Origin: Rubrivivax sp.
GTDB lineage: Bacteria > Pseudomonadota > Gammaproteobacteria > Burkholderiales > Burkholderiaceae_C
Direction: 5' to 3'
NCBI GenBank assembly: GCA_018780805.1
Contig: JADMJD010000074.1
Coordinates: 1 to 64,000 of the forward strand
DNA length: 64,000 bases
The position numbers were made by a program, and so were the translations under genes. Positions within the stretch are counted from its first letter, which is position 1, and each line of letters opens with the position of its first letter. Below the pieces are notes generated by a model, which ran no database searches, was not told where the DNA came from, and saw nothing but the letters and a program-made list of their open reading frames with translations. This document shows positions 1 to 64,000 of the stretch, piece by piece.

Positions 1-2032
1 CCTTGTACAGGCCGGCCTGGGCGATGGGCGGCGTGAGGTAGCTGATCAGCGTGGCGCCGGCGCGGCGTTTGGCGATCGCACCTTCGGACGGGTTGTTCGA
101 CGCGTAGAGGTAGAGGTTGGGCAGGTCGCCGAGCAGGCGCTCGGGCCAGCAGGCGCCACTCAGGCCACTCTGTTTGCCCGGCATGAACTCCAGCGCGCCG
201 TGGGTGCCGAAGTGCAGCACGGCATGGGCCTGGAAATCTTCGCGCAGGTAGCGGTAGAAGGCCGAAAAAGCGTGTGTGGGCGCCAGGCCGTGTTCGAACA
301 GCAAGCGCATCGGGTCGCCCTCGTAGCCGAAGGCGGGTTGCACCGCCACCAGCACGTGGCCGAATTGCCGGCCGAGCACGAAGATGGCTTGCCCATTGCT
401 CAGCTGCCGGCCGGGTGCCGGGCCCCATTGCGCTTCGATCTCCGGCAGCCAGCGTTCGCGCCGCACATGCTCGTCGGCGCTGATCAGGGTGTGCACGTTG
501 GCGTCGGCGCCATGCAGCGCGGCATTGCCGTGCAGCACGGCTTCGCGCAGCGCGTCCACGCTGGTCGGCATGTCCACGGTGTAGCCCTGGGTCTTCATCG
601 CCGCCAGGGTGTGGAACAGCGATTCGAACACCGACAGGTAAGCCGCGCTGCCGATGTTGCCGGCGTTGGGCGGGAAGTTGAACACCACCACCGCCACCTT
701 GCGGCGCGCACGCTCGCTGCGGCGCAGGGCCACCAGCTTGGCCACACGCGCGGCCAGGGTCTGGGCACGCTCGGGGCAGGTGTGCATGTCCTGCGCGCGG
801 TCATCGGCGGTGAAGCTGCAGGCGTGGTGGCAACCGCTGCAGGTGACGCCGGGCGCGCCGGGCCGGCCGCCGAAGACCATGGGCCCGGTGGCGCCGTCGA
901 GCTCGGGGATGGCGACCATGATGGTGCTTTCCACCGGCAGCAGGCCACGTTCGGAACTGCCCCACTGGTCCAGCGTCTGGAACTCCACCGGGTGCGCGGC
1001 CACGTAGGGCACGTCCAGCCGGGCCAGCGTGTCCTGCGCCGCCTGGGCGTCGTTGTAGGCCGGGCCGCCGACCAGCGAAAAACCGGTCAGCGAGACCACG
1101 GCGTCGACCGTGACACGGCCGTCGGTGATGAAAAACTTCTCGATCGCCGGCCGAGCATCCAGCCCCGCCGCAAACACCGGCACGACGCGCAGGCCCTGCG
1201 CTTCCAGCGCGGCGATCACACCGTCGTAGTGGCCGGCGTTGTTGGACAGCAGGTAGGAGCGCAGCAGCAGGATGCCCACCGTGCCGTTGCTGCCCTGCGC
1301 ACCACCGGCTGGCAGCTGTGCCATCTCGTGCGCCAGGCGGCCCGGCATCCGCGGGTGGTAGACGCCAACGTCCGGGTAGTCCACCGGCGCCTGCACCTTG
1401 ACGGCACCGCGCAGCACCCGCCGCGGCCCGGCCACGCCGCGGTCGATCACGTGGCGCACCAGGTTCAGCATGTTGTCGTCGGAGCCGCCCATCCAGTACT
1501 GCAGCGTCAGGAAGTAGGCTCGCACGTCCTGCGCCGTGCCCGGGATGAAGCGCAGCATCTGCGGCAGCCGGCGCAGCATCTTCATCTGCTCGGCGCCGCC
1601 GGTGGCCTTCTTCTCCTTGTTGCCGCGCAGCTTCTTCAGCAGCGCCATGGGCCCGCTGGCGGGTTTGTCCATGTCGAAGTTGCCCAGGCGCGTGAGCTTC
1701 ACGACCTCGGCCGCCGAGGCCATGCAGATCAGCGCGTCGCAGCTGTCGCGGCGCGCGCGCAAGGCGTCCAGCACCGGCAGGAAATGGTCCTCCAGGAACA
1801 GCATGCCGACGACGATGATGTCGGCTCGGGCAATGTCGGCGCGCACACGTTCGACCAGGCGCTCGTTGCCGGCGTACTCCGACGCGGCGTGCAGGCTCAG
1901 CGTGAGGCCTGGGAACTCCTGCGACAGCTGCGGCCGCGCCCGTTCCACCGAGCCGGCGAGGTGGGTGTCCATCGTGACGATGGCCACCCGCAGCGGCAGG
2001 GCCTCAGCGGGCGAAATGCGCTTTGGCGTCAT
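1..2032 (-). CDS. bchH: Mg-protoporphyrin IX chelatase, subunit H (partial, C-terminus beyond window)
   Basis: Large porphyrin-binding subunit of the ATP-dependent magnesium chelatase, which inserts Mg2+ into protoporphyrin IX at the first committed step of bacteriochlorophyll synthesis, working with BchI and BchD. About 677 codons are present, roughly the N-terminal half of a ~1,240-residue family member; the rest lies to the left. The start ATG at 2032 gives [20 protein letters not shown], typical of purple-bacterial BchH. The reading stays open to base 1, ending in QAGLYK. The start overlaps the end of bchB by 29 bp, so translation is probably coupled. It is the last gene visible of the leftward bchFNBH operon; bchL and bchM often follow in relatives. 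Confidence 0.95.
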
Positions 2033-3590
2033 ACAGCGTTTCCACGGTGATCGTCGCGACGCCGCGCTCGGCGGCAAATCGTTCGGTGTTGCGTCGGGCT
2101 TTGCCACGCACAAAAAACGGAATCTTCTGCAGCTCCTGCTGCGCATCGGGCGCCCAGGTGGCCATCACGATCACGTTGTCGGCGGTGGCGGCCGGTTCGG
2201 GCTGCGGCTGCAGTTCGGCCACGGGTGTGACCACCGGCGCCGGCGCGGCGACCGAGGTGCGTCCCAGGTGCGACGCCGCTGCGCCTTCGTGGAACTCGAA
2301 ATCACCGCGGAACATGCCCAGCAGGTGTTCTTCCAAGCCCATCATCAGCGGCTGCACCCAGGTGTCGAAGATCACGTTCGCACCTTCGAAGCCCATCTGC
2401 GGCGCGTGCCGGGCCGGGAAGTCCTGCACATGCACCGGCGCCGAGATCACGGCGCAGGGGATGCCCAGGCGCTTGGCGATGTGGCGCTCCATCTGCGTGC
2501 CCAGCAGCAGCTCGACGCCCAATTCGGCCACCTTCTCTTCGATTTCCAGGTAGTCGTCGGTGATCAGTGCTTCCAGGCCGTACAGCTTGGCGGCGTCGCG
2601 GATGTCGCGCGCAAACTCTCGGCTGTAGGTGCCCAGGCCCACCACCTCGAAACCCAGTTCGTCGCGGGCGATGCGGGCGGCGGCGATGGCGTGGGTGGCG
2701 TCGCCGAACACAAACACCCGCTTGCCGGTGAGGTAGGTGGAGTCCACCGACTTGGCGTACCAGGGCGCCCGTGAATGCACATCAGGGCGCGGGGTGTCGG
2801 CGGGCAGGTCGGCCAGGGCCAGCACCTCGGTGATGAACTCGCCCGTCGCGCGGATGCCGATGGGCACGGTGCGGGTGCAGGGCATGCCGTGGATGCGCTG
2901 CAGCCAGCCGGCGGCCGTCTGCCCCGTCTCGGGGTAGAGCATCACGTTGAAATCGGCGTCGGTCAGCGTTTGCAGGTCGGCCGGGCTCGCGCCCAGCGGT
3001 GCGACCACGTGCACATCGATGCCCAGTTCGGCCAGCAGGCCGCGGATCTCGCGCACATCGTCGCGGTGGCGGAAGCCCAGCGCGGTCGGGCCCAGCAGGT
3101 TGCAACGCGGGCGGGCGCCGGCCGAGCGCTCGGCCTTCTCGCGCTTTTGCGCGCCGACCAGCGTGCGCACCAGTTGGTAGAAGGTCTCTGCCGCGCCCCA
3201 GTTTTCCTTGCGCTGGTACGAAGGCAGCTCCAGCGGGATCACCGGGATCGGCAGGTTCATCGCGGTGGCCAGGCCACCCGGGTCGTCCTGGATCAGCTCG
3301 GCGGTGCAGGACGCACCGACGATCATCGCCTGCGGCTTGAAACGTTCGTAGGCGTCGAGCGCGGCGCGCTGGAACAGCCCGGCGGTGTCGCCGCCCAGGT
3401 CGCGCGCCTGGAAGGTGGTGTAGGTCACGGGCGGGCGGCGCGGCAGGCGCTCGATCATCGTGAACAGCAGGTCGGCGTAGGTGTCGCCCTGCGGCGCGTG
3501 CAGCACGTAGTGCAGGCCGGTCATCGCGGTGGCCACGCGCATCGCGCCGACGTGTGTCGGGCCTTCGTAGGTCCAGAGGGTCAACTGCAT
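2004..3590 (-). CDS. bchB: light-independent protochlorophyllide reductase subunit B
   Basis: Catalytic NB-protein subunit of the dark-operative protochlorophyllide reductase. With BchN it forms a heterotetramer that receives electrons from BchL and reduces ring D of protochlorophyllide. The protein is 528 residues, the usual size. The start is ATG 3590 ([20 protein letters not shown]), one base after the bchN stop; upstream in-frame codons lack family similarity. Asp36 in QGDTY matches the unusual Asp ligand of the NB [4Fe-4S] cluster known for this family. A low-complexity Pro/Ala linker around residues 420-445 precedes a C-terminal helical domain (about 450-528). The enzyme is oxygen-sensitive by family, so the operon is expected to be repressed in air. 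Confidence 0.96.
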
Positions 3591-3591
3591 G

Positions 3592-5429
<1,838 letters not shown>

Positions 5430-5463
5430 CTACGCTGAGCGCCATGGACTTGAGTTGCCCGCC

Positions 5464-6297
5464 ATGGACCGCCTGAACCCTGTTCCGGGAGAAGGCCCTT
5501 CCTGGCTGCGGCCAGGTGTTGCACGTGCGCTGGAGGGCCAGGTGATCCCGCGCCTGCTGGCCCGCCACAGGCCCTTGGCCGTCCCGGCCGGCGAGGCCAT
5601 GGGCGCACGCTGGCTGGCCGGCCTGTCGTTGAGCGACGACGACAGCGGCCTGGCCGACGCCGTGCACGGCCTGCACTGCCAAGGCATCCCGGTCGATGCG
5701 CTGCAGCTCGACTGGCTGGGCCCGGCCGCGGCCGAACTGGGCGCCATGTGGGGCCGCGACCAGATCTCGTTTTCCGATGTCACCATCGGTCTCGTGCGCC
5801 TGCAGAGCCTGGCGCGGCGCCTGCCCCAGCCGCTGGCCACGGGCCTGGCCGGGGTGCCGCCTTGCCTGGCGCCGCGGGTGCTGCTGGCGCTGATGCCGGG
5901 TGAGCAGCACAGCTTCGGCCTGTCCCTGCTGGGCGATGCTTTCCGGCGCGCCGGCTGGGAGGTGGTGCTGGCCAGCACCGATGTGTCGCCCGCCACCTGG
6001 GTGGCCCGCCGGCCGTTTGATGTGGTCGGCTTGTCGGTCGGTTCGCTGGCGCGGGCGCCTGCGGTGCCGGCGCTCTGCGCCGCACTGCGCCGGGCGTCGC
6101 GCGAGCCCGGCCTGCGCGTGATGGTGGGCGGTCCGCTGTTTTCTCTGCCTGAGCTGCCGGGTGCGCCCACGGCCTGGGGCGCCGATGCCGTGGCGCTGGA
6201 CGCGCGCGAGGCCGTGGCGTTGGCCAGCAGTTGGTTGGCACCCCGGGGCGATGCCCAGGGGGCACCGCCTGGCGTTCAGGACACCGTGGGTCGTTGA
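5464..6297 (+). CDS. aerR: cobalamin-binding photosynthesis antirepressor AerR/PpaA
   Basis: Cytoplasmic B12-binding protein of the AerR/PpaA family, which binds PpsR/CrtJ and modulates its repression in response to light and redox through cobalamin. It has 277 residues from ATG 5464; a TTG at 5455 is possible. A helical B12-cap region carries LGAMWGRDQISFSDVTIG (about 92-109). A Rossmann-like cobalamin domain carries GEQHSFG with His149 as the likely cobalt ligand, then SVGSLAR and VGGPLF. The canonical DxHxxG aspartate is absent, as in other AerR proteins. It lies 18 bp upstream of its expected target ppsR and shares the divergent control region with bchF. Confidence 0.85.
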   Translation: MDRLNPVPGEGPSWLRPGVARALEGQVIPRLLARHRPLAVPAGEAMGARWLAGLSLSDDDSGLADAVHGLHCQGIPVDALQLDWLGPAAAELGAMWGRDQISFSDVTIGLVRLQSLARRLPQPLATGLAGVPPCLAPRVLLALMPGEQHSFGLSLLGDAFRRAGWEVVLASTDVSPATWVARRPFDVVGLSVGSLARAPAVPALCAALRRASREPGLRVMVGGPLFSLPELPGAPTAWGADAVALDAREAVALASSWLAPRGDAQGAPPGVQDTVGR

Positions 6298-6315
6298 ACG
6301 AAAGGCGGGTCTCCC

Positions 6316-7752
6316 ATGAGACCGTTCCATCAGGCGCAAGCGTGGCTGGGGGCCTTGGACGCCCCGGCGCTGGCACGCCTGTTCGCCCTGGCGTCCGACC
6401 TGAGCCTGCTGCTGGACGCCCAGGGCCAGATCCTCGACCTGGCCCACGGCAGCCCGGCGCCGACGCTGCCGTTGGCCCCGGAGCGCTGGCTGGGCCAGGC
6501 CTGGACCGGCTTCCTGGCCATCGACAGCCAGCCCAAGGCGGCCGATTTGCTGCGCGAAGCGGCCAAGGCACCTGCTGCGCTGGACAGCTTGCCCACCGTG
6601 TGGCGGCAGTTGAACTTCGAGCTCGACGGCGTGAGCTGGGCCGCGTCCTGCCTGGCCGTCAGCTGGCCGGCGGCGTCGCGCACCCTGGTGATGGCGCGCG
6701 ACCTGTCGGCCTTGGGCAACCTGCAGCAGCGTCTGGTGCAGGCCCAGCAGGCGATGGAGCGCGACTACTGGAGCTTCCGCCAGGCCGAGACGCGCTACCG
6801 CCACCTCTTCCATGTGGCACTGGAGGCGGTGTTGGTGGTCGATGCCACCAGCCACAAGGTGCTGGAGGCCAACCCCGCCGCGCAGCAGCTGATCGGGCCG
6901 GCGGCGGGCCGTGCACTGGTTGGCGCGCTGTTCCCCATCGGCTTTGACCAGCGCAGCAGCCAGCACATCGCGGACGCCCTGGTCACCGTGCGGGCCACCG
7001 GCAGCCAGCAGCGCCTGCGTGTGGAGCTGGCGGGTGCCGCGGGTGAACTGGAGCTGGGCCTGTCCGGCTACCGCCAGGACGGTGCTGCGCACCTGCTGGT
7101 GCGGGCCTGGCCGGTCGTGGCGGCCACGCCGGCCGGCGAACTGCCGACGCACGCGATGTTGATCACGCTGGCCCAGACCGGGCCCGATGGCCTGGTGGTG
7201 ACCGACCTGGACGGCCGCGTGCTGTCCGCCAACAGCGCCTTTGTCGAGCTGGCGCAGTTGAGCGCCGAGGCGCAGGTGCGTGGGCAATCGCTGGACCGCT
7301 GGCTGGGCCGCACCGGCGTGGATCTGTCGGTGCTGATCAGCAACCTGCGCCAGCGTGGCGCGGTGCGGCTGTTCGGCACCACGCTGCGCGGCGAATTTGG
7401 TGCCGCCACCGAGGTGGAGATTTCGGCCACGGTGGTGCCGCATGGCGAACAGAGCTACCTGGGCTTCACGATCCGCGACGTGGGCCGCCGGCTGCGGGCC
7501 GACAGCCAGCAGCGCCCGGCCGACATGGAGCGTGCGGTGGGCAAACTCACCGAGCTGGTGGGGCGGCTGCCGCTGAAGGCCATCGTCGGCGAGACCAGCG
7601 ACCTGATCGAACGCATGTGCATCGAAGCCGCGCTGGAGATGACACGCGACAACCGCGCCTCGGCGGCCGAGATGCTGGGCCTGTCGCGCCAGAGCCTGTA
7701 CGTGAAATTGCGCCGCCACAACATGGTGGACAGCAGCGTCACAGACGACTGA
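6316..7752 (+). CDS. ppsR: photosynthesis transcriptional regulator PpsR (CrtJ)
   Basis: Redox-responsive regulator that represses, and in some betaproteobacteria also activates, bacteriochlorophyll, carotenoid and light-harvesting genes. The protein is 478 residues: an N-terminal PAS-like region (20-130), a Q-linker helix (130-155), PAS1 (155-270), PAS2 (285-390) and a C-terminal Fis-type helix-turn-helix (about 435-470, AAEMLGLSRQSLYVKLRR). Cys435 in the helix-turn-helix (MCIEAAL) matches the conserved regulatory cysteine of CrtJ. The other cysteine is Cys112 in the N-terminal domain; the inter-PAS cysteine known from Rhodobacter is not present. It is cotranscribed with aerR. Confidence 0.95.
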   Translation: MRPFHQAQAWLGALDAPALARLFALASDLSLLLDAQGQILDLAHGSPAPTLPLAPERWLGQAWTGFLAIDSQPKAADLLREAAKAPAALDSLPTVWRQLNFELDGVSWAASCLAVSWPAASRTLVMARDLSALGNLQQRLVQAQQAMERDYWSFRQAETRYRHLFHVALEAVLVVDATSHKVLEANPAAQQLIGPAAGRALVGALFPIGFDQRSSQHIADALVTVRATGSQQRLRVELAGAAGELELGLSGYRQDGAAHLLVRAWPVVAATPAGELPTHAMLITLAQTGPDGLVVTDLDGRVLSANSAFVELAQLSAEAQVRGQSLDRWLGRTGVDLSVLISNLRQRGAVRLFGTTLRGEFGAATEVEISATVVPHGEQSYLGFTIRDVGRRLRADSQQRPADMERAVGKLTELVGRLPLKAIVGETSDLIERMCIEAALEMTRDNRASAAEMLGLSRQSLYVKLRRHNMVDSSVTDD

Positions 7753-7801
7753 ACGGCCGGCCCCCGGGGCCGTGCTTGCCGAACGGCCCGCCCGGGGCCG
7801 T
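7753..7801. terminator. duplicated GC-rich hairpins between convergent ppsR and crtI
   Basis: Two near-identical units each form a hairpin with arms ACGGCC and GGCCGT, at 7753-7773 and 7783-7801. Both arms are followed by TGCTT. Neither strand has a long T-run. The position between convergent genes suggests a bidirectional terminator that arose by a 30-bp duplication. Confidence 0.6.
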
Positions 7802-7804
7802 GCT

Positions 7805-9334
7805 TCAGCGGCGCACCAGCGTCAGCGCATCCGGCAGCACCGATTCCAGCGCCTTGGCCGAGCTCAGCACACCCGGCAAGCCTGCGCCCGGGTGCGTGCC
7901 GGCGCCCACCATGAACAGGCCGGCGATGTCCTCGCTGCGGTTGTGCGGGCGGAACCAGGCGCTTTGCAGCAGCAGCGGCTCCATGCCGAAGGCCGCGCCG
8001 TGGTAGGACAGCAGCCGGTCCTGGAAATCCTGCGGCGTGGTCAACTTGGAGGTCACGATCTCGCTGCCCAGGCCGGGCAGCACGGTGCGTGCCAGTTCGG
8101 CCTCGATGCGCCGGCGGTAGGGCTCGGCCACCGTCGCCCAGTCGGTGCCACTTTTCAGGTGCGGCACCGGCGACAGCACGTAGAACGCATCGTGCCCGGC
8201 TGGGGCCATCGACGGATCGGTGGCCGTGGGGCGGTGCAGGTACAGGCTGAAGTCGTCCGCCAGGTGGTGTTTGTGGAAGATGTCGGCCAGCAGCTCCTTG
8301 TAGCGCGCGCCCAGCAGCATCATGTGGTGCGGCACGTCGGGGTACTGGCGGCGGGTGCCGAAGTACCAGACGAACAGGCTCATCGAATAACGGCTGCGCT
8401 CGACCTTGCGGTCCGTCCAGTGGCGGCGGTGCTGCGGCTCCACCAGGTGGCGGTAGGTCCAGGCCACGTCGGCGTTGGAGACCACGATGTCGGCGGCGAT
8501 CTGCTCGCCACTTTCCAGTTCCACACCGTTGGCGCGCGGGCTGCCGCCGGTCGTGTCCACCGTGATGCGCTTGACGGCGGCGCCGTAGCGGATGGGCACG
8601 CCCTGCTGCGCGAGCAAGCCCACCAGGCCGCGCACCAGCGCACCGGTGCCGCCCATCGCGTAGTGCACGCCCCAGCGCTTTTCCAGTGCCGTGATCAGCG
8701 CGTAGACACTGCTCACGTTGAACGGGTTGCCGCCGATCAGCAGCGGGTGGAAGCTGAATACCGTGCGCAGCAACGGGTGTTTCAGGTGGCTGCTGACCAT
8801 CTGGTACAGCGAACGCCAGGCGCGCATGCGCACCAATGACGGTGTGGCCTTGACCAGGTCGCCCACGCTGTCGAAGGCCACCGCGCCCAGGTCGTCGAAG
8901 CCCAGCTTGCAGCAGAACTCGCCTTCGGCCATCAGGCGGTCGAAGCCGGCCACGTCGGCCGGGTTGAAGCGGGCCACCTCGGCGCGCATGCGCTGCGGGT
9001 CCTGGCTGTAGTCGAAGTGGCTGCCGTCGTGGAAGCGGATGCGGTAGAACGGGTCGATGGCCCGCAGCTCGACATCGTCGGCCAGGCGCCGACCGCACAG
9101 CGCCCAGAGTTCCTCGAACAGGTGTGGCGCGGTCACGATGGTGGGCCCGGCGTCGAAGCTGAAGCCGTCCTGCCGGTGCACGAAGGCCCGGCCACCGGCC
9201 GCATCGAGTTTTTCCAGCACTTGCACACGCCAGCCGCGTGCACTCAGCCGCAGCGCGGCGGCCAGGCCCCCAAAACCACTGCCGATGACCAGGGCGAGGG
9301 GCGCGTCGGCGCCGGGACGGGCTTTCATCAACAT
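7805..9334 (-). CDS. crtI: phytoene desaturase (CrtI type)
   Basis: FAD-dependent membrane-associated desaturase that converts phytoene stepwise to neurosporene or lycopene, at the start of carotenoid synthesis. It has 509 residues from ATG 9334; ATG 9328 is an alternative. The dinucleotide fold VIGSGFGGLAAALRLSARG is at about 16-34. The C-terminal signature GLFMVGAGTHPGAGLPGV separates it from CrtD, whose motif reads differently. A perfect PpsR box lies 30-47 bp upstream. It is convergent with ppsR and is the last pigment gene at this end of the cluster; no crtB is adjacent. Confidence 0.92.
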   Translation of the reverse strand: MLMKARPGADAPLALVIGSGFGGLAAALRLSARGWRVQVLEKLDAAGGRAFVHRQDGFSFDAGPTIVTAPHLFEELWALCGRRLADDVELRAIDPFYRIRFHDGSHFDYSQDPQRMRAEVARFNPADVAGFDRLMAEGEFCCKLGFDDLGAVAFDSVGDLVKATPSLVRMRAWRSLYQMVSSHLKHPLLRTVFSFHPLLIGGNPFNVSSVYALITALEKRWGVHYAMGGTGALVRGLVGLLAQQGVPIRYGAAVKRITVDTTGGSPRANGVELESGEQIAADIVVSNADVAWTYRHLVEPQHRRHWTDRKVERSRYSMSLFVWYFGTRRQYPDVPHHMMLLGARYKELLADIFHKHHLADDFSLYLHRPTATDPSMAPAGHDAFYVLSPVPHLKSGTDWATVAEPYRRRIEAELARTVLPGLGSEIVTSKLTTPQDFQDRLLSYHGAAFGMEPLLLQSAWFRPHNRSEDIAGLFMVGAGTHPGAGLPGVLSSAKALESVLPDALTLVRR

Positions 9335-9363
9335 GCAGGCAGCTTGGCGCAAGCCCGCGAGAG

Positions 9364-9381
9364 TGTCAATCCAAACTGACA
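9364..9381. promoter_or_regulatory. perfect PpsR/CrtJ operator upstream of crtI
   Basis: TGTC at 9364-9367, ten bases, then GACA at 9378-9381: an exact match to TGTC-N10-GACA. A further TGTCA half-site at 9389-9393 forms a dyad (TGACAG-N5-CTGTCA, 9377-9393) with the right arm. On the minus strand the boxes contain two TTGACA hexamers, 9369-9364 and 9394-9389, that could be -35 elements for crtI. I see no good -10 for either. The box lies between the crtI start and the upstream gene's stop at 9391. Confidence 0.8.
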
Positions 9382-9390
9382 GCTACCCTG

Positions 9391-10317
9391 TCAATGAGAG
9401 GCCTCAACCGCGGCACGGATGGCCCGGGCCACGGCGTCCGCGGCCAGCACACCCAGCAGGGTCAGGTCGGCGCTGTGGCCGCTGCCACCGGTGGCCAGCG
9501 CAAACAGTGTGTCGCCGTCGTGCACCGTCAGTGGGCTGATGGCGCGCGACAGCCCGTGGTGCGCCAGGCTGGCCAGTTTGTTGGCCTGCGCCTTGCCCAG
9601 CACCGCATCCGTGGCCACCACGCCGATGGTGGTGGCGCTGCCCGGCAGCTGCAGCCGCGCCGGCAGATCGCCGCGCAGCAGCGTGCGGGTGCTGTCCTGC
9701 AGGCCCTGGCCGTCGGCGCGGCGTGCGCCGGCCAGCACGCGGCCGGTTTCATCGACGACGTCGCCAATGGCGTTGACCGCGACCAGCGCCGCCACGGTGA
9801 TGCCCGCCACCGTGACCGATGCGCTGCCGATGCCCCCTGGCATCGCGCGTTCTATGCCCCAGAGTTTGCCCACCATCGCGCCAGCGCCGGCACCGACGCG
9901 GCCCTGGGCGGGTGCTGCCGTCGAGGCGGCTTCGCAGGCGGCAAAACCCGCCGCGGCATCGGGCCGGATGCGCGGGTCACCCTGCCAGAGGTCGAACAAC
10001 ACCGCGGCCGGCACGATGGGCACCCGCGCCGGGCCCACGGCCAGGCCAAACCCACGTTCGTCCAGCCAGCGCATCACGCCGCCCGCGGCGTCCAGCCCGA
10101 AGGCACTGCCACCGGTCAGCAGCAGGGCATGCACACGGTCCACCGTGTTTTCGCTCTTCAGCAGGTCGGTTTCACGCGTGCCGGGGGCGCCACCGCGCAC
10201 GTCCACGCCGCAGACCACGCCTTGCGGGCACAGCACCACCGTGCAGCCGGTGGCGCGGGCGGCCAGCGTGTGGTGGCCAACCTGCAGGCCGGCGATGTCC
10301 GTGATCGAACCGGCCAT
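9391..10317 (-). CDS. P1-family (S58, DmpA-like) aminopeptidase/amidase
   Basis: Member of the S58 N-terminal-nucleophile family (DmpA, BapA, NylC), autoprocessed hydrolases acting on N-terminal amino acids, beta-peptides or amides. The protein is 308 residues from ATG 10317 (MAGSITDIAGLQVGHHT), a typical family start. TGGSAFGLDAAGGVMRWLDE and TTIGVVATDAVL are the conserved blocks; the latter likely contains the autocleavage threonine. No signal peptide is seen, so it is probably cytoplasmic. It lies 13 bp downstream of an acyl-CoA dehydrogenase gene and may share its transcript. The substrate cannot be told. Confidence 0.85.
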   Translation of the reverse strand: MAGSITDIAGLQVGHHTLAARATGCTVVLCPQGVVCGVDVRGGAPGTRETDLLKSENTVDRVHALLLTGGSAFGLDAAGGVMRWLDERGFGLAVGPARVPIVPAAVLFDLWQGDPRIRPDAAAGFAACEAASTAAPAQGRVGAGAGAMVGKLWGIERAMPGGIGSASVTVAGITVAALVAVNAIGDVVDETGRVLAGARRADGQGLQDSTRTLLRGDLPARLQLPGSATTIGVVATDAVLGKAQANKLASLAHHGLSRAISPLTVHDGDTLFALATGGSGHSADLTLLGVLAADAVARAIRAAVEASH

Positions 10318-10330
10318 GCCGCCCACAGGC

Positions 10331-11464
10331 TCAGGCAAACACGCCGGCTGTGTCCTGCATCTGCGCCGAGACCTCGCCCAGGTGGTGCAGCGTGTCGCCG
10401 AACGCCAGCTCCAGCATCGTGAGGCGCTTGAAGTAGTGGCTGGCGATGTACTCGTCGGTGACGCCGATGCCACCGTGCAGCTGCACACATTGCTGGCTGA
10501 CGTAACGCATCGAATGCCCCAGCTGGACCTTGGCCTGCGACAGCGCGCGCCCGCGCTGCGGGGCCGGCTCGCCCAGCTTGAGCGTGGCGTAGTAGCTCAT
10601 CGAGCGGCCCAGCTCCAGCTGCATCTTCACGTCGGCGATGCGGTGGCGCAGGGCCTGGAAGCTGGCGATGGGCACACCGAACTGCTTGCGCGTGTTCATG
10701 TATTCCACCGTGATCGCCACCAGCCGGTCCATCAGGCCCACGGCTTCGGCGCAGGTGGCGGCGATGCCGATGTGGGCCACACGCGCCAGCACCTCGGCGG
10801 CGTCGGCCGTGATCATCTTCGCCGGGGTGGCGGAGAAGCTGAGCTCCGCTGCGCGTGCGCCATCCTGCGTGGGGTAGCCGCGCACGGCCAGGCTGGGCGC
10901 GCCGCGTTCGACCAGGAAGAGCGCGATGCCTTCGGCGTCGTCGTCGTCGCCCACCGTGCGCGCCGGCACGATGAAGGCGTCGGCTTCGTCGCCCGCCGGC
11001 ACGCCGGTTTTGTTGCCCGTGATGCGCCAGCCGTCACCGGAGTGCGCGGCGCGGGCCTGCACCTTCAGCACCTGGTAACGCGCCGCACGTTCGTTGAGCG
11101 CCGGGATCACCAGCGCGCTGCCATCGGCGATCTTCGGCAGCCACGCGGCCTGCAGCGGCGGGGGCGCCAGCGCCAGCAGCGGCGGTGCGATCAGCGCCGC
11201 GTGCGCGTACGGTGCGTTCACCAGGCCGCGGCCCAGCTCTTCGCCCACCACCATGGCCTCGACGGCGCCAAATCCCATGCCGCCGTGTTCGGGCGGCACC
11301 ACCAGGCCGGTCAGGCCCAGTTCGGCCAGTTCGGTGTAGACGGTGCGCGTGGCACCGCCGGCCTTGGCCAGCGCGTGGCGGCGCTCGAAGTTGAAACCCT
11401 TCTCGACCCAGCGTTGCACGGCATCGCGCAGAGAGACCTGGTCGTCAGTGAATTCGAAGTCCAT
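10331..11464 (-). CDS. acyl-CoA dehydrogenase (small partner)
   Basis: FAD-dependent flavoenzyme that introduces an alpha-beta double bond in an acyl-CoA and passes electrons to ETF. It has 377 residues: N-terminal helical domain (1-115), beta domain (about 120-225) and C-terminal helical domain with the QCVQLHGGIGVTDEY motif near 330. It lies 3 bp downstream of a second, different acyl-CoA dehydrogenase. Paired genes like this often form heteromeric enzymes for branched, aromatic or sterol side-chain acyl-CoAs; that role here is inference. Confidence 0.88.
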   Translation of the reverse strand: MDFEFTDDQVSLRDAVQRWVEKGFNFERRHALAKAGGATRTVYTELAELGLTGLVVPPEHGGMGFGAVEAMVVGEELGRGLVNAPYAHAALIAPPLLALAPPPLQAAWLPKIADGSALVIPALNERAARYQVLKVQARAAHSGDGWRITGNKTGVPAGDEADAFIVPARTVGDDDDAEGIALFLVERGAPSLAVRGYPTQDGARAAELSFSATPAKMITADAAEVLARVAHIGIAATCAEAVGLMDRLVAITVEYMNTRKQFGVPIASFQALRHRIADVKMQLELGRSMSYYATLKLGEPAPQRGRALSQAKVQLGHSMRYVSQQCVQLHGGIGVTDEYIASHYFKRLTMLELAFGDTLHHLGEVSAQMQDTAGVFA

Positions 11465-11467
11465 GGT

Positions 11468-12661
11468 TCAGCTCCCGAGCACGGTTTGCGCGACGATGTT
11501 GCGTTGCACTTCGTTGCTGCCACCGTAGATGGTGGTCTTGCGCAGGTTGAAGTAGGTGGCGGCCAGCGGCGCGATGTGCGCCGCGCCCACATGCTCGCCC
11601 TGCCAGCCGGCTTCCATGGCTTCGCTGACAAAGGCCCGGCTGCAGGGGCCGCCGGCCAGCATCATCAGCTCGGCGTACCGCTGCTGGATCTCGCTGCCGC
11701 GGATCTTCAGCAGGCCGGCCACGTCCAGGCTCTGTTTGCCGCTCTTTTCGGCGCTGAGCACACGCAGCACCATCATCTCCAGCGCGACGATGTCCACCTC
11801 CAGCAGCGCGATCTGGTCGCGGAAGCGGAAGTCCTCGTACACGCCCTCGGCCTTGGCGATGCGCTTCAGGCGTTCGAGCTCGCGCTTGGCGCGGTTCACG
11901 TCGGCGATGTTGGTGCGCTCGTGCGCCAGCAGGTGTTTGGCATAGGTCCAGCCCTTGTTCTCCTGGCCGATCAGGTTCTCGGCCGGCACCTGCACGTTGT
12001 CGAACCAGACCTCGTTGACCTCGGGCTCGCCGTCCATCAGCACGATGGGGCGCACCGTGATGCCGGGGCTTTTCATGTCGATCAGCAGGAAGCTGATGCC
12101 GGTCTGCGGTTTGCCTTCGTTGCTGGTGCGCACCAGGCAGAAGATCCACTCGCCGTACTGGCCCAGTGTGGTCCAGGTCTTCTGGCCGTTGACGATGTAG
12201 TGGTCGCCCGAACTGCTGGAAACACGCTCGGCCTTGCACTTGACGGAGGCCAGGTCGCTGCCCGAGCCCGGCTCGCTGTAGCCCTGGCTCCACCAGACCT
12301 CGCCGCTGGCGATGCCGGGCAGAAACCGCTGCTGCTGTTCGGCGTTGCCGAAGGCCATGATCACCGGCGCCACCATCACCGGGCCGAAGGGCACCACCCG
12401 CGGCGCACCGGCCAGCGCACATTCTTCTTCGAACAGGTGTTTCTGGATCGCGTTCCAGCCCGGGCCACCAAACTGCTGCGGCCAGCCCCAGCCCAGCCAG
12501 CCCTTGCTGCCCAGGATGCGCGCCCAGCGCTGCATGTCTTCACGGGTCAGGCGCAGTGCGTTGTGCACCTTGTGGCTGATGTCGGGCGGCAGGTTGGCCG
12601 CCACCCATTGGCGGATCTCCGCCCGGAACGCCAGCTCTTCGGCGGTGAAATTGAGGTCCAT
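11468..12661 (-). CDS. acyl-CoA dehydrogenase (large partner)
   Basis: Acyl-CoA dehydrogenase of 397 residues starting at ATG 12661 (MDLNFTAEELAFRAEIRQWV). FAD-contact sequences such as WWSQGYSEPGSGSDLASVKC (about 122-141) and the C-terminal TTIYGGSNEVQRNIVAQ, which carries the expected catalytic Glu region, are present. It is the first gene of a leftward set with the smaller dehydrogenase and the S58 peptidase. No regulator, thiolase or hydratase is adjacent, so the pathway is not identified. Confidence 0.88.
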   Translation of the reverse strand: MDLNFTAEELAFRAEIRQWVAANLPPDISHKVHNALRLTREDMQRWARILGSKGWLGWGWPQQFGGPGWNAIQKHLFEEECALAGAPRVVPFGPVMVAPVIMAFGNAEQQQRFLPGIASGEVWWSQGYSEPGSGSDLASVKCKAERVSSSSGDHYIVNGQKTWTTLGQYGEWIFCLVRTSNEGKPQTGISFLLIDMKSPGITVRPIVLMDGEPEVNEVWFDNVQVPAENLIGQENKGWTYAKHLLAHERTNIADVNRAKRELERLKRIAKAEGVYEDFRFRDQIALLEVDIVALEMMVLRVLSAEKSGKQSLDVAGLLKIRGSEIQQRYAELMMLAGGPCSRAFVSEAMEAGWQGEHVGAAHIAPLAATYFNLRKTTIYGGSNEVQRNIVAQTVLGS

Positions 12662-12758
12662 GCGTGGTCTCCGGCAAGCAACTTGCCGTTTTAGCACGAC
12701 CGTTCGATTCCCCGCTGTCCGGGCGGTGACAAATGCGAGCGCCCGGCGGCTCAGGCGC

Positions 12759-13073
12759 TCAGCCCACCAGCCGCACCAGCGCGCGCTCCCAGAGCTTGCG
12801 GCTGCGCCACTGCGCCCAGGCGCGGTCGGCAAAGGCGCGGCCGCGGGGGGAGATGCGGTAGTAGCGCACGCCGGGGAAACCGTCCGGGTTGGCCACCTCA
12901 TCGACCAGGCCGTAGTTCAGCAGCGTGTCGGCCGAGTGGTGCACGATGCCGCCGCCAATGGCCTTGGTGTTGGCACCGTCGCCCAGGTGCACCATCAGGT
13001 GGCCGCGCTGCAGCAGGTGCAAGGCGTCGATGAACTCGGCGCGGTCGGGGATCAGGGGCGCGGGCTGGGCCAT
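12759..13073 (-). CDS. small conserved protein, possible winged-helix fold
   Basis: A 104-residue protein from ATG 13073 (MAQPAPLIPDRAEFIDALHL), chosen because GGAG lies 7 bases upstream. I do not recognise the family firmly. The central part (HLLQRGHLMVHLGDGANTKA, then a LLNYGLVDEV helix and a GVRYYRISPRGRAFADRAW strand-turn-helix) looks like a small winged-helix domain as in transcription factors or effector-binding proteins. The neighbours are monocistronic housekeeping genes and give no function. Confidence 0.6.
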   Translation of the reverse strand: MAQPAPLIPDRAEFIDALHLLQRGHLMVHLGDGANTKAIGGGIVHHSADTLLNYGLVDEVANPDGFPGVRYYRISPRGRAFADRAWAQWRSRKLWERALVRLVG

Positions 13074-13184
13074 CGGGGTCTCCACGGCGTGGGGTTCGAT
13101 GGCCTCAGTGTGCGGCGAAGTCACGCGCAACGCGGCCGGAAATCAGCGGGCAAGCCCCCGCATTTCTGCGCCGGGAAGCGGCCG

Positions 13185-13826
13185 TCAGCGCAGTTCCAGC
13201 CGCATCACGTCGTTGTCGCGCTGCATCTGGAAGCGCGACAGGAAGCTGTTGCCCAGCAGCACAAAGGGCATCTCGGTGGGCATCACCACGGCCTGCACAT
13301 TGGCCAGCGTGACCTCGCCCACGGTGACGGCGCTCAGGGTCAGCGCATGGCCGGCCACGGTGCCGCCGGCGGTTTGCATCAGCACGCGTTGGGCGCCGCT
13401 GATGTCCAGGCCGACACGTTGTGCATCGCCGCGACCCAGTGCGATGGTGGTGGCGCCGGTGTCGACCATGAAACGCACCGCGCGCCCGTTGATGCTGCCA
13501 CCGGCCATGAAGTGCCCGCCCGGGCCCACCGGCAGCACGATGCTGCGGCCGACCACCGGCCCGCCCCCGGCGCCTACACGTGCCGGGGCACCGCCCACGC
13601 TCAGCGTGCTGACGCGGCCGCCCCACTCCACCTGGGCCTGGCCGTCTTGCAGCGACCGCAGCGTGACACCACCACGGCTTTCACCGACCGCCAGCGTGAC
13701 GGTCTGGCCGTCGATTAGCAGCAAGGCCTTGCGCCCCATCTGGCCGGCGAGTTGTACCGACTGCGCCAGCGCCCACACAGGCAGCAACGCGACCGCAGCG
13801 CCCAGCAGGATCGGCCGGCGCTGCAT
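13185..13826 (-). CDS. secreted or periplasmic retropepsin-like aspartic protease
   Basis: A 213-residue protein with a signal peptide (1-21, cleavage after ALA) and a C-terminal single-chain retropepsin domain of the clan AA/TIGR02281 type. The catalytic motif VDTGAT is at 121-126 with Asp122. VLLGNSFLSRF near 189-199 is the conserved flap-following block. Such proteases act as dimers in the periplasm; substrates are unknown. It is 7 bp upstream of the start of murB's opposite-strand neighbour yajQ's stop, so yajQ and this gene are probably one leftward transcript. Confidence 0.85.
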   Translation of the reverse strand: MQRRPILLGAAVALLPVWALAQSVQLAGQMGRKALLLIDGQTVTLAVGESRGGVTLRSLQDGQAQVEWGGRVSTLSVGGAPARVGAGGGPVVGRSIVLPVGPGGHFMAGGSINGRAVRFMVDTGATTIALGRGDAQRVGLDISGAQRVLMQTAGGTVAGHALTLSAVTVGEVTLANVQAVVMPTEMPFVLLGNSFLSRFQMQRDNDVMRLELR

Positions 13827-13833
13827 GGGCGGC

Positions 13834-14334
13834 TCAGTCGCGGAAGTTGTTGAAGGTCAAAGGCAGCTCGATCTCCTTGCGCAGCAGCGCCATCGCGGCC
13901 TGCAGGTCGTCGCGTTTGGCGCCGCTGACCCGCACCGCATCACCCTGGATCGCGCCCTGCACCTTGAGTTTGCTGCCCTTCAGCGCGGCCTGGATCTTCT
14001 TGGCGCTTTCGGCGTCCAGCCCGGCCTTCACCGGTACGGCCTGTTTGAGTTTGTCGCCGCCCAGCTTCTGCGGCTTGCCGCTCAGATCGAGGAAGCGGAT
14101 GTCGACGTTGCGTTTGCTGAGCCGGCCCACCAGAACGTCCTGCACCTGCTGGAGCTGGAAATCGCTGTCGCCGTAGAGCGTGATCTCGCGCTCCTTGGCG
14201 CTTTTTTCGTTCAGCTCGACCTTGGCGCTGGAGCCCTTGAAATCAAAGCGCGTGCCGATCTCCTTCATGGTCTGGTCGACGGCATTGCGCACTTCCACCA
14301 GGTCGGGTTCAAGCACGGTGTCGAAGCTGGGCAT
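13834..14334 (-). CDS. yajQ: YajQ-family nucleotide-binding protein
   Basis: Small cytoplasmic protein of the YajQ/DUF520 family, some members of which bind cyclic di-GMP and modulate transcription factors. It is 166 residues starting at ATG 14334 ([20 protein letters not shown]); an ATG three codons earlier is less family-like. The whole conserved length is present, including [15 protein letters not shown] and the C-terminal [10 protein letters not shown]. It is divergent from murB with a 47-bp gap and upstream of the retropepsin gene. Confidence 0.93.
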
Positions 14335-14381
14335 GGGAAACACTCGGGATCAGGCAGCGGGCCACCATTCTGCCAGTGAGC

Positions 14382-15417
14382 ATGGACCAGAATCGTGGCA
14401 TGTCCCCCGCCCTTGCGATCGAACACCAGGTCAACCTGGCCCCCATGAACACCTTCGGGCTGCCCGCGACGGCGTGGCGCCTGGTCCGCATCCGCAGCGA
14501 GGCCGATGTGCAGGCGCTGCTGCAGCACCCCGAGCTGGGGCGCCTGCCGCGGCTGGTGATCGGTGGTGGCAGCAACCTGGTCTTCAGCCGCGACCCGGAC
14601 GGTGTGGTGCTCAAGGTGGAGGTGCCGGGCCTGCGCCTGGCGGAAAGTCGGCCGGACGCCTGGATCATCGAAGCCGGCGCGGGCGAATCCTGGCATGGCC
14701 TGGTGGCCTGGAGCCTGGCCCAGGGCCACCTTGGGCTGGAGAACCTGGCGCTGATCCCCGGCACCGTGGGCGCGGCGCCGGTGCAGAACATCGGCGCGTA
14801 TGGCGTGGAGTTGCAGGACCGCTTCGAATCGCTGGACGCGATCGACCTGGCCACCGGCCGCCCCGTGGTGATGGACCACGCAGCCTGCCGCTTTGGCTAC
14901 CGCGACAGTGTCTTCAAGCAGGCGGCGGCGGGGCACTTGCTGATCCTGCGCGTGCGTTTCCGGCTGCCGCGCCCCTGGCGGCCGGTGCTGGGTTACCTGG
15001 ACCTGGAACGCAAGATGGCCGAGACCGGCAACACGCGCCCGGATGCCAACACGCTGTTCGACTGGGTGGTGGGCATCCGCCGCGCCAAGCTGCCGGACCC
15101 GGCCGTGATCGGCAACGCCGGCAGCTTCTTCAAGAACCCGGTGGTCACAGCGGAGCAGTGCCGCGACATCATCGCCCGCGACCCGAACGTGGTGCATTAC
15201 CTGCTGGACGACGGCAGCTTCAAGCTGGCCGCCGGCTGGCTGATCGACGCCTGCGGCTGGAAGGGCAAGACCGTGGGCGACGCCGCGGTCTACGACAAGC
15301 AGGCCCTGGTGCTGGTGAACCGCGGCGCCGCCACCGGCGCGCAGGTGCTGACACTGGCGCGGGCGATCCAGGAGAGTGTCTACGGGCGGTTCGGGATCCG
15401 GCTGGAGGCGGAGCCGG

Positions 15418-15428
<11 letters not shown>
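14382..15428 (+). CDS. murB: UDP-N-acetylenolpyruvoylglucosamine reductase
   Basis: FAD- and NADPH-dependent reductase that makes UDP-N-acetylmuramate for peptidoglycan. The long (type I) form has 348 residues from ATG 14382; GTG 14376 and ATG 14400 are alternatives. NTFGLPATA (about 24) and IGGGSNLVFSRD (about 61-72) belong to the FAD-binding domain. IPGTVGAAPVQNIGAYG and GNAGSFFKNP, with the catalytic serine, are the later motifs. Its stop overlaps the end of the convergent kinase gene by 11 bp. Confidence 0.95.
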
Positions 15429-17630
<2,202 letters not shown>

Positions 17631-17634
<4 letters not shown>

Positions 17635-18149
17635 AGCACCTCGATGGTCCGCAACTGCCAGGCCGAGCGGGCGTAGTACAGCGCGCTGCGCAGTTCGGGG
17701 TGGTCGTCGAAGGGGTAGATCAGGAACAGCGGGCCCTTGTCGCGAACGGCCATGGGCTGGCCGTCCAGCAAGCGGGCCAGGATCAGGTCGTGCCGCTGGG
17801 CATCGTCCCAGGGCAGGTCGACGCGGTAATCGTTCAGCGCACCGGCGCGCAGCACCGTGCCCTGGGCGCCGGCTGCCGACAGCACGTCGCGCAGCAGCGG
17901 CCCGCTGAAGCGCCGCGGGCCGGCGTACCAGGGCGTGCGGGTGGAAAAACTGGTCTGGGGCAGGGCCTCCAGCATCGGCATGTCGAACTGCGCGGTGCCG
18001 CCAGCGTTTGGCTGGCGAACGCGGCCACTGAGCACCAGCACCACGGGGCCACGCGCGGGGTCCAGGGCCGATGCAGGGCCGGCCGCCGAGCAGGCCAGGC
18101 CGGCCAGCGCATGCAGGCACCGGCGGCGCGTGAGGAGGGGCGCATTCAC
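17631..18149 (-). CDS. periplasmic sulfite-oxidase-fold (molybdopterin-like) protein
   Basis: A 172-residue exported protein from GTG 18149, with a signal sequence LTRRRCLHALAGLACSAAG that has an arginine-rich, possibly Tat-type start. The mature part resembles the SUOX/YedY molybdopterin-binding fold: VLVLSGRV, then FSGPLLRDVLSAAG, then LNDYRVDLPWDD, then DKGPLFLIYPFD. No cysteine remains after the signal, so the usual molybdenum-ligating Cys is missing. It is translationally coupled to the hybrid kinase and could be its extracytoplasmic ligand-binding partner. TACAAT at 18161-18156 sits just upstream of the start codon. Confidence 0.72.
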
Positions 18150-18215
18150 ACCAGGATTGTAGGTTCGCGCCTTTTTGTCGAACCGGGCACAGGCCCTGCT
18201 AAGCTGGTGTGCATC

Positions 18216-19943
18216 ATGGAGCACAGCGCCACCCGACCCTCCGCCTATCCGGCGAATGCCTTGCCGCCCGGCACGCGGCTGGGTGAATTCGAGGTGCTGG
18301 ACCTGCTGGGGGTGGGGGGCTTCGGCATCGTCTACCTGGCCATGGACCATGCGCTGGAGCGCGAGGTGGCGGTCAAGGAGTACATGCCGGCGATGCTGGC
18401 CGGGCGCACCGAAACCCTGCATGTGTCGCTGCGCTCGCAGTCCGACGCCGAGACCTTTGCGCTGGGCCGCAGCTCATTTGTCAACGAGGCCAAGCTGCTG
18501 GCGCGGTTTGACCATCCGTCGCTGGTCAAGGTCTACCGCTTCTGGGAGGCCAACGACACGGCCTACATGGCGATGCCGCTGTACCGCGGGCAGACCTTGA
18601 AGGCCGTGTGCGCCGCCATGCCCCAGCCGCCGGACGAGGCCTGGTTGCGCGGCCTGCTGGCGCCCTTGCTCAGCGCGCTGGAAACCCTGCACGCCGCGGC
18701 CGTGTTCCACCGCGACATTGCGCCCGACAACATCCTGATCGAGCCCAACGGCCGCCCCGTGCTGCTGGATTTTGGCGCGGCGCGTCGCGTGATCGGCGAC
18801 AAGAGCCAGAACCTGACCGCGATCCTGAAGCCGCAGTACGCGCCCATCGAGCAGTACGCCGACGTCGCCGGCGCGCGCCAGGGGCCCTGGACCGATCTGT
18901 ACGCGCTGGGCGCGACGCTGCACTTTGCGCTGGTGGGCGTGCCGCCCACGCCGGCCACCGCACGCAGCCTGTTTGACGACCTGCAGCCCCTGTCTCAACG
19001 CGGCCTGGCCGGTTGCAGCGAACATTTTCTGCACGCCATCGACTGGATGCTGGCCATGCGCCCCGGGGACCGGCCGCAGAGCGTGGCAGCCCTGCGCCAG
19101 GTGCTGGAGGGTGGTGCCGAGCCACCTGCGCCCGTGCCATTGCCGCCGGCCCCGCCACCCAGTTGGCAAAGCACCGTGGTGCAGGCGAGTCAGCGCACGG
19201 TTGCACCTGTCCAGGCCGACGACGATGCCACCGTGGTGGAGCGGCCGGCGGCCGCTCCCGTGATGGCGCCACCAGTCGCGCCTGTGCCGCCGTTGCCTGT
19301 GCCGCCCTTGCCGGCGGCTTCGCCACCCGCCGACTGGGCGGGCGATCGCGGCGCGCGCCGCCTGGGTCCGGCACTGGCGGTGCTGGCGCTGGTGGGCGCT
19401 GCCGCCGCGTGGTGGTTCTGGCCGGGACGCGCTGTGCCGCAGCCTGCACCGGCGCCGCCGTTGGCTGCGTCGGTGCCGGGTTCGATGCCTGCGGCCAGCG
19501 CCAACCCGGGCGCCGGGGCGGCGGCGGTCGCCACACCGCGGGCGCCAGGCCTTGCCGGCGGCGTGGTGGCGCGCGGCGGCAACCCGGTCATCGCCGATTC
19601 CCCCAAGCAGCCTGCCACGGCCCGGCCATCCGGCCCTGCGGCGGTGCCGGTGGCGCCGCCGCCGCGCCTGCCGGAGCCGCTGCCGGCGGCGCCGGTGGTG
19701 CCTGCGCCGGTGGCCAGCGTGCCCGCGGGCGTTCCCCCGTCAGCCACCGCGGTGGCCGCGGCGGCGCGGCCCGCGGCGGGGGCCGCGCCGCCGCTGTCCG
19801 ACGACCCCAGCGCGATCTGCGGCAAACGTGTGCTGCTGGCGCAGTTTGTCTGCATGGAGCGCGAATGCCGCTCCGACGCCCTGCGGGACCACCCGGCCTG
19901 CCGCACATGGTACCGCCAGAACCCCAACGCCCAGCAGCCTTGA
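18216..19943 (+). CDS. membrane-anchored Ser/Thr protein kinase
   Basis: Hanks-type kinase of 575 residues. The kinase domain spans about 20-275, with glycine loop GVGGFGIVY, Lys in VAVKEYM, catalytic FHRDIAPDNILI and LDFGAAR. A Pro/Ala-rich linker holds one transmembrane helix (about 385-403). The exported tail (~170 residues) is low-complexity Pro/Ala/Val and ends in a compact cysteine-rich block with ICGKRVLLAQFVCMEREC and a further Cys. An extended -10 (TGC-TAAGCT, 18197-18205) lies 10 bp before the ATG. The divergent gene is the sulfite-oxidase-fold protein. Substrates are unknown. Confidence 0.9.
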   Translation: MEHSATRPSAYPANALPPGTRLGEFEVLDLLGVGGFGIVYLAMDHALEREVAVKEYMPAMLAGRTETLHVSLRSQSDAETFALGRSSFVNEAKLLARFDHPSLVKVYRFWEANDTAYMAMPLYRGQTLKAVCAAMPQPPDEAWLRGLLAPLLSALETLHAAAVFHRDIAPDNILIEPNGRPVLLDFGAARRVIGDKSQNLTAILKPQYAPIEQYADVAGARQGPWTDLYALGATLHFALVGVPPTPATARSLFDDLQPLSQRGLAGCSEHFLHAIDWMLAMRPGDRPQSVAALRQVLEGGAEPPAPVPLPPAPPPSWQSTVVQASQRTVAPVQADDDATVVERPAAAPVMAPPVAPVPPLPVPPLPAASPPADWAGDRGARRLGPALAVLALVGAAAAWWFWPGRAVPQPAPAPPLAASVPGSMPAASANPGAGAAAVATPRAPGLAGGVVARGGNPVIADSPKQPATARPSGPAAVPVAPPPRLPEPLPAAPVVPAPVASVPAGVPPSATAVAAAARPAAGAAPPLSDDPSAICGKRVLLAQFVCMERECRSDALRDHPACRTWYRQNPNAQQP

Positions 19944-19966
19944 CCCGGCCTCCGGCCTGATCCGCC

Positions 19967-21667
19967 ATGACAGACGCGAACCTGGCCCCCCCTCTGCCGG
20001 CCCCCCATCTGGCCCATTGGCCGCGGCGCCTGCCCCGCACGCTCAGCGTGCCGGCCACCACGCTGTGGTTCAACCTGCAGGTCAGCGCCGCGCGGTTTCC
20101 GGACAAGGCCGCGTACCGGTTCTTCGGCCGTGACCTGACGTACGTCGAGCTGCACGCCCAGGCCGAGGCCGGGGCCGGCTGGCTGCAGGCCGCCGGCCTG
20201 GCGCCGGGCGGGCGTGTGCTGCTGTTCATGCAGAACAGCCCGCAGTGGGCTGTGGCGTTCTACGCCATCCTGCGTGCCGGGGGCGTGGTGGTGCCGGTGA
20301 ACCCGATGAACAAGGCCGACGAGTTCGGCCACTACATCACCGACCCGCAGGCCCGCTTCGCCATCACCAGCAGCGACCTCGCTGCCACCGTGCGTGCGGC
20401 CGATGAGCGCCTGCCGGCCGCGCAGCGCCTGCAGGGCCTGCTGGTCACGCGGCTGGCCGACGCCATGCCCGACACGCTGCTGCCGGAAGAAGCCCCGGCC
20501 GCTGCCATCCTGGCCTGGCTGTGCGACGACACGGCGCTGCCCACCGGTGCCACGGCCTGGGCCGATGCGCTGGCCGCCGGTCACCAACCGACCGCGCTGA
20601 CGGCCGGCCCGGACGATCTGGCGGTGCTGCCCTACACCTCGGGCACCACCGGCCTGCCCAAGGGCTGCATGCACACGCACCGCACGCTGATGGCCAACGC
20701 CGTGGGCGGGCAGTGGAGCCACGCCGGCCCCGAGACCGTCAGCCTGGCCGTGGTGCCAATGTTCCACATCACCGGCCTGGTCTACAGCGTGCTGGCCAAC
20801 GTCTACGCCGGCGCCACCGCGGTGCTGCTGCCACGCTGGGACCGCGAACTGGCCGCACGCCTGATCGCGCGCCACCGCGTCTCGCACTGGACCTGCATCC
20901 CGACCATGATCGTCGACCTGCTGGCCAGCCCGAACCTGGCGCAGTTCGACCTCTCCAGCCTGCGCAACCTGTCGGGTGGTGGTGCGGCCATGCCGCAGGC
21001 TGTGGCCGAACGCCTGCGGGACCGTTTCGGCCTCACCTTTGCCGAAGGTTATGGGCTGACGGAAACCGCCGCCCCTTCGCACGCCAACCCGCCCGAACGG
21101 GCCAAGCTGCAGTGCCTGGGCATGCCGATCTTCGGCGTCGACAGCCGCATCGTCGACCCCGAGACGCTGCAGGAATTGCCCGACGGCGAAACCGGCGAGA
21201 TCGTCACCGCCGGGCCGATGCTGTTCCAGGCTTACTGGGGCCACCCGGAGGCGACGAAGGCCGCGTTCATCGAGATCGGCGGGAAACGTTTTTTCCGCAC
21301 CGGCGACCTGGGCCGGCGCGACGACGAAGGCTACTTCTTCCTCACCGACCGCCTGAAACGCATGATCAACGCCAGCGGCTTCAAGGTCTGGCCCAGCGAG
21401 GTGGAACTGCTGCTGTACCAGTGCCCGGCGGTGCAGGAGGCCTGCATCATTGCCGCGAAGGACGCCTACCGTGGCGAGACCGTGAAGGCCGTCGTGGTGC
21501 TGCGCCCCGAAGCGCGTGGCCGCACCGCCGACGAAGACATCATCGCCTGGGCCCGTGAGCACATGGCGGCCTACAAGGTGCCGCGCCAGGTGCAGTTCGT
21601 CGATGCGTTGCCCAAGAGCGGCTCGGGCAAGGTCATGTGGCGGCTGCTGCAAGATCTGGAAGTTTGA
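19967..21667 (+). CDS. AMP-forming fatty-acyl-CoA synthetase/ligase
   Basis: Adenylate-forming enzyme of 566 residues that activates a carboxylic acid with ATP and CoA. Motif A3 TSGTTGLPKGCMHTH lies near 224, the A5 YGLTETAAPSH block near 363, GDLGRRDDEGYFF near 446, and the C-terminal lysine in LPKSGSGKVMWRLL. The family resembles long-chain and 3-methylmercaptopropionyl-type ligases; the substrate is uncertain. It lies 23 bp downstream of the kinase gene, so readthrough is possible. A hairpin follows it. Confidence 0.88.
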   Translation: MTDANLAPPLPAPHLAHWPRRLPRTLSVPATTLWFNLQVSAARFPDKAAYRFFGRDLTYVELHAQAEAGAGWLQAAGLAPGGRVLLFMQNSPQWAVAFYAILRAGGVVVPVNPMNKADEFGHYITDPQARFAITSSDLAATVRAADERLPAAQRLQGLLVTRLADAMPDTLLPEEAPAAAILAWLCDDTALPTGATAWADALAAGHQPTALTAGPDDLAVLPYTSGTTGLPKGCMHTHRTLMANAVGGQWSHAGPETVSLAVVPMFHITGLVYSVLANVYAGATAVLLPRWDRELAARLIARHRVSHWTCIPTMIVDLLASPNLAQFDLSSLRNLSGGGAAMPQAVAERLRDRFGLTFAEGYGLTETAAPSHANPPERAKLQCLGMPIFGVDSRIVDPETLQELPDGETGEIVTAGPMLFQAYWGHPEATKAAFIEIGGKRFFRTGDLGRRDDEGYFFLTDRLKRMINASGFKVWPSEVELLLYQCPAVQEACIIAAKDAYRGETVKAVVVLRPEARGRTADEDIIAWAREHMAAYKVPRQVQFVDALPKSGSGKVMWRLLQDLEV

Positions 21668-21670
21668 CCT

Positions 21671-21687
21671 GACGCAAAGCTTGCGTC
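21671..21687 (+). terminator. hairpin after the acyl-CoA ligase gene
   Basis: A perfect 7-bp stem GACGCAA/TTGCGTC (21671-21677 with 21681-21687) with a 3-base loop starts three bases after the ligase stop. There is no T-run after it. It may be a weak terminator before the sulfide dehydrogenase genes. The rest of the gap to 21776 shows nothing firm. Confidence 0.45.
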
Positions 21688-21776
21688 TGCGGTGATGGCC
21701 GGCTTCAGCCGGGCTTCAGGTGGCGCCCTCAACGTGGGTATGCGGGCCGGTCCGGCCCCTGCCCAGGAGACGCCCC

Positions 21777-22076
21777 ATGCCCCAACTTCGAGTCCTTGTC
21801 GCCAGCGCACTGCTGTGCGCGGCCGCGGCCAGCACCGCCCAGGTCACCATCCCGAACGGCCGCCTGCTGGCCAGCAACTGCTTCCAGTGCCACGGCACCA
21901 ATGGCAAGGGGCCGGGTTTCGACCGCCTGTCGGACAAGTCGGCCAACGAGCTCTACCGTGAGCTCAAGGAGTACCAGGCGGGCGAAGAAGGCGAGGGCCT
22001 GATGGCCAAACACGCCTGGGGTTACACCGACGTGCAGCTGCGCGCCTTGTCGCAATACCTGGCGCGTCAGCGCTGA
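21777..22076 (+). CDS. fccA: monoheme c-type cytochrome, sulfide dehydrogenase subunit
   Basis: Exported class I cytochrome c of 99 residues from ATG 21777. The signal peptide is 1-21 (ASTAQ). The heme site is NCFQCHG with Cys35, Cys38 and His39; Met76 in GLMAKH is the likely sixth ligand. It lies 11 bp upstream of a flavocytochrome c flavoprotein gene and should be its electron acceptor in the periplasm. It has one heme, unlike the diheme subunit of Allochromatium vinosum; monoheme versions exist in other bacteria. The symbol follows context. Confidence 0.82.
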   Translation: MPQLRVLVASALLCAAAASTAQVTIPNGRLLASNCFQCHGTNGKGPGFDRLSDKSANELYRELKEYQAGEEGEGLMAKHAWGYTDVQLRALSQYLARQR

Positions 22077-22087
22077 AAGGGGCCACC

Positions 22088-23326
22088 ATGCAACGCCGTT
22101 CTCTGCTGCTCGCCGCCGGGGCCTCGCTGGCCCTGCCCACCGTCTCTGCCTTTGCCGCTGCGCCCAAGGCGCGCGTGGTCATCGTGGGTGCCGGCATGGC
22201 CGGCACCACGCTGGCCAAGTTCCTGCGCCTGTGGGACCGTGGCATCGCCGTGACGCTGATCGACCGCAATCCCCAGTACATCTCCAACATCATGAGCAGC
22301 CTGGTGCTCACCGGCCAGCGCAGCCTGGCGCAGCTGACCTACCGCTACGACGCGCTGCGTCAGCGGGGCGTGACCGTGGTCACCGACGATGTGGCCGCAG
22401 TGGACCCGGTGACCGCACGTGTGACGCTGGCTTCGGGCACCGTGCTGCAGGCCGACCGCGTGGTGCTGGCACCGGGCATGGCCTTTGATTCACCGGCCGG
22501 TGCCTACGACGACCAGCGCATGCCACATGCCTGGCAGGCCGGCCCGCAGACCACGCTGCTGGCCCAGCAGCTGGCCGCCATGCCGGCAGGCGGCACCGTG
22601 GTGCTGACCATCCCGCCCGCACCCTACCGCTGCCCACCCGGGCCCTACGAACGGGCCTGCCTGCTGGCCGACTGGCTGCGCGTGAACAAACCCGGCGCAC
22701 GCCTGCTGGTGCTGGACGCCAACCCCGATTTTGTGACCGAGAAGGACAACTTCTCGGCCGCGTTTTTCGGCCTGCATGCGGGTGTCATCGAGTACCGCAC
22801 CAGTGTCGTGATCGAATCGGTGGACGCGCCGTCGATGACGCTCTTCACCAATGGCGGCGAGGTTCGCGCCGACGTGATCAACCTGATCCCGGGCCAGCGC
22901 GCCGGCCGCATCGTCAGCGACACCGGCCTGGCCACGGCCAACGGCGGCCGGTTTGCGCCGGTGGACGTGCTCAGCTATGCCAGCACCGCGGCGCCGCTGG
23001 TGCATGTGATCGGCGATTCCAGCGCCACCACCCAGCCCAAGGCCGGCCACATCGCCAACCAGGAGGCCAAGGTCTGCGCCGACGCGCTGGTGCGCAGCTT
23101 CAACGGCCTGGCGCTGGACCCGGCGCCGGTGACGAACTCGGCCTGTTTTTCCACCATCACGCAGAGCCAGGCCTCGTGGTTGACCGCGGTGTTCCAGTAC
23201 GACGCAGCCAGCCGCAGCATGGTGTCGGTGGCCAACGCCAGCGGGGCGTCCAACGGCTGGAGCGCCGGTCACTTCCAGGACATGAACACCTGGTTCAACG
23301 CCTTGATGGCGGACAGCTTCGCCTGA
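22088..23326 (+). CDS. fccB: flavocytochrome c sulfide dehydrogenase, flavoprotein subunit
   Basis: FAD protein of 412 residues that oxidises sulfide and passes electrons to the partner cytochrome c in the periplasm. The export signal starts MQRRSLLLAAGAS. The FAD fold is VVIVGAGMAGTTLAKFL (about 30-46). The redox-active disulfide cysteines of the family correspond to Cys182 in YRCPPGPYERA and Cys353 in NSACFSTI. The cysteine that binds FAD covalently in Allochromatium is replaced here by Asn67 (QYISNIMSS), so FAD is probably held non-covalently. In a phototroph this pair could let sulfide serve as an electron donor. Confidence 0.87.
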   Translation: MQRRSLLLAAGASLALPTVSAFAAAPKARVVIVGAGMAGTTLAKFLRLWDRGIAVTLIDRNPQYISNIMSSLVLTGQRSLAQLTYRYDALRQRGVTVVTDDVAAVDPVTARVTLASGTVLQADRVVLAPGMAFDSPAGAYDDQRMPHAWQAGPQTTLLAQQLAAMPAGGTVVLTIPPAPYRCPPGPYERACLLADWLRVNKPGARLLVLDANPDFVTEKDNFSAAFFGLHAGVIEYRTSVVIESVDAPSMTLFTNGGEVRADVINLIPGQRAGRIVSDTGLATANGGRFAPVDVLSYASTAAPLVHVIGDSSATTQPKAGHIANQEAKVCADALVRSFNGLALDPAPVTNSACFSTITQSQASWLTAVFQYDAASRSMVSVANASGASNGWSAGHFQDMNTWFNALMADSFA

Positions 23327-23344
23327 CGCGGGTTGAGGGGGTGC

Positions 23345-23830
23345 TCAGACCCGCGTCTGCAGCACCATGTCCAGCGCCTGCTGCAGCACGCGGGCGTCGC
23401 TGCTGGCGCGGTGGCGCTGCTGGGCGCTGCCGGCGCGCAGGCGCTGCAGCGCCGGGTCCAGCGCGGGCAGGTGCTGGTCGTCCAGCAGGCGCTGCACCGA
23501 TTCGAGCTTGAAGCTGGGCGCAAATCCGGCAGCCTCGAACAAGGCGTTCAGCCAGGTGTAGTCGTGCGCCCAGCCGTCGCAGTACACCGTGCGGCCCGCC
23601 AGACCCTCGTTCAATGCACGTGCCACCGCGGCGGGGGCACGGCCATGCATCAGCAGCGCGTCACGCGGAATGCCATGCATGCGCGCGGCAGCGTCGTCCC
23701 AGTGGGTCCACTCCGGCAGCGGCCGGATCAGCGTGCACCAGGCCAGGCCGTCGTCCCGCACGTAGCCGACCTCGATGGGGTAGCTGTGGCGGCCAAACCC
23801 CGAGGCCTCGATGTCGAGCGTGCAGTGCAT
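23345..23830 (-). CDS. DnaQ-like 3'-5' exonuclease domain protein
   Basis: A 161-residue protein of the RNase H-like DEDD exonuclease superfamily. LDIEASGFG near residue 5-13 gives the first Asp and Glu. DGWAHDYTWL near 87-96 supplies the second metal Asp region. The C-terminal HRASSDARVLQQAL matches the DEDDh motif with His and Asp. It is a stand-alone nuclease domain, much like small oligoribonuclease- or DnaQ-type proteins. It is convergent with fccB, 18 bp apart. Its substrate is unknown. Confidence 0.78.
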   Translation of the reverse strand: MHCTLDIEASGFGRHSYPIEVGYVRDDGLAWCTLIRPLPEWTHWDDAAARMHGIPRDALLMHGRAPAAVARALNEGLAGRTVYCDGWAHDYTWLNALFEAAGFAPSFKLESVQRLLDDQHLPALDPALQRLRAGSAQQRHRASSDARVLQQALDMVLQTRV

Positions 23831-23878
23831 GCCCGCATGGTGCCTGATTCAGGCCGGGCTGGCGCCCCCTGGCTTGAT

Positions 23879-23970
23879 CACGCGTGGGTGATCGACCACA
23901 CCCGCGCTCACGCGTGGGTGATCCAGTCCACACCCGCGCTCACGCGTGGGTGATCCAGTCCGCACCCACG
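23879..23970. repeat. three tandem ~31-bp repeats at the 3' end of the phosphatase gene
   Basis: Three direct copies start at 23879 (30 bp), 23909 (32 bp) and 23941 (about 30 bp, last part diverged). Each begins CACGCGTGGGTGATC and the first two end in CACCCGCGCT. The third copy is the coding end of the histidine phosphatase gene (GADWITHA and stop). The other two are non-coding duplicates just downstream of the stop. This looks like local replication slippage. Confidence 0.85.
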
Positions 23971-24617
23971 CCCTGTTCCAGGTGCGGCACGCCATTGAAG
24001 CTGACCAGCACATGGCGTTTGGGCATGACCTGGAATTCGGTGACCGAGCTGTTGCGCATGCGCAGGTTCAGGTCGATCACCGGCGTGCCCTGCAGGCCCA
24101 GCACCAGGCCGACGGCGGTGGCGATGGGCCCGCCGCTGGACACCAGCAGCACGTCACCCCGGTGCTGCGTGCGCACATGCTCCAGCGCCGCGGCCACACC
24201 GGCCACGAACTCAGCATGCGTGGTCATGCCCGCCGGCTGCGTGCGGCCGGCCATCCAGGCCTCCAGGCCCTCGCGCAGCAGCCGGAAGTGGTGGCGGAAG
24301 CTGTCCAGCGCGTCGCTGGGGTCGGGCGGGGGTGGTGGCTCGGGGTAGAGCGCCCGCACCACGGCCTCGCCGTCGAACTCGTTCAGGCCCGGCAGCCGGG
24401 TGGGGGCGGGCAGACCGCCGAAGCCGGCGCCCAGTGCATCGAGTGATTGCACGTGGCGCTTGAGCGTGCCGCTGAGCGTGGCCTCGAACTGCAGGCCGCG
24501 CCCGCGCAGGTGTTCGCCCAGGCGCTGGCACTGGCGGGTGCCAAGCGGGCTCAGCTGGTCGTAGTCGGCGGCGCCAAAACTGGCCTGACCGTGGCGGACG
24601 AGGTAGAGGGTGCCCAT
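23940..24617 (-). CDS. histidine phosphatase family protein
   Basis: Phosphoglycerate-mutase-like phosphatase of 225 residues from ATG 24617 (MGTLYLVRHGQASFG). LVRHGQ holds the catalytic His; GLNEFDGE carries the acid/base Glu region and VLLVSSGGPIATAV the later part of the active site, though the usual second SHG histidine is replaced (SSGG). A proline run (PEPPPPPDP) lies near 120. Its last codons are part of a tandem repeat. It is divergent from the RND efflux operon. The substrate is unknown. Confidence 0.85.
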   Translation of the reverse strand: MGTLYLVRHGQASFGAADYDQLSPLGTRQCQRLGEHLRGRGLQFEATLSGTLKRHVQSLDALGAGFGGLPAPTRLPGLNEFDGEAVVRALYPEPPPPPDPSDALDSFRHHFRLLREGLEAWMAGRTQPAGMTTHAEFVAGVAAALEHVRTQHRGDVLLVSSGGPIATAVGLVLGLQGTPVIDLNLRMRNSSVTEFQVMPKRHVLVSFNGVPHLEQGVGADWITHA

Positions 24618-24750
24618 GGCGTTGCATTGTGGCCGGGCCGGCGTGGCCAGGCCTGTCGCATCGGTGACCGGCGCGGGTGCTCGGCCCAGGCCCGTTCGCC
24701 CCGGCCGGCAGACGTTTCGTCGCATGGTGGTGGGCGGCGGGGCCAGGTGT

Positions 24751-24759
24751 TGCTACGCT
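24751..24759 (+). promoter_or_regulatory. candidate extended -10 promoter of the RND efflux operon
   Basis: TGC-TACGCT (24751-24759) lies about 52 bp before the start of the membrane-fusion gene. No clear -35 is seen, as expected for an extended -10 promoter. The same TACGCT hexamer occurs before aerR. Confidence 0.4.
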
Positions 24760-24810
24760 CGCGGCCTTCGAACAGAACTTCCGGCGCCCACGAAGCGCCC
24801 ACGGTCGACC

Positions 24811-25986
24811 ATGCCTTCCTCGCGCACCCCCTCTCTTCTGATCCCGGTGGCTTCCCTGGCGCTGTTGGCCGCCCTGGTGGGCTGCGGCCCGTCTGGCGGC
24901 GGCGCCGGCGCTGCATCGGCTCCGCTGGCGGCCAAACCGGCGCTGCTGCTGGCGCCCGAAGACCTGCTCACGCTGCAGCCCAGCCGCATGGCCCAGGGCC
25001 CGGTGATCACCGGCGCCGTGATGCCCGAGCGGCGCGCCGACCTGCGCGCCGAAGTGGCCGCGGTGGTGGTGCAGGTGCTCAAGGACAACGGTGAGACGGT
25101 GCGCGCCGGCGAGCTGCTGATGCGGCTGGACGACACCGCCATCCGCGACAGCCTGGCCTCGGCCGAAGAAGCGCTGCGTGCGTCCAGCCAGGCCTTTGAG
25201 CAGGCCGAGCGCCAGGTGGCGCGCTTCAAGACCCTGCAGGCCCAGGGCATGACCTCGACCCAGGCGCTGGAAGACGCCGAGGTGCGGCGCAACAACGCGC
25301 AGAGCGACCTGGTCGCTGCCCGCTCGCGGGTGGTGGGCGCGCGCCAGCAGATGCAGCGCACCGCCGTGCGCGCACCGTTCGACGGTGTGGTCAGCGAGCG
25401 CAAGGCCTCGTCGGGCGACACCGCGCAGGTGGGCAAGGAACTGGTGAAGGTGATCGACCCACGCAGCATGCGCTTCGAGGGCCTGGTCTCGGCCGACCGG
25501 CTGGCCGAGCTGAAGCTGGGGCAGGCGGTGCGCTTCCGCATCAACGGCGTGACCGAGGGCGATTTCGCCGGCAAGGTCGAGCGCATCGACGCCAGCGTCA
25601 ACACCGCGACACGCCAGGTGGCGGTGGCGGTGGCCTTTGCCGAGCCCGCCCGTGCGCCCAAGGTGGCCGGCCTGTTTGCCGAAGGCCGGGTGGAAACCGG
25701 CAGCGCCCAGGTGCTGGCCCTGCCGGAAAACGCGCTGGTGCGCAGTGGCGAAGCTGCCCATGTCTGGCGTGTGCAGGGCACGCAACTGGCCAAGGTGGCG
25801 GTGCGCCTGGGCGAGCGTGATGCCCGCACCGGCGAGGTGCCGGTGCTCAGCGGCCTGGCCGCCGGCGACCGGCTGCTGCGCAACCCGGGCAGCACGGTGA
25901 GCGATGGCCAGGCGGTGGAGTTTGCCAAGGCAGCGCCTGTTGCGGCGCCCGCCACCGCGGCGCCCGCGTCCGCCGCCGCGAAGTGA
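24811..25986 (+). CDS. RND efflux periplasmic adaptor lipoprotein
   Basis: Membrane-fusion protein of 391 residues that links an inner-membrane RND pump to an outer-membrane channel. The lipoprotein signal ends LVGC with Cys25 as the lipidated residue. Then come a lipoyl half (about 65-100), an alpha-hairpin coiled coil (110-175, EEALRASSQAFEQAERQVAR), the second lipoyl half with TAVRAPFDGVVSE, a beta-barrel and a membrane-proximal domain. The C-terminus is Ala/Pro-rich. The pump gene follows 7 bp later. No outer-membrane factor gene or local regulator is adjacent. Confidence 0.92.
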   Translation: MPSSRTPSLLIPVASLALLAALVGCGPSGGGAGAASAPLAAKPALLLAPEDLLTLQPSRMAQGPVITGAVMPERRADLRAEVAAVVVQVLKDNGETVRAGELLMRLDDTAIRDSLASAEEALRASSQAFEQAERQVARFKTLQAQGMTSTQALEDAEVRRNNAQSDLVAARSRVVGARQQMQRTAVRAPFDGVVSERKASSGDTAQVGKELVKVIDPRSMRFEGLVSADRLAELKLGQAVRFRINGVTEGDFAGKVERIDASVNTATRQVAVAVAFAEPARAPKVAGLFAEGRVETGSAQVLALPENALVRSGEAAHVWRVQGTQLAKVAVRLGERDARTGEVPVLSGLAAGDRLLRNPGSTVSDGQAVEFAKAAPVAAPATAAPASAAAK

Positions 25987-25993
25987 GGCCCGC

Positions 25994-28900
25994 ATGATCC
26001 TCTCCGAATTCAGTGTCAAGCGGCCGGTGGCGATGATCGTCATCATCATCGGCTTGATGGCTCTCGGCCTGCTCGCGCTGTCCAAGCTGCGCGTGAACCA
26101 GATCCCGGACGTCGAACAACCCATCATCGTCGTCAACATCCCGTACCCGGGCGCGAGCCCGGACACGGTGGAACGCGAGGTCGTCAACCGCATCGAGAAG
26201 GCGCTGCAAGGCATCTCCGGCGTGGACCGCCTGAGTGCCACCGCCAGCGAAGGCAACGCCCGCCTGCTGCTGTTCTTCGATTTCGACAAGGACCTGGTGG
26301 TCGCCGCCGACGAGGTGCGCAACGCCATCGCCAGCGTGCGCTACAAGCTGCCGGTGGAGATGCGCGAGCCCATCCTGCAGCGCCTGGACCCCGCGGCCGA
26401 GCCCATCATGCAGCTGGCGCTGTCGTCGAGCTCGCTCACCCACGCCGAACTCTCGCGCCTGGCCGAGGACCGGCTGGCCGAACGTTTCCGCGGCGTGCCG
26501 GGCGTGGCCGTGGTCAACGTCAACGGCGCGCTGCGGCGCGAGCTGTCGGTGCTGCTGCGGGCGCAGAAGCTGCGTGAACAAGAGGTCTCGGTGACCGAGG
26601 TCGTGGCCGCGCTGCGCGCGCAGAACGCCACCGCGCCGGTGGGCAAGGTGCGCGGCGAGCTGGAGGACCAGAGCATCCGCCTGGTGGGCCGCATCGAATC
26701 CCCGGCCGAGTTCGGCCGCATCGTCGTCAAGCGCCGCGGCGACGAGCTGGTGCGGCTGTCCGACGTGGCCGTGGTGCAGGATGGTTTTGCCGAGCTGAGC
26801 GGCTTTTCGGTGCGCAGCGGCAAGCCCAACGTGGGCCTGTCCATCACCCGCACCCGCGAGGCCAGCACGGTCAGCGTGGCCAATGAGATCCGGCAGACGA
26901 TGGCCGAGATCAAACCCACGCTGCCGCCAGGCACGGTGCTGGAGGTCACGCGTGACGGCGGCGAGGAGGCGGAAAACAGCCTCAACAACGTCATCCACGC
27001 GCTGGTGTTCGGCGCCGGGCTCACGGTGTTCGTGGTCTACGTGTTCCTGAACTCCTGGCGCTCCACCTTGATCACGGCGCTGTCGCTGCCCACCTCGGTG
27101 ATCGCGGCCTTCATCGCCGTCTGGCTGGCCGGCTTCACGCTCAACTTCATGAGCCTGCTGGGCCTGTCGCTGGCCATCGGCGTGCTGATCGACGACGCCA
27201 TCGTGGTGCGCGAAAACATCGTGCGCCACATGGAGCTGGGGGCCGACCGCGTGACGGCCGCACTCAAGGGCACGGCCGAGATCGGCCTGGCGGTGGCGGC
27301 CACCACGTTTTCCATCGTCGCGGTGTTCATCCCGGTGGCCTTCATGCCGGGCGTGTCGGGCGAGTGGTTCCGGCCCTTCGGCCTGACCGTGGTGGCCTCG
27401 GTGCTGGTGAGCCTGTTCATCAGCTTCACGCTGGACCCCATGCTGTCGGCCTACTGGGGCGACCCCCCGGGCCACCACCTGGAACCCAAGCGCGGCCTGA
27501 GCCTGTGGCTGCAGAAGTTCAACACATGGTTCGACCACCAGTCTGACCGTTACGGCCGTGTGATCGCCTGGGCCTTGCACCACCGGCGCTGGATGGCGGT
27601 GTTTGCGGTGCTCAGCCTGGTCGGCGCCATCGCGCTGCAGGGCAAGTTCGGCGGCTCCAGCTTCCTGCCGGCCACCGACGGCGGCACCATCGCGGTGGAG
27701 ATCCGCACGCCGGCCAGCAGCAGCTTGGCCTATGCACGTTTGAAGGTGGAGGCCGCGGCGGCGCTGGCGCGCACCATCCCCGAGACCGTGGCCACCAACA
27801 GCTATGTGAACCCGGGTGGTGGCCGGATCTTCGTGGACATCGGCAAGAGCACGCAGCGCCAGCGTTCGGCGGCGCAGATCTCGGCCGACCTGCGCAAGCT
27901 CACCGCGCGCCTGGTGGGTGCCGAGTACGTGGTGCTGGACGACCTGAACAACGGCGCGCAAAAGCCGGTGCAGATCCGCTTCACCGGGCCCGATTCACGC
28001 CGGCTGCTGGCCATCACGCAGGAGTTCATGGAAAAGCTGCGTGCCGTGCCCGGTGCGGTGGACGTGGGCCTGTCGGAGCAGGACCCGCAGACCGAGATGC
28101 AGATCGAGCTCGACCGCGGCCTGGCCAACACACTCGGCATCTCGGTGGCCGACGCGGCGCAGGCGCTGCGGGTGGCCTTTGCCGGCGTCGAAGCCGGCGA
28201 CTGGGTGGACCCGAGCGGCGAGACGCGCGACGTGGCCGTGCGCCTGCACCCGGACGACCGCGTGGAGGCCGGCAACATCGAACGCCTGCCGATCTCGGTG
28301 AGTGGCAGCAACCGCATGGTGCCGCTGGAGCAGATCGCCAAGGTCACGATGGGCAAGGGCCCGTCGCAGATCCAGCACAGCGACGGCAAGCGCACCATCT
28401 CGGTGGCGGCCAACGCGCAGGGCCGCAGCCCGGGCGAGGTGACGGCGGACGCGATGAAGATCGCGCGCAGCCTGAACTACCCCCCGGGTTACGGGCTGGA
28501 ACTGGCCGGTGCCTCGCGCGACCAGCAGGAGGTCTTCCGCGAGATGGGCATCGCACTCGTCTCCGGCATCGCGCTGATGTACCTGATCCTGGTGATGCAG
28601 TTCGGCAGTTTCACCGCGCCGCTGGCGGTGATGTTGTCGCTGCCGCTGAGCCTGATCGGCGTCGTGCTGGCGCTGCTGATGACCGGCGGCACGCTGAACC
28701 TGATGAGCTTCATCGGGGTGATCATGCTGATGGGCCTGGTGGCCAAGAACGCCATCCTGCTGCTGGACGCGGCGCGTGTCAGCGAAGCCGAGGGCATGGA
28801 CCGTGAAGAGGCGCTGATGGCCGCCGGCCGCAAACGGCTGAGGCCCATCCTGATGACCACGTTCGCGCTGATCGCCGGCATGTTGCCGGTGGCCATCGGC

Positions 28901-29194
28901 GTGGGCGAGGGCGGCGAGTTCTACCGCCCGATGGCCGTGGCCATCATCGGCGGCACCATCACGAGCACCTTCCTGACGCTGCTGGTGATCCCGAGCTTCT
29001 ACGACAGCATCGAGAACTCGCGCGACCGCGCCATCGCCAAGTTCCACGTGCGAGATGCCCGCTGGCACACTTCGGTGGCCTTCACGCTGACGCTGCTGGA
29101 GGCGCTGCTGACGCTGCTGATGCTGCGCGCCGTGTGGCGCGGCCTGAAGCGGCTGTTCAGCTGGCGGCCAGGCGCGCGCAGACAGCCTGCGTGA
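25994..29194 (+). CDS. RND family multidrug/solute efflux pump
   Basis: Inner-membrane proton-driven pump of 1,066 residues, close to the ~1,040 family norm. It has a transmembrane helix at 9-31, porter domain, six-helix block (about 335-540), a second porter and second helix block (about 855-1,020). Paired acidic residues in AIGVLIDDAIVVREN are the expected proton relay on helix 4. AKNAILLLDAARVSE marks the second half. The start ATG 25994 gives MILSEFSVKRPVAMIVIIIG. The last 38 bp overlap the end of the convergent tartrate dehydrogenase gene. Substrates cannot be read from sequence. Confidence 0.93.
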   Translation: MILSEFSVKRPVAMIVIIIGLMALGLLALSKLRVNQIPDVEQPIIVVNIPYPGASPDTVEREVVNRIEKALQGISGVDRLSATASEGNARLLLFFDFDKDLVVAADEVRNAIASVRYKLPVEMREPILQRLDPAAEPIMQLALSSSSLTHAELSRLAEDRLAERFRGVPGVAVVNVNGALRRELSVLLRAQKLREQEVSVTEVVAALRAQNATAPVGKVRGELEDQSIRLVGRIESPAEFGRIVVKRRGDELVRLSDVAVVQDGFAELSGFSVRSGKPNVGLSITRTREASTVSVANEIRQTMAEIKPTLPPGTVLEVTRDGGEEAENSLNNVIHALVFGAGLTVFVVYVFLNSWRSTLITALSLPTSVIAAFIAVWLAGFTLNFMSLLGLSLAIGVLIDDAIVVRENIVRHMELGADRVTAALKGTAEIGLAVAATTFSIVAVFIPVAFMPGVSGEWFRPFGLTVVASVLVSLFISFTLDPMLSAYWGDPPGHHLEPKRGLSLWLQKFNTWFDHQSDRYGRVIAWALHHRRWMAVFAVLSLVGAIALQGKFGGSSFLPATDGGTIAVEIRTPASSSLAYARLKVEAAAALARTIPETVATNSYVNPGGGRIFVDIGKSTQRQRSAAQISADLRKLTARLVGAEYVVLDDLNNGAQKPVQIRFTGPDSRRLLAITQEFMEKLRAVPGAVDVGLSEQDPQTEMQIELDRGLANTLGISVADAAQALRVAFAGVEAGDWVDPSGETRDVAVRLHPDDRVEAGNIERLPISVSGSNRMVPLEQIAKVTMGKGPSQIQHSDGKRTISVAANAQGRSPGEVTADAMKIARSLNYPPGYGLELAGASRDQQEVFREMGIALVSGIALMYLILVMQFGSFTAPLAVMLSLPLSLIGVVLALLMTGGTLNLMSFIGVIMLMGLVAKNAILLLDAARVSEAEGMDREEALMAAGRKRLRPILMTTFALIAGMLPVAIGVGEGGEFYRPMAVAIIGGTITSTFLTLLVIPSFYDSIENSRDRAIAKFHVRDARWHTSVAFTLTLLEALLTLLMLRAVWRGLKRLFSWRPGARRQPA

Positions 29195-30227
29195 CCTGGG
29201 CCGTCGTGGCCGTGCCGCCCAGGTCCCGCGTGTGCAGCGCGGGGTCGGCGGTCACGGCTTCGATGGCGGCCATCAGCCGCGCGGCGGCGGCCGGCTCGCC
29301 GATGTGCTCCAGCAGCATCACGCAGCTCCAGAAGGTGCCCACCGGGTTGGCCAGGCCCTGGCCCATGATGTCGAAGGCCGAGCCGTGGATGGGCTCGAAC
29401 ATGCTGGGGTAACGCCGCTCCGGGTCGATGTTGCCGGTGGGTGCGATGCCCAGGCTGCCGGCCAGCGCGGCGGCCAGATCGCTCAGGATGTCGGCGTGCA
29501 GGTTGGTGGCCACCACGGTGTCGATGCTGGCCGGGCGGTTGACCATGCGGGCCGTCATCGCGTCCACCAGTTCCTTGTCCCAGCGCACATCGGGGAACTC
29601 GGCTGCCACCTCGGCGGCGATCTGGTCCCACATCACCATCGCATGGCGCTGCGCGTTGCTCTTGGTCACCACGGTCAGCAGTTTGCGCGGCCGGCCCTGC
29701 GCCAGTTTGAAGGCGTAGCGCATGATGCGTTCGACACCGGCACGCGTCATCATGCTGACGTCGGTGGCCACCTCGATCGGGTGGCCCTGGTGCGCGCGGC
29801 CGCCGACGCCGGCGTATTCGCCCTCTGAGTTCTCGCGCACGATCACCCAGTCCAGGTCCTGCGCGCGGCAGCGCTTCAGCGGCACGTCGATGCCGGGCAG
29901 GATGCGCGTGGGCCGCACGTTGGCGTACTGGTCGAAGCCCTGGCAGATCTTCAGCCGCAGGCCCCAGAGCGTGATGTGGTCGGGGATCTTCGGGTCACCT
30001 GCGCTGCCGAAGAGGATGGCGTCCATGCCGCGCAGCGCGTCCAGGCCGTCGGCCGGCATCATCTCGCCATGGGCGCGGTACCAGTCGCCGCCCCAGCCGA
30101 AGGGGTGGAACTGAAAAGCGAAGCCGCCGCCCGCGTCGGCCAAGGTCTGAAGCACCTGCTGGCCGGCGGGCACCACCTCCTGGCCGATGCCGTCCCCGGG
30201 GATGGTGGCGATGCGGTAGGTCTTCAT
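29157..30227 (-). CDS. ttuC: tartrate dehydrogenase/decarboxylase
   Basis: NAD-dependent beta-decarboxylating dehydrogenase of 356 residues, related to isopropylmalate and isocitrate dehydrogenases. Family members of this type oxidise tartrate and D-malate in the cytosol. The start is MKTYRIATIPGDGIGQEVVP. The substrate-binding block is VRENSEGEYAGVGGR (about 129-143). VTKSNAQRHAMVMWD and the NAD-site GTATTAQV are present. It is divergent from a LysR regulator 107 bp away, the usual arrangement for tartrate genes. Tartrate as substrate follows the closest family resemblance; D-malate is the alternative. Confidence 0.85.
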   Translation of the reverse strand: MKTYRIATIPGDGIGQEVVPAGQQVLQTLADAGGGFAFQFHPFGWGGDWYRAHGEMMPADGLDALRGMDAILFGSAGDPKIPDHITLWGLRLKICQGFDQYANVRPTRILPGIDVPLKRCRAQDLDWVIVRENSEGEYAGVGGRAHQGHPIEVATDVSMMTRAGVERIMRYAFKLAQGRPRKLLTVVTKSNAQRHAMVMWDQIAAEVAAEFPDVRWDKELVDAMTARMVNRPASIDTVVATNLHADILSDLAAALAGSLGIAPTGNIDPERRYPSMFEPIHGSAFDIMGQGLANPVGTFWSCVMLLEHIGEPAAAARLMAAIEAVTADPALHTRDLGGTATTAQVTQAVCARLAAS

Positions 30228-30294
30228 GCGGGTCTCTCCAAAAGGGTGAATGGCGGCACTTTAGGGTCTGCCTGGGGTGATCAGCCGGTGCGAA

Positions 30295-30313
30295 AGTGAA
30301 GCTGTCTTTCACT
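30295..30313. promoter_or_regulatory. dyad operator candidate between ttuC and its LysR regulator
   Basis: AGTGAA (30295-30300), seven bases, TTCACT (30308-30313): a perfect 6-bp inverted repeat 21 bp before the LysR start and 67 bp before ttuC. Size and place fit a LysR recognition site in a divergent promoter region. A further GTGAA half lies at 30246-30250. Confidence 0.5.
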
Positions 30314-30334
30314 GCAGGTTCACAATCCAGCGGC

Positions 30335-31264
30335 ATGGGACCGCAACTGCACGCCGCCGATCTCGGCTTCTTTTCCGCCCTGGTGGCCGCCGGCAGCCTG
30401 AGCGCCGCGGCACGTGAGCTGGGTGTCAGCACCCCGGCCGTCAGCAAGCGGCTGGCCTTGATGGAGACCCGCCTGGGCCTGGTGCTGCTGACCCGCACCA
30501 CCCGCCGCATGCAGCTCACGCCGGAAGGTGAGCTGCTGCTGGGCGAGGCCCGCCGCATCCTGGGCGAACTGGAGGCCCTGGAGCAGCAGCTGGGCGCCGG
30601 CCGCGACAGCCCGCGCGGGCTGCTGCGCGTGAACGCCACGCTGGGTTTCGGCCGCAGCCACCTGGCACCGCTGGTGGCGAAGTTCGTGCGCCGCCACCCG
30701 CAGGTGGAGCTGCAGCTGCAGCTGTCGGTGCAGCCGCCGCCGGTGGGCGACGACAGCTGGGATGTGTGCGTGCGCTTCGGTCTGCCGCCGGAATCGCGTG
30801 TGGTGGCGCGGCTGCTGGCGCCGAACCGCCGCGTGCTGTGTGCCTCGCCGGCCTACCTGGCGGCGCATGGCGAGCCGCGCACACCGGCCGAGCTGGTGCG
30901 CCACGCCTGCATCGGCATCCGCCAGGGCGACGAGGCCTACGGCCTGTGGCGGCTCTCCCCGCTGCGGGGCAAGGGCCGTGCGGCCGAGGCCATCAAGACC
31001 CGCGGCCCGCTGAGCACCAACGACGGCGGCATCGCCGTGCAGTGGGCGCTGAACGGCCTGGGCATCGTGATGCGGTCCGAATGGGACGTGGCCCACCACC
31101 TGAAGGCCGGCCGCCTGGTGCCGGTGCTGCCGCAGTGGCGCACGCCCGAGGCCGACATCTACGCCGTCTACCCGCAGCGGCACCAGCATGCGCCGCGGGT
31201 GCGGGCCTTCGTCGACGTGCTGGCGGCGTCGTTCCGTCAGCCGGCGGCCAGCGTGGCCGCGTAG
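30335..31264 (+). CDS. LysR-family regulator, probably of tartrate dehydrogenase
   Basis: LysR-type transcription factor of 309 residues from ATG 30335 (MGPQLHAADLGFFSALVAAG). The winged helix-turn-helix is in 8-65 with LSAAARELGVSTPAVSKRLA. The effector-binding domain runs from about 92 to 300. It is divergent from ttuC with a dyad between them, so it most likely controls ttuC in response to tartrate or malate. Its 3' end overlaps the next, convergent LysR gene by 28 bp. Confidence 0.88.
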   Translation: MGPQLHAADLGFFSALVAAGSLSAAARELGVSTPAVSKRLALMETRLGLVLLTRTTRRMQLTPEGELLLGEARRILGELEALEQQLGAGRDSPRGLLRVNATLGFGRSHLAPLVAKFVRRHPQVELQLQLSVQPPPVGDDSWDVCVRFGLPPESRVVARLLAPNRRVLCASPAYLAAHGEPRTPAELVRHACIGIRQGDEAYGLWRLSPLRGKGRAAEAIKTRGPLSTNDGGIAVQWALNGLGIVMRSEWDVAHHLKAGRLVPVLPQWRTPEADIYAVYPQRHQHAPRVRAFVDVLAASFRQPAASVAA

Positions 31265-32178
31265 CGTTGCAAGAACGCCGCCAGCGTGCGGGCCGCGTCA
31301 CCTTGCCCGGTGACGGGCTGGAGCAGGCCGATGGGTTCGAACGGCAAGGCCAGTGCGTGGCGGATCTCCACCAGCTGCCCCGCGTCCAGCAGCTGCTGCG
31401 CCACCGTGAGCGGCACCATGCACAGCAGCGGCTCCTGCACCAGCATGGCCCACAACATCGCGGTGGCGCGTGTGCTCACCTGGCGCTGCACGGGCTGCGG
31501 CGGCTCGAAGACACGGTCGAACGCCGCGCGCGCCGCAGTCGCGGTGGGTGAGGCCAGCCAGGTGGCGGCGCGCAGATCGGCCAGGCTGGCGCGGCGCTTG
31601 CCCGCCAGTGGGTGCCGGGGCCCGGCGACGATGGCAAAGCGGTCGGCCATCAGCGCGGTGAAGGTCCAGCCGTCGGGCAGCACCTGGGGCGCGCGGCAGA
31701 GCGCCAGGTCCACGTCGCCGCGGGCCACCAGGGCGGATTGTTCGGCGACATCGGCTTCCTGCAGTTTCACCAGGATGTCGGGCTGCTCCCGCCCGAAAGC
31801 CGGGATGGCGCGCACCAGCAGGCCGGCCATGGCCCCGGCGATGGCGGCCACGCGCACCTGGCCGCTGGCGCGGGCGTTCAGCGCCGCCACCAGTTCGGCG
31901 CTGTCGTCCACCGTGGCCAGCATGCGCCGCGCCAGCGGCAGCAAGGCGGCGCCCACGGCGGTGGGCCGCATGCCCCGTGCCTGGCGGTGGAACAGCGCGC
32001 AGCCCAGCAGGTTTTCCAGATCGGCCAGCACATGGCTGACGGCGGGCTGGCTCATGTCGATGGCATCGGCCGCGCGCTGCACGCTGCCCAGCTCGGCGAT
32101 GCGCACCAGCACCTGCAAGTGGCGCAGCCGAGCGCGGGCGACCAGGCGGTTGCGCAACACGGTGGCACGGCTGTCCAT
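31237..32178 (-). CDS. LysR-family regulator of the Bug-hydrolase operon
   Basis: LysR-type regulator of 313 residues. The helix-turn-helix (about 17-75) contains AADAIDMSQPAVSHVLADLE. A GbpR/CbpR-like effector domain follows (about 105-300). It is divergent from a tripartite-type binding protein, hydrolase and DUF3237 operon, 95 bp away. A dyad TCGAC-TT-GTCGA at 32186-32197 lies just upstream of its own start and may be an autoregulatory site. Confidence 0.87.
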   Translation of the reverse strand: MDSRATVLRNRLVARARLRHLQVLVRIAELGSVQRAADAIDMSQPAVSHVLADLENLLGCALFHRQARGMRPTAVGAALLPLARRMLATVDDSAELVAALNARASGQVRVAAIAGAMAGLLVRAIPAFGREQPDILVKLQEADVAEQSALVARGDVDLALCRAPQVLPDGWTFTALMADRFAIVAGPRHPLAGKRRASLADLRAATWLASPTATAARAAFDRVFEPPQPVQRQVSTRATAMLWAMLVQEPLLCMVPLTVAQQLLDAGQLVEIRHALALPFEPIGLLQPVTGQGDAARTLAAFLQRYAATLAAG

Positions 32179-32273
32179 GAGCTATTCGACTTGTCGATGG
32201 GAGGCCGATGGATTCTATTGGTCATCAATGGCTGGTCTGGCGACACTGCCGCCAGAACCTCCCGGAGACAAAC

Positions 32274-33227
32274 ATGACCAAGACCTTCGTGACCCTGGCC
32301 CTGTGGGCCGGCCTGAGCACCGCCGCCCAGGCCTGGCCGGAAAAACCCATCACGCTGGTGGTGCCCAACGCCGCCGGTGGTGCGGCCGACAACCTGGCCC
32401 GCAGCATGGCCGAAGAGCTGGGCAAACGCCTGAAGACCACCGTGGTGGTGGAAAACGTGGCCGGTGCCTCCGGCGCACTGGGCGCGCAGAAGGTGTTGCG
32501 CGCGCCGGCCGACGGCTACACGCTGCTCTTCGGCACCACCAGCGACATGGTGGTCACGCCCGTGGCCAACACCGCGGCCGGCTACACGGTGAAGGACTTC
32601 ACGCCCATCGCGCGGGTCGGCATCACGCCGATGACGCTGATGGCACGCCCCGGGCTGGGGGTGACCACCGTGGACCAGCTGGTGACGCTGGCCAGATCCA
32701 AGCCCGGCGCGGTCTCCATCGGCGTCACCGGCAACGTGTCGCTGCAGGCCTTTGGCGTGGTGGCGCTGACGCGGGCAGCCGGCATCGATCTGCTGTCGGT
32801 GCCCTACAAGGGCGGCGCGCCGTTGGCCAACGACCTGCTGGGCGGCCAGCTGGACCTGGCGCTGATGGCCTTGCCTGGGGCGCTGCCGCACGCGCGCAGC
32901 GGCAAGCTGCAGGCGCTGGGTGTGTTGGCCGAGGTGCGGGCTGTGGCCGCACCCGAATTGCCGACGGTGAACGAAAGCCAGGCGGTCAAGGGCGTGAGCA
33001 TCGAGATCTGGGCCGCCATCGCGGGGCCTTCCAAGCTGCCGCCCGCCGTGGTCGACAAGCTCAACGCTGCGGTGCGCGAGACCCTGCTCGACAAGGACTT
33101 CAGCGAGCGCCGCGCCAAGCTCGGCGACATGCCGGTGCCGCCCACCAGCGCGGCTGAGTTCGGCCGCTTCCTGCTGGCCGAGGAGCAGCGCTACACCGCA
33201 CTGGCCTCGGGCCTGAAGCGCGAGTGA
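32274..33227 (+). CDS. Bug-type (TctC) periplasmic solute-binding protein
   Basis: Extracytoplasmic solute receptor of 317 residues, of the large Bordetella uptake gene family common in Burkholderiales. The signal peptide is 1-19 (AQA before WPEKP). The ligand-contact loops VVPNAAGGAADNLAR and ENVAGASGALGAQKVLRAPADGYTLL are typical. These proteins bind carboxylates, often without a linked transporter. It is first in an operon with an alpha/beta hydrolase and a DUF3237 protein and divergent from a LysR gene. Together these suggest uptake and hydrolysis of an ester or carboxylic substrate. Confidence 0.9.
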   Translation: MTKTFVTLALWAGLSTAAQAWPEKPITLVVPNAAGGAADNLARSMAEELGKRLKTTVVVENVAGASGALGAQKVLRAPADGYTLLFGTTSDMVVTPVANTAAGYTVKDFTPIARVGITPMTLMARPGLGVTTVDQLVTLARSKPGAVSIGVTGNVSLQAFGVVALTRAAGIDLLSVPYKGGAPLANDLLGGQLDLALMALPGALPHARSGKLQALGVLAEVRAVAAPELPTVNESQAVKGVSIEIWAAIAGPSKLPPAVVDKLNAAVRETLLDKDFSERRAKLGDMPVPPTSAAEFGRFLLAEEQRYTALASGLKRE

Positions 33228-34084
33228 CGGCGGTGGCCGGCTTCGAATCGCTGCCGCTGCAGCGCACCGCCGTGGGCGAGCTGGTCTTCCACCATGTGTC
33301 GGAAGGCGAGGGCGCGCCGCTGGTGTTCGTGCACGGCGTGCTGGGCGATTGGCGCAGCTGGTCGCCGCAATGGCCGGCGTTCACGCCGCACTTTCGCTGC
33401 ATCAGCTACAGCCGGCGTTACAGCGTGCCCAACGGCAACACCGCGCCGTCGCCTGCCCACTCGGCGCGCATTGAAGCGCAGGACCTGCAAGCGCTGCTGC
33501 AGGCCTGGGGTGCCGCGCCTGCCATCCTGGTGGGCAGCTCCTACGGCGCCTACACCGCGCTGATGCTGGCGTTGGCCCAACCGGCGCTGGTGCGCGCCTT
33601 GGTGCTGGCCGAGCCGCCGCTGGTGTGCTGGGCCCACCAGGTGCCCGGTGGCGCCGAGGTGCGCGCGACGTTCGAGCGCGAGGTCACCGGGCCGGCGCGC
33701 CAGGCCTTCGCGGCGGGCGACGACGTGCGCGGCGTACAGCTGATGACCGGTGGCATCGTGGGCGGTGCCGCGCTGGCACAGATGCCACCGCAGGCCCTGG
33801 CGCGGCGCATGGAAAACGCCTTGTCGATGAAGCGCCTGTCCTTGTCCAGCGAGGAGTTCCCCGCGCCTGACCCGGTGCAGCTGCGGGCCTTTCACAAACC
33901 CACGCTGCTGCTGGCAGGTGTTCACACCCCGGCCATCCACGACAGCTGCTTCCACGCGTTGTGTGCGGCGATGCCGCAGGCCGAGCAGCAGCGCATCCCG
34001 GACGCCGGGCACGGCGTGGCGCGCGACAATCCCGCGGTCTTCAACCACCGCGTGCTGGACTTCCTGCAACGCCGCCTGCCATGA
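33224..34084 (+). CDS. alpha/beta-fold hydrolase
   Basis: Hydrolase of 286 residues starting at GTG 33224, which overlaps the upstream stop as GTGA. The oxyanion strand is VFVHGVLGDWRSW (about 34-46). The nucleophile elbow is GSSYG. The acid is probably in the LLAGVHTPAIHD region and the histidine in PDAGHGVARD. It resembles bromoperoxidase-like/epoxide-hydrolase-type esterases. Coupled translation with the binding protein and the next gene indicates a shared catabolic role. Confidence 0.85.
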   Translation: MTAVAGFESLPLQRTAVGELVFHHVSEGEGAPLVFVHGVLGDWRSWSPQWPAFTPHFRCISYSRRYSVPNGNTAPSPAHSARIEAQDLQALLQAWGAAPAILVGSSYGAYTALMLALAQPALVRALVLAEPPLVCWAHQVPGGAEVRATFEREVTGPARQAFAAGDDVRGVQLMTGGIVGGAALAQMPPQALARRMENALSMKRLSLSSEEFPAPDPVQLRAFHKPTLLLAGVHTPAIHDSCFHALCAAMPQAEQQRIPDAGHGVARDNPAVFNHRVLDFLQRRLP

Positions 34085-34530
34085 CTGCGCCCACGCCCGC
34101 TGCGTCCCTGCCCACGCTGGAATTGGCCTGGACCGCCTTCGTCGACATCGGCGACAGACGCGCGCTGGGCCGCACGCCGCTGGGCGAACGATTCATCATC
34201 GACATCCTCGGCGGCCATTTCGAGGGCCCGCTTTTGCGCGGCCGGGTGCTGCCCGGCGGCGCCGACCGGCAACTGCTGCGCCCCGACGGCGTGAAGCTGC
34301 TGGACGCGCTGTACGAGATGCAGACCGACGACGGCGCGGTGCTGACCGTGCACAACCAGGTCACCATCGACGAGGCCGCGCCCGGCGGGCGCTACGCGCG
34401 CTCGGTGGTCAAGGTCACGGCCCCGGAAGGCCCGCACGAGTGGTTGAACCGCCGTGTCTTCGTCGGCACGCTGCAGGGCCTGATGCCGGCGCAGCCGGCG
34501 GTGAAGATCAGCGTCTACCTGGTCAGCTGA
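34081..34530 (+). CDS. DUF3237 family protein
   Basis: A 149-residue cytoplasmic protein of the DUF3237 family, a beta-barrel domain found in catabolic operons and of unknown biochemical function. Family blocks RFIIDILGGHFEGPLLRGRV and the ending LQGLMPAQPAVKISVYLV are clear. Its ATG overlaps the hydrolase stop as ATGA, so it is translated with it. It is last in the operon. Confidence 0.85.
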   Translation: MTAPTPAASLPTLELAWTAFVDIGDRRALGRTPLGERFIIDILGGHFEGPLLRGRVLPGGADRQLLRPDGVKLLDALYEMQTDDGAVLTVHNQVTIDEAAPGGRYARSVVKVTAPEGPHEWLNRRVFVGTLQGLMPAQPAVKISVYLVS

Positions 34531-34586
34531 GCAGCCGCTGCCCGGTGTGGTGCACCAGGACGGTCGCTGAGGGGCGTTTGGCGCCT

Positions 34587-36185
34587 TCAGCGTTCGGCGA
34601 TGTAGTGCGCCATGGTCACCGGCTCGGCCGGGTCCACCAGGGCCCGCACCCGTGCTTCAATGGCCTGGTCGGCCTGCGTGGCGCGGGCCCGCTGGTGCAG
34701 GTAGTCGGCCCAGGAGGCGACGATGAAGCGTTCGACAAAACGTGTCGGGTCCGACAGGTCGCGGTAGACGCGCCAGAAGGTGGCGCCGTCGCGCTGCCGG
34801 GGCGCACGCAGCTCACCCACGGTGTCCAGGAAGACCTGCGCGTCGTCTGCCCGCACGTGGTAACGCAGCTCCACCGCCACCGGGCCGGCTTCGGGCTCGG
34901 GCACATGGGCGACGAACAGGTCTTCCCAGGGCACGGCCTGTGTGACGTCGGGTTTTTCCCCCATGCGCAGCGGGTAGCGCCGTGCCAGCAGCGGCCCGCC
35001 CAGCATCAACGCGGCAGCGGCGCACAGCACGGGTTGCAGGCCGACCAGATCGGACAAGGCCCCCCAGAGCGCGGCGCCGAGTGAAAACGCGCCCAGCGCG
35101 CAGAGGGTGTGCATGGCCAGCGCACGCGAACGCACCCAGGCCGGTGCGCTGGTCTGCGTGGCGGTGTTGAAAGTGGACATCACCGCCATCCACGAGGCAC
35201 CGGCCACCAGCAGCGCCACGTAGACACCCCAGCGCCAGGTGAGCAGGGCCGTGACCAGCATCGCCAGTGCGAAGGCGATGCAACCGCCGGCCACCAGGCG
35301 CTCCAGCCCGTAACGCACGCGGATGCGGCCGATCACAAACCCCGCCGCCACCGCGCCCGTGCCCATGCAGGCCATCAGGAAGCCGAAGCCGGCCGCGCCC
35401 ATGCCCAGCTGCTTGGCCGCGATCACCGGCAGCAGCGCCCAGAGCGCCGAGCCCGCGCCGGCGTAGGCCAGCGTGCGCACCAGCTGGGCAAACACCATCG
35501 GCGAGTGCCAGGCAAAACGCACGCCGCTGTTGATGCCGCCCCACAGCCGTTCGGCTGGCAGGCGCGAGGGCGGGTGCGGCGCGGGCGGGTGGCGGTGGAT
35601 GGCCCAGGCCATCACCGCCACGCCCACCAGCGCGGCCCCGAAGTTGGGCCCCGCGCCGCCGATGGCGAACACGGCGCCGGCCAGCGCCGGGCCCAGGGCC
35701 CTTGCCGCGTTGTAGGTGATGCCCACCAACGTGATGGCCTGCGGCAGGTCCTCGCGCGGAATCGCGTCACCGATGCTGGAGTTCCAAGACGGCGACAACA
35801 GCGCGGTGCAGCAGCCGGCGACGAAGATCAGGAACAGCACGCTGCCCGGCCCGGCCCAGCCCAGAAGGCCCAGCAAGGTCAGAAGCGCCACGGCCACAGC
35901 CTGCGCCGCCAGCGCGCCCAGCATCAGGCGTTTGCGGTCGGCGATGTCGCCCAGCACACCGGCCGGCAGCGCCAGCAGGAACATCGGCAGGAACACCGCC
36001 GTCTGCACCAGCGCGGCCAGGAACGACGAGCCGGTCAACTCCACCATCATCCAGGCCGCGGCCGTGGACTGCATGAAACTGCCGATGAAATAGACCGTGC
36101 CACCGCCCAGCAGCGTGCGGAACGCGGCGTGGCGCAGCGTGGCGCGGATGGAGGGGCTGCTGCTCATCGGGTGGGTGCGCGGCAT
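34587..36185 (-). CDS. MFS transporter (MFS_3 type) with C-terminal ABM-like domain
   Basis: Major facilitator exporter of 532 residues. About 12 transmembrane helices fill residues 20-420 with the loop-2 motif GVLGDIADRKRLMLGA. A soluble domain of about 100 residues follows (VELRYHVRADDAQVFLDTVG onward), resembling antibiotic-biosynthesis-monooxygenase-like dimeric ferredoxin folds; this extra domain is usual in the PF05977 branch. ATG 36185 and ATG 36167 are both possible starts. It is monocistronic and the substrate is unknown. Confidence 0.88.
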   Translation of the reverse strand: MPRTHPMSSSPSIRATLRHAAFRTLLGGGTVYFIGSFMQSTAAAWMMVELTGSSFLAALVQTAVFLPMFLLALPAGVLGDIADRKRLMLGALAAQAVAVALLTLLGLLGWAGPGSVLFLIFVAGCCTALLSPSWNSSIGDAIPREDLPQAITLVGITYNAARALGPALAGAVFAIGGAGPNFGAALVGVAVMAWAIHRHPPAPHPPSRLPAERLWGGINSGVRFAWHSPMVFAQLVRTLAYAGAGSALWALLPVIAAKQLGMGAAGFGFLMACMGTGAVAAGFVIGRIRVRYGLERLVAGGCIAFALAMLVTALLTWRWGVYVALLVAGASWMAVMSTFNTATQTSAPAWVRSRALAMHTLCALGAFSLGAALWGALSDLVGLQPVLCAAAALMLGGPLLARRYPLRMGEKPDVTQAVPWEDLFVAHVPEPEAGPVAVELRYHVRADDAQVFLDTVGELRAPRQRDGATFWRVYRDLSDPTRFVERFIVASWADYLHQRARATQADQAIEARVRALVDPAEPVTMAHYIAER

Positions 36186-36224
36186 TCTCGCGCGAACCCC
36201 GGGGTGCCTGGCGGGCAGGGCCTC

Positions 36225-37343
36225 TCAAGGTGAACTGGCTTGGCCGGGCACCTGGACCCCCTCGGGGGGCGGTCCGGGCGAAACCCGGCCCTGGGGGTGT
36301 TCGGACAACACCACGCGGTTGCGGCCGGCCTGCTTGGCGGCGTACATCGCGCGGTCGGCACGGTTGATGGCATCGGCCAGCGATTCGCCCACGCGCAGCT
36401 CGGCCATGCCGATGGAGACCGTCATGCGCGGCGGCGGTGCTTCGGCCACCGCCAGTCGCAGTTTTTCGGCCACAGCCTGGGCGCGCACGGCGTCCAGCCC
36501 CGGCAGCCAGACCACGAACTCCTCGCCGCCCCAGCGCACCACGGTGTCGCCTTCGCGCAAGGTGGCCAGCAGCAGCTGCGCCACGCGGCGGATGGCGTCG
36601 TCGCCGGCCGCGTGGCCCAGGCGGTCGTTGATGTCCTTGAAGTGGTCGATGTCCAGCAGCACCAGGCTGGCCGGCGGGTCCTGCGGCGTCAGCCGGCGCG
36701 CGCCGGGGTCCATCAGGTCCAGCGCGCGGCGGTTGGCCAGGCCGGTCAGCGCGTCGCGATGTGCGGCGCGGGCGAGCTCGTTGTTGCGCGCGGCGCGTGA
36801 GAGCACGGCACTGAACAGGCCAGCCAGCGCATCGAACAGGCCCAGACCCACCTGGTCGAAATAACGCGGCACGTCGGCGTACAGCACAAACAGGCCGCGC
36901 TGGTCGTCCACCGACGAGCGCAGCGGCAGGGCCAGAACACTCTTCACGCCATGGTCCTGTGCAGCCCGGCGCCAGGGCCCGTAGAGCGAGCGCTGCGACA
37001 CCGCAAACGGCTCCAGCCGGCGCCCTGCCAGCGCGCGGTGCGCCGGGCCCAGGCGGGTGAGCCAGTTGTTTTGGATCGACATGTCTCGCGCGTAGGCCGA
37101 CGCCGAGCCGGCCACCACCTGCGGCCGGATGGCGTCGGGCGCGGGCGGGCCGAACCAGGTCCAGGCGAGCACGATGTGCGGCGCCAGCTGGGTCAGCGTC
37201 TCGCAATGGCGCTGGATCAGCTGCTGCGCGTCGTCGTCGGCGGCGACCAGGGCGGTCGCGCTGCGCAGCACCGCCTCGACGATCTGGCGTTGTTCGGCCA
37301 CGGCATCGAAGCCGGGGTGGTGGAAGCGGGGAAACCAACGCAT
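36225..37343 (-). CDS. GAF-GGDEF diguanylate cyclase
   Basis: Cyclic di-GMP synthase of 372 residues from ATG 37343 (MRWFPRFHHPGFDAV). A GAF-type sensor spans about 20-185. The GGDEF domain spans about 190-355 and has an intact active site WGGEEF (272-276) and an inhibitory I-site RxxD (263-266), so it should be active and product-inhibited. No membrane segment is seen. It is divergent from the mesD operon. The gap 37344-37463 shows no clear operator. Signal input is unknown. Confidence 0.9.
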   Translation of the reverse strand: MRWFPRFHHPGFDAVAEQRQIVEAVLRSATALVAADDDAQQLIQRHCETLTQLAPHIVLAWTWFGPPAPDAIRPQVVAGSASAYARDMSIQNNWLTRLGPAHRALAGRRLEPFAVSQRSLYGPWRRAAQDHGVKSVLALPLRSSVDDQRGLFVLYADVPRYFDQVGLGLFDALAGLFSAVLSRAARNNELARAAHRDALTGLANRRALDLMDPGARRLTPQDPPASLVLLDIDHFKDINDRLGHAAGDDAIRRVAQLLLATLREGDTVVRWGGEEFVVWLPGLDAVRAQAVAEKLRLAVAEAPPPRMTVSIGMAELRVGESLADAINRADRAMYAAKQAGRNRVVLSEHPQGRVSPGPPPEGVQVPGQASSP

Positions 37344-37463
37344 GTGGGCAGCAGTGTGTGTGCGCTGGCCGCGGGGTGATCGGCGGAACAAGAGGTGCGG
37401 GTCGGCCCAGATGCAGGTTTGCCCCGGGCCGGGTTAGGCTGCAGGCCCTTCAAGGAGACCCCG

Positions 37464-38501
37464 ATGTTCCGCACCACGATCGCCGGCAGCCTGCCCAAAC
37501 CCGAGTGGCTGTCCGAAACCCAGAAACTGTGGCCGCAATGGAAGGCCGAAGGCGACGCGCTGGCCCAGGCCAAGCTGGACGCCACGCTGCTGTGGATCAA
37601 GGCACAAGAGGACGCCGGGCTGGACGTGATCGGCGACGGCGAGCAGAGCCGCCAGCACTTCGTGCACGGTTTCCTGGAGCAGGTGGCGGGCATCGACTTC
37701 GAGCACAAGGTCGAGATGGGCATCCGCAACGACCGCTACAAGGCGATGGTGCCGCAGGTGGTCTCGGCGCTGTCGCTGAAGGGCCGTGTGCACGCCACCG
37801 AGGCGCGTTTCCTGCGGGCGCACACCACGAAGCCGATCAAGTTCACGCTGCCCGGGCCCATGACCATCGTCGACACCGTGGCCGACCGCTTCTACGGCGA
37901 CCGCGTCAAGATGGCCTTCGCCTTTGCCGAGCTGCTGAACCAGGAGGCGCTGGCGTTGCAGGCCGACGGCGTGGACATCGTGCAGTTCGATGAACCGGCC
38001 TTCAACGTCTACATGGCCGAAGCCGCCGATTGGGGCGTGAAGGCGCTGGAACGTGCGGCACAAGGCCTCACCTGCAAGACCGCCGTGCACATCTGCTACG
38101 GCTACGGCATCACGGCCAACGTGCAGTGGAAACAGACGCTGGGTGAGCAGTGGCGGCAGTACGAACAGGTCTTCCCGGCCCTGGCCGCCAGCTGCATTCA
38201 CCAGGTGTCGCTGGAGTGTTTCCACAGCAAGGTGCCGGCCGAGCTGATGGCCCTGCTCAAGGGCAAGGACGTGATGGTGGGTGTGATCGACGTCGCGAGC
38301 GACCAGGTCGAAACGGCCGAAGAGGTGGCCAACACCATCGAACGGGCGCTGCAGTACGTGCCACACGAGCGCCTGATCGCCTGCACCAACTGCGGCCTGG
38401 CACCGATGAGCCGGGCCGTGGCCGAAGCCAAGCTGAAGGCGCTGGCCGATGGCGCCCGGCTGGCGCGGGACCGGCACGAGAAGGCAAACTCTCGCCCATG
38501 A
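37464..38501 (+). CDS. mesD: core (folate-independent) methionine synthase, MesD type
   Basis: MetE C-terminal-like zinc methyltransferase of 345 residues; it lacks the N-terminal half of MetE. The zinc ligands are His209 and Cys211 in AVHICYGYG, Glu251 in SLECFHS and Cys310 in CTNCG. The protein closely resembles the MesD family, which makes methionine from homocysteine with a non-folate methyl donor and needs MesX (DUF1852) in characterised bacteria. No mesX is adjacent; instead a 2-oxoglutarate dioxygenase gene overlaps its stop as ATGA. AAGGAGA precedes ATG 37464. Confidence 0.82.
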   Translation: MFRTTIAGSLPKPEWLSETQKLWPQWKAEGDALAQAKLDATLLWIKAQEDAGLDVIGDGEQSRQHFVHGFLEQVAGIDFEHKVEMGIRNDRYKAMVPQVVSALSLKGRVHATEARFLRAHTTKPIKFTLPGPMTIVDTVADRFYGDRVKMAFAFAELLNQEALALQADGVDIVQFDEPAFNVYMAEAADWGVKALERAAQGLTCKTAVHICYGYGITANVQWKQTLGEQWRQYEQVFPALAASCIHQVSLECFHSKVPAELMALLKGKDVMVGVIDVASDQVETAEEVANTIERALQYVPHERLIACTNCGLAPMSRAVAEAKLKALADGARLARDRHEKANSRP

Positions 38502-39250
38502 GCCCCACGCCTCCCCTGACGGCCGCGAGCGACCTGGACGCCCAGCTGGCCAGTGCCGGTTACGCGGTGCTGGACGCCGCCACCGTGCGCCGCGCCGCCG
38601 ACATTCACACCGCCACCCAGACCGGCTGGGCCGCACACTGGCACCAGCTGCCGTCGGACCTGCACCTGAAGGACGGCGGCCGTTACCGCCGCCGCCGCCA
38701 CGGCTGTTTTGTGGTCGATGGCGCCCAGGTGCAGGCCATGCCGCACCGGGCCCATTGGCAGCCGGTGGAATACAACGCCCTGCACGGCGGCATCGAACGC
38801 TGGTTCGAGCCGCTGCCGCCCGCGCTGCTGACCGACCCCGCCTGGGCCCGCCTGCTGGCCGCTTTCGGGCAGGTGGCGAGCGGCCTGCGGGGCACGCAGC
38901 CCTGGTTTGTGGAGGCCCACCCCTTCCGCATCGACTGCACCGACGGCATCGGCCGGCCCACACCCGAAGGGGCGCACCGCGACGGGGTGGATCTGGTCGT
39001 GGTGTTGCTGATCGGCCGCCAGGGCATCAAGGGCGGCGAGACCCGGGTTTTCGACGCGCGCGGGCCGCAGGGCCAGCGTTTCACGCTCACCGAGCCCTGG
39101 AGCGCGCTGCTGCTGGACGACGAACGCGTGATCCACGAAAGCACCCCCATCCAGCCGCTGGACCCGGCCGCGCCCGCCTGGCGCGACACCCTGGTGCTCA
39201 CCTACCGCCGTGGCGGTTTCCAAGGACCTTCTCCCTCTTCTGCCCCATGA
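38498..39250 (+). CDS. Fe(II)/2-oxoglutarate dioxygenase (PF10014, amino-acid hydroxylase type)
   Basis: A 250-residue protein of the 2OG-Fe_Oxy_2 family, to which L-isoleucine 4-hydroxylase belongs; members hydroxylate free aliphatic amino acids or oxidise methionine sulfur. The iron ligands are His160 and Asp162 in EGAHRDGVD and His213 in DERVIHES. The late arginine of AWRDTLVLTYRR probably binds 2-oxoglutarate. Its ATG overlaps the mesD stop and its stop overlaps the next ATG, so it is co-translated with a methionine synthase and a PLP dehydratase. An amino-acid substrate is inferred. Confidence 0.82.
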   Translation: MSPTPPLTAASDLDAQLASAGYAVLDAATVRRAADIHTATQTGWAAHWHQLPSDLHLKDGGRYRRRRHGCFVVDGAQVQAMPHRAHWQPVEYNALHGGIERWFEPLPPALLTDPAWARLLAAFGQVASGLRGTQPWFVEAHPFRIDCTDGIGRPTPEGAHRDGVDLVVVLLIGRQGIKGGETRVFDARGPQGQRFTLTEPWSALLLDDERVIHESTPIQPLDPAAPAWRDTLVLTYRRGGFQGPSPSSAP

Positions 39251-40233
39251 CACTCGCGATCCAGATCGACCACATCCGCGCCGCTGCCGGCCGCCTGGCG
39301 GGTGTGGCCCACCGCACGCCGGTGCTCACGTCGGACACCGCCAACCAACGCACCGGCGCGCAACTGTTCTTCAAGGCCGAACACCTGCAGCGCATGGGCG
39401 CCTTCAAGTTCCGCGGCGCCTACAACGCGCTGGCGCAGTTCACGGCTGATCAGCGCCGCGCGGGGGTCATCGCCTTCAGCTCCGGCAACCACGCCCAGGC
39501 CACCGCCTTGTCGGCCCGGCTGTTGGGCATGCCGTCCGTCATCGTGATGCCGCAGGACGCACCACCGGCCAAGCTGGCCGCCACGCGGGCTTACCAGGAA
39601 GGCCAACCCGGCAGCGAGGTGGTGCTGTACGACCGCTACACCGAGGACCGTGAGGCCATCGGGCGCCGCATCGCCGAACAACGCGGCATGACGCTGATCC
39701 CGCCCTACGACCACCCGCAGGTGATGGCCGGGCAGGGCACGGCGGCCCTGGAACTGCTGGAAGACGTGCCCGACCTGGACACGCTGCTGGTCTGCGTGGG
39801 CGGCGGCGGCCTGATCGCCGGCAGTGCGGTGGCCGCGCATGCGCTGCGCCCGGGCATCGAGGTCTGGGGCGTGGAGCCGGAAGCCGGCAACGACACACAA
39901 CAAAGTCTGGCGCTGGGCCGCATCGTGCACATCGAGACCCCGGCGACGATTGCCGACGGCGCGCAGACGCAGCACAGCGGCACGCTGACCTTCCCGGTGA
40001 TCCAGGCCCTGGTGCGCGGGGTGCTGACCGTGAGCGACGCACAACTGATCCGCACGATGCGCTTTTTTGCCGAGCGCATGAAGCAGGTGGTCGAACCCAC
40101 CGGCTGCCTGGGCGCCGCTGCGGTTCTGGAAGGTGCGGCCGGCGCGCCCGAGTGGCGCGGACGGCGCATTGGCGTCGTGCTCAGCGGCGGCAACGTGGAT
40201 CTGGCCCGCTACGGCGCCTGGCTCGCCGCCTGA
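39247..40233 (+). CDS. PLP-dependent threonine/serine dehydratase or racemase family
   Basis: Fold-type II PLP enzyme of 328 residues, the short form without a regulatory ACT domain. Lys54 in GAFKFRGAYN forms the Schiff base. SSGNHAQATA binds the carboxylate and CVGGGGLIAG the phosphate. Such enzymes deaminate threonine or serine, or hydroxylated amino acids such as threo-3-hydroxyaspartate. Placed after an amino-acid dioxygenase it could remove the hydroxylated product; that link is inference. It is the last gene of the operon. Confidence 0.88.
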   Translation: MTLAIQIDHIRAAAGRLAGVAHRTPVLTSDTANQRTGAQLFFKAEHLQRMGAFKFRGAYNALAQFTADQRRAGVIAFSSGNHAQATALSARLLGMPSVIVMPQDAPPAKLAATRAYQEGQPGSEVVLYDRYTEDREAIGRRIAEQRGMTLIPPYDHPQVMAGQGTAALELLEDVPDLDTLLVCVGGGGLIAGSAVAAHALRPGIEVWGVEPEAGNDTQQSLALGRIVHIETPATIADGAQTQHSGTLTFPVIQALVRGVLTVSDAQLIRTMRFFAERMKQVVEPTGCLGAAAVLEGAAGAPEWRGRRIGVVLSGGNVDLARYGAWLAA

Positions 40234-40251
40234 GCGGGTCTCAGGGAACGC

Positions 40252-40719
40252 CTACTGCTTGTTGGCGCGGCGTTCCTTGACCTTGCCGGCCAGCGTGCCG
40301 CGCTCATGTTCCACGGTGGCCGTCTTGCCGTTGGCGCCGGTCACGGTGGTGGTGGAGCCGGTCTCGGTGCGGGTGGTCTCGGCCGTGGCCGATTTTCCGC
40401 TGCTGCTGGTGACGGTGGTCGTGGAGCCGCCTTCGGTGCGCACCGTCTCGCGCTGAACCACGTCGCCGTCACGCTGCGTGACGCTGGCGCTGGCGGCGGC
40501 CTTGCTGCGCTCGGCCGTGCGGCTGCGGGTCTTGCCCGCCGAGCCGGTGGTGGTGGAGGTCACGCTGCCTTTTTCGCGATCAACGCTGCGGGTGGCGGTC
40601 TTGCCGTTCGGGCCGGTGGCGGTGTCTTCGCGGGCGCTGGCGCCGGTGGCGGCGAACATCGACAGGCTGGCCAGCAGCGCAGTCAGCAGCAGGTGCTTGG
40701 ATCGTTGGGCGGTGTGCAT
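40252..40719 (-). CDS. secreted Ser/Thr-rich repeat protein
   Basis: A 155-residue protein from ATG 40719 with a signal peptide (about 1-30, ending TGASA). The rest is about five degenerate repeats of about 22 residues built on T-x-T-x-x-x-x-GK-T/S-x-T, for example GPNGKTATRSVDRE, GSAGKTRSRTAER, SSSGKSATAETTRTE and GANGKTATVEHERG. The third copy is the most divergent. The tail is basic (KVKERRANKQ). The pattern suggests an extended beta-helix or disordered surface protein. I know no function. It is convergent with the dehydratase gene, 18 bp apart. Confidence 0.75.
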   Translation of the reverse strand: MHTAQRSKHLLLTALLASLSMFAATGASAREDTATGPNGKTATRSVDREKGSVTSTTTGSAGKTRSRTAERSKAAASASVTQRDGDVVQRETVRTEGGSTTTVTSSSGKSATAETTRTETGSTTTVTGANGKTATVEHERGTLAGKVKERRANKQ

Positions 40720-40829
40720 GGGAATCCTCCAGTGGGGCGGCAACGTGGATCGTCGCCTGGCCCTGGTTCAACGCGGGGCCCGGCCAGGCGTTGGCCGTGA
40801 CGCGCCGGCACACTGTAAAGCTGACCGGG

Positions 40830-41522
40830 TCATTTGTCGCCAGCTGTAACGGCTGCGCCCGGCTTGCCCGGCAGGTGCTGCGCCGAGGTCAGGCCCATCG
40901 ACACATAGATGCTGGTCAGCCCCTCGAAGCCCACCTCGGCCGGGCTGACCCAGTCCTGCGGCAGGTACAGCAGGCCGCCGCCCACCGGCACCGGCGCCGT
41001 GGGCACGATCACGCCCATGTAGGCCCGGCCATCGATGTAGACCGGCTCGGGCGTGGACAACAGGCCCAGCACCGCCGCGCGGCCGGGCTCGCCGGCGGCG
41101 GGTGTGCCGCCGAAGTGGCACCACACCGCGCTCATGGACTGCAGGCCACCGTCTTCGCGCTGCCGCACCAGGCCCACGATCTTGCGGCTCAGGTCGTACA
41201 CGTTGCGCACCAGCGGGATGCGGTCCAGCACCGCCTCCAGCATGCGGTTCAGGCCACGCTGCAGGCCGGTTTCCACCAGCACGCCCAGCAGGAAGATGGC
41301 CAGCGCCACCAGCGCCACACCGATGGCGTAACCCGCCAAGGACGATTCCGAGACCCCCAGGCCGATGGCCGCCAGCACCTGGCCGACGGCGCTGGTGGGC
41401 CCCAGCCAGCGCACCAGCAGGCTGGCGGCCCACCAGAAGATGGCGATGGTGGCGGCCAGGGGCAGCGCGGCCAGCAGGCCGGTGACAAAGATGCGCAGCA
41501 GGTGCGCCGAGGTGCGGGTCAT
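40830..41522 (-). CDS. DUF502 family membrane protein
   Basis: Inner-membrane protein of 230 residues from ATG 41522 (MTRTSAHLLRIFVTGLLAALPL). Two transmembrane regions are at about 10-33 and 52-80, followed by the family block IPLVRNVYDLSRKIVGLV and a cytoplasmic or periplasmic beta-rich domain ending YVSMGLTSAQHLPG. The family is widespread, with a COG2928 relative in plants; its role is unknown. It is divergent from the S10 peptidase gene by 64 bp. The 110-bp gap on its left (40720-40829) holds only a long-looped 9-bp inverted repeat (CGCCTGGCC at 40754, mate at 40782). Confidence 0.85.
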   Translation of the reverse strand: MTRTSAHLLRIFVTGLLAALPLAATIAIFWWAASLLVRWLGPTSAVGQVLAAIGLGVSESSLAGYAIGVALVALAIFLLGVLVETGLQRGLNRMLEAVLDRIPLVRNVYDLSRKIVGLVRQREDGGLQSMSAVWCHFGGTPAAGEPGRAAVLGLLSTPEPVYIDGRAYMGVIVPTAPVPVGGGLLYLPQDWVSPAEVGFEGLTSIYVSMGLTSAQHLPGKPGAAVTAGDK

Positions 41523-41586
41523 CACGGCATTATCCGGCGTGCCCCCTGCGGTATCGTGGCAGCACAAGAAGCCCAGGGAGCCCCGC

Positions 41587-43074
41587 ATGACCGACACCGC
41601 CGCGCCGAAGGACAACCCTCCGGACCCTGCCCAGCGCCAGCGTGCGCGGGTGGACCAACTGCTGGCGGAAAGCCCCGCCACCGGCACCGGCCGCGTCACG
41701 CTGGCCGATGGCCGCGTGCTGGACTACGCCGTCGGCGCCGCCTTCCTGCCGGTACCGGCCAAGGGCCTGGATGCCGCGCCGCCCGATGCCGCCGTGATGG
41801 CCACGCACTACGTGCTGCAAGGCGCCGCGGCGGCAGCGCGGCCGGTGTGTTTTGCCTTCAACGGCGGGCCGGGATCGGCCTCGATCTGGCTGCACCTGGG
41901 CGCGCTGGGCCCCAAGCGCGTGGTGGTGCCCGACGACGCCAGCAGCGCGCCCGCGCCGCACAGCGTGGTCGACAACCCGCACACCTGGTTCGAACATTTC
42001 GACCTCGTGTTCGTGGACCCACCGCACACCGGCTGGTCCGTGGCCGCAGGTGAAGACGCCCGCAAGCGTTTGCTCAGCGTGGACGGCGACGTGGCCGCGC
42101 TGTGCGAGGTGATCCGCACCTGGCTCACGCGCCACCGGCGCTGGGGCTCGCCCATCTACCTGGCTGGCGAGAGCTACGGCACCACCCGCGTGGCCGCGAT
42201 GTGCGACACGCTGCAGGCCCAGGGTGTGCAGCTCAGCGGCGCCATCCTGGTGTCGTGTGCGATGGACATGCAGAGCATTGACTTCGCACCCGCGAACGAC
42301 CTGCCGTACGCGCTCTTCCTGCCGGCGTTTGCCAACGTGGCGCAGTACCACGGCCTGTTGAAGGGGCCGTTGGCCGCGTCGCCGGAAGCCGCGCGCCAGG
42401 CCGCCGAGGCCTTTGTGCAGGAGGACTACGTGGCGGCACTGCACGCCGGCTCTCGTCTGTCGGAAGACCGGCGGTCGCGTGTGGCCCGGCGGGTGTCGGA
42501 GCTGACCGGCCTGCCGCGCACGCTGGTGGAAGAAAAAAACCTGCGCATCAGCGACCAGACCTACTTCTTCGAGGCGCTGCGCCCGCAGGGCCGCATCGTC
42601 GGCCGGCTGGAGGCCCGGGGCACCGGCCCGATGGCGGCCAGCCGCACGCGCGACTGGGAATTCGACCCTGGCATTGAGGCCATCGCCCCGGCCTACACCA
42701 TGGCCGGCATGGCCTACTTTGCCGACACGCTGGGCCTGGTGCGCGACACGCGCTACGAGGTGCTCAATGGCGAGGCGCACAAACAATGGAACTTCGGCCG
42801 CGGCGACAGCCGTGGCAGCAGCTTCACCAGCACCACGCCCGACCTGGCCCGTGCACTGCGCCGCAACCCGCTGCTGAAGATCTTTGTGGCCAGCGGGCGC
42901 TACGACCTGGGCACACCCTACAGCGCCACCGACTGGTCGCTGGCGCAACTGGACGTGCCGGCCGAGGTGCGCCCGCGCATCACACACGCCTACTACGACG
43001 CCGGCCACATGATGTACACACGCCAGGCCGATCTGCTGCAGCTGAAAGCCGACCTGGCCGGCTGGCTGGGCTGA
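41587..43074 (+). CDS. S10-family serine carboxypeptidase-like protein
   Basis: A 495-residue peptidase of the S10 family. FNGGPGSASIW (91-101) forms the oxyanion region. Ser196 in LAGESYGTTR is the nucleophile. Asp in ASGRYDLGTPY (near 440) and His in YYDAGHMMY (near 475) complete the triad. Most bacterial relatives are exported, but the N-terminus here (MTDTAAPKDNPPDPAQRQ) has no signal peptide and no better start lies upstream, so it is predicted cytoplasmic. The substrate is unknown. It stands alone, convergent with an HDOD gene. Confidence 0.88.
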   Translation: MTDTAAPKDNPPDPAQRQRARVDQLLAESPATGTGRVTLADGRVLDYAVGAAFLPVPAKGLDAAPPDAAVMATHYVLQGAAAAARPVCFAFNGGPGSASIWLHLGALGPKRVVVPDDASSAPAPHSVVDNPHTWFEHFDLVFVDPPHTGWSVAAGEDARKRLLSVDGDVAALCEVIRTWLTRHRRWGSPIYLAGESYGTTRVAAMCDTLQAQGVQLSGAILVSCAMDMQSIDFAPANDLPYALFLPAFANVAQYHGLLKGPLAASPEAARQAAEAFVQEDYVAALHAGSRLSEDRRSRVARRVSELTGLPRTLVEEKNLRISDQTYFFEALRPQGRIVGRLEARGTGPMAASRTRDWEFDPGIEAIAPAYTMAGMAYFADTLGLVRDTRYEVLNGEAHKQWNFGRGDSRGSSFTSTTPDLARALRRNPLLKIFVASGRYDLGTPYSATDWSLAQLDVPAEVRPRITHAYYDAGHMMYTRQADLLQLKADLAGWLG

Positions 43075-43088
43075 AGCCCGCGCACGGG

Positions 43089-43964
43089 TCAGCCAGCGCG
43101 CAGTTCGGCCGTGCAGTGGCGGTCGGCGTCGCGCAGCGCGGTGACCAGGCGTGCGTCGCCGCTGGGTCCCGCGTTGCCGCGCAACTGCCGCGACAGCGAT
43201 GTGAGCGCCGGTGTCAGGTCCCAGTCGGCGGTCAGGCGGCCGAAGAGCCGGTCCTTGCGGCGGTCCAGCGCAGCGTCGAGCGCCAGGCTGATGGGCAGGG
43301 TCGGCCGGGTCTGCGTGCGGTCCATCACCCGCATCAGCGCCAGCCAGCCGGTGTCGTGCAACAGGCCGGCGAGCAGGCCGTCGAAGCGGTCACCGCCGCG
43401 CTGCGCCACCAGTTCGGCACACAGCATGGACTTGTATTCGGCGTGCTGCCACAACCGCGGCGCCACCACCGCCACCAGGCCGCCGGCCTGGGCCTGGAAC
43501 ACCGGTTTCAGCAGCACGCGGGCCATGGCCGACTGCAGGCCGGCGGTGCCGATGCGGTCCAGCGCCGACTCCAGCGTGTCCACCGGCTGGGTCCCATAAA
43601 ACGGGCTGCGCGCCAGGCGCAGCACTTCGGCCGTCAGCAGCATGTCCTTCAGCACCTGCTGCACCATCGCGGCGCGGGCGGGCTGCGCTTGTCGCAGCAG
43701 CCCGAGCAGCTGCGGGATCACGGCGGGCGCCCGCGGCAGCAGGTCGGGGGGCAGACGGGCGGCCTTCAACTGATCGTCCAGCGGTTGCAGCAGCGCACGT
43801 TCTTCGGCCGTCAGCGGCCCGGGTTGCGGTGCTGGCCCGTCCAGCAGCCAGGCCAGCGCGCTGGCCTCGGGCACGGCCGCGGCGCAGGCTGGGGGCAAGG
43901 CCGCCACGGGGGGCACGGCCCCCTTGGCCGGCGTCTGACGCAGCGAACTCCACCAGCCGAACAT
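43089..43964 (-). CDS. HDOD domain signalling protein
   Basis: A 291-residue protein from ATG 43964; GTG 43973 is an alternative. An N-terminal Pro/Ala-rich segment (1-50) precedes an HDOD domain (about 75-260). LLAGLLHDTGWLALM keeps one HD-like pair, but the full HD phosphohydrolase set is missing, as usual for HDOD. Such proteins act in signalling, chemotaxis or regulation without known catalysis. No partner is adjacent. The 80-bp gap to the next gene is unremarkable. Confidence 0.82.
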   Translation of the reverse strand: MFGWWSSLRQTPAKGAVPPVAALPPACAAAVPEASALAWLLDGPAPQPGPLTAEERALLQPLDDQLKAARLPPDLLPRAPAVIPQLLGLLRQAQPARAAMVQQVLKDMLLTAEVLRLARSPFYGTQPVDTLESALDRIGTAGLQSAMARVLLKPVFQAQAGGLVAVVAPRLWQHAEYKSMLCAELVAQRGGDRFDGLLAGLLHDTGWLALMRVMDRTQTRPTLPISLALDAALDRRKDRLFGRLTADWDLTPALTSLSRQLRGNAGPSGDARLVTALRDADRHCTAELRAG

Positions 43965-44044
43965 GCCGACCACTCCGGGGTTGTTTCCAGCGGTATCGGC
44001 CGGGCGGCCGGCAGCTTGAGCGCCGACGCGTCAACTGGGCACGG

Positions 44045-45027
44045 TCACTGCGGTTTGAAGCCGCTGGCCTGGATGATCCCGGCCCAGGTGCGCGCATAGG
44101 CCTGTTCCCGCGCGGCCAGCTGCGGCCCTGGCATGTGGCCCACGCTGAGGCCCAGGGCCGTGAGCTTGTCGCGCACCTCGGGCATCACACCACCTTGGCC
44201 AGCGCCTCGCTGAATGTGTCCAGCGCCGCCTTCGGCGTGCCGGCGGGTGCAAAAACGCCGTAGTAGGGCACGTCCTCGAAGCCCTTGAGCCCGAGTTCGC
44301 TGAACGTGGGCACGTCGGGCAGCGCCGCCTGGCGGCTGTGGCCCAGCACCGCCACCACGCGCAGCTTGCCGGCCTTGTGCTGGTCGATGAAATCGGGGAT
44401 GGAGCCCACGCCGGCGCCGATCTGGTTGCCCAGCATGTCGCCGATCATCGGCGCGCTGCCGCGGTAGGGCGCCGAGATCAGGTCGAGCTGGTAGCGCTGG
44501 CCGATCACGCCGACCAGGAACTCCGGCACCGACGCCGGTGCCGGCACACCCACGGCGCCCTTGCCAGCGCCTTGTTGCTGCACCCACTTGACGTACTCGT
44601 CCAGGCTGCGCGCCGGCGTGCCGCCGGAGACGGCAAACGCGTTCACGAAGGTGGCAAAACCGGCGACGGCCACAAAGTCCTTGGCCGGTTCGAAACCGGG
44701 GGCCTTGACCACCAGCGGCAGGATGCTGATGGTGTGGTCGTGCGACAGGAAGTAGGTGTTGCCGTCGGGCGCGGCGGCTTTCAGCGTCTGTGCCGCCAGC
44801 TGGCCACCAGCGCCGGGTTTGTTCTCGACGATCACGTTGGCACCGAGTTCGTGCCGCAGTTTGTCGGCCAATGTGCGGGCGATGGCGTCGGTGCCACCGC
44901 CGGCCGGGAACCCAACCAGCAGGCGCACGGTGCGTGTGGGTTGGGCGGTGGCCGGCAGCCAGGTGCAGGCGAGGGCGAGGGCGCCGAGCAGGCGCAGCCA
45001 GGGGCGGCGGTGAGATGTGTTGGGCAT
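44045..45027 (-). pseudogene. Bug-type solute-binding protein, frameshifted near the C-terminus
   Basis: Tripartite-tricarboxylate-type receptor. The first frame runs from ATG 45027 (MPNTSHRRPWLRLLG, signal cleaved near ATAQ) to a TGA at 44187-44185 after EALAKVV. The missing family C-terminus (MPEVRDKLTALGLSVGHMPG to ASGFKPQ) continues in another frame from the overlapping ATG at 44185 to a stop at 44045. The junction on the minus strand reads GGTGGTGTGATG, so gain of a TG dinucleotide or loss of one base explains it. Either the gene is inactivated, the TGATG allows re-initiation, or it is a sequencing error. Confidence 0.8.
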
Positions 45028-45078
45028 GGGGCAGTCTGCGAAGAAGTCTGAGACGCAGCTTCCATGCAAGACCGGGGC

Positions 45079-45543
45079 CTACATCAGGCGCACCAGGTCA
45101 GGGGCCAGCCGCTGCAAGGCTTCGCGCAGCGGGGTGTCGTCGCGGCCGAAGCTGAAGTCGGCGAAGTCGAAACCTGGTGCCACGGTGGCGCCCACGTGTG
45201 CAAAGTCGCCCAGCGGCTCGGCCGCCTGCCAGGCATCGGCCGGCACCACGGCGCGGGGCGGATCTTCACCCAGCGTGTGGCACTCGATGCGCGACAGGTC
45301 TGCCGGCAGCCACCACAGCCGCAGCGGGCCGCCGGCCAGCAAATGCCAGACCTCGTCGGAACGCACACGGTGCCAGGCTGAAAACTGCCCGCGCTGCAGC
45401 AAAAAATCGATGGTGGTCAGCGCCGCTCGCGGGCCTCGGGGTGTGTCGATCTGCAGGGGCGAGCGGAAGATCTCGCGGTAAAAACCCCCTTCAGGGTGGG
45501 GCGCCAAGCCCAGGGTCTGGATCAGCTCTTCAGCGTGGTTCAT
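45079..45543 (-). CDS. cupin (DUF985/Cupin_5) protein
   Basis: A 154-residue cupin of the YML079w/DUF985 type. Conserved blocks are LGLAPHPEGGFYREIFRSP at 11-29, WHRVRSDEVWHLLAGGPL at 57-74 and TVAPGFDFADFSF. The family binds hydrophobic ligands or metals in a beta-barrel; its chemistry is unknown. The ATG overlaps the SDR stop as ATGA, so it is the last gene of the sigma-factor operon. Confidence 0.85.
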   Translation of the reverse strand: MNHAEELIQTLGLAPHPEGGFYREIFRSPLQIDTPRGPRAALTTIDFLLQRGQFSAWHRVRSDEVWHLLAGGPLRLWWLPADLSRIECHTLGEDPPRAVVPADAWQAAEPLGDFAHVGATVAPGFDFADFSFGRDDTPLREALQRLAPDLVRLM

Positions 45544-46295
45544 GCGTCGCGCACATCGGCCACCGGGTTGCTGCCGAAGTCGGCGCGCGCCAGGAAGCGC
45601 AGCACCTTGGCCGCGGCGTCGGCCGGGCTGTCCAGCCGGCCTTCGGTCTTGAAGGCCTCGAACTGCGCACCGTCGGGGAACAGCCTGCGGTCGGCCGTGC
45701 GCAGCTGCAGCTGCATGTCGGTGTCGATGATGCCTGGCGCCAGCGACACGATGCGCGCGCCGTGCGGGCGGCCGGTTTCTTCCAGTGCCACGGCGCGCGA
45801 GAAGTGGTCCATGCCGGCTTTCACCGCGCAGTAGCTGGCGCTGCCGGCCATGGCACGCCGGCCCAGGCCGGAGGAGATGTTCAGGATGCGTCGGTCCGTG
45901 CCCCAGGTGGCGGTGGCACGCAGGAAAGCGGCGCTCAGCAGCAGCGGCGCTTCCAGGCCCACGCGGGTGGCCTGGCTCAGCTCGGCCAGCGCACTGCTGC
46001 GCAGCGGGCCGGGCTCGGACAGGGCCGCCGCGTTGTTGATCAGCGCTGCATTCACCGGTTTCATCGTGGACAGCCACTGTGCCAGGCGTTCGGCCGCGGC
46101 GGGTGCGTCGGCCAGGTCCAAAGGCCAGGCTTCGAAACGGGCGCCGCGCTCGGCGGCGAGCGTGGCCAGGGCTGGGTCGAAGCGGCGCGCGATGGCCAGC
46201 ACCTGGTGGCCGGGCTGCAGCAGCTGTTCGGTGATCGCGCGGCCCATGCCGCGGGAGGCACCGGTGACGATGCTGAGGTGTGGGGGCGTGTTCAT
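45540..46295 (-). CDS. short-chain dehydrogenase/reductase
   Basis: NAD(P)-dependent oxidoreductase of 251 residues. TGASRGMGRA (11-20) binds the cofactor, NNAA is at 87-90, Ser in NISSGLG (about 141) and Tyr155-x3-Lys159 form the catalytic set. Arg residues after strand 2 (ARRFDP) favour NADPH. It resembles sepiapterin/benzil-reductase-type SDRs. It overlaps the sigma-factor gene upstream and the cupin gene downstream by ATGA, so its expression is tied to the sigma factor. Confidence 0.88.
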   Translation of the reverse strand: MNTPPHLSIVTGASRGMGRAITEQLLQPGHQVLAIARRFDPALATLAAERGARFEAWPLDLADAPAAAERLAQWLSTMKPVNAALINNAAALSEPGPLRSSALAELSQATRVGLEAPLLLSAAFLRATATWGTDRRILNISSGLGRRAMAGSASYCAVKAGMDHFSRAVALEETGRPHGARIVSLAPGIIDTDMQLQLRTADRRLFPDGAQFEAFKTEGRLDSPADAAAKVLRFLARADFGSNPVADVRDA

Positions 46296-47569
46296 GGCTG
46301 CGAGGCTACACGGTGTGCGCGGGCCAGCAACAGCGCTCGCTCCTGTTCGTTCTGCGTCAACGCGGCGGCGCGGCGGAACTCGGTGCCGGCTTCGGCGGCC
46401 CGGCCCAGCCGGTCCAGCAGGTCGCCGCGCACGCTGGGCAGCCAGGGGTAACGTGCCAGTGCCGGCTCGGCCAGCAGCGCGTCCACCAGCCCCAGTGCCG
46501 CGGCCGGGCCCTCTGCCATGCCCACGGCCACCGCGCGGTTCAGCGCCACCACCGGCGAGGGCCGCAGCGCGAGCAGGCGGTCGTACAGCGCCACGATGCC
46601 CGGCCAGTCGGTGTCTTCGGCGCGTGCGGCGCGGGCGTGGCACGCGGCCAGCGCGGCCTGCAGCGTGTAAGCCGCATCGCCGGCCCCCAGGGCCTGCGCG
46701 CGGGCCAGCGCCGCCAGGCCATGGTCGATCAGACGGTGGTCCCAGCGCCGACGGTCCTGGTCGGCCAGCAGCACGGGCCGGCCTTGTGCATCGCTGCGCG
46801 CGTCGCGGCGCGAGGCCTGCAGCGCCATCAGCGCCCACAGGCCGTGCACCTCGGCTTCGATGGGCATGGCGTTGGCCAGCACCGCCCCCAGGCGCAGCGC
46901 TTCGTCCATCAGCGCGGGGCGCTGCCAATGTGCGCCCGACGTGGCGGCATAACCTTCGTTGAAGATCAGGTAGATCGCTTCCAGCACCGACGCCAGGCGT
47001 GGCGCACGCGCCGCCGCGTCGGGCACTTCGAAGGGCACCCGCGCCTCGGCCAACTGCCGTTTGGCACGCACGATGCGCTGTGCGATGGTGGGCTCGGGCA
47101 CCAGGCAGGCACGTGCAATCTCGGCCGTGCTCAGGCCGCCCAGCAGGCGCAGGGTCAGCGCCACACGCGCGTCGGCCGACAGCAACGGGTGGCAGGCCAC
47201 GAAGAACAAACGCAGCTGGTCGTCGCCCAGGTCGTCCTGGCGCGCGGCGTCGAGTGCGTCGACAAAGTCCGGCACCACCATGGCCTGCAGCGCGTCCAGA
47301 TCAGCGGCCAGGTCCTCGTGTTTGCGGCCGTGCAGCTGGGCGGCGCGCAGCCGGTCCAGCGCGCGGTGTTTGGCGGTGGCCATCAGCCAGGCGCCGGGGT
47401 TCTGCGGCAGGCCGTCGGCCGGCCAATGCTCCAGCGCCGCGACCAGGGCGTCCTGTGCACAGTCTTCGGCCAGGTCCAGGCTGCGCACCAGGCGCATGAG
47501 GCCACCGACGATGCGGCCGGCTTCGGCGCGCCAGACGGTTTCTGCCGCGGCACGGGCCGCGTCCGTCAT
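46292..47569 (-). CDS. ECF sigma factor, ECF42-type with C-terminal extension
   Basis: RNA polymerase sigma factor of 425 residues from ATG 47569. Region 2 lies at about 15-80 (LAEDCAQDALVAALEHWP, then ATAKHRALDRLR). Region 4 is at about 125-178 (LGGLSTAEIARACLVPEPTI). A TPR-like C-terminal extension of ~240 residues follows (LASVLEAIYLIFNEGYAAT). This architecture with neighbouring DGPF (YCII) genes defines the ECF42 group, which has no anti-sigma factor; the extension controls activity. It is coupled by ATGA to a VOC gene upstream and an SDR gene downstream. Confidence 0.9.
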   Translation of the reverse strand: MTDAARAAAETVWRAEAGRIVGGLMRLVRSLDLAEDCAQDALVAALEHWPADGLPQNPGAWLMATAKHRALDRLRAAQLHGRKHEDLAADLDALQAMVVPDFVDALDAARQDDLGDDQLRLFFVACHPLLSADARVALTLRLLGGLSTAEIARACLVPEPTIAQRIVRAKRQLAEARVPFEVPDAAARAPRLASVLEAIYLIFNEGYAATSGAHWQRPALMDEALRLGAVLANAMPIEAEVHGLWALMALQASRRDARSDAQGRPVLLADQDRRRWDHRLIDHGLAALARAQALGAGDAAYTLQAALAACHARAARAEDTDWPGIVALYDRLLALRPSPVVALNRAVAVGMAEGPAAALGLVDALLAEPALARYPWLPSVRGDLLDRLGRAAEAGTEFRRAAALTQNEQERALLLARAHRVASQP

Positions 47570-48003
47570 GCCGCGGGCTGGGCGCAGTTGATCATCCAAT
47601 GGGTGCCGTAACGGTCGGTGAAGCTGGCGAAGTAGCCGCCCCAGAACATGTCCTGCAGCGGCATCTGGATGCTGCCACCGTCGGTGAGCGCGGCATACAG
47701 GCGCTCGGCTTCGGCCCTGGTGTCGGGTTCCAGGTTCAGGTGCACGTTGTTGCCGGCGACAAAGGGCATGGCCATCGCCTCGGGCGAATCGGTGCCCATC
47801 AGCACATGGCCACCCAGGATGCTGACTTCCATGTGCATGATGAGCTGGCGGTCGGCCTCGGGCAGCGGGCTGCCGTCGCAGGCCGGGGCGTCGCCGAAGC
47901 GCATCACCGGGCCGATGAGTTCACCGCCGAAGAGCTCGCGGTAGAAGTTGAGGGCCGCTTCGGTGTCGCGGCGGAAGTTGAGGTAGGTGCTGACGCGGGC
48001 CAT
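47566..48003 (-). CDS. VOC/PhnB-like protein
   Basis: Vicinal-oxygen-chelate fold protein of 145 residues from ATG 48003 (MARVSTYLNFRRDTEAALNF). It carries the PhnB/DUF3307-like blocks FYRELFGG and WGGYFASFTDRYGTHWMIN. Such small proteins are metal-binding or ligand-binding modules; catalysis is not predicted. It starts the sigma operon right behind an ECF42-like promoter, and its stop overlaps the sigma ATG. Confidence 0.86.
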   Translation of the reverse strand: MARVSTYLNFRRDTEAALNFYRELFGGELIGPVMRFGDAPACDGSPLPEADRQLIMHMEVSILGGHVLMGTDSPEAMAMPFVAGNNVHLNLEPDTRAEAERLYAALTDGGSIQMPLQDMFWGGYFASFTDRYGTHWMINCAQPAA

Positions 48004-48030
48004 GATGTGCTCCAGGGATTGGTCCCGCAC

Positions 48031-48057
48031 GACGTGTGGCGAACACGCGGATCGACA
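48031..48057 (-). promoter_or_regulatory. ECF42-type promoter in front of the VOC-sigma operon
   Basis: On the minus strand TGTCGA (48057-48052), a 17-bp spacer, then CGTC (48034-48031), pointing into the VOC gene 28 bp away. As I recall it, ECF42 sigma factors recognise TGTCGA at -35 and CGA/TC at -10, so this is an exact match and suggests autoregulation by the sigma factor encoded downstream. Confidence 0.7.
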
Positions 48058-48060
48058 GGT

Positions 48061-48408
48061 TCACTCGTAGCAGGTACCGGTTTCTCGCACCTCCACGGTG
48101 GCGTAGGCGGCGGCCGGGCAGTCGGCGGCGATGGCCAGGGCTTGTTCGCATGTGACACCGTCGAGCAGGAAGTAGCCACCGATCAGCTCCTTTGTTTCCG
48201 TGAAGGGGCCGTCCAGGGCCTGCAGCTCGGCGCCGCGCCGCGTCACACGGGTGCGGGCAAGTTTCAGCGCGTTCACACTTTGCAGCACCCCGCGTGCCTG
48301 CAGGCCGGCGGCAAAGGCCTGCATCTGGGCATAGACGGCTTCGCCCTCAGCGGGGCTGCGGGCCTCACGCTGGCCCGGCGGTTCCAAGATCAGCAGCAGG
48401 TAGCTCAT
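48061..48408 (-). CDS. YCII-related DGPF domain protein
   Basis: A 115-residue protein from ATG 48408 (MSYLLLILEPPGQREARSPA). The DGPFTETKELIGGYFLLDG block is the family hallmark. DGPF proteins are the conserved genomic partners of ECF42 sigma factors and are their proposed target products; biochemical role unknown. It starts 11 bp after the rluA-type gene's stop and ends just before the ECF42-like promoter, so it may be transcribed separately from the VOC-sigma genes. I see no TGTCGA motif before it. Confidence 0.87.
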   Translation of the reverse strand: MSYLLLILEPPGQREARSPAEGEAVYAQMQAFAAGLQARGVLQSVNALKLARTRVTRRGAELQALDGPFTETKELIGGYFLLDGVTCEQALAIAADCPAAAYATVEVRETGTCYE

Positions 48409-48418
48409 GGTGGTCTGT

Positions 48419-49069
48419 CTAGAAGGGGGCGTGGCTCTGGAAGGCCACGGGGCGCCCATGGTAAGGGTGGGGCAGCGTCAGGTGGGCGGCGTGCAGCAGC
48501 AGCCGGGGGCCGCCCTGGCCGTACAGACCGTCGCCGACGATGGGGTGGCCGATGGCTTGCAGGTGCACCCGCAGCTGGTGCGTGCGGCCGGTGACCGGGG
48601 TCAGTTCCAGCCGGGTCCAGCCGTTGCCACGTGTCAGCACGCGCCAGCGGGTGCGGCTGGCTTTGCCGCGGACCGGATCGACCACCTGGCGCGGGCGGTT
48701 CGGCCAGTCGGCGGCCAGGGGCAGGTCGATCTCGCCCTGGTCATCTGCCAGAAGACCTTCGACGATGGCCAGGTACTGCTTGTCCACCCGCTGCTCTGCA
48801 AAAGCGGCGCTGAGCACCCGCTGGGCCTCGGCGCCGCGGGCAAAGGTCATCAGGCCCGAGGTGGCCTGGTCCAGCCGGTGCACCACCCGCACGTCAGGCC
48901 ACAGGGCCTGTGCGCGTGTGGCCAGGCAGTCGGGATCGATGCGCCCGGGCACGGCCAGCAGGCCGGCGGGTTTGTCGAGCACGAGCAGGTGATCGTCGAT
49001 GTAGAGGGGCAACACCTCCCCAGGATAGAGGACGCTGGCCGTTGACGCGGGCCGCCGGCGCGGGCACAT
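48419..49069 (-). CDS. RluA-family pseudouridine synthase
   Basis: RNA pseudouridine synthase of 216 residues from ATG 49069. The catalytic motif is VVHRLDQATSGLMTFA with the conserved Asp. GRTHQLRVHLQAIGHPIVGD is the second family block. No S4 domain is present, as in RluA-type enzymes acting on 23S rRNA and tRNA. The exact site cannot be told. It faces rsgA across a 252-bp divergent spacer that contains the dyad array. Confidence 0.88.
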   Translation of the reverse strand: MCPRRRPASTASVLYPGEVLPLYIDDHLLVLDKPAGLLAVPGRIDPDCLATRAQALWPDVRVVHRLDQATSGLMTFARGAEAQRVLSAAFAEQRVDKQYLAIVEGLLADDQGEIDLPLAADWPNRPRQVVDPVRGKASRTRWRVLTRGNGWTRLELTPVTGRTHQLRVHLQAIGHPIVGDGLYGQGGPRLLLHAAHLTLPHPYHGRPVAFQSHAPF

Positions 49070-49102
49070 TGCAGCCTCCAACAACGCCACAGGAGAGTCG
49101 CC

Positions 49103-49156
49103 ATGAAGACCACGTTCATTGCCCACCTGTCGGCCCCGGTCCAGCACCACGCCTGA
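49103..49156 (+). CDS. possible 17-residue leader peptide
   Basis: ATG 49103 follows AGGAGA (49091-49096) at good spacing and encodes MKTTFIAHLSAPVQHHA before TGA at 49154. It lies in the spacer upstream of rsgA, ending 7 bp before three hairpins. Such a short frame may be chance; the strong ribosome-binding site is the only support. It reads in the rsgA direction. Confidence 0.3.
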   Translation: MKTTFIAHLSAPVQHHA

Positions 49157-49163
49157 TCCCCGG

Positions 49164-49232
49164 GTCACGCGACCAGCGTGACTTTTGCGTCACGCTGTGT
49201 GCGTGACATCCCCGTCACGCTTGATGCGTGAC
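49164..49232. repeat. three perfect 19-bp dyads at exact 25-bp intervals
   Basis: GTCACGC-N5-GCGTGAC occurs at 49164-49182, 49189-49207 and 49214-49232. All arms are identical; the central five bases differ (GACCA, TGTGT, TTGAT), as do the 6-bp spacers, except that copies 1 and 3 both follow ATCCCC. They lie between the rluA-type gene and rsgA. They could be an operator array, three RNA hairpins in the rsgA leader, or a tandem REP-like element. Confidence 0.9.
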
Positions 49233-49321
49233 CGGCGCCGACTTCCAGACCCCGCGCTCCGGCCGATGTTTTGCATCGGCTGATCGGCACCCGCGTGCCT
49301 GCCCCTGGATCTCGACGCACC

Positions 49322-50413
49322 ATGATCAACGAACAACTGGCTGCCCGCCTGCAGGCCATCGGCCTGACCCCCTCGATGCGGCAGCACATCGAAACCCTGG
49401 CCCCCGACCAGACCGCACCTTTTCTGCGCCGCATCACCCAGGTGCAGCGCGACGCGCTGACGCTGCACGACGGCGACCGCGAGCACCCCGCCCGTGCGCT
49501 GCCCGCGCTGCTGGCCCAGACCACCGAACACGACGGTCTGGCCGTGGGCGACTGGGTGTTTGCCTCTTGCAACCGCCATGGCCAGTGGTGGGTGCACCAG
49601 CGTGTACCCCCACTGAGCCAACTGGCCCGCCGCCTGCACGACGGGCGCGACAAGGTGACCCGCGCCACCATCGTCAGCAACGTGGACACCGCCTTGCTGG
49701 TGATGGGCCTGGACCACGACTACAACCTGCGCCGGCTGGAGCGTTACATCGCGCTGGCGCGCCTCTCGCAGTTGAACGCCGTCGTTGTGCTGACCAAGGT
49801 GGATCTCTGCGACCCGGTGTTTGCCGAGCGCCGCCTGCGCGAAGTCTGGGCGCTGCTGCCGCCCGGCATCGAGGCCGTGGCGCTGAACGGCCTGGACCAC
49901 CGCACCAACGACGCGCTGGCGCCTTGGCTGGCACCGGGCCGCACGCTGGTGGTGGTGGGCTCCAGCGGGGCCGGCAAGAGCACGCTGACCAACACGCTGC
50001 TGGGCGAAACACGCCAGGACACCGGCGCCAACCGGCTGGACGACGGCCGTGGCCGCCACACCACCACTGCGCGCAGCCTGCATGTGCTGCCGGGCGGCGC
50101 CTGCATCATCGACACACCCGGCCTGCGCACGCTGCGGCTGGATGTGGATGCCGACACGCTGGGCACGGTGTTCGACGACATCGCGCAGCTGTCGTGTGCC
50201 TGCCGCTTCCGCGATTGCCGGCACCAGGACGAACCCGGCTGTGCTGTGCGCGAGCAGGCGCCGCCCGACCGGCTGCGCAACTTCCAGAAGCTGCAGCGCG
50301 AGATCCTGCGCGACGCGATGTCGGCGCTGGAACGCAAGGACCAGCGCAACCAGTGGAAGGTGCGTCACAAGGCCGCGCGGGCGCGCGACAGGGCCAAACG
50401 TGAAGTGGCCTGA
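49322..50413 (+). CDS. rsgA: ribosome small-subunit biogenesis GTPase
   Basis: Circularly permuted GTPase of 363 residues that checks late 30S maturation and is a ppGpp target. The N-terminal OB domain is at about 40-110. The G4 motif TKVD (158-161) precedes G1 GSSGAGKST (213-221), the hallmark permutation. The C-terminal zinc block is CACRFRDCRHQDEPGCAV. ATG 49322 gives MINEQLAARLQAIGLTPSMR. Its upstream region holds a possible leader peptide and a three-dyad array. Confidence 0.93.
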   Translation: MINEQLAARLQAIGLTPSMRQHIETLAPDQTAPFLRRITQVQRDALTLHDGDREHPARALPALLAQTTEHDGLAVGDWVFASCNRHGQWWVHQRVPPLSQLARRLHDGRDKVTRATIVSNVDTALLVMGLDHDYNLRRLERYIALARLSQLNAVVVLTKVDLCDPVFAERRLREVWALLPPGIEAVALNGLDHRTNDALAPWLAPGRTLVVVGSSGAGKSTLTNTLLGETRQDTGANRLDDGRGRHTTTARSLHVLPGGACIIDTPGLRTLRLDVDADTLGTVFDDIAQLSCACRFRDCRHQDEPGCAVREQAPPDRLRNFQKLQREILRDAMSALERKDQRNQWKVRHKAARARDRAKREVA

Positions 50414-50436
50414 TGGTCTGACGCGCGTGGGCCCGG

Positions 50437-51378
50437 TCAGGGCCGGGCCAGGAAGGCCTGCACCGGCACCAGCGTGGTGGCGGGGTCTTCTTCGTGCGGC
50501 ACATGGCCCAGGCGGTCGAACATGACGAGCGTGCTGCCCGGGATGCGGCGCTGGAACGCCTGCGCCGCAGCGGGCGCGATGATGGCGTCGCGCCCACCCC
50601 AGAGGATCAGCGTGGGCTGGCGGATGCTGTTGATGCGCTCGGCGTCCACACCCGGCTGGAACTGCTGCAGGCGTTCGCGCAGCGCGCTGCGGTTGCCTTC
50701 GCGCAGCGTCAGCTCGTAGTAGCGGTCCACCAGATCTGCGGTGATCTTCTCCGGGTCGGCGTAGGCCTTGACCAGGCCTTGCACCACCATCTCGCGCGGC
50801 AGCGCCCATTCGCTCACCGCGCCCAGCACCGGCGTGCGCGCCAGCCGCCAGCCCAGCGGGATCGAGGTGATGGAGTCGGGCAGACCGGCCGCGTCCACCA
50901 GGATCAGCCGCCGCACCCGCTCGGGTGCCAGCGTGGCCACCCGCCAGGCCACCATGCCGCCCAGCGAGTTGCCACCCAGCACCACCGGCGGCAGCCGCAG
51001 CCGGTCCAGCAGGGCCAGCGTGAAGCGGGCGTCGGCGTCGCCGCTGTAGTCACCATCCGGGCGCGGGCCGGTGAGGCCGAAGCCGGGCAGGTCGAAAGCG
51101 ATCACACGCCGGGTCTTGGCCAGCTCAGCCATCCAGCCTTCCCAGGTGTGCAGGCTGGCCGAGGTGCCGTGCACCAGCACGATGGGCTGCGGGTCGTGGC
51201 GGGGGCCGACGTCGCGCAGGTGCACCAGCTGGCCGTTCAGCTCGATGAAGTCAGACGGCGGTGGCGCCCAGCGTGCCACCAGCGATTCCACCGTGCGGTC
51301 GGGCGCACGCGACAGTGCCAGCGCCACGGCGGACAAGATGAGCAGGAGGCCGACGATGCGGCGCAGACGTTCGGCCAT
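50437..51378 (-). CDS. membrane-anchored alpha/beta hydrolase
   Basis: A 313-residue hydrolase with an N-terminal hydrophobic anchor or signal (about 6-25, IVGLLLILSAVALALS). The oxyanion motif is VLVHGTSASLHTWEGW. The nucleophile elbow is GGNSLGGMVAW. The acid is in LILWGGRDAIIAP and the histidine in FDRLGHVPHEEDP. It resembles MhpC/haloalkane-type hydrolases or lipases. The start ATG 51378 is 32 bp from the divergent dnaE start. The substrate is unknown. Confidence 0.87.
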   Translation of the reverse strand: MAERLRRIVGLLLILSAVALALSRAPDRTVESLVARWAPPPSDFIELNGQLVHLRDVGPRHDPQPIVLVHGTSASLHTWEGWMAELAKTRRVIAFDLPGFGLTGPRPDGDYSGDADARFTLALLDRLRLPPVVLGGNSLGGMVAWRVATLAPERVRRLILVDAAGLPDSITSIPLGWRLARTPVLGAVSEWALPREMVVQGLVKAYADPEKITADLVDRYYELTLREGNRSALRERLQQFQPGVDAERINSIRQPTLILWGGRDAIIAPAAAQAFQRRIPGSTLVMFDRLGHVPHEEDPATTLVPVQAFLARP

Positions 51379-51410
51379 GGGGGCAAATTCTAGGTTCCTA
51401 CAATGCCCGG

Positions 51411-54400
51411 ATGACCTCCCCGCCGACATTCGTTCACCTGCGCACCCACACCGAATATTCCGTCGTCGACGGCACCCTGCGCATCAGCGATGCGGCCGCT
51501 GCCGCACGGGCCGACGGCCAGCCGGCACTGGCCATCACCGACCTGAACAACCTGTTCGGCGCCATCAAGTTCTACAAGGCCTGCCGCGGCAAGGGCGTGA
51601 AACCGCTGATCGGCGCCGACCTCTGGATGGAACCCGAGTTCGGCGACAAACAGCCCTCGCGCCTGCTGGTGCTGGTGCAGGACCGCCAGGGCTACCTGAA
51701 CCTGAGCGAACTGCTGGCGCGGGCCTGGACGCAGAACGCGCAGCGCAGCGCCGCGTGGCTGAAGTGGGACTGGCTGCAAACCCTGGGCGGTGGGCTGATC
51801 GCGCTGTCGGGCGCCGACATGGGCGCGGTCGGCATGGCGCTGCTGGCCGGTGACGGCGAACGTGCGCGCAGCGCCGCGCGGCGCCTGGCCGAGCTGTTTC
51901 CGGGCCGTTTCTACCTGGAGCTGCAGCGCGCCGGCCTGCCCACGCACGAAGCCCATGTGCGCGCCACGGTGCCGCTGGCGGCCGAGCTGGGCCTGCCGGT
52001 GGTGGCCACGCACCCGGTGCAGTTCCTGGAGCCTGACGACTTCGAGGCGCACGAGGCCCGGGTCTGCATCGCCGAAGGTGAACTGCTGGCCAACCCCAAG
52101 CGGGTGCGGCGCTTCACGCGCGAGCAGTATTTCCTGGGCGCGGACGACATGGCCGCCAAGTTCGCCGATGTGCCCTCGGCGCTGGCCAACACCGCGGTCA
52201 TCGCGCGCCGCTGCAACCTCAGCCTGGTGTTGGGCAAACCGCAGCTGCCGGACTTCCCCACACCCGACGGCAGCCCCATCGAGGCCTACTTCCGGCAGGC
52301 CTCACACGCCGGCCTGGCGCAGCGGCTGGCCCACCTCTACCCGAACGAAGCCGAGCGCGACAAACGCCGCCCCGAGTATGTGCAGCGCCTGGACTTCGAG
52401 ATCCAGACCATCCTGAAGATGGGATTTCCGGGTTACTTCCTGATCGTGTCGGACTTCATCACCTGGGCCAAGGCCAACGCCTGCCCGGTGGGCCCGGGCC
52501 GAGGCTCGGGCGCCGGCTCGCTGGTGGCCTACGCGCTGTCCATCACCGACCTGGACCCGTTGCGTTACCAGCTGCTGTTCGAACGGTTCCTGAACCCGGA
52601 CCGGGTCTCGATGCCCGACTTCGACATCGACTTCTGCCAGGGCAACCGCGACCGCGTCATCGAGTACGTGAAGGACAAGTACGGCCGCGACGCCGTGAGC
52701 CAGATCGCCACCTTCGGCACCATGGCCGCCAAGGCCGCGCTGCGCGACGTGGGCCGGGTGCTGGGCATGGGTTATGGCCAGGTGGACAGCATCGCCAAGC
52801 TGATCCCGGCCCCGCCGGGCAAGACCGTGACGCTGGCCAAGGTGCCCGAGCAGCCCGACGCCGGCCTGATCTACGCGCGCCAGGAAGCGCCCGAGCTGGA
52901 CCAGCGCGAAGCCGCCGACGAAGAGGTGGCCGGCCTGCTGCAGCTGGCCACACGTGTGGAAGGCATCGTGCGCAACATCGGCATGCACGCGGGTGGTGTG
53001 CTGATTGCACCCGGCAAGATCACCGACTTCTGCCCGCTGTACCAGCAGCCCGGCAGCGACAGCGCGGTGAGCCAGTTCGACAAGGACGACGTCGAGTCCA
53101 TCGGCCTGGTGAAGTTCGACTTCCTGGGCCTGGCCACGCTGACCATCCTGGAGCTGGCCAAGCAATTCATCGTCGCGCGCCGGCCCGAGCGGCGCGACTT
53201 CAGCTACGAGACCCTGCCGCTGGACGACCCGCGGGTCTACAAACTCTTTTCCGACGGTCTGACGGAAGCCGTGTTCCAGTTTGAATCACGTGGCATGCAG
53301 GGCATGCTGCGCGAAGCCAAACCCACGCGGCTGGAGGACCTGATCGCGCTGAACGCGATGTTTCGGCCGGGCCCGATGGAGAACATCCCCAGCTTTTGCG
53401 CGCGCAAGAACGGCAAGGAGGACGTGGCCTACCCGCACGCGCTGCTGGGCCAGGTGCTGGCCGAGACCTACGGCATCTTCGTCTACCAGGAGCAGGTGAT
53501 GCAGGCGGCCCAGATCATGGGCGGCTACACGCTGGGCGGCGCCGACCTGCTGCGGCGTGCGATGGGCAAGAAGAAGGCCGAGGAGATGGCCGAACACCGC
53601 GAGATCTTCCGCCAGGGCGCGGCACAGAAATCCATCGACGCGACGAAGGCCGACGAGGTCTTCGACCTGATGGAGAAGTTCGCGGGATACGGCTTCAACA
53701 AGAGCCATGCCGCGGCGTACTCGCTGCTGGCCTACCACACCGCCTGGATCAAGGTGCACTGCACGGCCGAGTTCTACGCGGCCAACATGACGATCGAGCA
53801 GGACGACACCGACAAGCTCAAGGTGCTGCTGAACGACGCCAAGCTCTTCGGCGTGGCCTTTGAGCCGCCGGACGTGAACCGTGGCGTGCACCGCTTCGAG
53901 CCCGTGCCGGGCCGCGAAGGCGACAAGCTCATCCGCTACAGCCTGGGCGCCATCAAGGGCACGGGGCAGGGCGCGATTCAGGCCATCGTCGCCGCGCGCG
54001 AGGGCGCTGACGGCGGCGGTGGCGGCCCATTCCGCAGCCTGTTCGACTTTGCCGCGCGTGTGGACCGCAAGTCGGTCAACAAACGGGCCGTGGAGGCGCT
54101 GATCAAGGCGGGGGCCTTTGACGCCATCCACCCCGACCGGGCAAGTGCGCTGGCCAGCGTGGGCCTGGCCTTCGACTGGGCCGACACGCAGGCGGCGAAC
54201 GCGCTGCAGGGCGGTTTGTTCGACTTTGGCGACAGCCATGGCTCCAGCACGCAGGAGCCGGCCCTGGTGGTGGCCGAGCCCTGGAGCATCCGCGAGCGCC
54301 TGACGCTGGAGAAGTCGGCGCTGGGCTTTTTCCTGTCGGGCCACCTGTTCGACCAGAACCGTGAGGAGGTGCGCCGCTTCTGCCGCCGCCCCATCGCCGA

Positions 54401-54947
54401 ACTGCAGGACTCACGCGAGCCCCAGCTGCTGGCCGGCATCGTGGGTGAGCTGCGGGTGATCAATGGTGCGCGTGGGCGCGTGGGCATCTTCAAGCTCGAA
54501 GACGGCAGCGAGGCCATCGAGGCGGTGGTCAACGAAAGCCTGCTGGACAGCCAACGTGAGTTGCTGCGCGAGGACGAGCTCATCATCGTGCAGGGCAAGG
54601 TGCAGACTGATCGTTTTGCCGGCGGCCTGCGCCTGAACGTGATGGCTGTCTGGGACCTGGCCGGCGCGCGCGCACGTTACGGCCGACACCTGTCGGTGAA
54701 GACCCAGGAGTTGCGCGGCGGCACCACGCCGCTGGTCGATCTGGTGAAGACCTGGCCAGCGCGGCGGGTGGACAGCGAAGCCGGTGAGCTGGTGCAAGGC
54801 CTGGCGGTGCGCCTGAAGCTGCAGCGCGCCGGTGCGACGGCCGACCTCGACCTGGGTGAGTCTGCGCGCTTCTGGCCCAGCGACGAAGCGCTGCTGCGCT
54901 GGCGGCAGATTGCCGGGCCGGCCGAGGTGGTGTACGAGGCCGGGTAA
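51411..54947 (+). CDS. dnaE: DNA polymerase III alpha subunit
   Basis: Replicative polymerase of 1,178 residues, the normal DnaE1 size. It has a PHP domain (HLRTHTEYSVVDG at about 9), palm with catalytic aspartates in SMPDFDIDFCQGNRDRVIEY (about 398-417), fingers, helix-hairpin-helix region, OB domain (IVGELRVINGARGRVGIF) and C-terminal tail. TACAAT at 51399-51404 sits only 6 bp before the ATG, predicting a very short leader. It is divergent from the hydrolase. Confidence 0.96.
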   Translation: MTSPPTFVHLRTHTEYSVVDGTLRISDAAAAARADGQPALAITDLNNLFGAIKFYKACRGKGVKPLIGADLWMEPEFGDKQPSRLLVLVQDRQGYLNLSELLARAWTQNAQRSAAWLKWDWLQTLGGGLIALSGADMGAVGMALLAGDGERARSAARRLAELFPGRFYLELQRAGLPTHEAHVRATVPLAAELGLPVVATHPVQFLEPDDFEAHEARVCIAEGELLANPKRVRRFTREQYFLGADDMAAKFADVPSALANTAVIARRCNLSLVLGKPQLPDFPTPDGSPIEAYFRQASHAGLAQRLAHLYPNEAERDKRRPEYVQRLDFEIQTILKMGFPGYFLIVSDFITWAKANACPVGPGRGSGAGSLVAYALSITDLDPLRYQLLFERFLNPDRVSMPDFDIDFCQGNRDRVIEYVKDKYGRDAVSQIATFGTMAAKAALRDVGRVLGMGYGQVDSIAKLIPAPPGKTVTLAKVPEQPDAGLIYARQEAPELDQREAADEEVAGLLQLATRVEGIVRNIGMHAGGVLIAPGKITDFCPLYQQPGSDSAVSQFDKDDVESIGLVKFDFLGLATLTILELAKQFIVARRPERRDFSYETLPLDDPRVYKLFSDGLTEAVFQFESRGMQGMLREAKPTRLEDLIALNAMFRPGPMENIPSFCARKNGKEDVAYPHALLGQVLAETYGIFVYQEQVMQAAQIMGGYTLGGADLLRRAMGKKKAEEMAEHREIFRQGAAQKSIDATKADEVFDLMEKFAGYGFNKSHAAAYSLLAYHTAWIKVHCTAEFYAANMTIEQDDTDKLKVLLNDAKLFGVAFEPPDVNRGVHRFEPVPGREGDKLIRYSLGAIKGTGQGAIQAIVAAREGADGGGGGPFRSLFDFAARVDRKSVNKRAVEALIKAGAFDAIHPDRASALASVGLAFDWADTQAANALQGGLFDFGDSHGSSTQEPALVVAEPWSIRERLTLEKSALGFFLSGHLFDQNREEVRRFCRRPIAELQDSREPQLLAGIVGELRVINGARGRVGIFKLEDGSEAIEAVVNESLLDSQRELLREDELIIVQGKVQTDRFAGGLRLNVMAVWDLAGARARYGRHLSVKTQELRGGTTPLVDLVKTWPARRVDSEAGELVQGLAVRLKLQRAGATADLDLGESARFWPSDEALLRWRQIAGPAEVVYEAG

Positions 54948-54985
54948 ACCTTTGTGACGGTGCCAACGCTGCACCGACCCGGGCC

Positions 54986-55006
54986 GTTGGAAGGGTCTGT
55001 TCCAAC
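54986..55006 (+). terminator. hairpin after dnaE
   Basis: A perfect 7-bp stem GTTGGAA/TTCCAAC (54986-54992 with 55000-55006) with a 7-base loop, 38 bp after the dnaE stop and 15 bp before the next ATG. No T-run follows. It may end dnaE transcripts or be a 5' leader structure of the next gene. Confidence 0.4.
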
Positions 55007-55021
55007 CCAGTGAGTGCCCCC

Positions 55022-55453
55022 ATGAACGTTCGCCTCTTCCTGATTTCCGGCCTGGCTGCAGCACTGGCCGCCGGCACCACCGCCGCAGGTGCTGCCAACG
55101 TTGACGTCGGGGTGTCCATCGGCATCAGCCAGCCCGGTGTCTATGGCCGCATCGACATCGGCCGGTTCCCGCAGCCGCAGGTGGTCTATGCGCAGCCTGT
55201 CTATGTGGAACGTCCACGCGTGGTGGTGGTGCGGCCCGAACCGGTCTACATGTGGGTGCCACCCGGCCACCGCAAGAACTGGAAGCAGCACTGCCGGGCC
55301 TACGGTGCCTGCGGTGCGCCGGTTGTCTTTGTGCGCGACGACTGGTACGAGCACAACGTGCGCGCACACAGCCAAGACGATGACCGGGGCAAGGGCCATG
55401 GCAAGGGCCACGGCAACGGCCACGGCAAGGGAAAACACGGGCGCGACGACTGA
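55022..55453 (+). CDS. exported protein with His/Gly-rich tail
   Basis: A 143-residue protein with a signal peptide (about 1-24, ending GAA). The middle has a hydrophobic-aromatic stretch (PQVVYAQPVYVERPRVVVVR) common in small uncharacterised betaproteobacterial surface proteins. A WVPPGHRKNWKQHCRAYGAC block contains two cysteines. The tail DDRGKGHGKGHGNGHGKGKH has repeated His-Gly-Lys triplets that could bind metal. I know no function. It lies between dnaE and the patatin gene. Confidence 0.78.
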   Translation: MNVRLFLISGLAAALAAGTTAAGAANVDVGVSIGISQPGVYGRIDIGRFPQPQVVYAQPVYVERPRVVVVRPEPVYMWVPPGHRKNWKQHCRAYGACGAPVVFVRDDWYEHNVRAHSQDDDRGKGHGKGHGNGHGKGKHGRDD

Positions 55454-55466
55454 TTAGCATGCAGGG

Positions 55467-56651
55467 GTGCATGAAACACCCCTGACCGGGCTCATCCTCT
55501 CTGGCGGCGGTGCCCGCGCGGCCTACCAGGTGGGCGTTTTGCAGGCGCTGTGCGCGCTGCGGCGCGAGGGGCAGCCGGCGGCGCGCAACAACCCCTTCGG
55601 TGTGATCTGCGGCACCTCGGCCGGGGCCTTGAATGCTGCTGCGCTGGCCTGCCACGCAGATGCGTTTGACGATGCCGTGGCGATGATCGGCGAGGTCTGG
55701 CGCGGTTTCAGCGCCGAACAGGTCTACCGGGCCGACGCCATCGGCGTGCTGCGCAGTGGCGCACAGTGGCTGAGCATGTTGTCGCTGGGGTGGGTGCTGG
55801 CGCGCTGGCGCAAGCTGCGCCCGCGCTCCCTGCTCGACAACACGCCGCTGGAGGGCCTGTTGCACCGCCTGGTGCCGTTGGAGCGCCTGCCGCAGATGCT
55901 GTCGCAGCGCCACTTGCAGGCGCTGGCGGTCAGCGCCTCCAGCTACACCAGCGGCGAACACGTCACATTCTTCGAGTCGGCGGCGTCGGCGCCGAGCTAT
56001 GCCCGCTCGCAGCGCATCGCCGTGCCTTCCCGGCTGACCATCGCGCACCTGCTGGCGTCGTCGGCCATACCGTTTGTATTTCCGGCCCAGCGCCTGGTGC
56101 AGGGCGCGCAGACCGGCTGGTACGGCGACGGCTCCATGCGGCAGACGGCGCCCATCTCGCCGGCCATCCACCTGGGGGCGCAGCGGGTGCTGATCATCGG
56201 CGTTGGCCGCATGCAGGAGCCGGCGGGTCGGGTGGTGCGTGACGGCGGCTATCCCACAATCGCGCAGATCGGCGGCCATGCCATGTCCAGCATCTTTCTG
56301 GACGGGCTGTCGGTGGACGTGGAGCGCCTGCAACGCATCAACCGCACGCTGGACCTGCTGACACCCGAGCAGCGCTTGGCCACGCCGTTGATGCCCGTGC
56401 AGGCCCTGGTGATTGCGCCCAGCCAGCGCATCGACGACATCGCCGCGCGCCACCAGCAGCAGCTGCCGCGGCCGGTGCGTGCGCTGCTGCGCGGGGTCGG
56501 CAGCAGCAGCACGGCTGGCGACATGCGTGGCGCCGCCTTTGCCAGCTACCTGCTCTTTGAGGCGCCGTTCACACGGGAACTGATGGCCCTCGGCGAAGCC
56601 GATACCCGTGCCCGGCGCGGCGAAGTGCTGGCATTCTTCGGCTGGCACTGA
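55467..56651 (+). CDS. patatin-like phospholipase
   Basis: Patatin-family lipid acyl hydrolase of 394 residues. The start is GTG 55467 (MHETPLTGLILSGGGARAAY), because the nearby ATGs are out of frame. The oxyanion hole is SGGGARAAY. Nucleophile Ser51 is in GTSAG. Asp221 in DGSM completes the dyad. A C-terminal region resembles DUF3336-free bacterial members. No signal peptide is seen. The kinase gene follows after 12 bp, so they probably share a transcript. Confidence 0.88.
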   Translation: MHETPLTGLILSGGGARAAYQVGVLQALCALRREGQPAARNNPFGVICGTSAGALNAAALACHADAFDDAVAMIGEVWRGFSAEQVYRADAIGVLRSGAQWLSMLSLGWVLARWRKLRPRSLLDNTPLEGLLHRLVPLERLPQMLSQRHLQALAVSASSYTSGEHVTFFESAASAPSYARSQRIAVPSRLTIAHLLASSAIPFVFPAQRLVQGAQTGWYGDGSMRQTAPISPAIHLGAQRVLIIGVGRMQEPAGRVVRDGGYPTIAQIGGHAMSSIFLDGLSVDVERLQRINRTLDLLTPEQRLATPLMPVQALVIAPSQRIDDIAARHQQQLPRPVRALLRGVGSSSTAGDMRGAAFASYLLFEAPFTRELMALGEADTRARRGEVLAFFGWH

Positions 56652-56663
56652 AGCCCTCCGTTC

Positions 56664-59105
56664 ATGAGTCCGCCTGTTCCCAGCCTCGAACGCAAGTTGC
56701 CCCCCGGCCGCGAGGCCATGCGTTGGCTGGTGCTGGCCAACGTCGGTGTGCTGGTGTTGATCATGGTGCTGCTGGTGAGCACGCTGATCGCCAGCCGTGC
56801 GGCCCACCGCCAGCGGGCCTTCGACGCCGTGGACAGCCTGGCGCGCGGCCTGGAACGCAACATCGAAGCCGAACTCGCGCGGGTGGACTTTGCGCTGCGC
56901 CTGGCCGCGCTGGCCAGCGCCGAACCCGGCCACCCGCCGCCGGCGCAAGTCCTGGGCGATCTGCGCCGCCTGGTGCCGCAGGCCGAGAACCTGCGTGTGC
57001 TCGGTGACAGTGGTCTCGCGCCAGGCCAGCGGGCCGCCATGCAGGCGGCGGTGCCGGGCCGGCTCCAGGTTGCCGGCCTGCGCCAGGCGGGGCCGGGAGA
57101 CCGCTGGGTGATCGATCTCCTGCAGCGCCTGGACCGGCCTGCGGGCCAGCCGGATGCCTGGGTTGCAGCCGAGCTGGACGTGCGCCAGTTCGAGCGCCTG
57201 TTCAGCGGCCTGGGCATGAGGGGGCAGAGCGCGGTCACGCTGCGCATGAGTGACATGGCACTGGTGGCCCGCCAGACCGATCCGCCCACGCCGCGCAGCG
57301 GCATTGGCTCCACCAACGTATCGGCGCAGTTGCATGCTGCGCTCGGCCGGGCGCCCCGCGAGGGCAATTTCCTGGCCACCACGGCCCTGGACGGCATCGA
57401 GCGTGCCAGCGCCTACCGCCGCGTGGGCGAGTTGCCGATGTTGGTGCTGGTGGGCATGGCCACCACCGACTACCTGGCCACCTGGCGCAACGAGGCCCGG
57501 CTCGCCGTGGGCCTGGCGATGCTGACCTTGGCCTTGCTGGCCGGTGCCTCGTGGTTGGCCTACCGCGCCTGGCAACGTGCCGACAGCAGCCGCATCGCGC
57601 TGGAGCGCGAGCGCGAGCGCCTGCATGCGCTGCTGCTGACGGCCAGCGACGGCCTGCACGTGCTGGACCGCAGTGGCCGGCTGGTGGAGTTCAGCGATTC
57701 CTTTGCCACCTTGCTGGGCCGCCCGCGCGCCGAACTGGAAGGCGTCCATGTGTCGGTCTGGGAAGCGCGCTACGCCCGCGAGCAGGTCGACCGTGTGCTG
57801 CGCAGCTTCCGCGTTGGCGAACGGCTGGACTTTTCCAGCGTCTACCGGCGGCCCGATGGCAGCCTGGTGCAGGTGGACGTGGCCGCCGTGGGGGTGCGCC
57901 TGGACGACCGCGACCTGTTCTACCTGGCCGCCCGTGACGTGACGGAAAAGAAGCGGTCGGTGGCCGCCTTGCAGGCCAGCGAGGCCTTCCTCGACCGCAC
58001 CGGCCGCATCGCCGGGGTGGGCGGCTGGGACCTGGACCTGGTCTCCGGCCGCATCCGCCTGACCGCGCAGGCGCTGCGCCTGCTCGATCTGCAGGACCAG
58101 CCGGCGGACCGTGCACTGACGCTGCGCCGTTGCCTGCGCCTGTTTTTGTATGCCGACCGCCAGCGCCTGGCCCATGCGCTGGCGCGGGCCCGGCTGGACG
58201 GCCATCCCTGGGACCTGGAGCTGCCAGCCAATACACCACGCGGCCGAACACTGTGGCTGCGTTGTTTTGGTGAGCCGGTGGCCGAGGGCGGGCAGGCGGT
58301 GCGCATGATCGGCGCGCTGCAGGACGTCAGCGAACGCCGTGCACGCACCGCCGAGCTGCGGCGCGAGCAGGCGCTGCGGGCCGAACTGGAGAACCAGGGG
58401 CGAGAGCAGGCGCGCATGCTGCGCGAACGCAGCGAGATGCTGGACGTGATGGCCCACGAGGTGCGCCAGCCGCTGAACAACGCGTCGGCGGCCATGCAGA
58501 GCGCCGTGGCGGCGTTGAAGGACGTGGGCGAGGCCGTGGCCACACCGCGGCTGGCGCGGGCGCAGAACGTGTTGGGCCAGGTGATGGCCCGCATCGACAA
58601 CACCCTGGCCGTGGCCGCACTGCTGGCCCGCCCCGGCCCCATCGAGCGCGAGGACACCGACATCGCCACCCTGGTGGCCGTGGCCATCACCGACATGTCA
58701 CCGGCCGACCGCGACCGTGTCAAGGTGCGGCGGGAAACCACGGCGCGCACCGCGGCCATGGACATGAGCCTGATGCGGCTGGCGTTGCGCAACCTGCTGT
58801 CCAACGCGTTGAAGTACAGCCCGCCGGGTTCACCGGTCCTGCTGCGCCTGGCCGATTCCGAAGAGCCGCTGGGCCTGGTGATGGACGTGATCGACCAGGG
58901 CGCTGGCGTCGAGCCGCAGCTGCAGGGGCGCTTGTTTGAACGCGGGGCGCGTGGCCAGGGCCATGCCCCGGGCACCGGCCACGGCCTGGGCCTGTACATC
59001 GTGCGCCGCGTGATGGAACTGCACGGTGGCCAGGTGCAGCTGCTGAGCACCGGCGCCCAAGGCACGACGATGCGGCTGCTGGTGGCCGATGCGCCCGATG
59101 ACTGA
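56664..59105 (+). CDS. PAS-containing sensor histidine kinase
   Basis: Membrane kinase of 813 residues. Transmembrane helices at about 21-43 and 279-300 bracket a dCache-like periplasmic sensor. Two PAS domains follow (about 315-430 and 440-560). A HisKA has His598 (DVMAHEVRQPLNN), then an HATPase with NLLSNALKYSPPG and GTGHGLGLYIVRRV. Downstream of a patatin gene and convergent with an OmpR-type regulator 25 bp away, which is its likely partner. The signal is unknown. Confidence 0.9.
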   Translation: MSPPVPSLERKLPPGREAMRWLVLANVGVLVLIMVLLVSTLIASRAAHRQRAFDAVDSLARGLERNIEAELARVDFALRLAALASAEPGHPPPAQVLGDLRRLVPQAENLRVLGDSGLAPGQRAAMQAAVPGRLQVAGLRQAGPGDRWVIDLLQRLDRPAGQPDAWVAAELDVRQFERLFSGLGMRGQSAVTLRMSDMALVARQTDPPTPRSGIGSTNVSAQLHAALGRAPREGNFLATTALDGIERASAYRRVGELPMLVLVGMATTDYLATWRNEARLAVGLAMLTLALLAGASWLAYRAWQRADSSRIALERERERLHALLLTASDGLHVLDRSGRLVEFSDSFATLLGRPRAELEGVHVSVWEARYAREQVDRVLRSFRVGERLDFSSVYRRPDGSLVQVDVAAVGVRLDDRDLFYLAARDVTEKKRSVAALQASEAFLDRTGRIAGVGGWDLDLVSGRIRLTAQALRLLDLQDQPADRALTLRRCLRLFLYADRQRLAHALARARLDGHPWDLELPANTPRGRTLWLRCFGEPVAEGGQAVRMIGALQDVSERRARTAELRREQALRAELENQGREQARMLRERSEMLDVMAHEVRQPLNNASAAMQSAVAALKDVGEAVATPRLARAQNVLGQVMARIDNTLAVAALLARPGPIEREDTDIATLVAVAITDMSPADRDRVKVRRETTARTAAMDMSLMRLALRNLLSNALKYSPPGSPVLLRLADSEEPLGLVMDVIDQGAGVEPQLQGRLFERGARGQGHAPGTGHGLGLYIVRRVMELHGGQVQLLSTGAQGTTMRLLVADAPDD

Positions 59106-59130
59106 CCGGGGGGGTGCTGGCAGCCAGTGC

Positions 59131-59850
59131 TCAGGCCGTGCGCAGTGGCGCGCGGAACACGTAGCCAACGCGCGAGCGCGACTGCAGCGGCACCAGCGCC
59201 GGCGTGGCCCGTTCGATGCGGCGGCGCAGGCGGTAGATGGTGGCGTTCAGGCCGTCGGCGGTTTCAGTCTCGGGCTCGCGGCCCAGCTTCTGGCGCAGGG
59301 TTTCACGGCTCACCACCTCGCCATCGGCTTCCAGGAAACACTCCAGCATCGACAGGTCGGCGTCGCTCAGGTCCACCTTCGCGCCATCGGGCGCGATGAG
59401 CTGGCGGGCGCGTTGGTCGAGCTTCCAGACGGTCTGGGCGGCGCTCGAGGCTTCGATGCGGCGCTGCACTGCCTGGATGGCCAGTGCGACCTGTTCAAAC
59501 TGCACCGGTTTGGCCAGGTACATGTCGGCCCCGGCCGTGATGACCTGGCGGAAGACCTCGGGCGCCAGCCGGCCGGACACCACCAGCAGGCCGGCATCGG
59601 TGCGGCGGCGCAGCACCTTGATCAACTCGGCGCCGTCCACGCCGGGCAGCATCAGGTCGAGCACGTAGAAGTTGTAGCCGTACGGATCGTGGTGGGCCAG
59701 CAGATCGTTGCTGTCCGGGAACACATCCACACGCGCTTGCCGCTCGCGCAGGTATTGGGCGAGGAACTCGGTGTATTCGGGGTCGTCGTCGACGAGCGCA
59801 ACGTGCAGGTTCAAATTGGCCGTGACGGAAGGTTCGAGCAAACTTTGCAT
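59131..59850 (-). CDS. OmpR/PhoB-type response regulator
   Basis: Two-domain regulator of 239 residues from ATG 59850; ATG 59859 is also possible. The receiver has an acidic cluster LVDDDPEY, phosphoacceptor Asp in YVLDLMLPGVDG, and Lys in YLAKPVQ; the usual Thr after strand 4 is Ser (VVSG). A winged-helix DNA-binding domain ends GLNATIYRLRRRIERAT. Likely partner of the convergent PAS histidine kinase. Confidence 0.88.
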   Translation of the reverse strand: MQSLLEPSVTANLNLHVALVDDDPEYTEFLAQYLRERQARVDVFPDSNDLLAHHDPYGYNFYVLDLMLPGVDGAELIKVLRRRTDAGLLVVSGRLAPEVFRQVITAGADMYLAKPVQFEQVALAIQAVQRRIEASSAAQTVWKLDQRARQLIAPDGAKVDLSDADLSMLECFLEADGEVVSRETLRQKLGREPETETADGLNATIYRLRRRIERATPALVPLQSRSRVGYVFRAPLRTA

Positions 59851-59982
59851 GACTCGCATTCAAACACAGCCTGCGAGACCCTTGAACCCTGAACAAAGCG
59901 GGTTGAACGGCTTTGTCGGTCAAATCAACATCACTTCTGATGACAACGCGCAACTATCGTCGTCAATTCAAGGCCGGGCCCG

Positions 59983-60012
59983 GTGCTGCGGGTGGGGTGG
60001 CACCCGCAGCAC
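59983..60012 (-). terminator. strong hairpin downstream of the ComEA-like gene
   Basis: A perfect 12-bp stem, GTGCTGCGGGTG (59983-59994) with CACCCGCAGCAC (60001-60012) and a 6-base loop, lies 4 bp past the ComEA-like stop on the minus strand. There is no T-run. The rest of the gap to 59850 is AT-richer than its surroundings (about 59860-59970) and probably holds the regulator's promoter. Confidence 0.65.
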
Positions 60013-60016
60013 GGCT

Positions 60017-60295
60017 TCATTTGGCGGCTGGCTTGTAGGCCGCGGTGCCAACGGTCAGGCCACCCTGGCTGAGCTTGGCGGCATTGCCTTCGCCGAGGCC
60101 GCGCACACGCTGGATCAGGTCGGCCCAGTCCTTGAAGGCCGACTTCTGACGCTCGGCCATCACGCGGGTGGCCAGTGCGGTGCCCACACCGGGCAGGGCC
60201 TCGAGTTCGGCCTGGCTGGCCTTGTTGACATCCACAGCGGCGAAGGCACCGATCGACAGGGTGGTCAGCAGGGCGGCGAGGAAAGTACGGAACAT
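60017..60295 (-). CDS. ComEA-like helix-hairpin-helix protein
   Basis: A 92-residue exported protein from ATG 60295 (MFRTFLAALLTTLSIGAFAA, signal peptide). The mature part is a ComEA-type helix-hairpin-helix domain: VDVNKASQAELEALPGVGTA then AFKDWADLIQRVRGLGEGN. ComEA homologues bind incoming DNA in the periplasm during transformation; short free-standing forms like this are common in betaproteobacteria and not always linked to competence. It stands alone. Confidence 0.87.
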   Translation of the reverse strand: MFRTFLAALLTTLSIGAFAAVDVNKASQAELEALPGVGTALATRVMAERQKSAFKDWADLIQRVRGLGEGNAAKLSQGGLTVGTAAYKPAAK

Positions 60296-60433
60296 GGCAA
60301 TCTCCTGGTTGAGGACCCGAAACACCTTGTCCCGGGCTGATGGCCATTGTTCGAGCCGGACCGCGGCCGCACCATCGCCACGCGGCGGGCCACCGGGCAG
60401 GGGCCCCCGTTGGGGGGGCGGCCGTTCAGCGGC

Positions 60434-61591
60434 TCATTGCTGTTCCAGCAGGCGTGGCGGGTAGGTGTCCCAACCCTGGCAGCCGGGGCATTGCCAGAAG
60501 TAGTGGTGGGCTTCAAAACCACACGCGGCGCAGCGGTAGCGTTGCAAGGGCCGCGCGGCGCGCTGCACGGCGTTGTGCAGGCGCTCGCGGGTGTCGGCCT
60601 GCCATTGGCTGCTGTCCAGCGCCAGCACGGCTGCTGCCGCGCCCAGGCTGGGTTGCTGCACCAGGTGGGCCAGGCGCCGTGCCGGCCCGCCGTGGCCCCC
60701 CGACGAGGGGGTGTCCAGGCGGTCCAGGGCCTGCAGCAGTTCCAGCCGGGGTTCTTCGGCGTAGGCCGAGGCCAGGGTGGCACGCGCCGCCTCGTCTTCG
60801 CCCACCGCCTGCGCCGCCTGTGCGTAGGCATCGGCCACCAGTGCAAACAGAGCGGCGCTGCGCTGGCGCAGGGCCAGCCAGGCGGCCAGCGCTTCCGTCG
60901 GCCGGCCGGCGGTGGCCGCCCGCTGGCCGGCCACGAGCAGGGGCCGCGGTGCATCCGGCGCTGCGGCCCGGGCGGCGGCCAGCGCCGCATCGGCCTGCTC
61001 GGTCTGGCCGGCGGCGTCGGCTTCCAGCGCACGTTCACAGTGGTAGTGCGCGATGCGGATGGCAAACGAGCCGCCACCCCGGCGCTCGAGCTCGGTGGCC
61101 GTGTCGGCGGCCTGCCGCCAGTCGCGTGATCGTTCGAACAGCGACAGCAGGGCCAGCCGGGCTTCGGTGTCGTACGCCGTCTCCAGCAGCGCGCGCCAGG
61201 CGGCTTCGGCGCGGTCGAAGAGGCCGGCCTTGGCAAAGTCCTGCGCCAGTGCGTGCTGGGCGCGCTGGCGTTCCGGCAGCTTCAGGTCGGCGCGCGACAA
61301 CAGATGCTGGTGCACCCGCACCGCACGTTCAAACTCGCCCCGGCGGCGGAACAGGTTGCCCAGCGCAAAGTGCAGTTCGGTGGTGTCCGGGTCGTGTTGC
61401 ACGGCTTCGATGAAGGCGTCGATGGCCTTGTCCTGCTGTTCGTTCAACAGCAGGTTCAGGCCTTCGAAGTAGGCCCGTGGCGCGTCACGCCGGTCGCGGC
61501 GCAGCTGGCGCAGGTCCAGGCGTGACGCCAGCCAGCCCAGCACGAAGGCGGTGGGCAGGCCGATCAGCAGCCACTGCACGTCAAATTCCAT
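60434..61591 (-). CDS. lapB: LPS assembly protein B
   Basis: Inner-membrane-anchored TPR protein of 385 residues (YciM/LapB) that with FtsH controls LpxC and so LPS synthesis. One N-terminal transmembrane helix (about 6-23), several TPRs (about 40-340) and a C-terminal rubredoxin-type zinc ribbon (YRCAACGFEAHHYFWQCPGC) are present, the full architecture. It lies 20 bp downstream of lapA. Confidence 0.93.
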   Translation of the reverse strand: MEFDVQWLLIGLPTAFVLGWLASRLDLRQLRRDRRDAPRAYFEGLNLLLNEQQDKAIDAFIEAVQHDPDTTELHFALGNLFRRRGEFERAVRVHQHLLSRADLKLPERQRAQHALAQDFAKAGLFDRAEAAWRALLETAYDTEARLALLSLFERSRDWRQAADTATELERRGGGSFAIRIAHYHCERALEADAAGQTEQADAALAAARAAAPDAPRPLLVAGQRAATAGRPTEALAAWLALRQRSAALFALVADAYAQAAQAVGEDEAARATLASAYAEEPRLELLQALDRLDTPSSGGHGGPARRLAHLVQQPSLGAAAAVLALDSSQWQADTRERLHNAVQRAARPLQRYRCAACGFEAHHYFWQCPGCQGWDTYPPRLLEQQ

Positions 61592-61611
61592 CGCGGGTGC
61601 TCAGGTTGGCG

Positions 61612-61926
61612 TCACAGCACTTCGCGCGGAGGCTCGACACCGAAGCCGCTGGCCGGCCCGGCGCTGGCCGGGGCTGTCGCCGGGCCGGCCACAGGGGCCA
61701 CCTGTGCCTGACGCGCCACCCGGCGTTGCCGCCACCAGCTGGGCACCATGGCCAGCACGCCGATGGCGCAGCCCAGCGCAAACGCGATCAGCACCACGAT
61801 GACCAGCGGTGCCGTCCAATCGACGCCGAAGAACCAGTGCACGACCACGGCCTGCTGGTTGTTCAGCGCAAAGGCGAACAGCGCAAAGAAGACAAAGACC
61901 CGCAGGGGCCAGACGATGAATCGCAT
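61612..61926 (-). CDS. lapA: LPS assembly protein A
   Basis: Small inner-membrane protein of 104 residues (LapA, DUF1049) that works with LapB. Two transmembrane segments at about 5-22 and 40-62 and the family block NNQQAVVVHWFFGVDWTAPL are clear. The start is ATG 61926. TACAAT at 61941-61936 lies 9 bp before the ATG, downstream of a terminator that ends ihfB, so lapA-lapB may have their own short-leader promoter. Confidence 0.9.
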   Translation of the reverse strand: MRFIVWPLRVFVFFALFAFALNNQQAVVVHWFFGVDWTAPLVIVVLIAFALGCAIGVLAMVPSWWRQRRVARQAQVAPVAGPATAPASAGPASGFGVEPPREVL

Positions 61927-61951
61927 GCTGCGCGGATTGTAGGAGCGCCCA

Positions 61952-61974
61952 TAAAAAGGGGGCCCGAAGGCCCC
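61952..61974 (-). terminator. Rho-independent terminator of ihfB with UUCG loop
   Basis: On the minus strand GGGGCC-TTCG-GGCCCC (61974-61959) is followed by C and TTTTT (61957-61953). Stem, tetraloop and T-run are all canonical. It separates rpsA-ihfB from lapA-lapB. It is the only textbook terminator in the window. Confidence 0.85.
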
Positions 61975-61999
61975 TGGTGCATGGCGTTGCCGTGCGGTG

Positions 62000-62317
62000 T
62001 CAATCGCGGTCGGCCACGGCGCCCGAAGGTGCCGGGGCCTGCGCATCCACCGCCTCGCGCAGGGCCTTGCCCGGCTTGAAGTGCGGCACCAGCTTCTCGG
62101 GGATCGTGACCTGCTCGCCGCTGCGGGGATTGCGCCCCACACGCGGCGGCCGGCGGTTGATCGAAAAACTGCCGAAGCCGCGGATCTCGATGCGGTGCCC
62201 ACGCGCGAGCGCGTCGGACATCGCATCCAGGATCGTCTTCACCGCGAACTCGGTGTCGCGCTGCGTCAGCTGGCCGAAACGTTCGGCCAGCTTGTTCACG
62301 AGATCGGATCGCGTCAT
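62000..62317 (-). CDS. ihfB: integration host factor beta subunit
   Basis: DNA-bending nucleoid protein of 105 residues that pairs with Ihf[19 protein letters not shown] starts it and the arm [15 protein letters not shown] carries the intercalating-proline region. A short Ala/Pro tail ([16 protein letters not shown]) exceeds the E. coli protein. It lies 15 bp after rpsA, the conserved arrangement. Confidence 0.96.
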
Positions 62318-62332
62318 GCCGCTTGGAAGCGT

Positions 62333-64000
62333 TTACTCGCGGTTGTCCAGCTTGGCGCGCAGCAAGGCGCCCAGGCTGGTGGTGCCGGCGGTTTCACGGT
62401 CGTTGCTCTGGTTCAGGCGCTGCATGGCTTCCTGCTGCTCGACGTTGTCCTTGGCCTTGATCGAGAGCTGGATGTTGCGCGTCTTGCGGTCGATGTTGAT
62501 GATCATGACCTCGACATCGTCGCCTTCCTTCAGCACGTTGCGCGCGTCTTCCACGCGGTCACGGCCGATTTCAGAGGCGCGCAGGTAACCCATCACGTCT
62601 TCGTTCAGCTGCACTTCGGCGCCACGCGGGTCCACCGTCTTGACCTTGCCGTTGACCACGGCACCGCGGTCGTTCAGCGTGGTGAAGCTGGTGAACGGGT
62701 CGGTGTCGAGCTGCTTGATGCCCAGGCTGATGCGCTCGCGCTCCACATCCACGGCCAGCACGATGGCGTCGACTTCCTGGCCCTTCTTGTAGTTGCGCAC
62801 CGCGCTCTCGCCCGGCTCGTGCCAGGACAGGTCGGACAGGTGCACCAGGCCGTCGATGCCGGAAGCCAGGCCGATGAAGACGCCGAAGTCGGTGATCGAC
62901 TTGACCGGGCCCTTGACGCGGTCGCCACGCTTGACGTTGGACGCGAACTCTTCCCAGGGGTTGGGCATGCACTGCTTCATGCCCAGGCTGATGCGGCGCT
63001 TGTCCTCGTCGATCTCGAGCACCATGACCTCGACCTCGTCGCCCAGCGAAACGGCCTTGGCCGGGGCGACGTTTTTGTTGGTCCAGTCCATTTCGGAGAC
63101 GTGCACCAGGCCTTCGATGCCGGGTTCGATCTCGACGAAGGCGCCGTAGTCGGCGATGTTCGTGACCTTGCCGAACAGGCGCGTGCCCGTCGGGTAGCGG
63201 CGGGCCACGCCCATCCACGGGTCGTCGCCCAGCTGCTTGATGCCCAGGCTGACGCGGCTCTTCTCGGCGTCGAACTTCAGGACCTTGGCGGTCAGTTCCT
63301 GACCGACCGTGACCACCTCGCTCGGATGGCGCACACGGCGCCAGGCCATGTCGGTGATGTGCAGCAGGCCGTCGATGCCGCCCAGGTCCACGAACGCACC
63401 GTATTCGGTGATGTTCTTGACCACGCCGTTGACGATGGCGCCTTCACGCAGGGTTTCCAGCAGCTTGGCGCGTTCTTCGCCCATCGAAGCCTCAACCACA
63501 GCGCGGCGCGACAACACGACGTTGTTGCGCTTGCGGTCGAGCTTGATGACCTTGAACTCCATGGTCTTGCCCTCGTAGGGCGACATGTCCTTGACCGGGC
63601 GCGTGTCGAGCAGCGAGCCGGGCAGGAAGGCACGGATGCCGTTGACCAGCACGGTCAGGCCGCCCTTGACCTTGCCGGAGACGGTGCCGGTGACGAACTC
63701 GCCGGAGTCCAGCGCGTTTTCCAGCGCCATCCACGAGGCCAGGCGCTTGGCCTTGTCGCGCGACAGGATGGTGTCGCCGTAGCCGTTTTCGACCGCCTCG
63801 ACAGCGACGGAGACGAAGTCGCCGACCTGCACTTCGAGTTCACCCTGGTCGTTCTTGAACTCTTCGACCGGGATGTAGGCCTCGCTCTTGAGGCCGGCAT
63901 TCACCACCACGTGGTTGAAGTCGATGCGGACCACCTCGGCGGAGATGACCTCGCCGACGCGCATGTCGGCGGACTTCAGGGATTCTTCGAACAGGGCGGC
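62333..64000 (-). CDS. rpsA: 30S ribosomal protein S1 (partial, first codons beyond window)
   Basis: RNA-binding ribosomal protein that captures mRNA on the 30S subunit. About 555 codons are present; the reading is open to base 64000 and begins [18 protein letters not shown], so only about five N-terminal codons are missing on the right. Six S1 domains are visible as repeated G-x-V-x-x-I/V-x-x-Y/F-G-x-F/V blocks, for example [20 protein letters not shown]. The start of this gene may thus not be ATG 63964, which is internal. Confidence 0.96.

Follow-up and report, generated by a model that had tools for sequence, protein, structure and literature searches.

A triple dyad upstream of a second rsgA gene in Rubrivivax lies in a conserved uORF-led leader and probably acts as RNA hairpins

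What is the function of three perfect dyads set in tandem in front of a gene for an RsgA-family GTPase? The window, i.e. the whole stretch of DNA that was analysed, covers 64,000 nucleotides of a Rubrivivax contig (JADMJD010000074.1). A pattern search in it confirms three exact copies of GTCACGC-N5-GCGTGAC, at 49164, 49189 and 49214, with a spacing of 25 bp. The initial annotation had noted that the arms are constant and the loops diverged, and this stands: over the three pairs of copies the arms agree at 42/42 positions (14/14 per pair) and the other positions at 8/33 (loop and spacer identity of 2/11, 4/11 and 2/11). With up to two mismatches allowed, the 64-kb window contains just these three matches, each with 0 mismatches (the mean of 1.35 in shuffled sequences refers to this 2-mismatch pattern, not to exact dyads). 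The same annotation had asked whether the dyads could be a REP-type mobile repeat. Such a repeat requires many scattered copies; the genome (5,180,166 bases) holds three, all at 49164-49232, and this candidate was rejected.

A single stray dyad was found in one other genome among 81 of the genus Rubrivivax (own included), and a single dyad in each of three other genomes in a set of 198 (own included). Of 369 sampled genomes of the class, only the present one has a dyad with another left arm behind it at the same spacing. Comparison of the spacer with relatives gave no dyads in the leader of the nearest relative, nor in the other leaders examined, and no plasmid relatives of the dyad region were found. 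The dyad array is restricted to one genome and its sequence is not conserved in the family. Since the dyads and the anti-start pairing described below are seen in this one genome, covariation cannot back them.

We propose, with a probability of about 0.6, that the dyads are RNA hairpin elements within a translation-attenuation leader of the downstream gene, read by ribosomes translating a short upstream open reading frame (uORF), and not a DNA operator. The cis-element spans about 49042 to 49329, beyond the dyads; its parts are collected in Table 1.

Table 1. Features of the rsgA2 leader and its flanking genes (positions in the window)
Feature	Position	Strand	Basis or remark
RluA-family pseudouridine synthase gene, divergent	48419..49069	-	Pfam PseudoU_synth_2, 106.8 bits; start codon uncertain
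-35-like box TTGACG	49042..49047	+	recurs in the family (by eye)
-10-like box CACATT, 17 nt past the -35-like box	49065..49070	+	alignment of 33 leaders
Shine-Dalgarno sequence AGGAGA of the uORF	49091..49096	+	AGGAGG-like in the 65 detected leaders
uORF MKTTFIAHLSAPVQHHA, 17 aa	49103..49156	+	codon 6 is ATT, 49118-49120
P1 arm 1, GTCGGC-C-CCGGTC	49129..49141	+	inside the uORF; pairs with 49230-49242
Dyad 1, GTCACGC-GACCA-GCGTGAC	49164..49182	+	pattern search; predicted long hairpin with dyad 2
Dyad 2, GTCACGC-TGTGT-GCGTGAC	49189..49207	+	pattern search; folding model
Dyad 3, GTCACGC-TTGAT-GCGTGAC	49214..49232	+	P1 arm 2 begins with its last 3 nt
Anti-start segment TTGATGCGTG	49221..49230	+	predicted; complementary to 49321-49329
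P1 arm 2, GACCGG-C-GCCGAC	49230..49242	+	folding and duplex tests
P3 5' arm, TCCAG	49244..49248	+	family permutation test
Stable hairpin between arm 2 and the rsgA2 start	49260..49282	+	predicted by folding
P3 3' arm, CTGGA, SD-like stretch before rsgA2	49305..49309	+	pairing tests, folding
rsgA2, accessory RsgA-family GTPase, 363 aa	49322..50413	+	Pfam and TIGR00157

The placement of the dyads before rsgA, as initially annotated, holds for the gene family: the product matches PF03193 (RsgA_GTPase; 138.6 bits, cut-off 30) and TIGR00157 (113.5 bits, cut-off 100), and stays under the cut-offs of PRK12288 (116.8 vs 360) and PRK12289 (101.8 vs 483). It does not hold for the housekeeping gene. The gene is a second paralog, here named rsgA2, whose product is 33% identical to the other RsgA copy of the genome (G000:C139:33154-33804). 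In 14 aligned proteins the P-loop GSSGAGKS (G213-S220) is invariant, with A217 nearly so, as are C294, C299, H301 and C307, which we take to be zinc ligands. Matches to rsgA2 at E 1e-40 or better occur in 40/71 relatives of the genus (hand count; that of G028 is just 34% identical), the closest ortholog being about 81-83% identical. If the divergent RluA-family gene starts at 49069, it overlaps the promoter of the leader. Several relatives seem, by eye only, to have the same neighbour at the distal end of the sequence 5' of rsgA2, and two ribosome-related genes may there share one intergenic region.

Relatives display a common architecture 5' of rsgA2: TTGAC is followed after 17-18 nt by a CACANT-like box, then by CACAGGAGG and by a short ORF that often begins M-K-T-x-D-I/L-A-x-L-S-A-R. 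By eye, the second promoter box reads like CACATT, CACAGT or CACACT; in the 33 aligned leaders its A-C-A and final T are invariant or nearly so. A generic sigma-70 scan made no call on the two boxes of the leader. A uORF of 12-31 codons with an ATG, a Shine-Dalgarno sequence (SD) and an upstream TTGA[CT] was detected in 65/82 distinct rsgA2-like 5' regions, a set to which 80 named loci were added and which reaches down to 30% identity, where some distant members may be ordinary rsgA. The frequency of the SD is partly built in, as the uORF search demanded at least a 4/6 AGGAGG-like match. Among the 17 misses, 12 are non-betaproteobacterial (Nevskia, Dyella, Ferrimonas, Modestobacter and others); the remaining ones are truncated (L015 and L069), have no such uORF (L089 and L094) or were mis-called, the wrong ORF being picked (L033). 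Judged from sequence, the leader (promoter-like boxes, SD and uORF) is conserved in Betaproteobacteria. The uORF is also retained outside Burkholderiales, in Vogesella (L081) and its near relatives L080 and L108, as MEKMDLAIVPVTV with a different pairing block. For the family tests given below, near duplicates (L080, L108, L093, L020, L025) and one leader with an unusual start (L103) were removed from the 65, leaving 59 leaders.

A model of the leader built from the sequences of 33 of these 59 (promoter, SD, uORF and the first P1 arm) gave E 5e-15 for the rsgA2 leader in its own genome and 5e-4 for the next match; no second copy of comparable score was found there. Across 120 genomes, own included, the best 28 matches (E up to 6.1e-8) comprise 27 located upstream of rsgA2, at no more than about 600 nt, plus one at a contig end, in a genome whose rsgA2 is also near a contig end (positions compared by hand). 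Many of the matched leaders were in the training set: this makes the sensitivity of the model non-independent, but not the link to rsgA2. Weaker matches, from E 1.6e-6, are scattered both near and away from rsgA2, and about a dozen genomes with rsgA2 (such as G004, G006, G027 and G030) have a weak match or none. One match from another family (G092:C221:38846-38940) is 563 nt upstream of rsgA2, farther than usual. Rfam returned nothing at gathering score over 48900-49500, where its one match (19.7 bits vs 52) lies inside rsgA2.

How could such a uORF act on rsgA2? In the family, a stretch of the uORF around CTGTCGGCC can base-pair with a block downstream of the dyad interval (GGCCGACAG in many species); this pairing is termed P1. 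At the own locus, where the dyads would lie in the loop of P1, its duplex has a z of -3.23. With a 16-nt arm placed by alignment and compared with shuffled downstream sequences, the mean z is -1.16 (Wilcoxon p 4e-8; 17/59 at or below 0.05). Moving the arm by -20, -30 and -40 as a control gave means of +0.43, -0.19 and -0.01 (1, 8 and 6 of 59 respectively). When partners were swapped among leaders, 0/20000 permutations were as good as the own partners (z -3.9); the corresponding controls gave z of +2.5, -1.8 and +0.9, one of them thus leaning the same way (-1.8, 749/20000 as low). Individually, 7/59 leaders have a P1 that beats 95% of swapped partners; that of Vogesella L081 alone is not above chance (z +0.65). 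Related leaders are not independent in these family tests, and the tests with the alignment-placed arm were devised after three looser ones of a different design. Unrestricted duplexes between uORF and downstream region showed no clear effect (mean z -0.29, n=59), nor did the best gapless helix (own -18.6, swapped -18.6, shuffled -17.7, n=59), and a fixed 9-mer arm scored 15.1 with own and 15.1 with swapped partners (combined p 0.73, with 40 non-canonical arms). Helices of this sort arise by chance in DNA as GC-rich as this.

Compensated base changes in P1 occur in L028 (GTTGGTC/GACCGAC) and in L022 (GGTCGCT/AGCGACC). The change in L024 is also compensated (GTCGACC/GGTCGAC), at a place other than the one that the P1 duplex test prefers in this leader. 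In L009 CTGTCGGCC is out of frame, and the pairing block therefore seems to be kept as RNA and not as peptide.

The second pairing, P3, joins the 3' side of P1 arm 2 to complementary bases shortly before the rsgA2 start, e.g. GACAGACC/GGTTTGTC, GACATAC/GTATGTC, CTTCCG/CGGAAG and ACATCGC/GCGATGT. A looser duplex-energy test of P3 gave p 0.017, with shifted controls from 0.06 to 0.70 (47/59 leaders). A stricter test used 33/59 leaders, selected after the looser one by three requirements (an identifiable arm-1 core, GAC present at arm 2, and sufficient room). Here 0/20000 permutations were as good as the own partners (13.7 vs 11.8, sd 0.41); individually, 4/33 leaders beat 95% of swapped partners. 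The P3 of the own locus has just 5 bp and is equalled by 34% of swapped partners. The overlap of P1 and P3 is clear where GACAG is common to both helices. At the own locus the folding model has P1 (0.90) and P3 (0.78) coexist in the free state, so the two are not exclusive there. From the sequences of the family, the uORF is linked to the ribosome-binding site (RBS) of rsgA2 by putative alternative pairings, of which P1 and P3 covary.

For the same 33 leaders as in the stricter P3 test, both intervals of the leader fold better than expected. From the uORF stop to arm 2, i.e. over the interval that holds the dyads in our genome, the mean z is -1.36 (p 2e-5; 20/33 below -1), and from arm 2 to the rsgA2 start it is -1.90 (p 6e-10; 28/33 below -1). 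The own locus has z of -4.3 and -2.0 respectively, and the dyad stretch alone folds at -6.8. The first interval is without excess structure (z above -1) in 13/33 leaders, including that of the nearest relative (L037, +1.3), which carries GGCCGCGC-AGC-GCGCGGCC, half of it used by its P1 and the rest without excess. By eye the interval sequences of relatives are unrelated. A structured dyad interval is a tendency of the family, which, like the conservation of the uORF and the covariation of P1 and P3, is a computed result. The initial annotation had seen selection on the palindrome, either as a protein-binding site or as RNA hairpins. RNA hairpins fit best, because the dyads lie between a conserved uORF and the rsgA2 start and the interval is structured in many relatives; the protein-binding site found no support, with no other site in the genome and none in other leaders.

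The effect of ribosomes on the uORF was then modelled by folding. When the whole uORF is blocked, the energy needed to open the rsgA2 start rises by +0.71 kcal/mol on average (p 6e-5, 59 leaders); for changes above 0.5 kcal/mol the start becomes harder to open in 24/59 and easier in 7/59. A control with shuffled uORFs gave +0.17, and the real value exceeds it in 44/59 leaders (p 9e-4). The same family model with a single ribosome, placed at the uORF stop, yields +0.43 (harder in 18 leaders, easier in 10); placed at the uORF start, it yields -0.16, which is not significant. We also moved a single footprint, from -15 to +15 around the base in the P-site, along the uORF. For codons 1-5 the means are between -0.24 and -0.05, none significant (codon 5, -0.06); for codons 6-13 they are between +0.24 and +0.43 with p from 0.0055 to 0.21 (codon 6, +0.24, p 0.0055; codons 8, 12 and 13 not significant); at the stop the value is +0.55 (p 0.0016). 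The energy effects of uORF occupancy are small.

At the own locus the modelled probability of P1 is 0.59 with the ribosome at codon 3 and 0.68 at codon 5, and 0.03 at codon 6 and 0.20 at codon 7. With the ribosome at codon 6 the own hairpin of dyad 3 reaches 0.92, and at the uORF stop the pairing of dyad 2 with dyad 3 reaches 0.94; dyad 3 is thus predicted to switch among P1, its own hairpin and dyad 2. The predicted pairing of TTGATGCGTG with the rsgA2 start goes, in this one genome, from 0.00 in the free state to 0.89 with the ribosome at the uORF stop. The opening energy of the rsgA2 start is 6.5 kcal/mol in the free state. With the ribosome on codons 1-2 it is 5.8-6.0; on codons 3-5, before codon 6, it is already above the free value, at 7.1-7.4; it then comes to 7.6-8.9 on codons 6-17 and to 9.7 when the ribosome stands at the stop.

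In the folding models P1 starts to come apart once a ribosome reaches codon 6. Of the 59 leaders, 37 encode Ile or Leu at this codon, and 34 of these use ATT or CTT; both codons are rare in two genes of the window (ATT, 3/60 Ile codons; CTT, 0/175 Leu codons). This is naturally read as a slow codon placed where P1 unzips, but it may also reflect an RNA motif of an unrelated kind.

The states of the leader and their direction are predictions drawn from folding models only. As long as the uORF carries no ribosome, or one that has not gone beyond codon 2, codons 9-13 would pair with 49230-49242 to form P1; dyads 1 and 2 would then fold as one long hairpin and the rsgA2 start would be easiest to open. 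A ribosome past codon 6 would break P1, let dyad 3 close as its own hairpin and tighten P3 near the SD of rsgA2. At the uORF stop the ribosome would also hide the left arm of dyad 1, dyad 2 would re-pair with dyad 3, and TTGATGCGTG, freed by this pairing, could pair with the start codon of rsgA2. Such a change of register between dyads would be allowed because their arms are identical, and it offers a use for this identity in a model of one sequence. Translation of the uORF is predicted to alter rsgA2 expression: efficient translation would lower it, and poor initiation or early stalling would raise it. Candidate triggers would be few mature 30S subunits, drugs that arrest ribosomes at the start codon, and slow decoding of codon 6. 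Both the nature of the signal and the level of control, taken to be translation and not transcription, are inferred. A further step, which we put forward tentatively and hold to be unlikely in its full form, is that the leader senses working small subunits. A mini-ORF of 12-31 codons with a strong SD would report initiation by mature 30S, with the rare codon 6 as a gate; failed initiation would raise the accessory 30S-assembly GTPase, and the three dyads would be a register-shifting ladder carrying the position of the ribosome to the rsgA2 start.

Other explanations have to be weighed against an RNA leader of this kind. The dyads could be a triple DNA operator for a dimeric protein acting only here, the leader being a separate layer. 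The identity of the arms in three copies, with all else diverged, is indeed more than RNA pairing strictly needs, and an exact triple with the same 25-bp period exists on an unrelated phage contig (L125:13579-13647), in DNA that has no ORF reaching 120 aa. But the first two copies of that triple are a plain tandem duplication, identical throughout. Single dyads occur in at least 120 stretches of IMG/VR compared with 80 for the reversed control pattern; intergenic DNA is nevertheless not favoured, since 22/142 dyads among the matches listed lie outside crude ORFs of 100 aa, vs 10/83 for the control, and in the one phage group looked at the dyads are inside an ORF resembling phage replication genes. 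A transcription-factor operator should recur at orthologous promoters or at several genomic sites; no other dyads are present in the genome or in the other leaders, and those before rsgA2 lie downstream of the conserved promoter-like boxes. We consider an operator improbable. It is somewhat less so, though still doubtful, that the leader works as proposed and the arms are kept alike by mutation, i.e. by template switching or slippage between hairpins, their identity being functionless and the dyads merely shortening the P1 loop. Template switching corrects palindromes, the array is confined to one genome, and in relatives the same interval holds structure unrelated in sequence. Against a role as mere filler, dyad 3 has 3 nt in common with P1 arm 2, and its loop and right arm match the rsgA2 start, either of which may be a coincidence. 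Finally, the uORF could act through transcription, by Rho-dependent polarity or an RNA polymerase event, and not through the accessibility of the rsgA2 start. A leader headed by a uORF and involving Rho has been described (PMC12121999). A scan of 48900-49500 called no intrinsic terminator, which would leave Rho as the candidate. The clear P3 helices, however, begin 11-32 nt upstream of the rsgA2 start codon, which points to initiation, and a transcriptional effect appears to us quite unlikely.

The phage dyads deserve a separate mention. The stretch of L125 that was examined also has GCGTGAC direct repeats and contains no match to rsgA2; no link between phage dyads and rsgA2 was found. Two dyads 202-247 bp apart, with variable loops, are present in 22/119 IMG/VR loci among the matches listed (hand count), including L142:2401-2651, L134, L136, L146, L149 and L174. 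The dyads of L142 are inside a 272-aa ORF whose short BLAST matches (7-26% of the query, among the matches listed) are mostly annotated as phage replication. Paired phage dyads are possibly origin elements; we regard them as a lead and not as evidence of an operator before rsgA2.

If the RNA leader proposed here is right, the synthesis of an accessory RsgA is tied, through a conserved cis leader, to the ribosomes moving along a mini-ORF. Such a link would bear on how 30S-assembly factors are matched to the number of working subunits in bacteria, and would hint at what the second RsgA does in this group. No cis leader with a uORF before rsgA was found in the literature, among the matches listed; the class of mechanism is known, and the leader family is undescribed as far as searched. 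REP/BIME repeats are palindromic, intergenic and clustered, as are the dyads, which differ from them in having three copies at one place only. In erm-type translational attenuators a leader peptide and alternative pairings control the RBS of the next gene. The rsgA2 leader would work with the same elements: an RBS-bearing short uORF lies between promoter and target and is conserved with the gene, as in leader-peptide attenuators generally. It differs in its target, a ribosome-assembly GTPase, and in P1, which joins the uORF itself to a far segment; we know of no drug-dependent arrest peptide for it.

A closer parallel is the toiL uORF of the E. coli topAI-yjhQ operon, a sensor of translation stress, in which the presence of ribosomes reshapes the RNA near the RBS of the following gene (PMC12121999). 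A short uORF and an occupancy-dependent structure around that RBS are common to both leaders, on the rsgA2 side as a prediction (PMC12121999). In toiL, antibiotic-stalled ribosomes are reported to relieve repression; in the rsgA2 models, in contrast, occupancy past codon 6 would tighten the start, and an empty uORF or a very early stall would relieve it. The target genes also differ. For the gene itself, the counterpart is SCO6149 of Streptomyces coelicolor, which PMC7157823 describes as an accessory RsgA beside SCO5211, in the WblC/WhiB7 regulon and under translation-stress control, wblC itself being subject to uORF-mediated attenuation. SCO6149 and rsgA2 are each a second RsgA beside another; the former is controlled by a transcription factor in trans, whereas rsgA2 would be controlled by a cis leader directly upstream.
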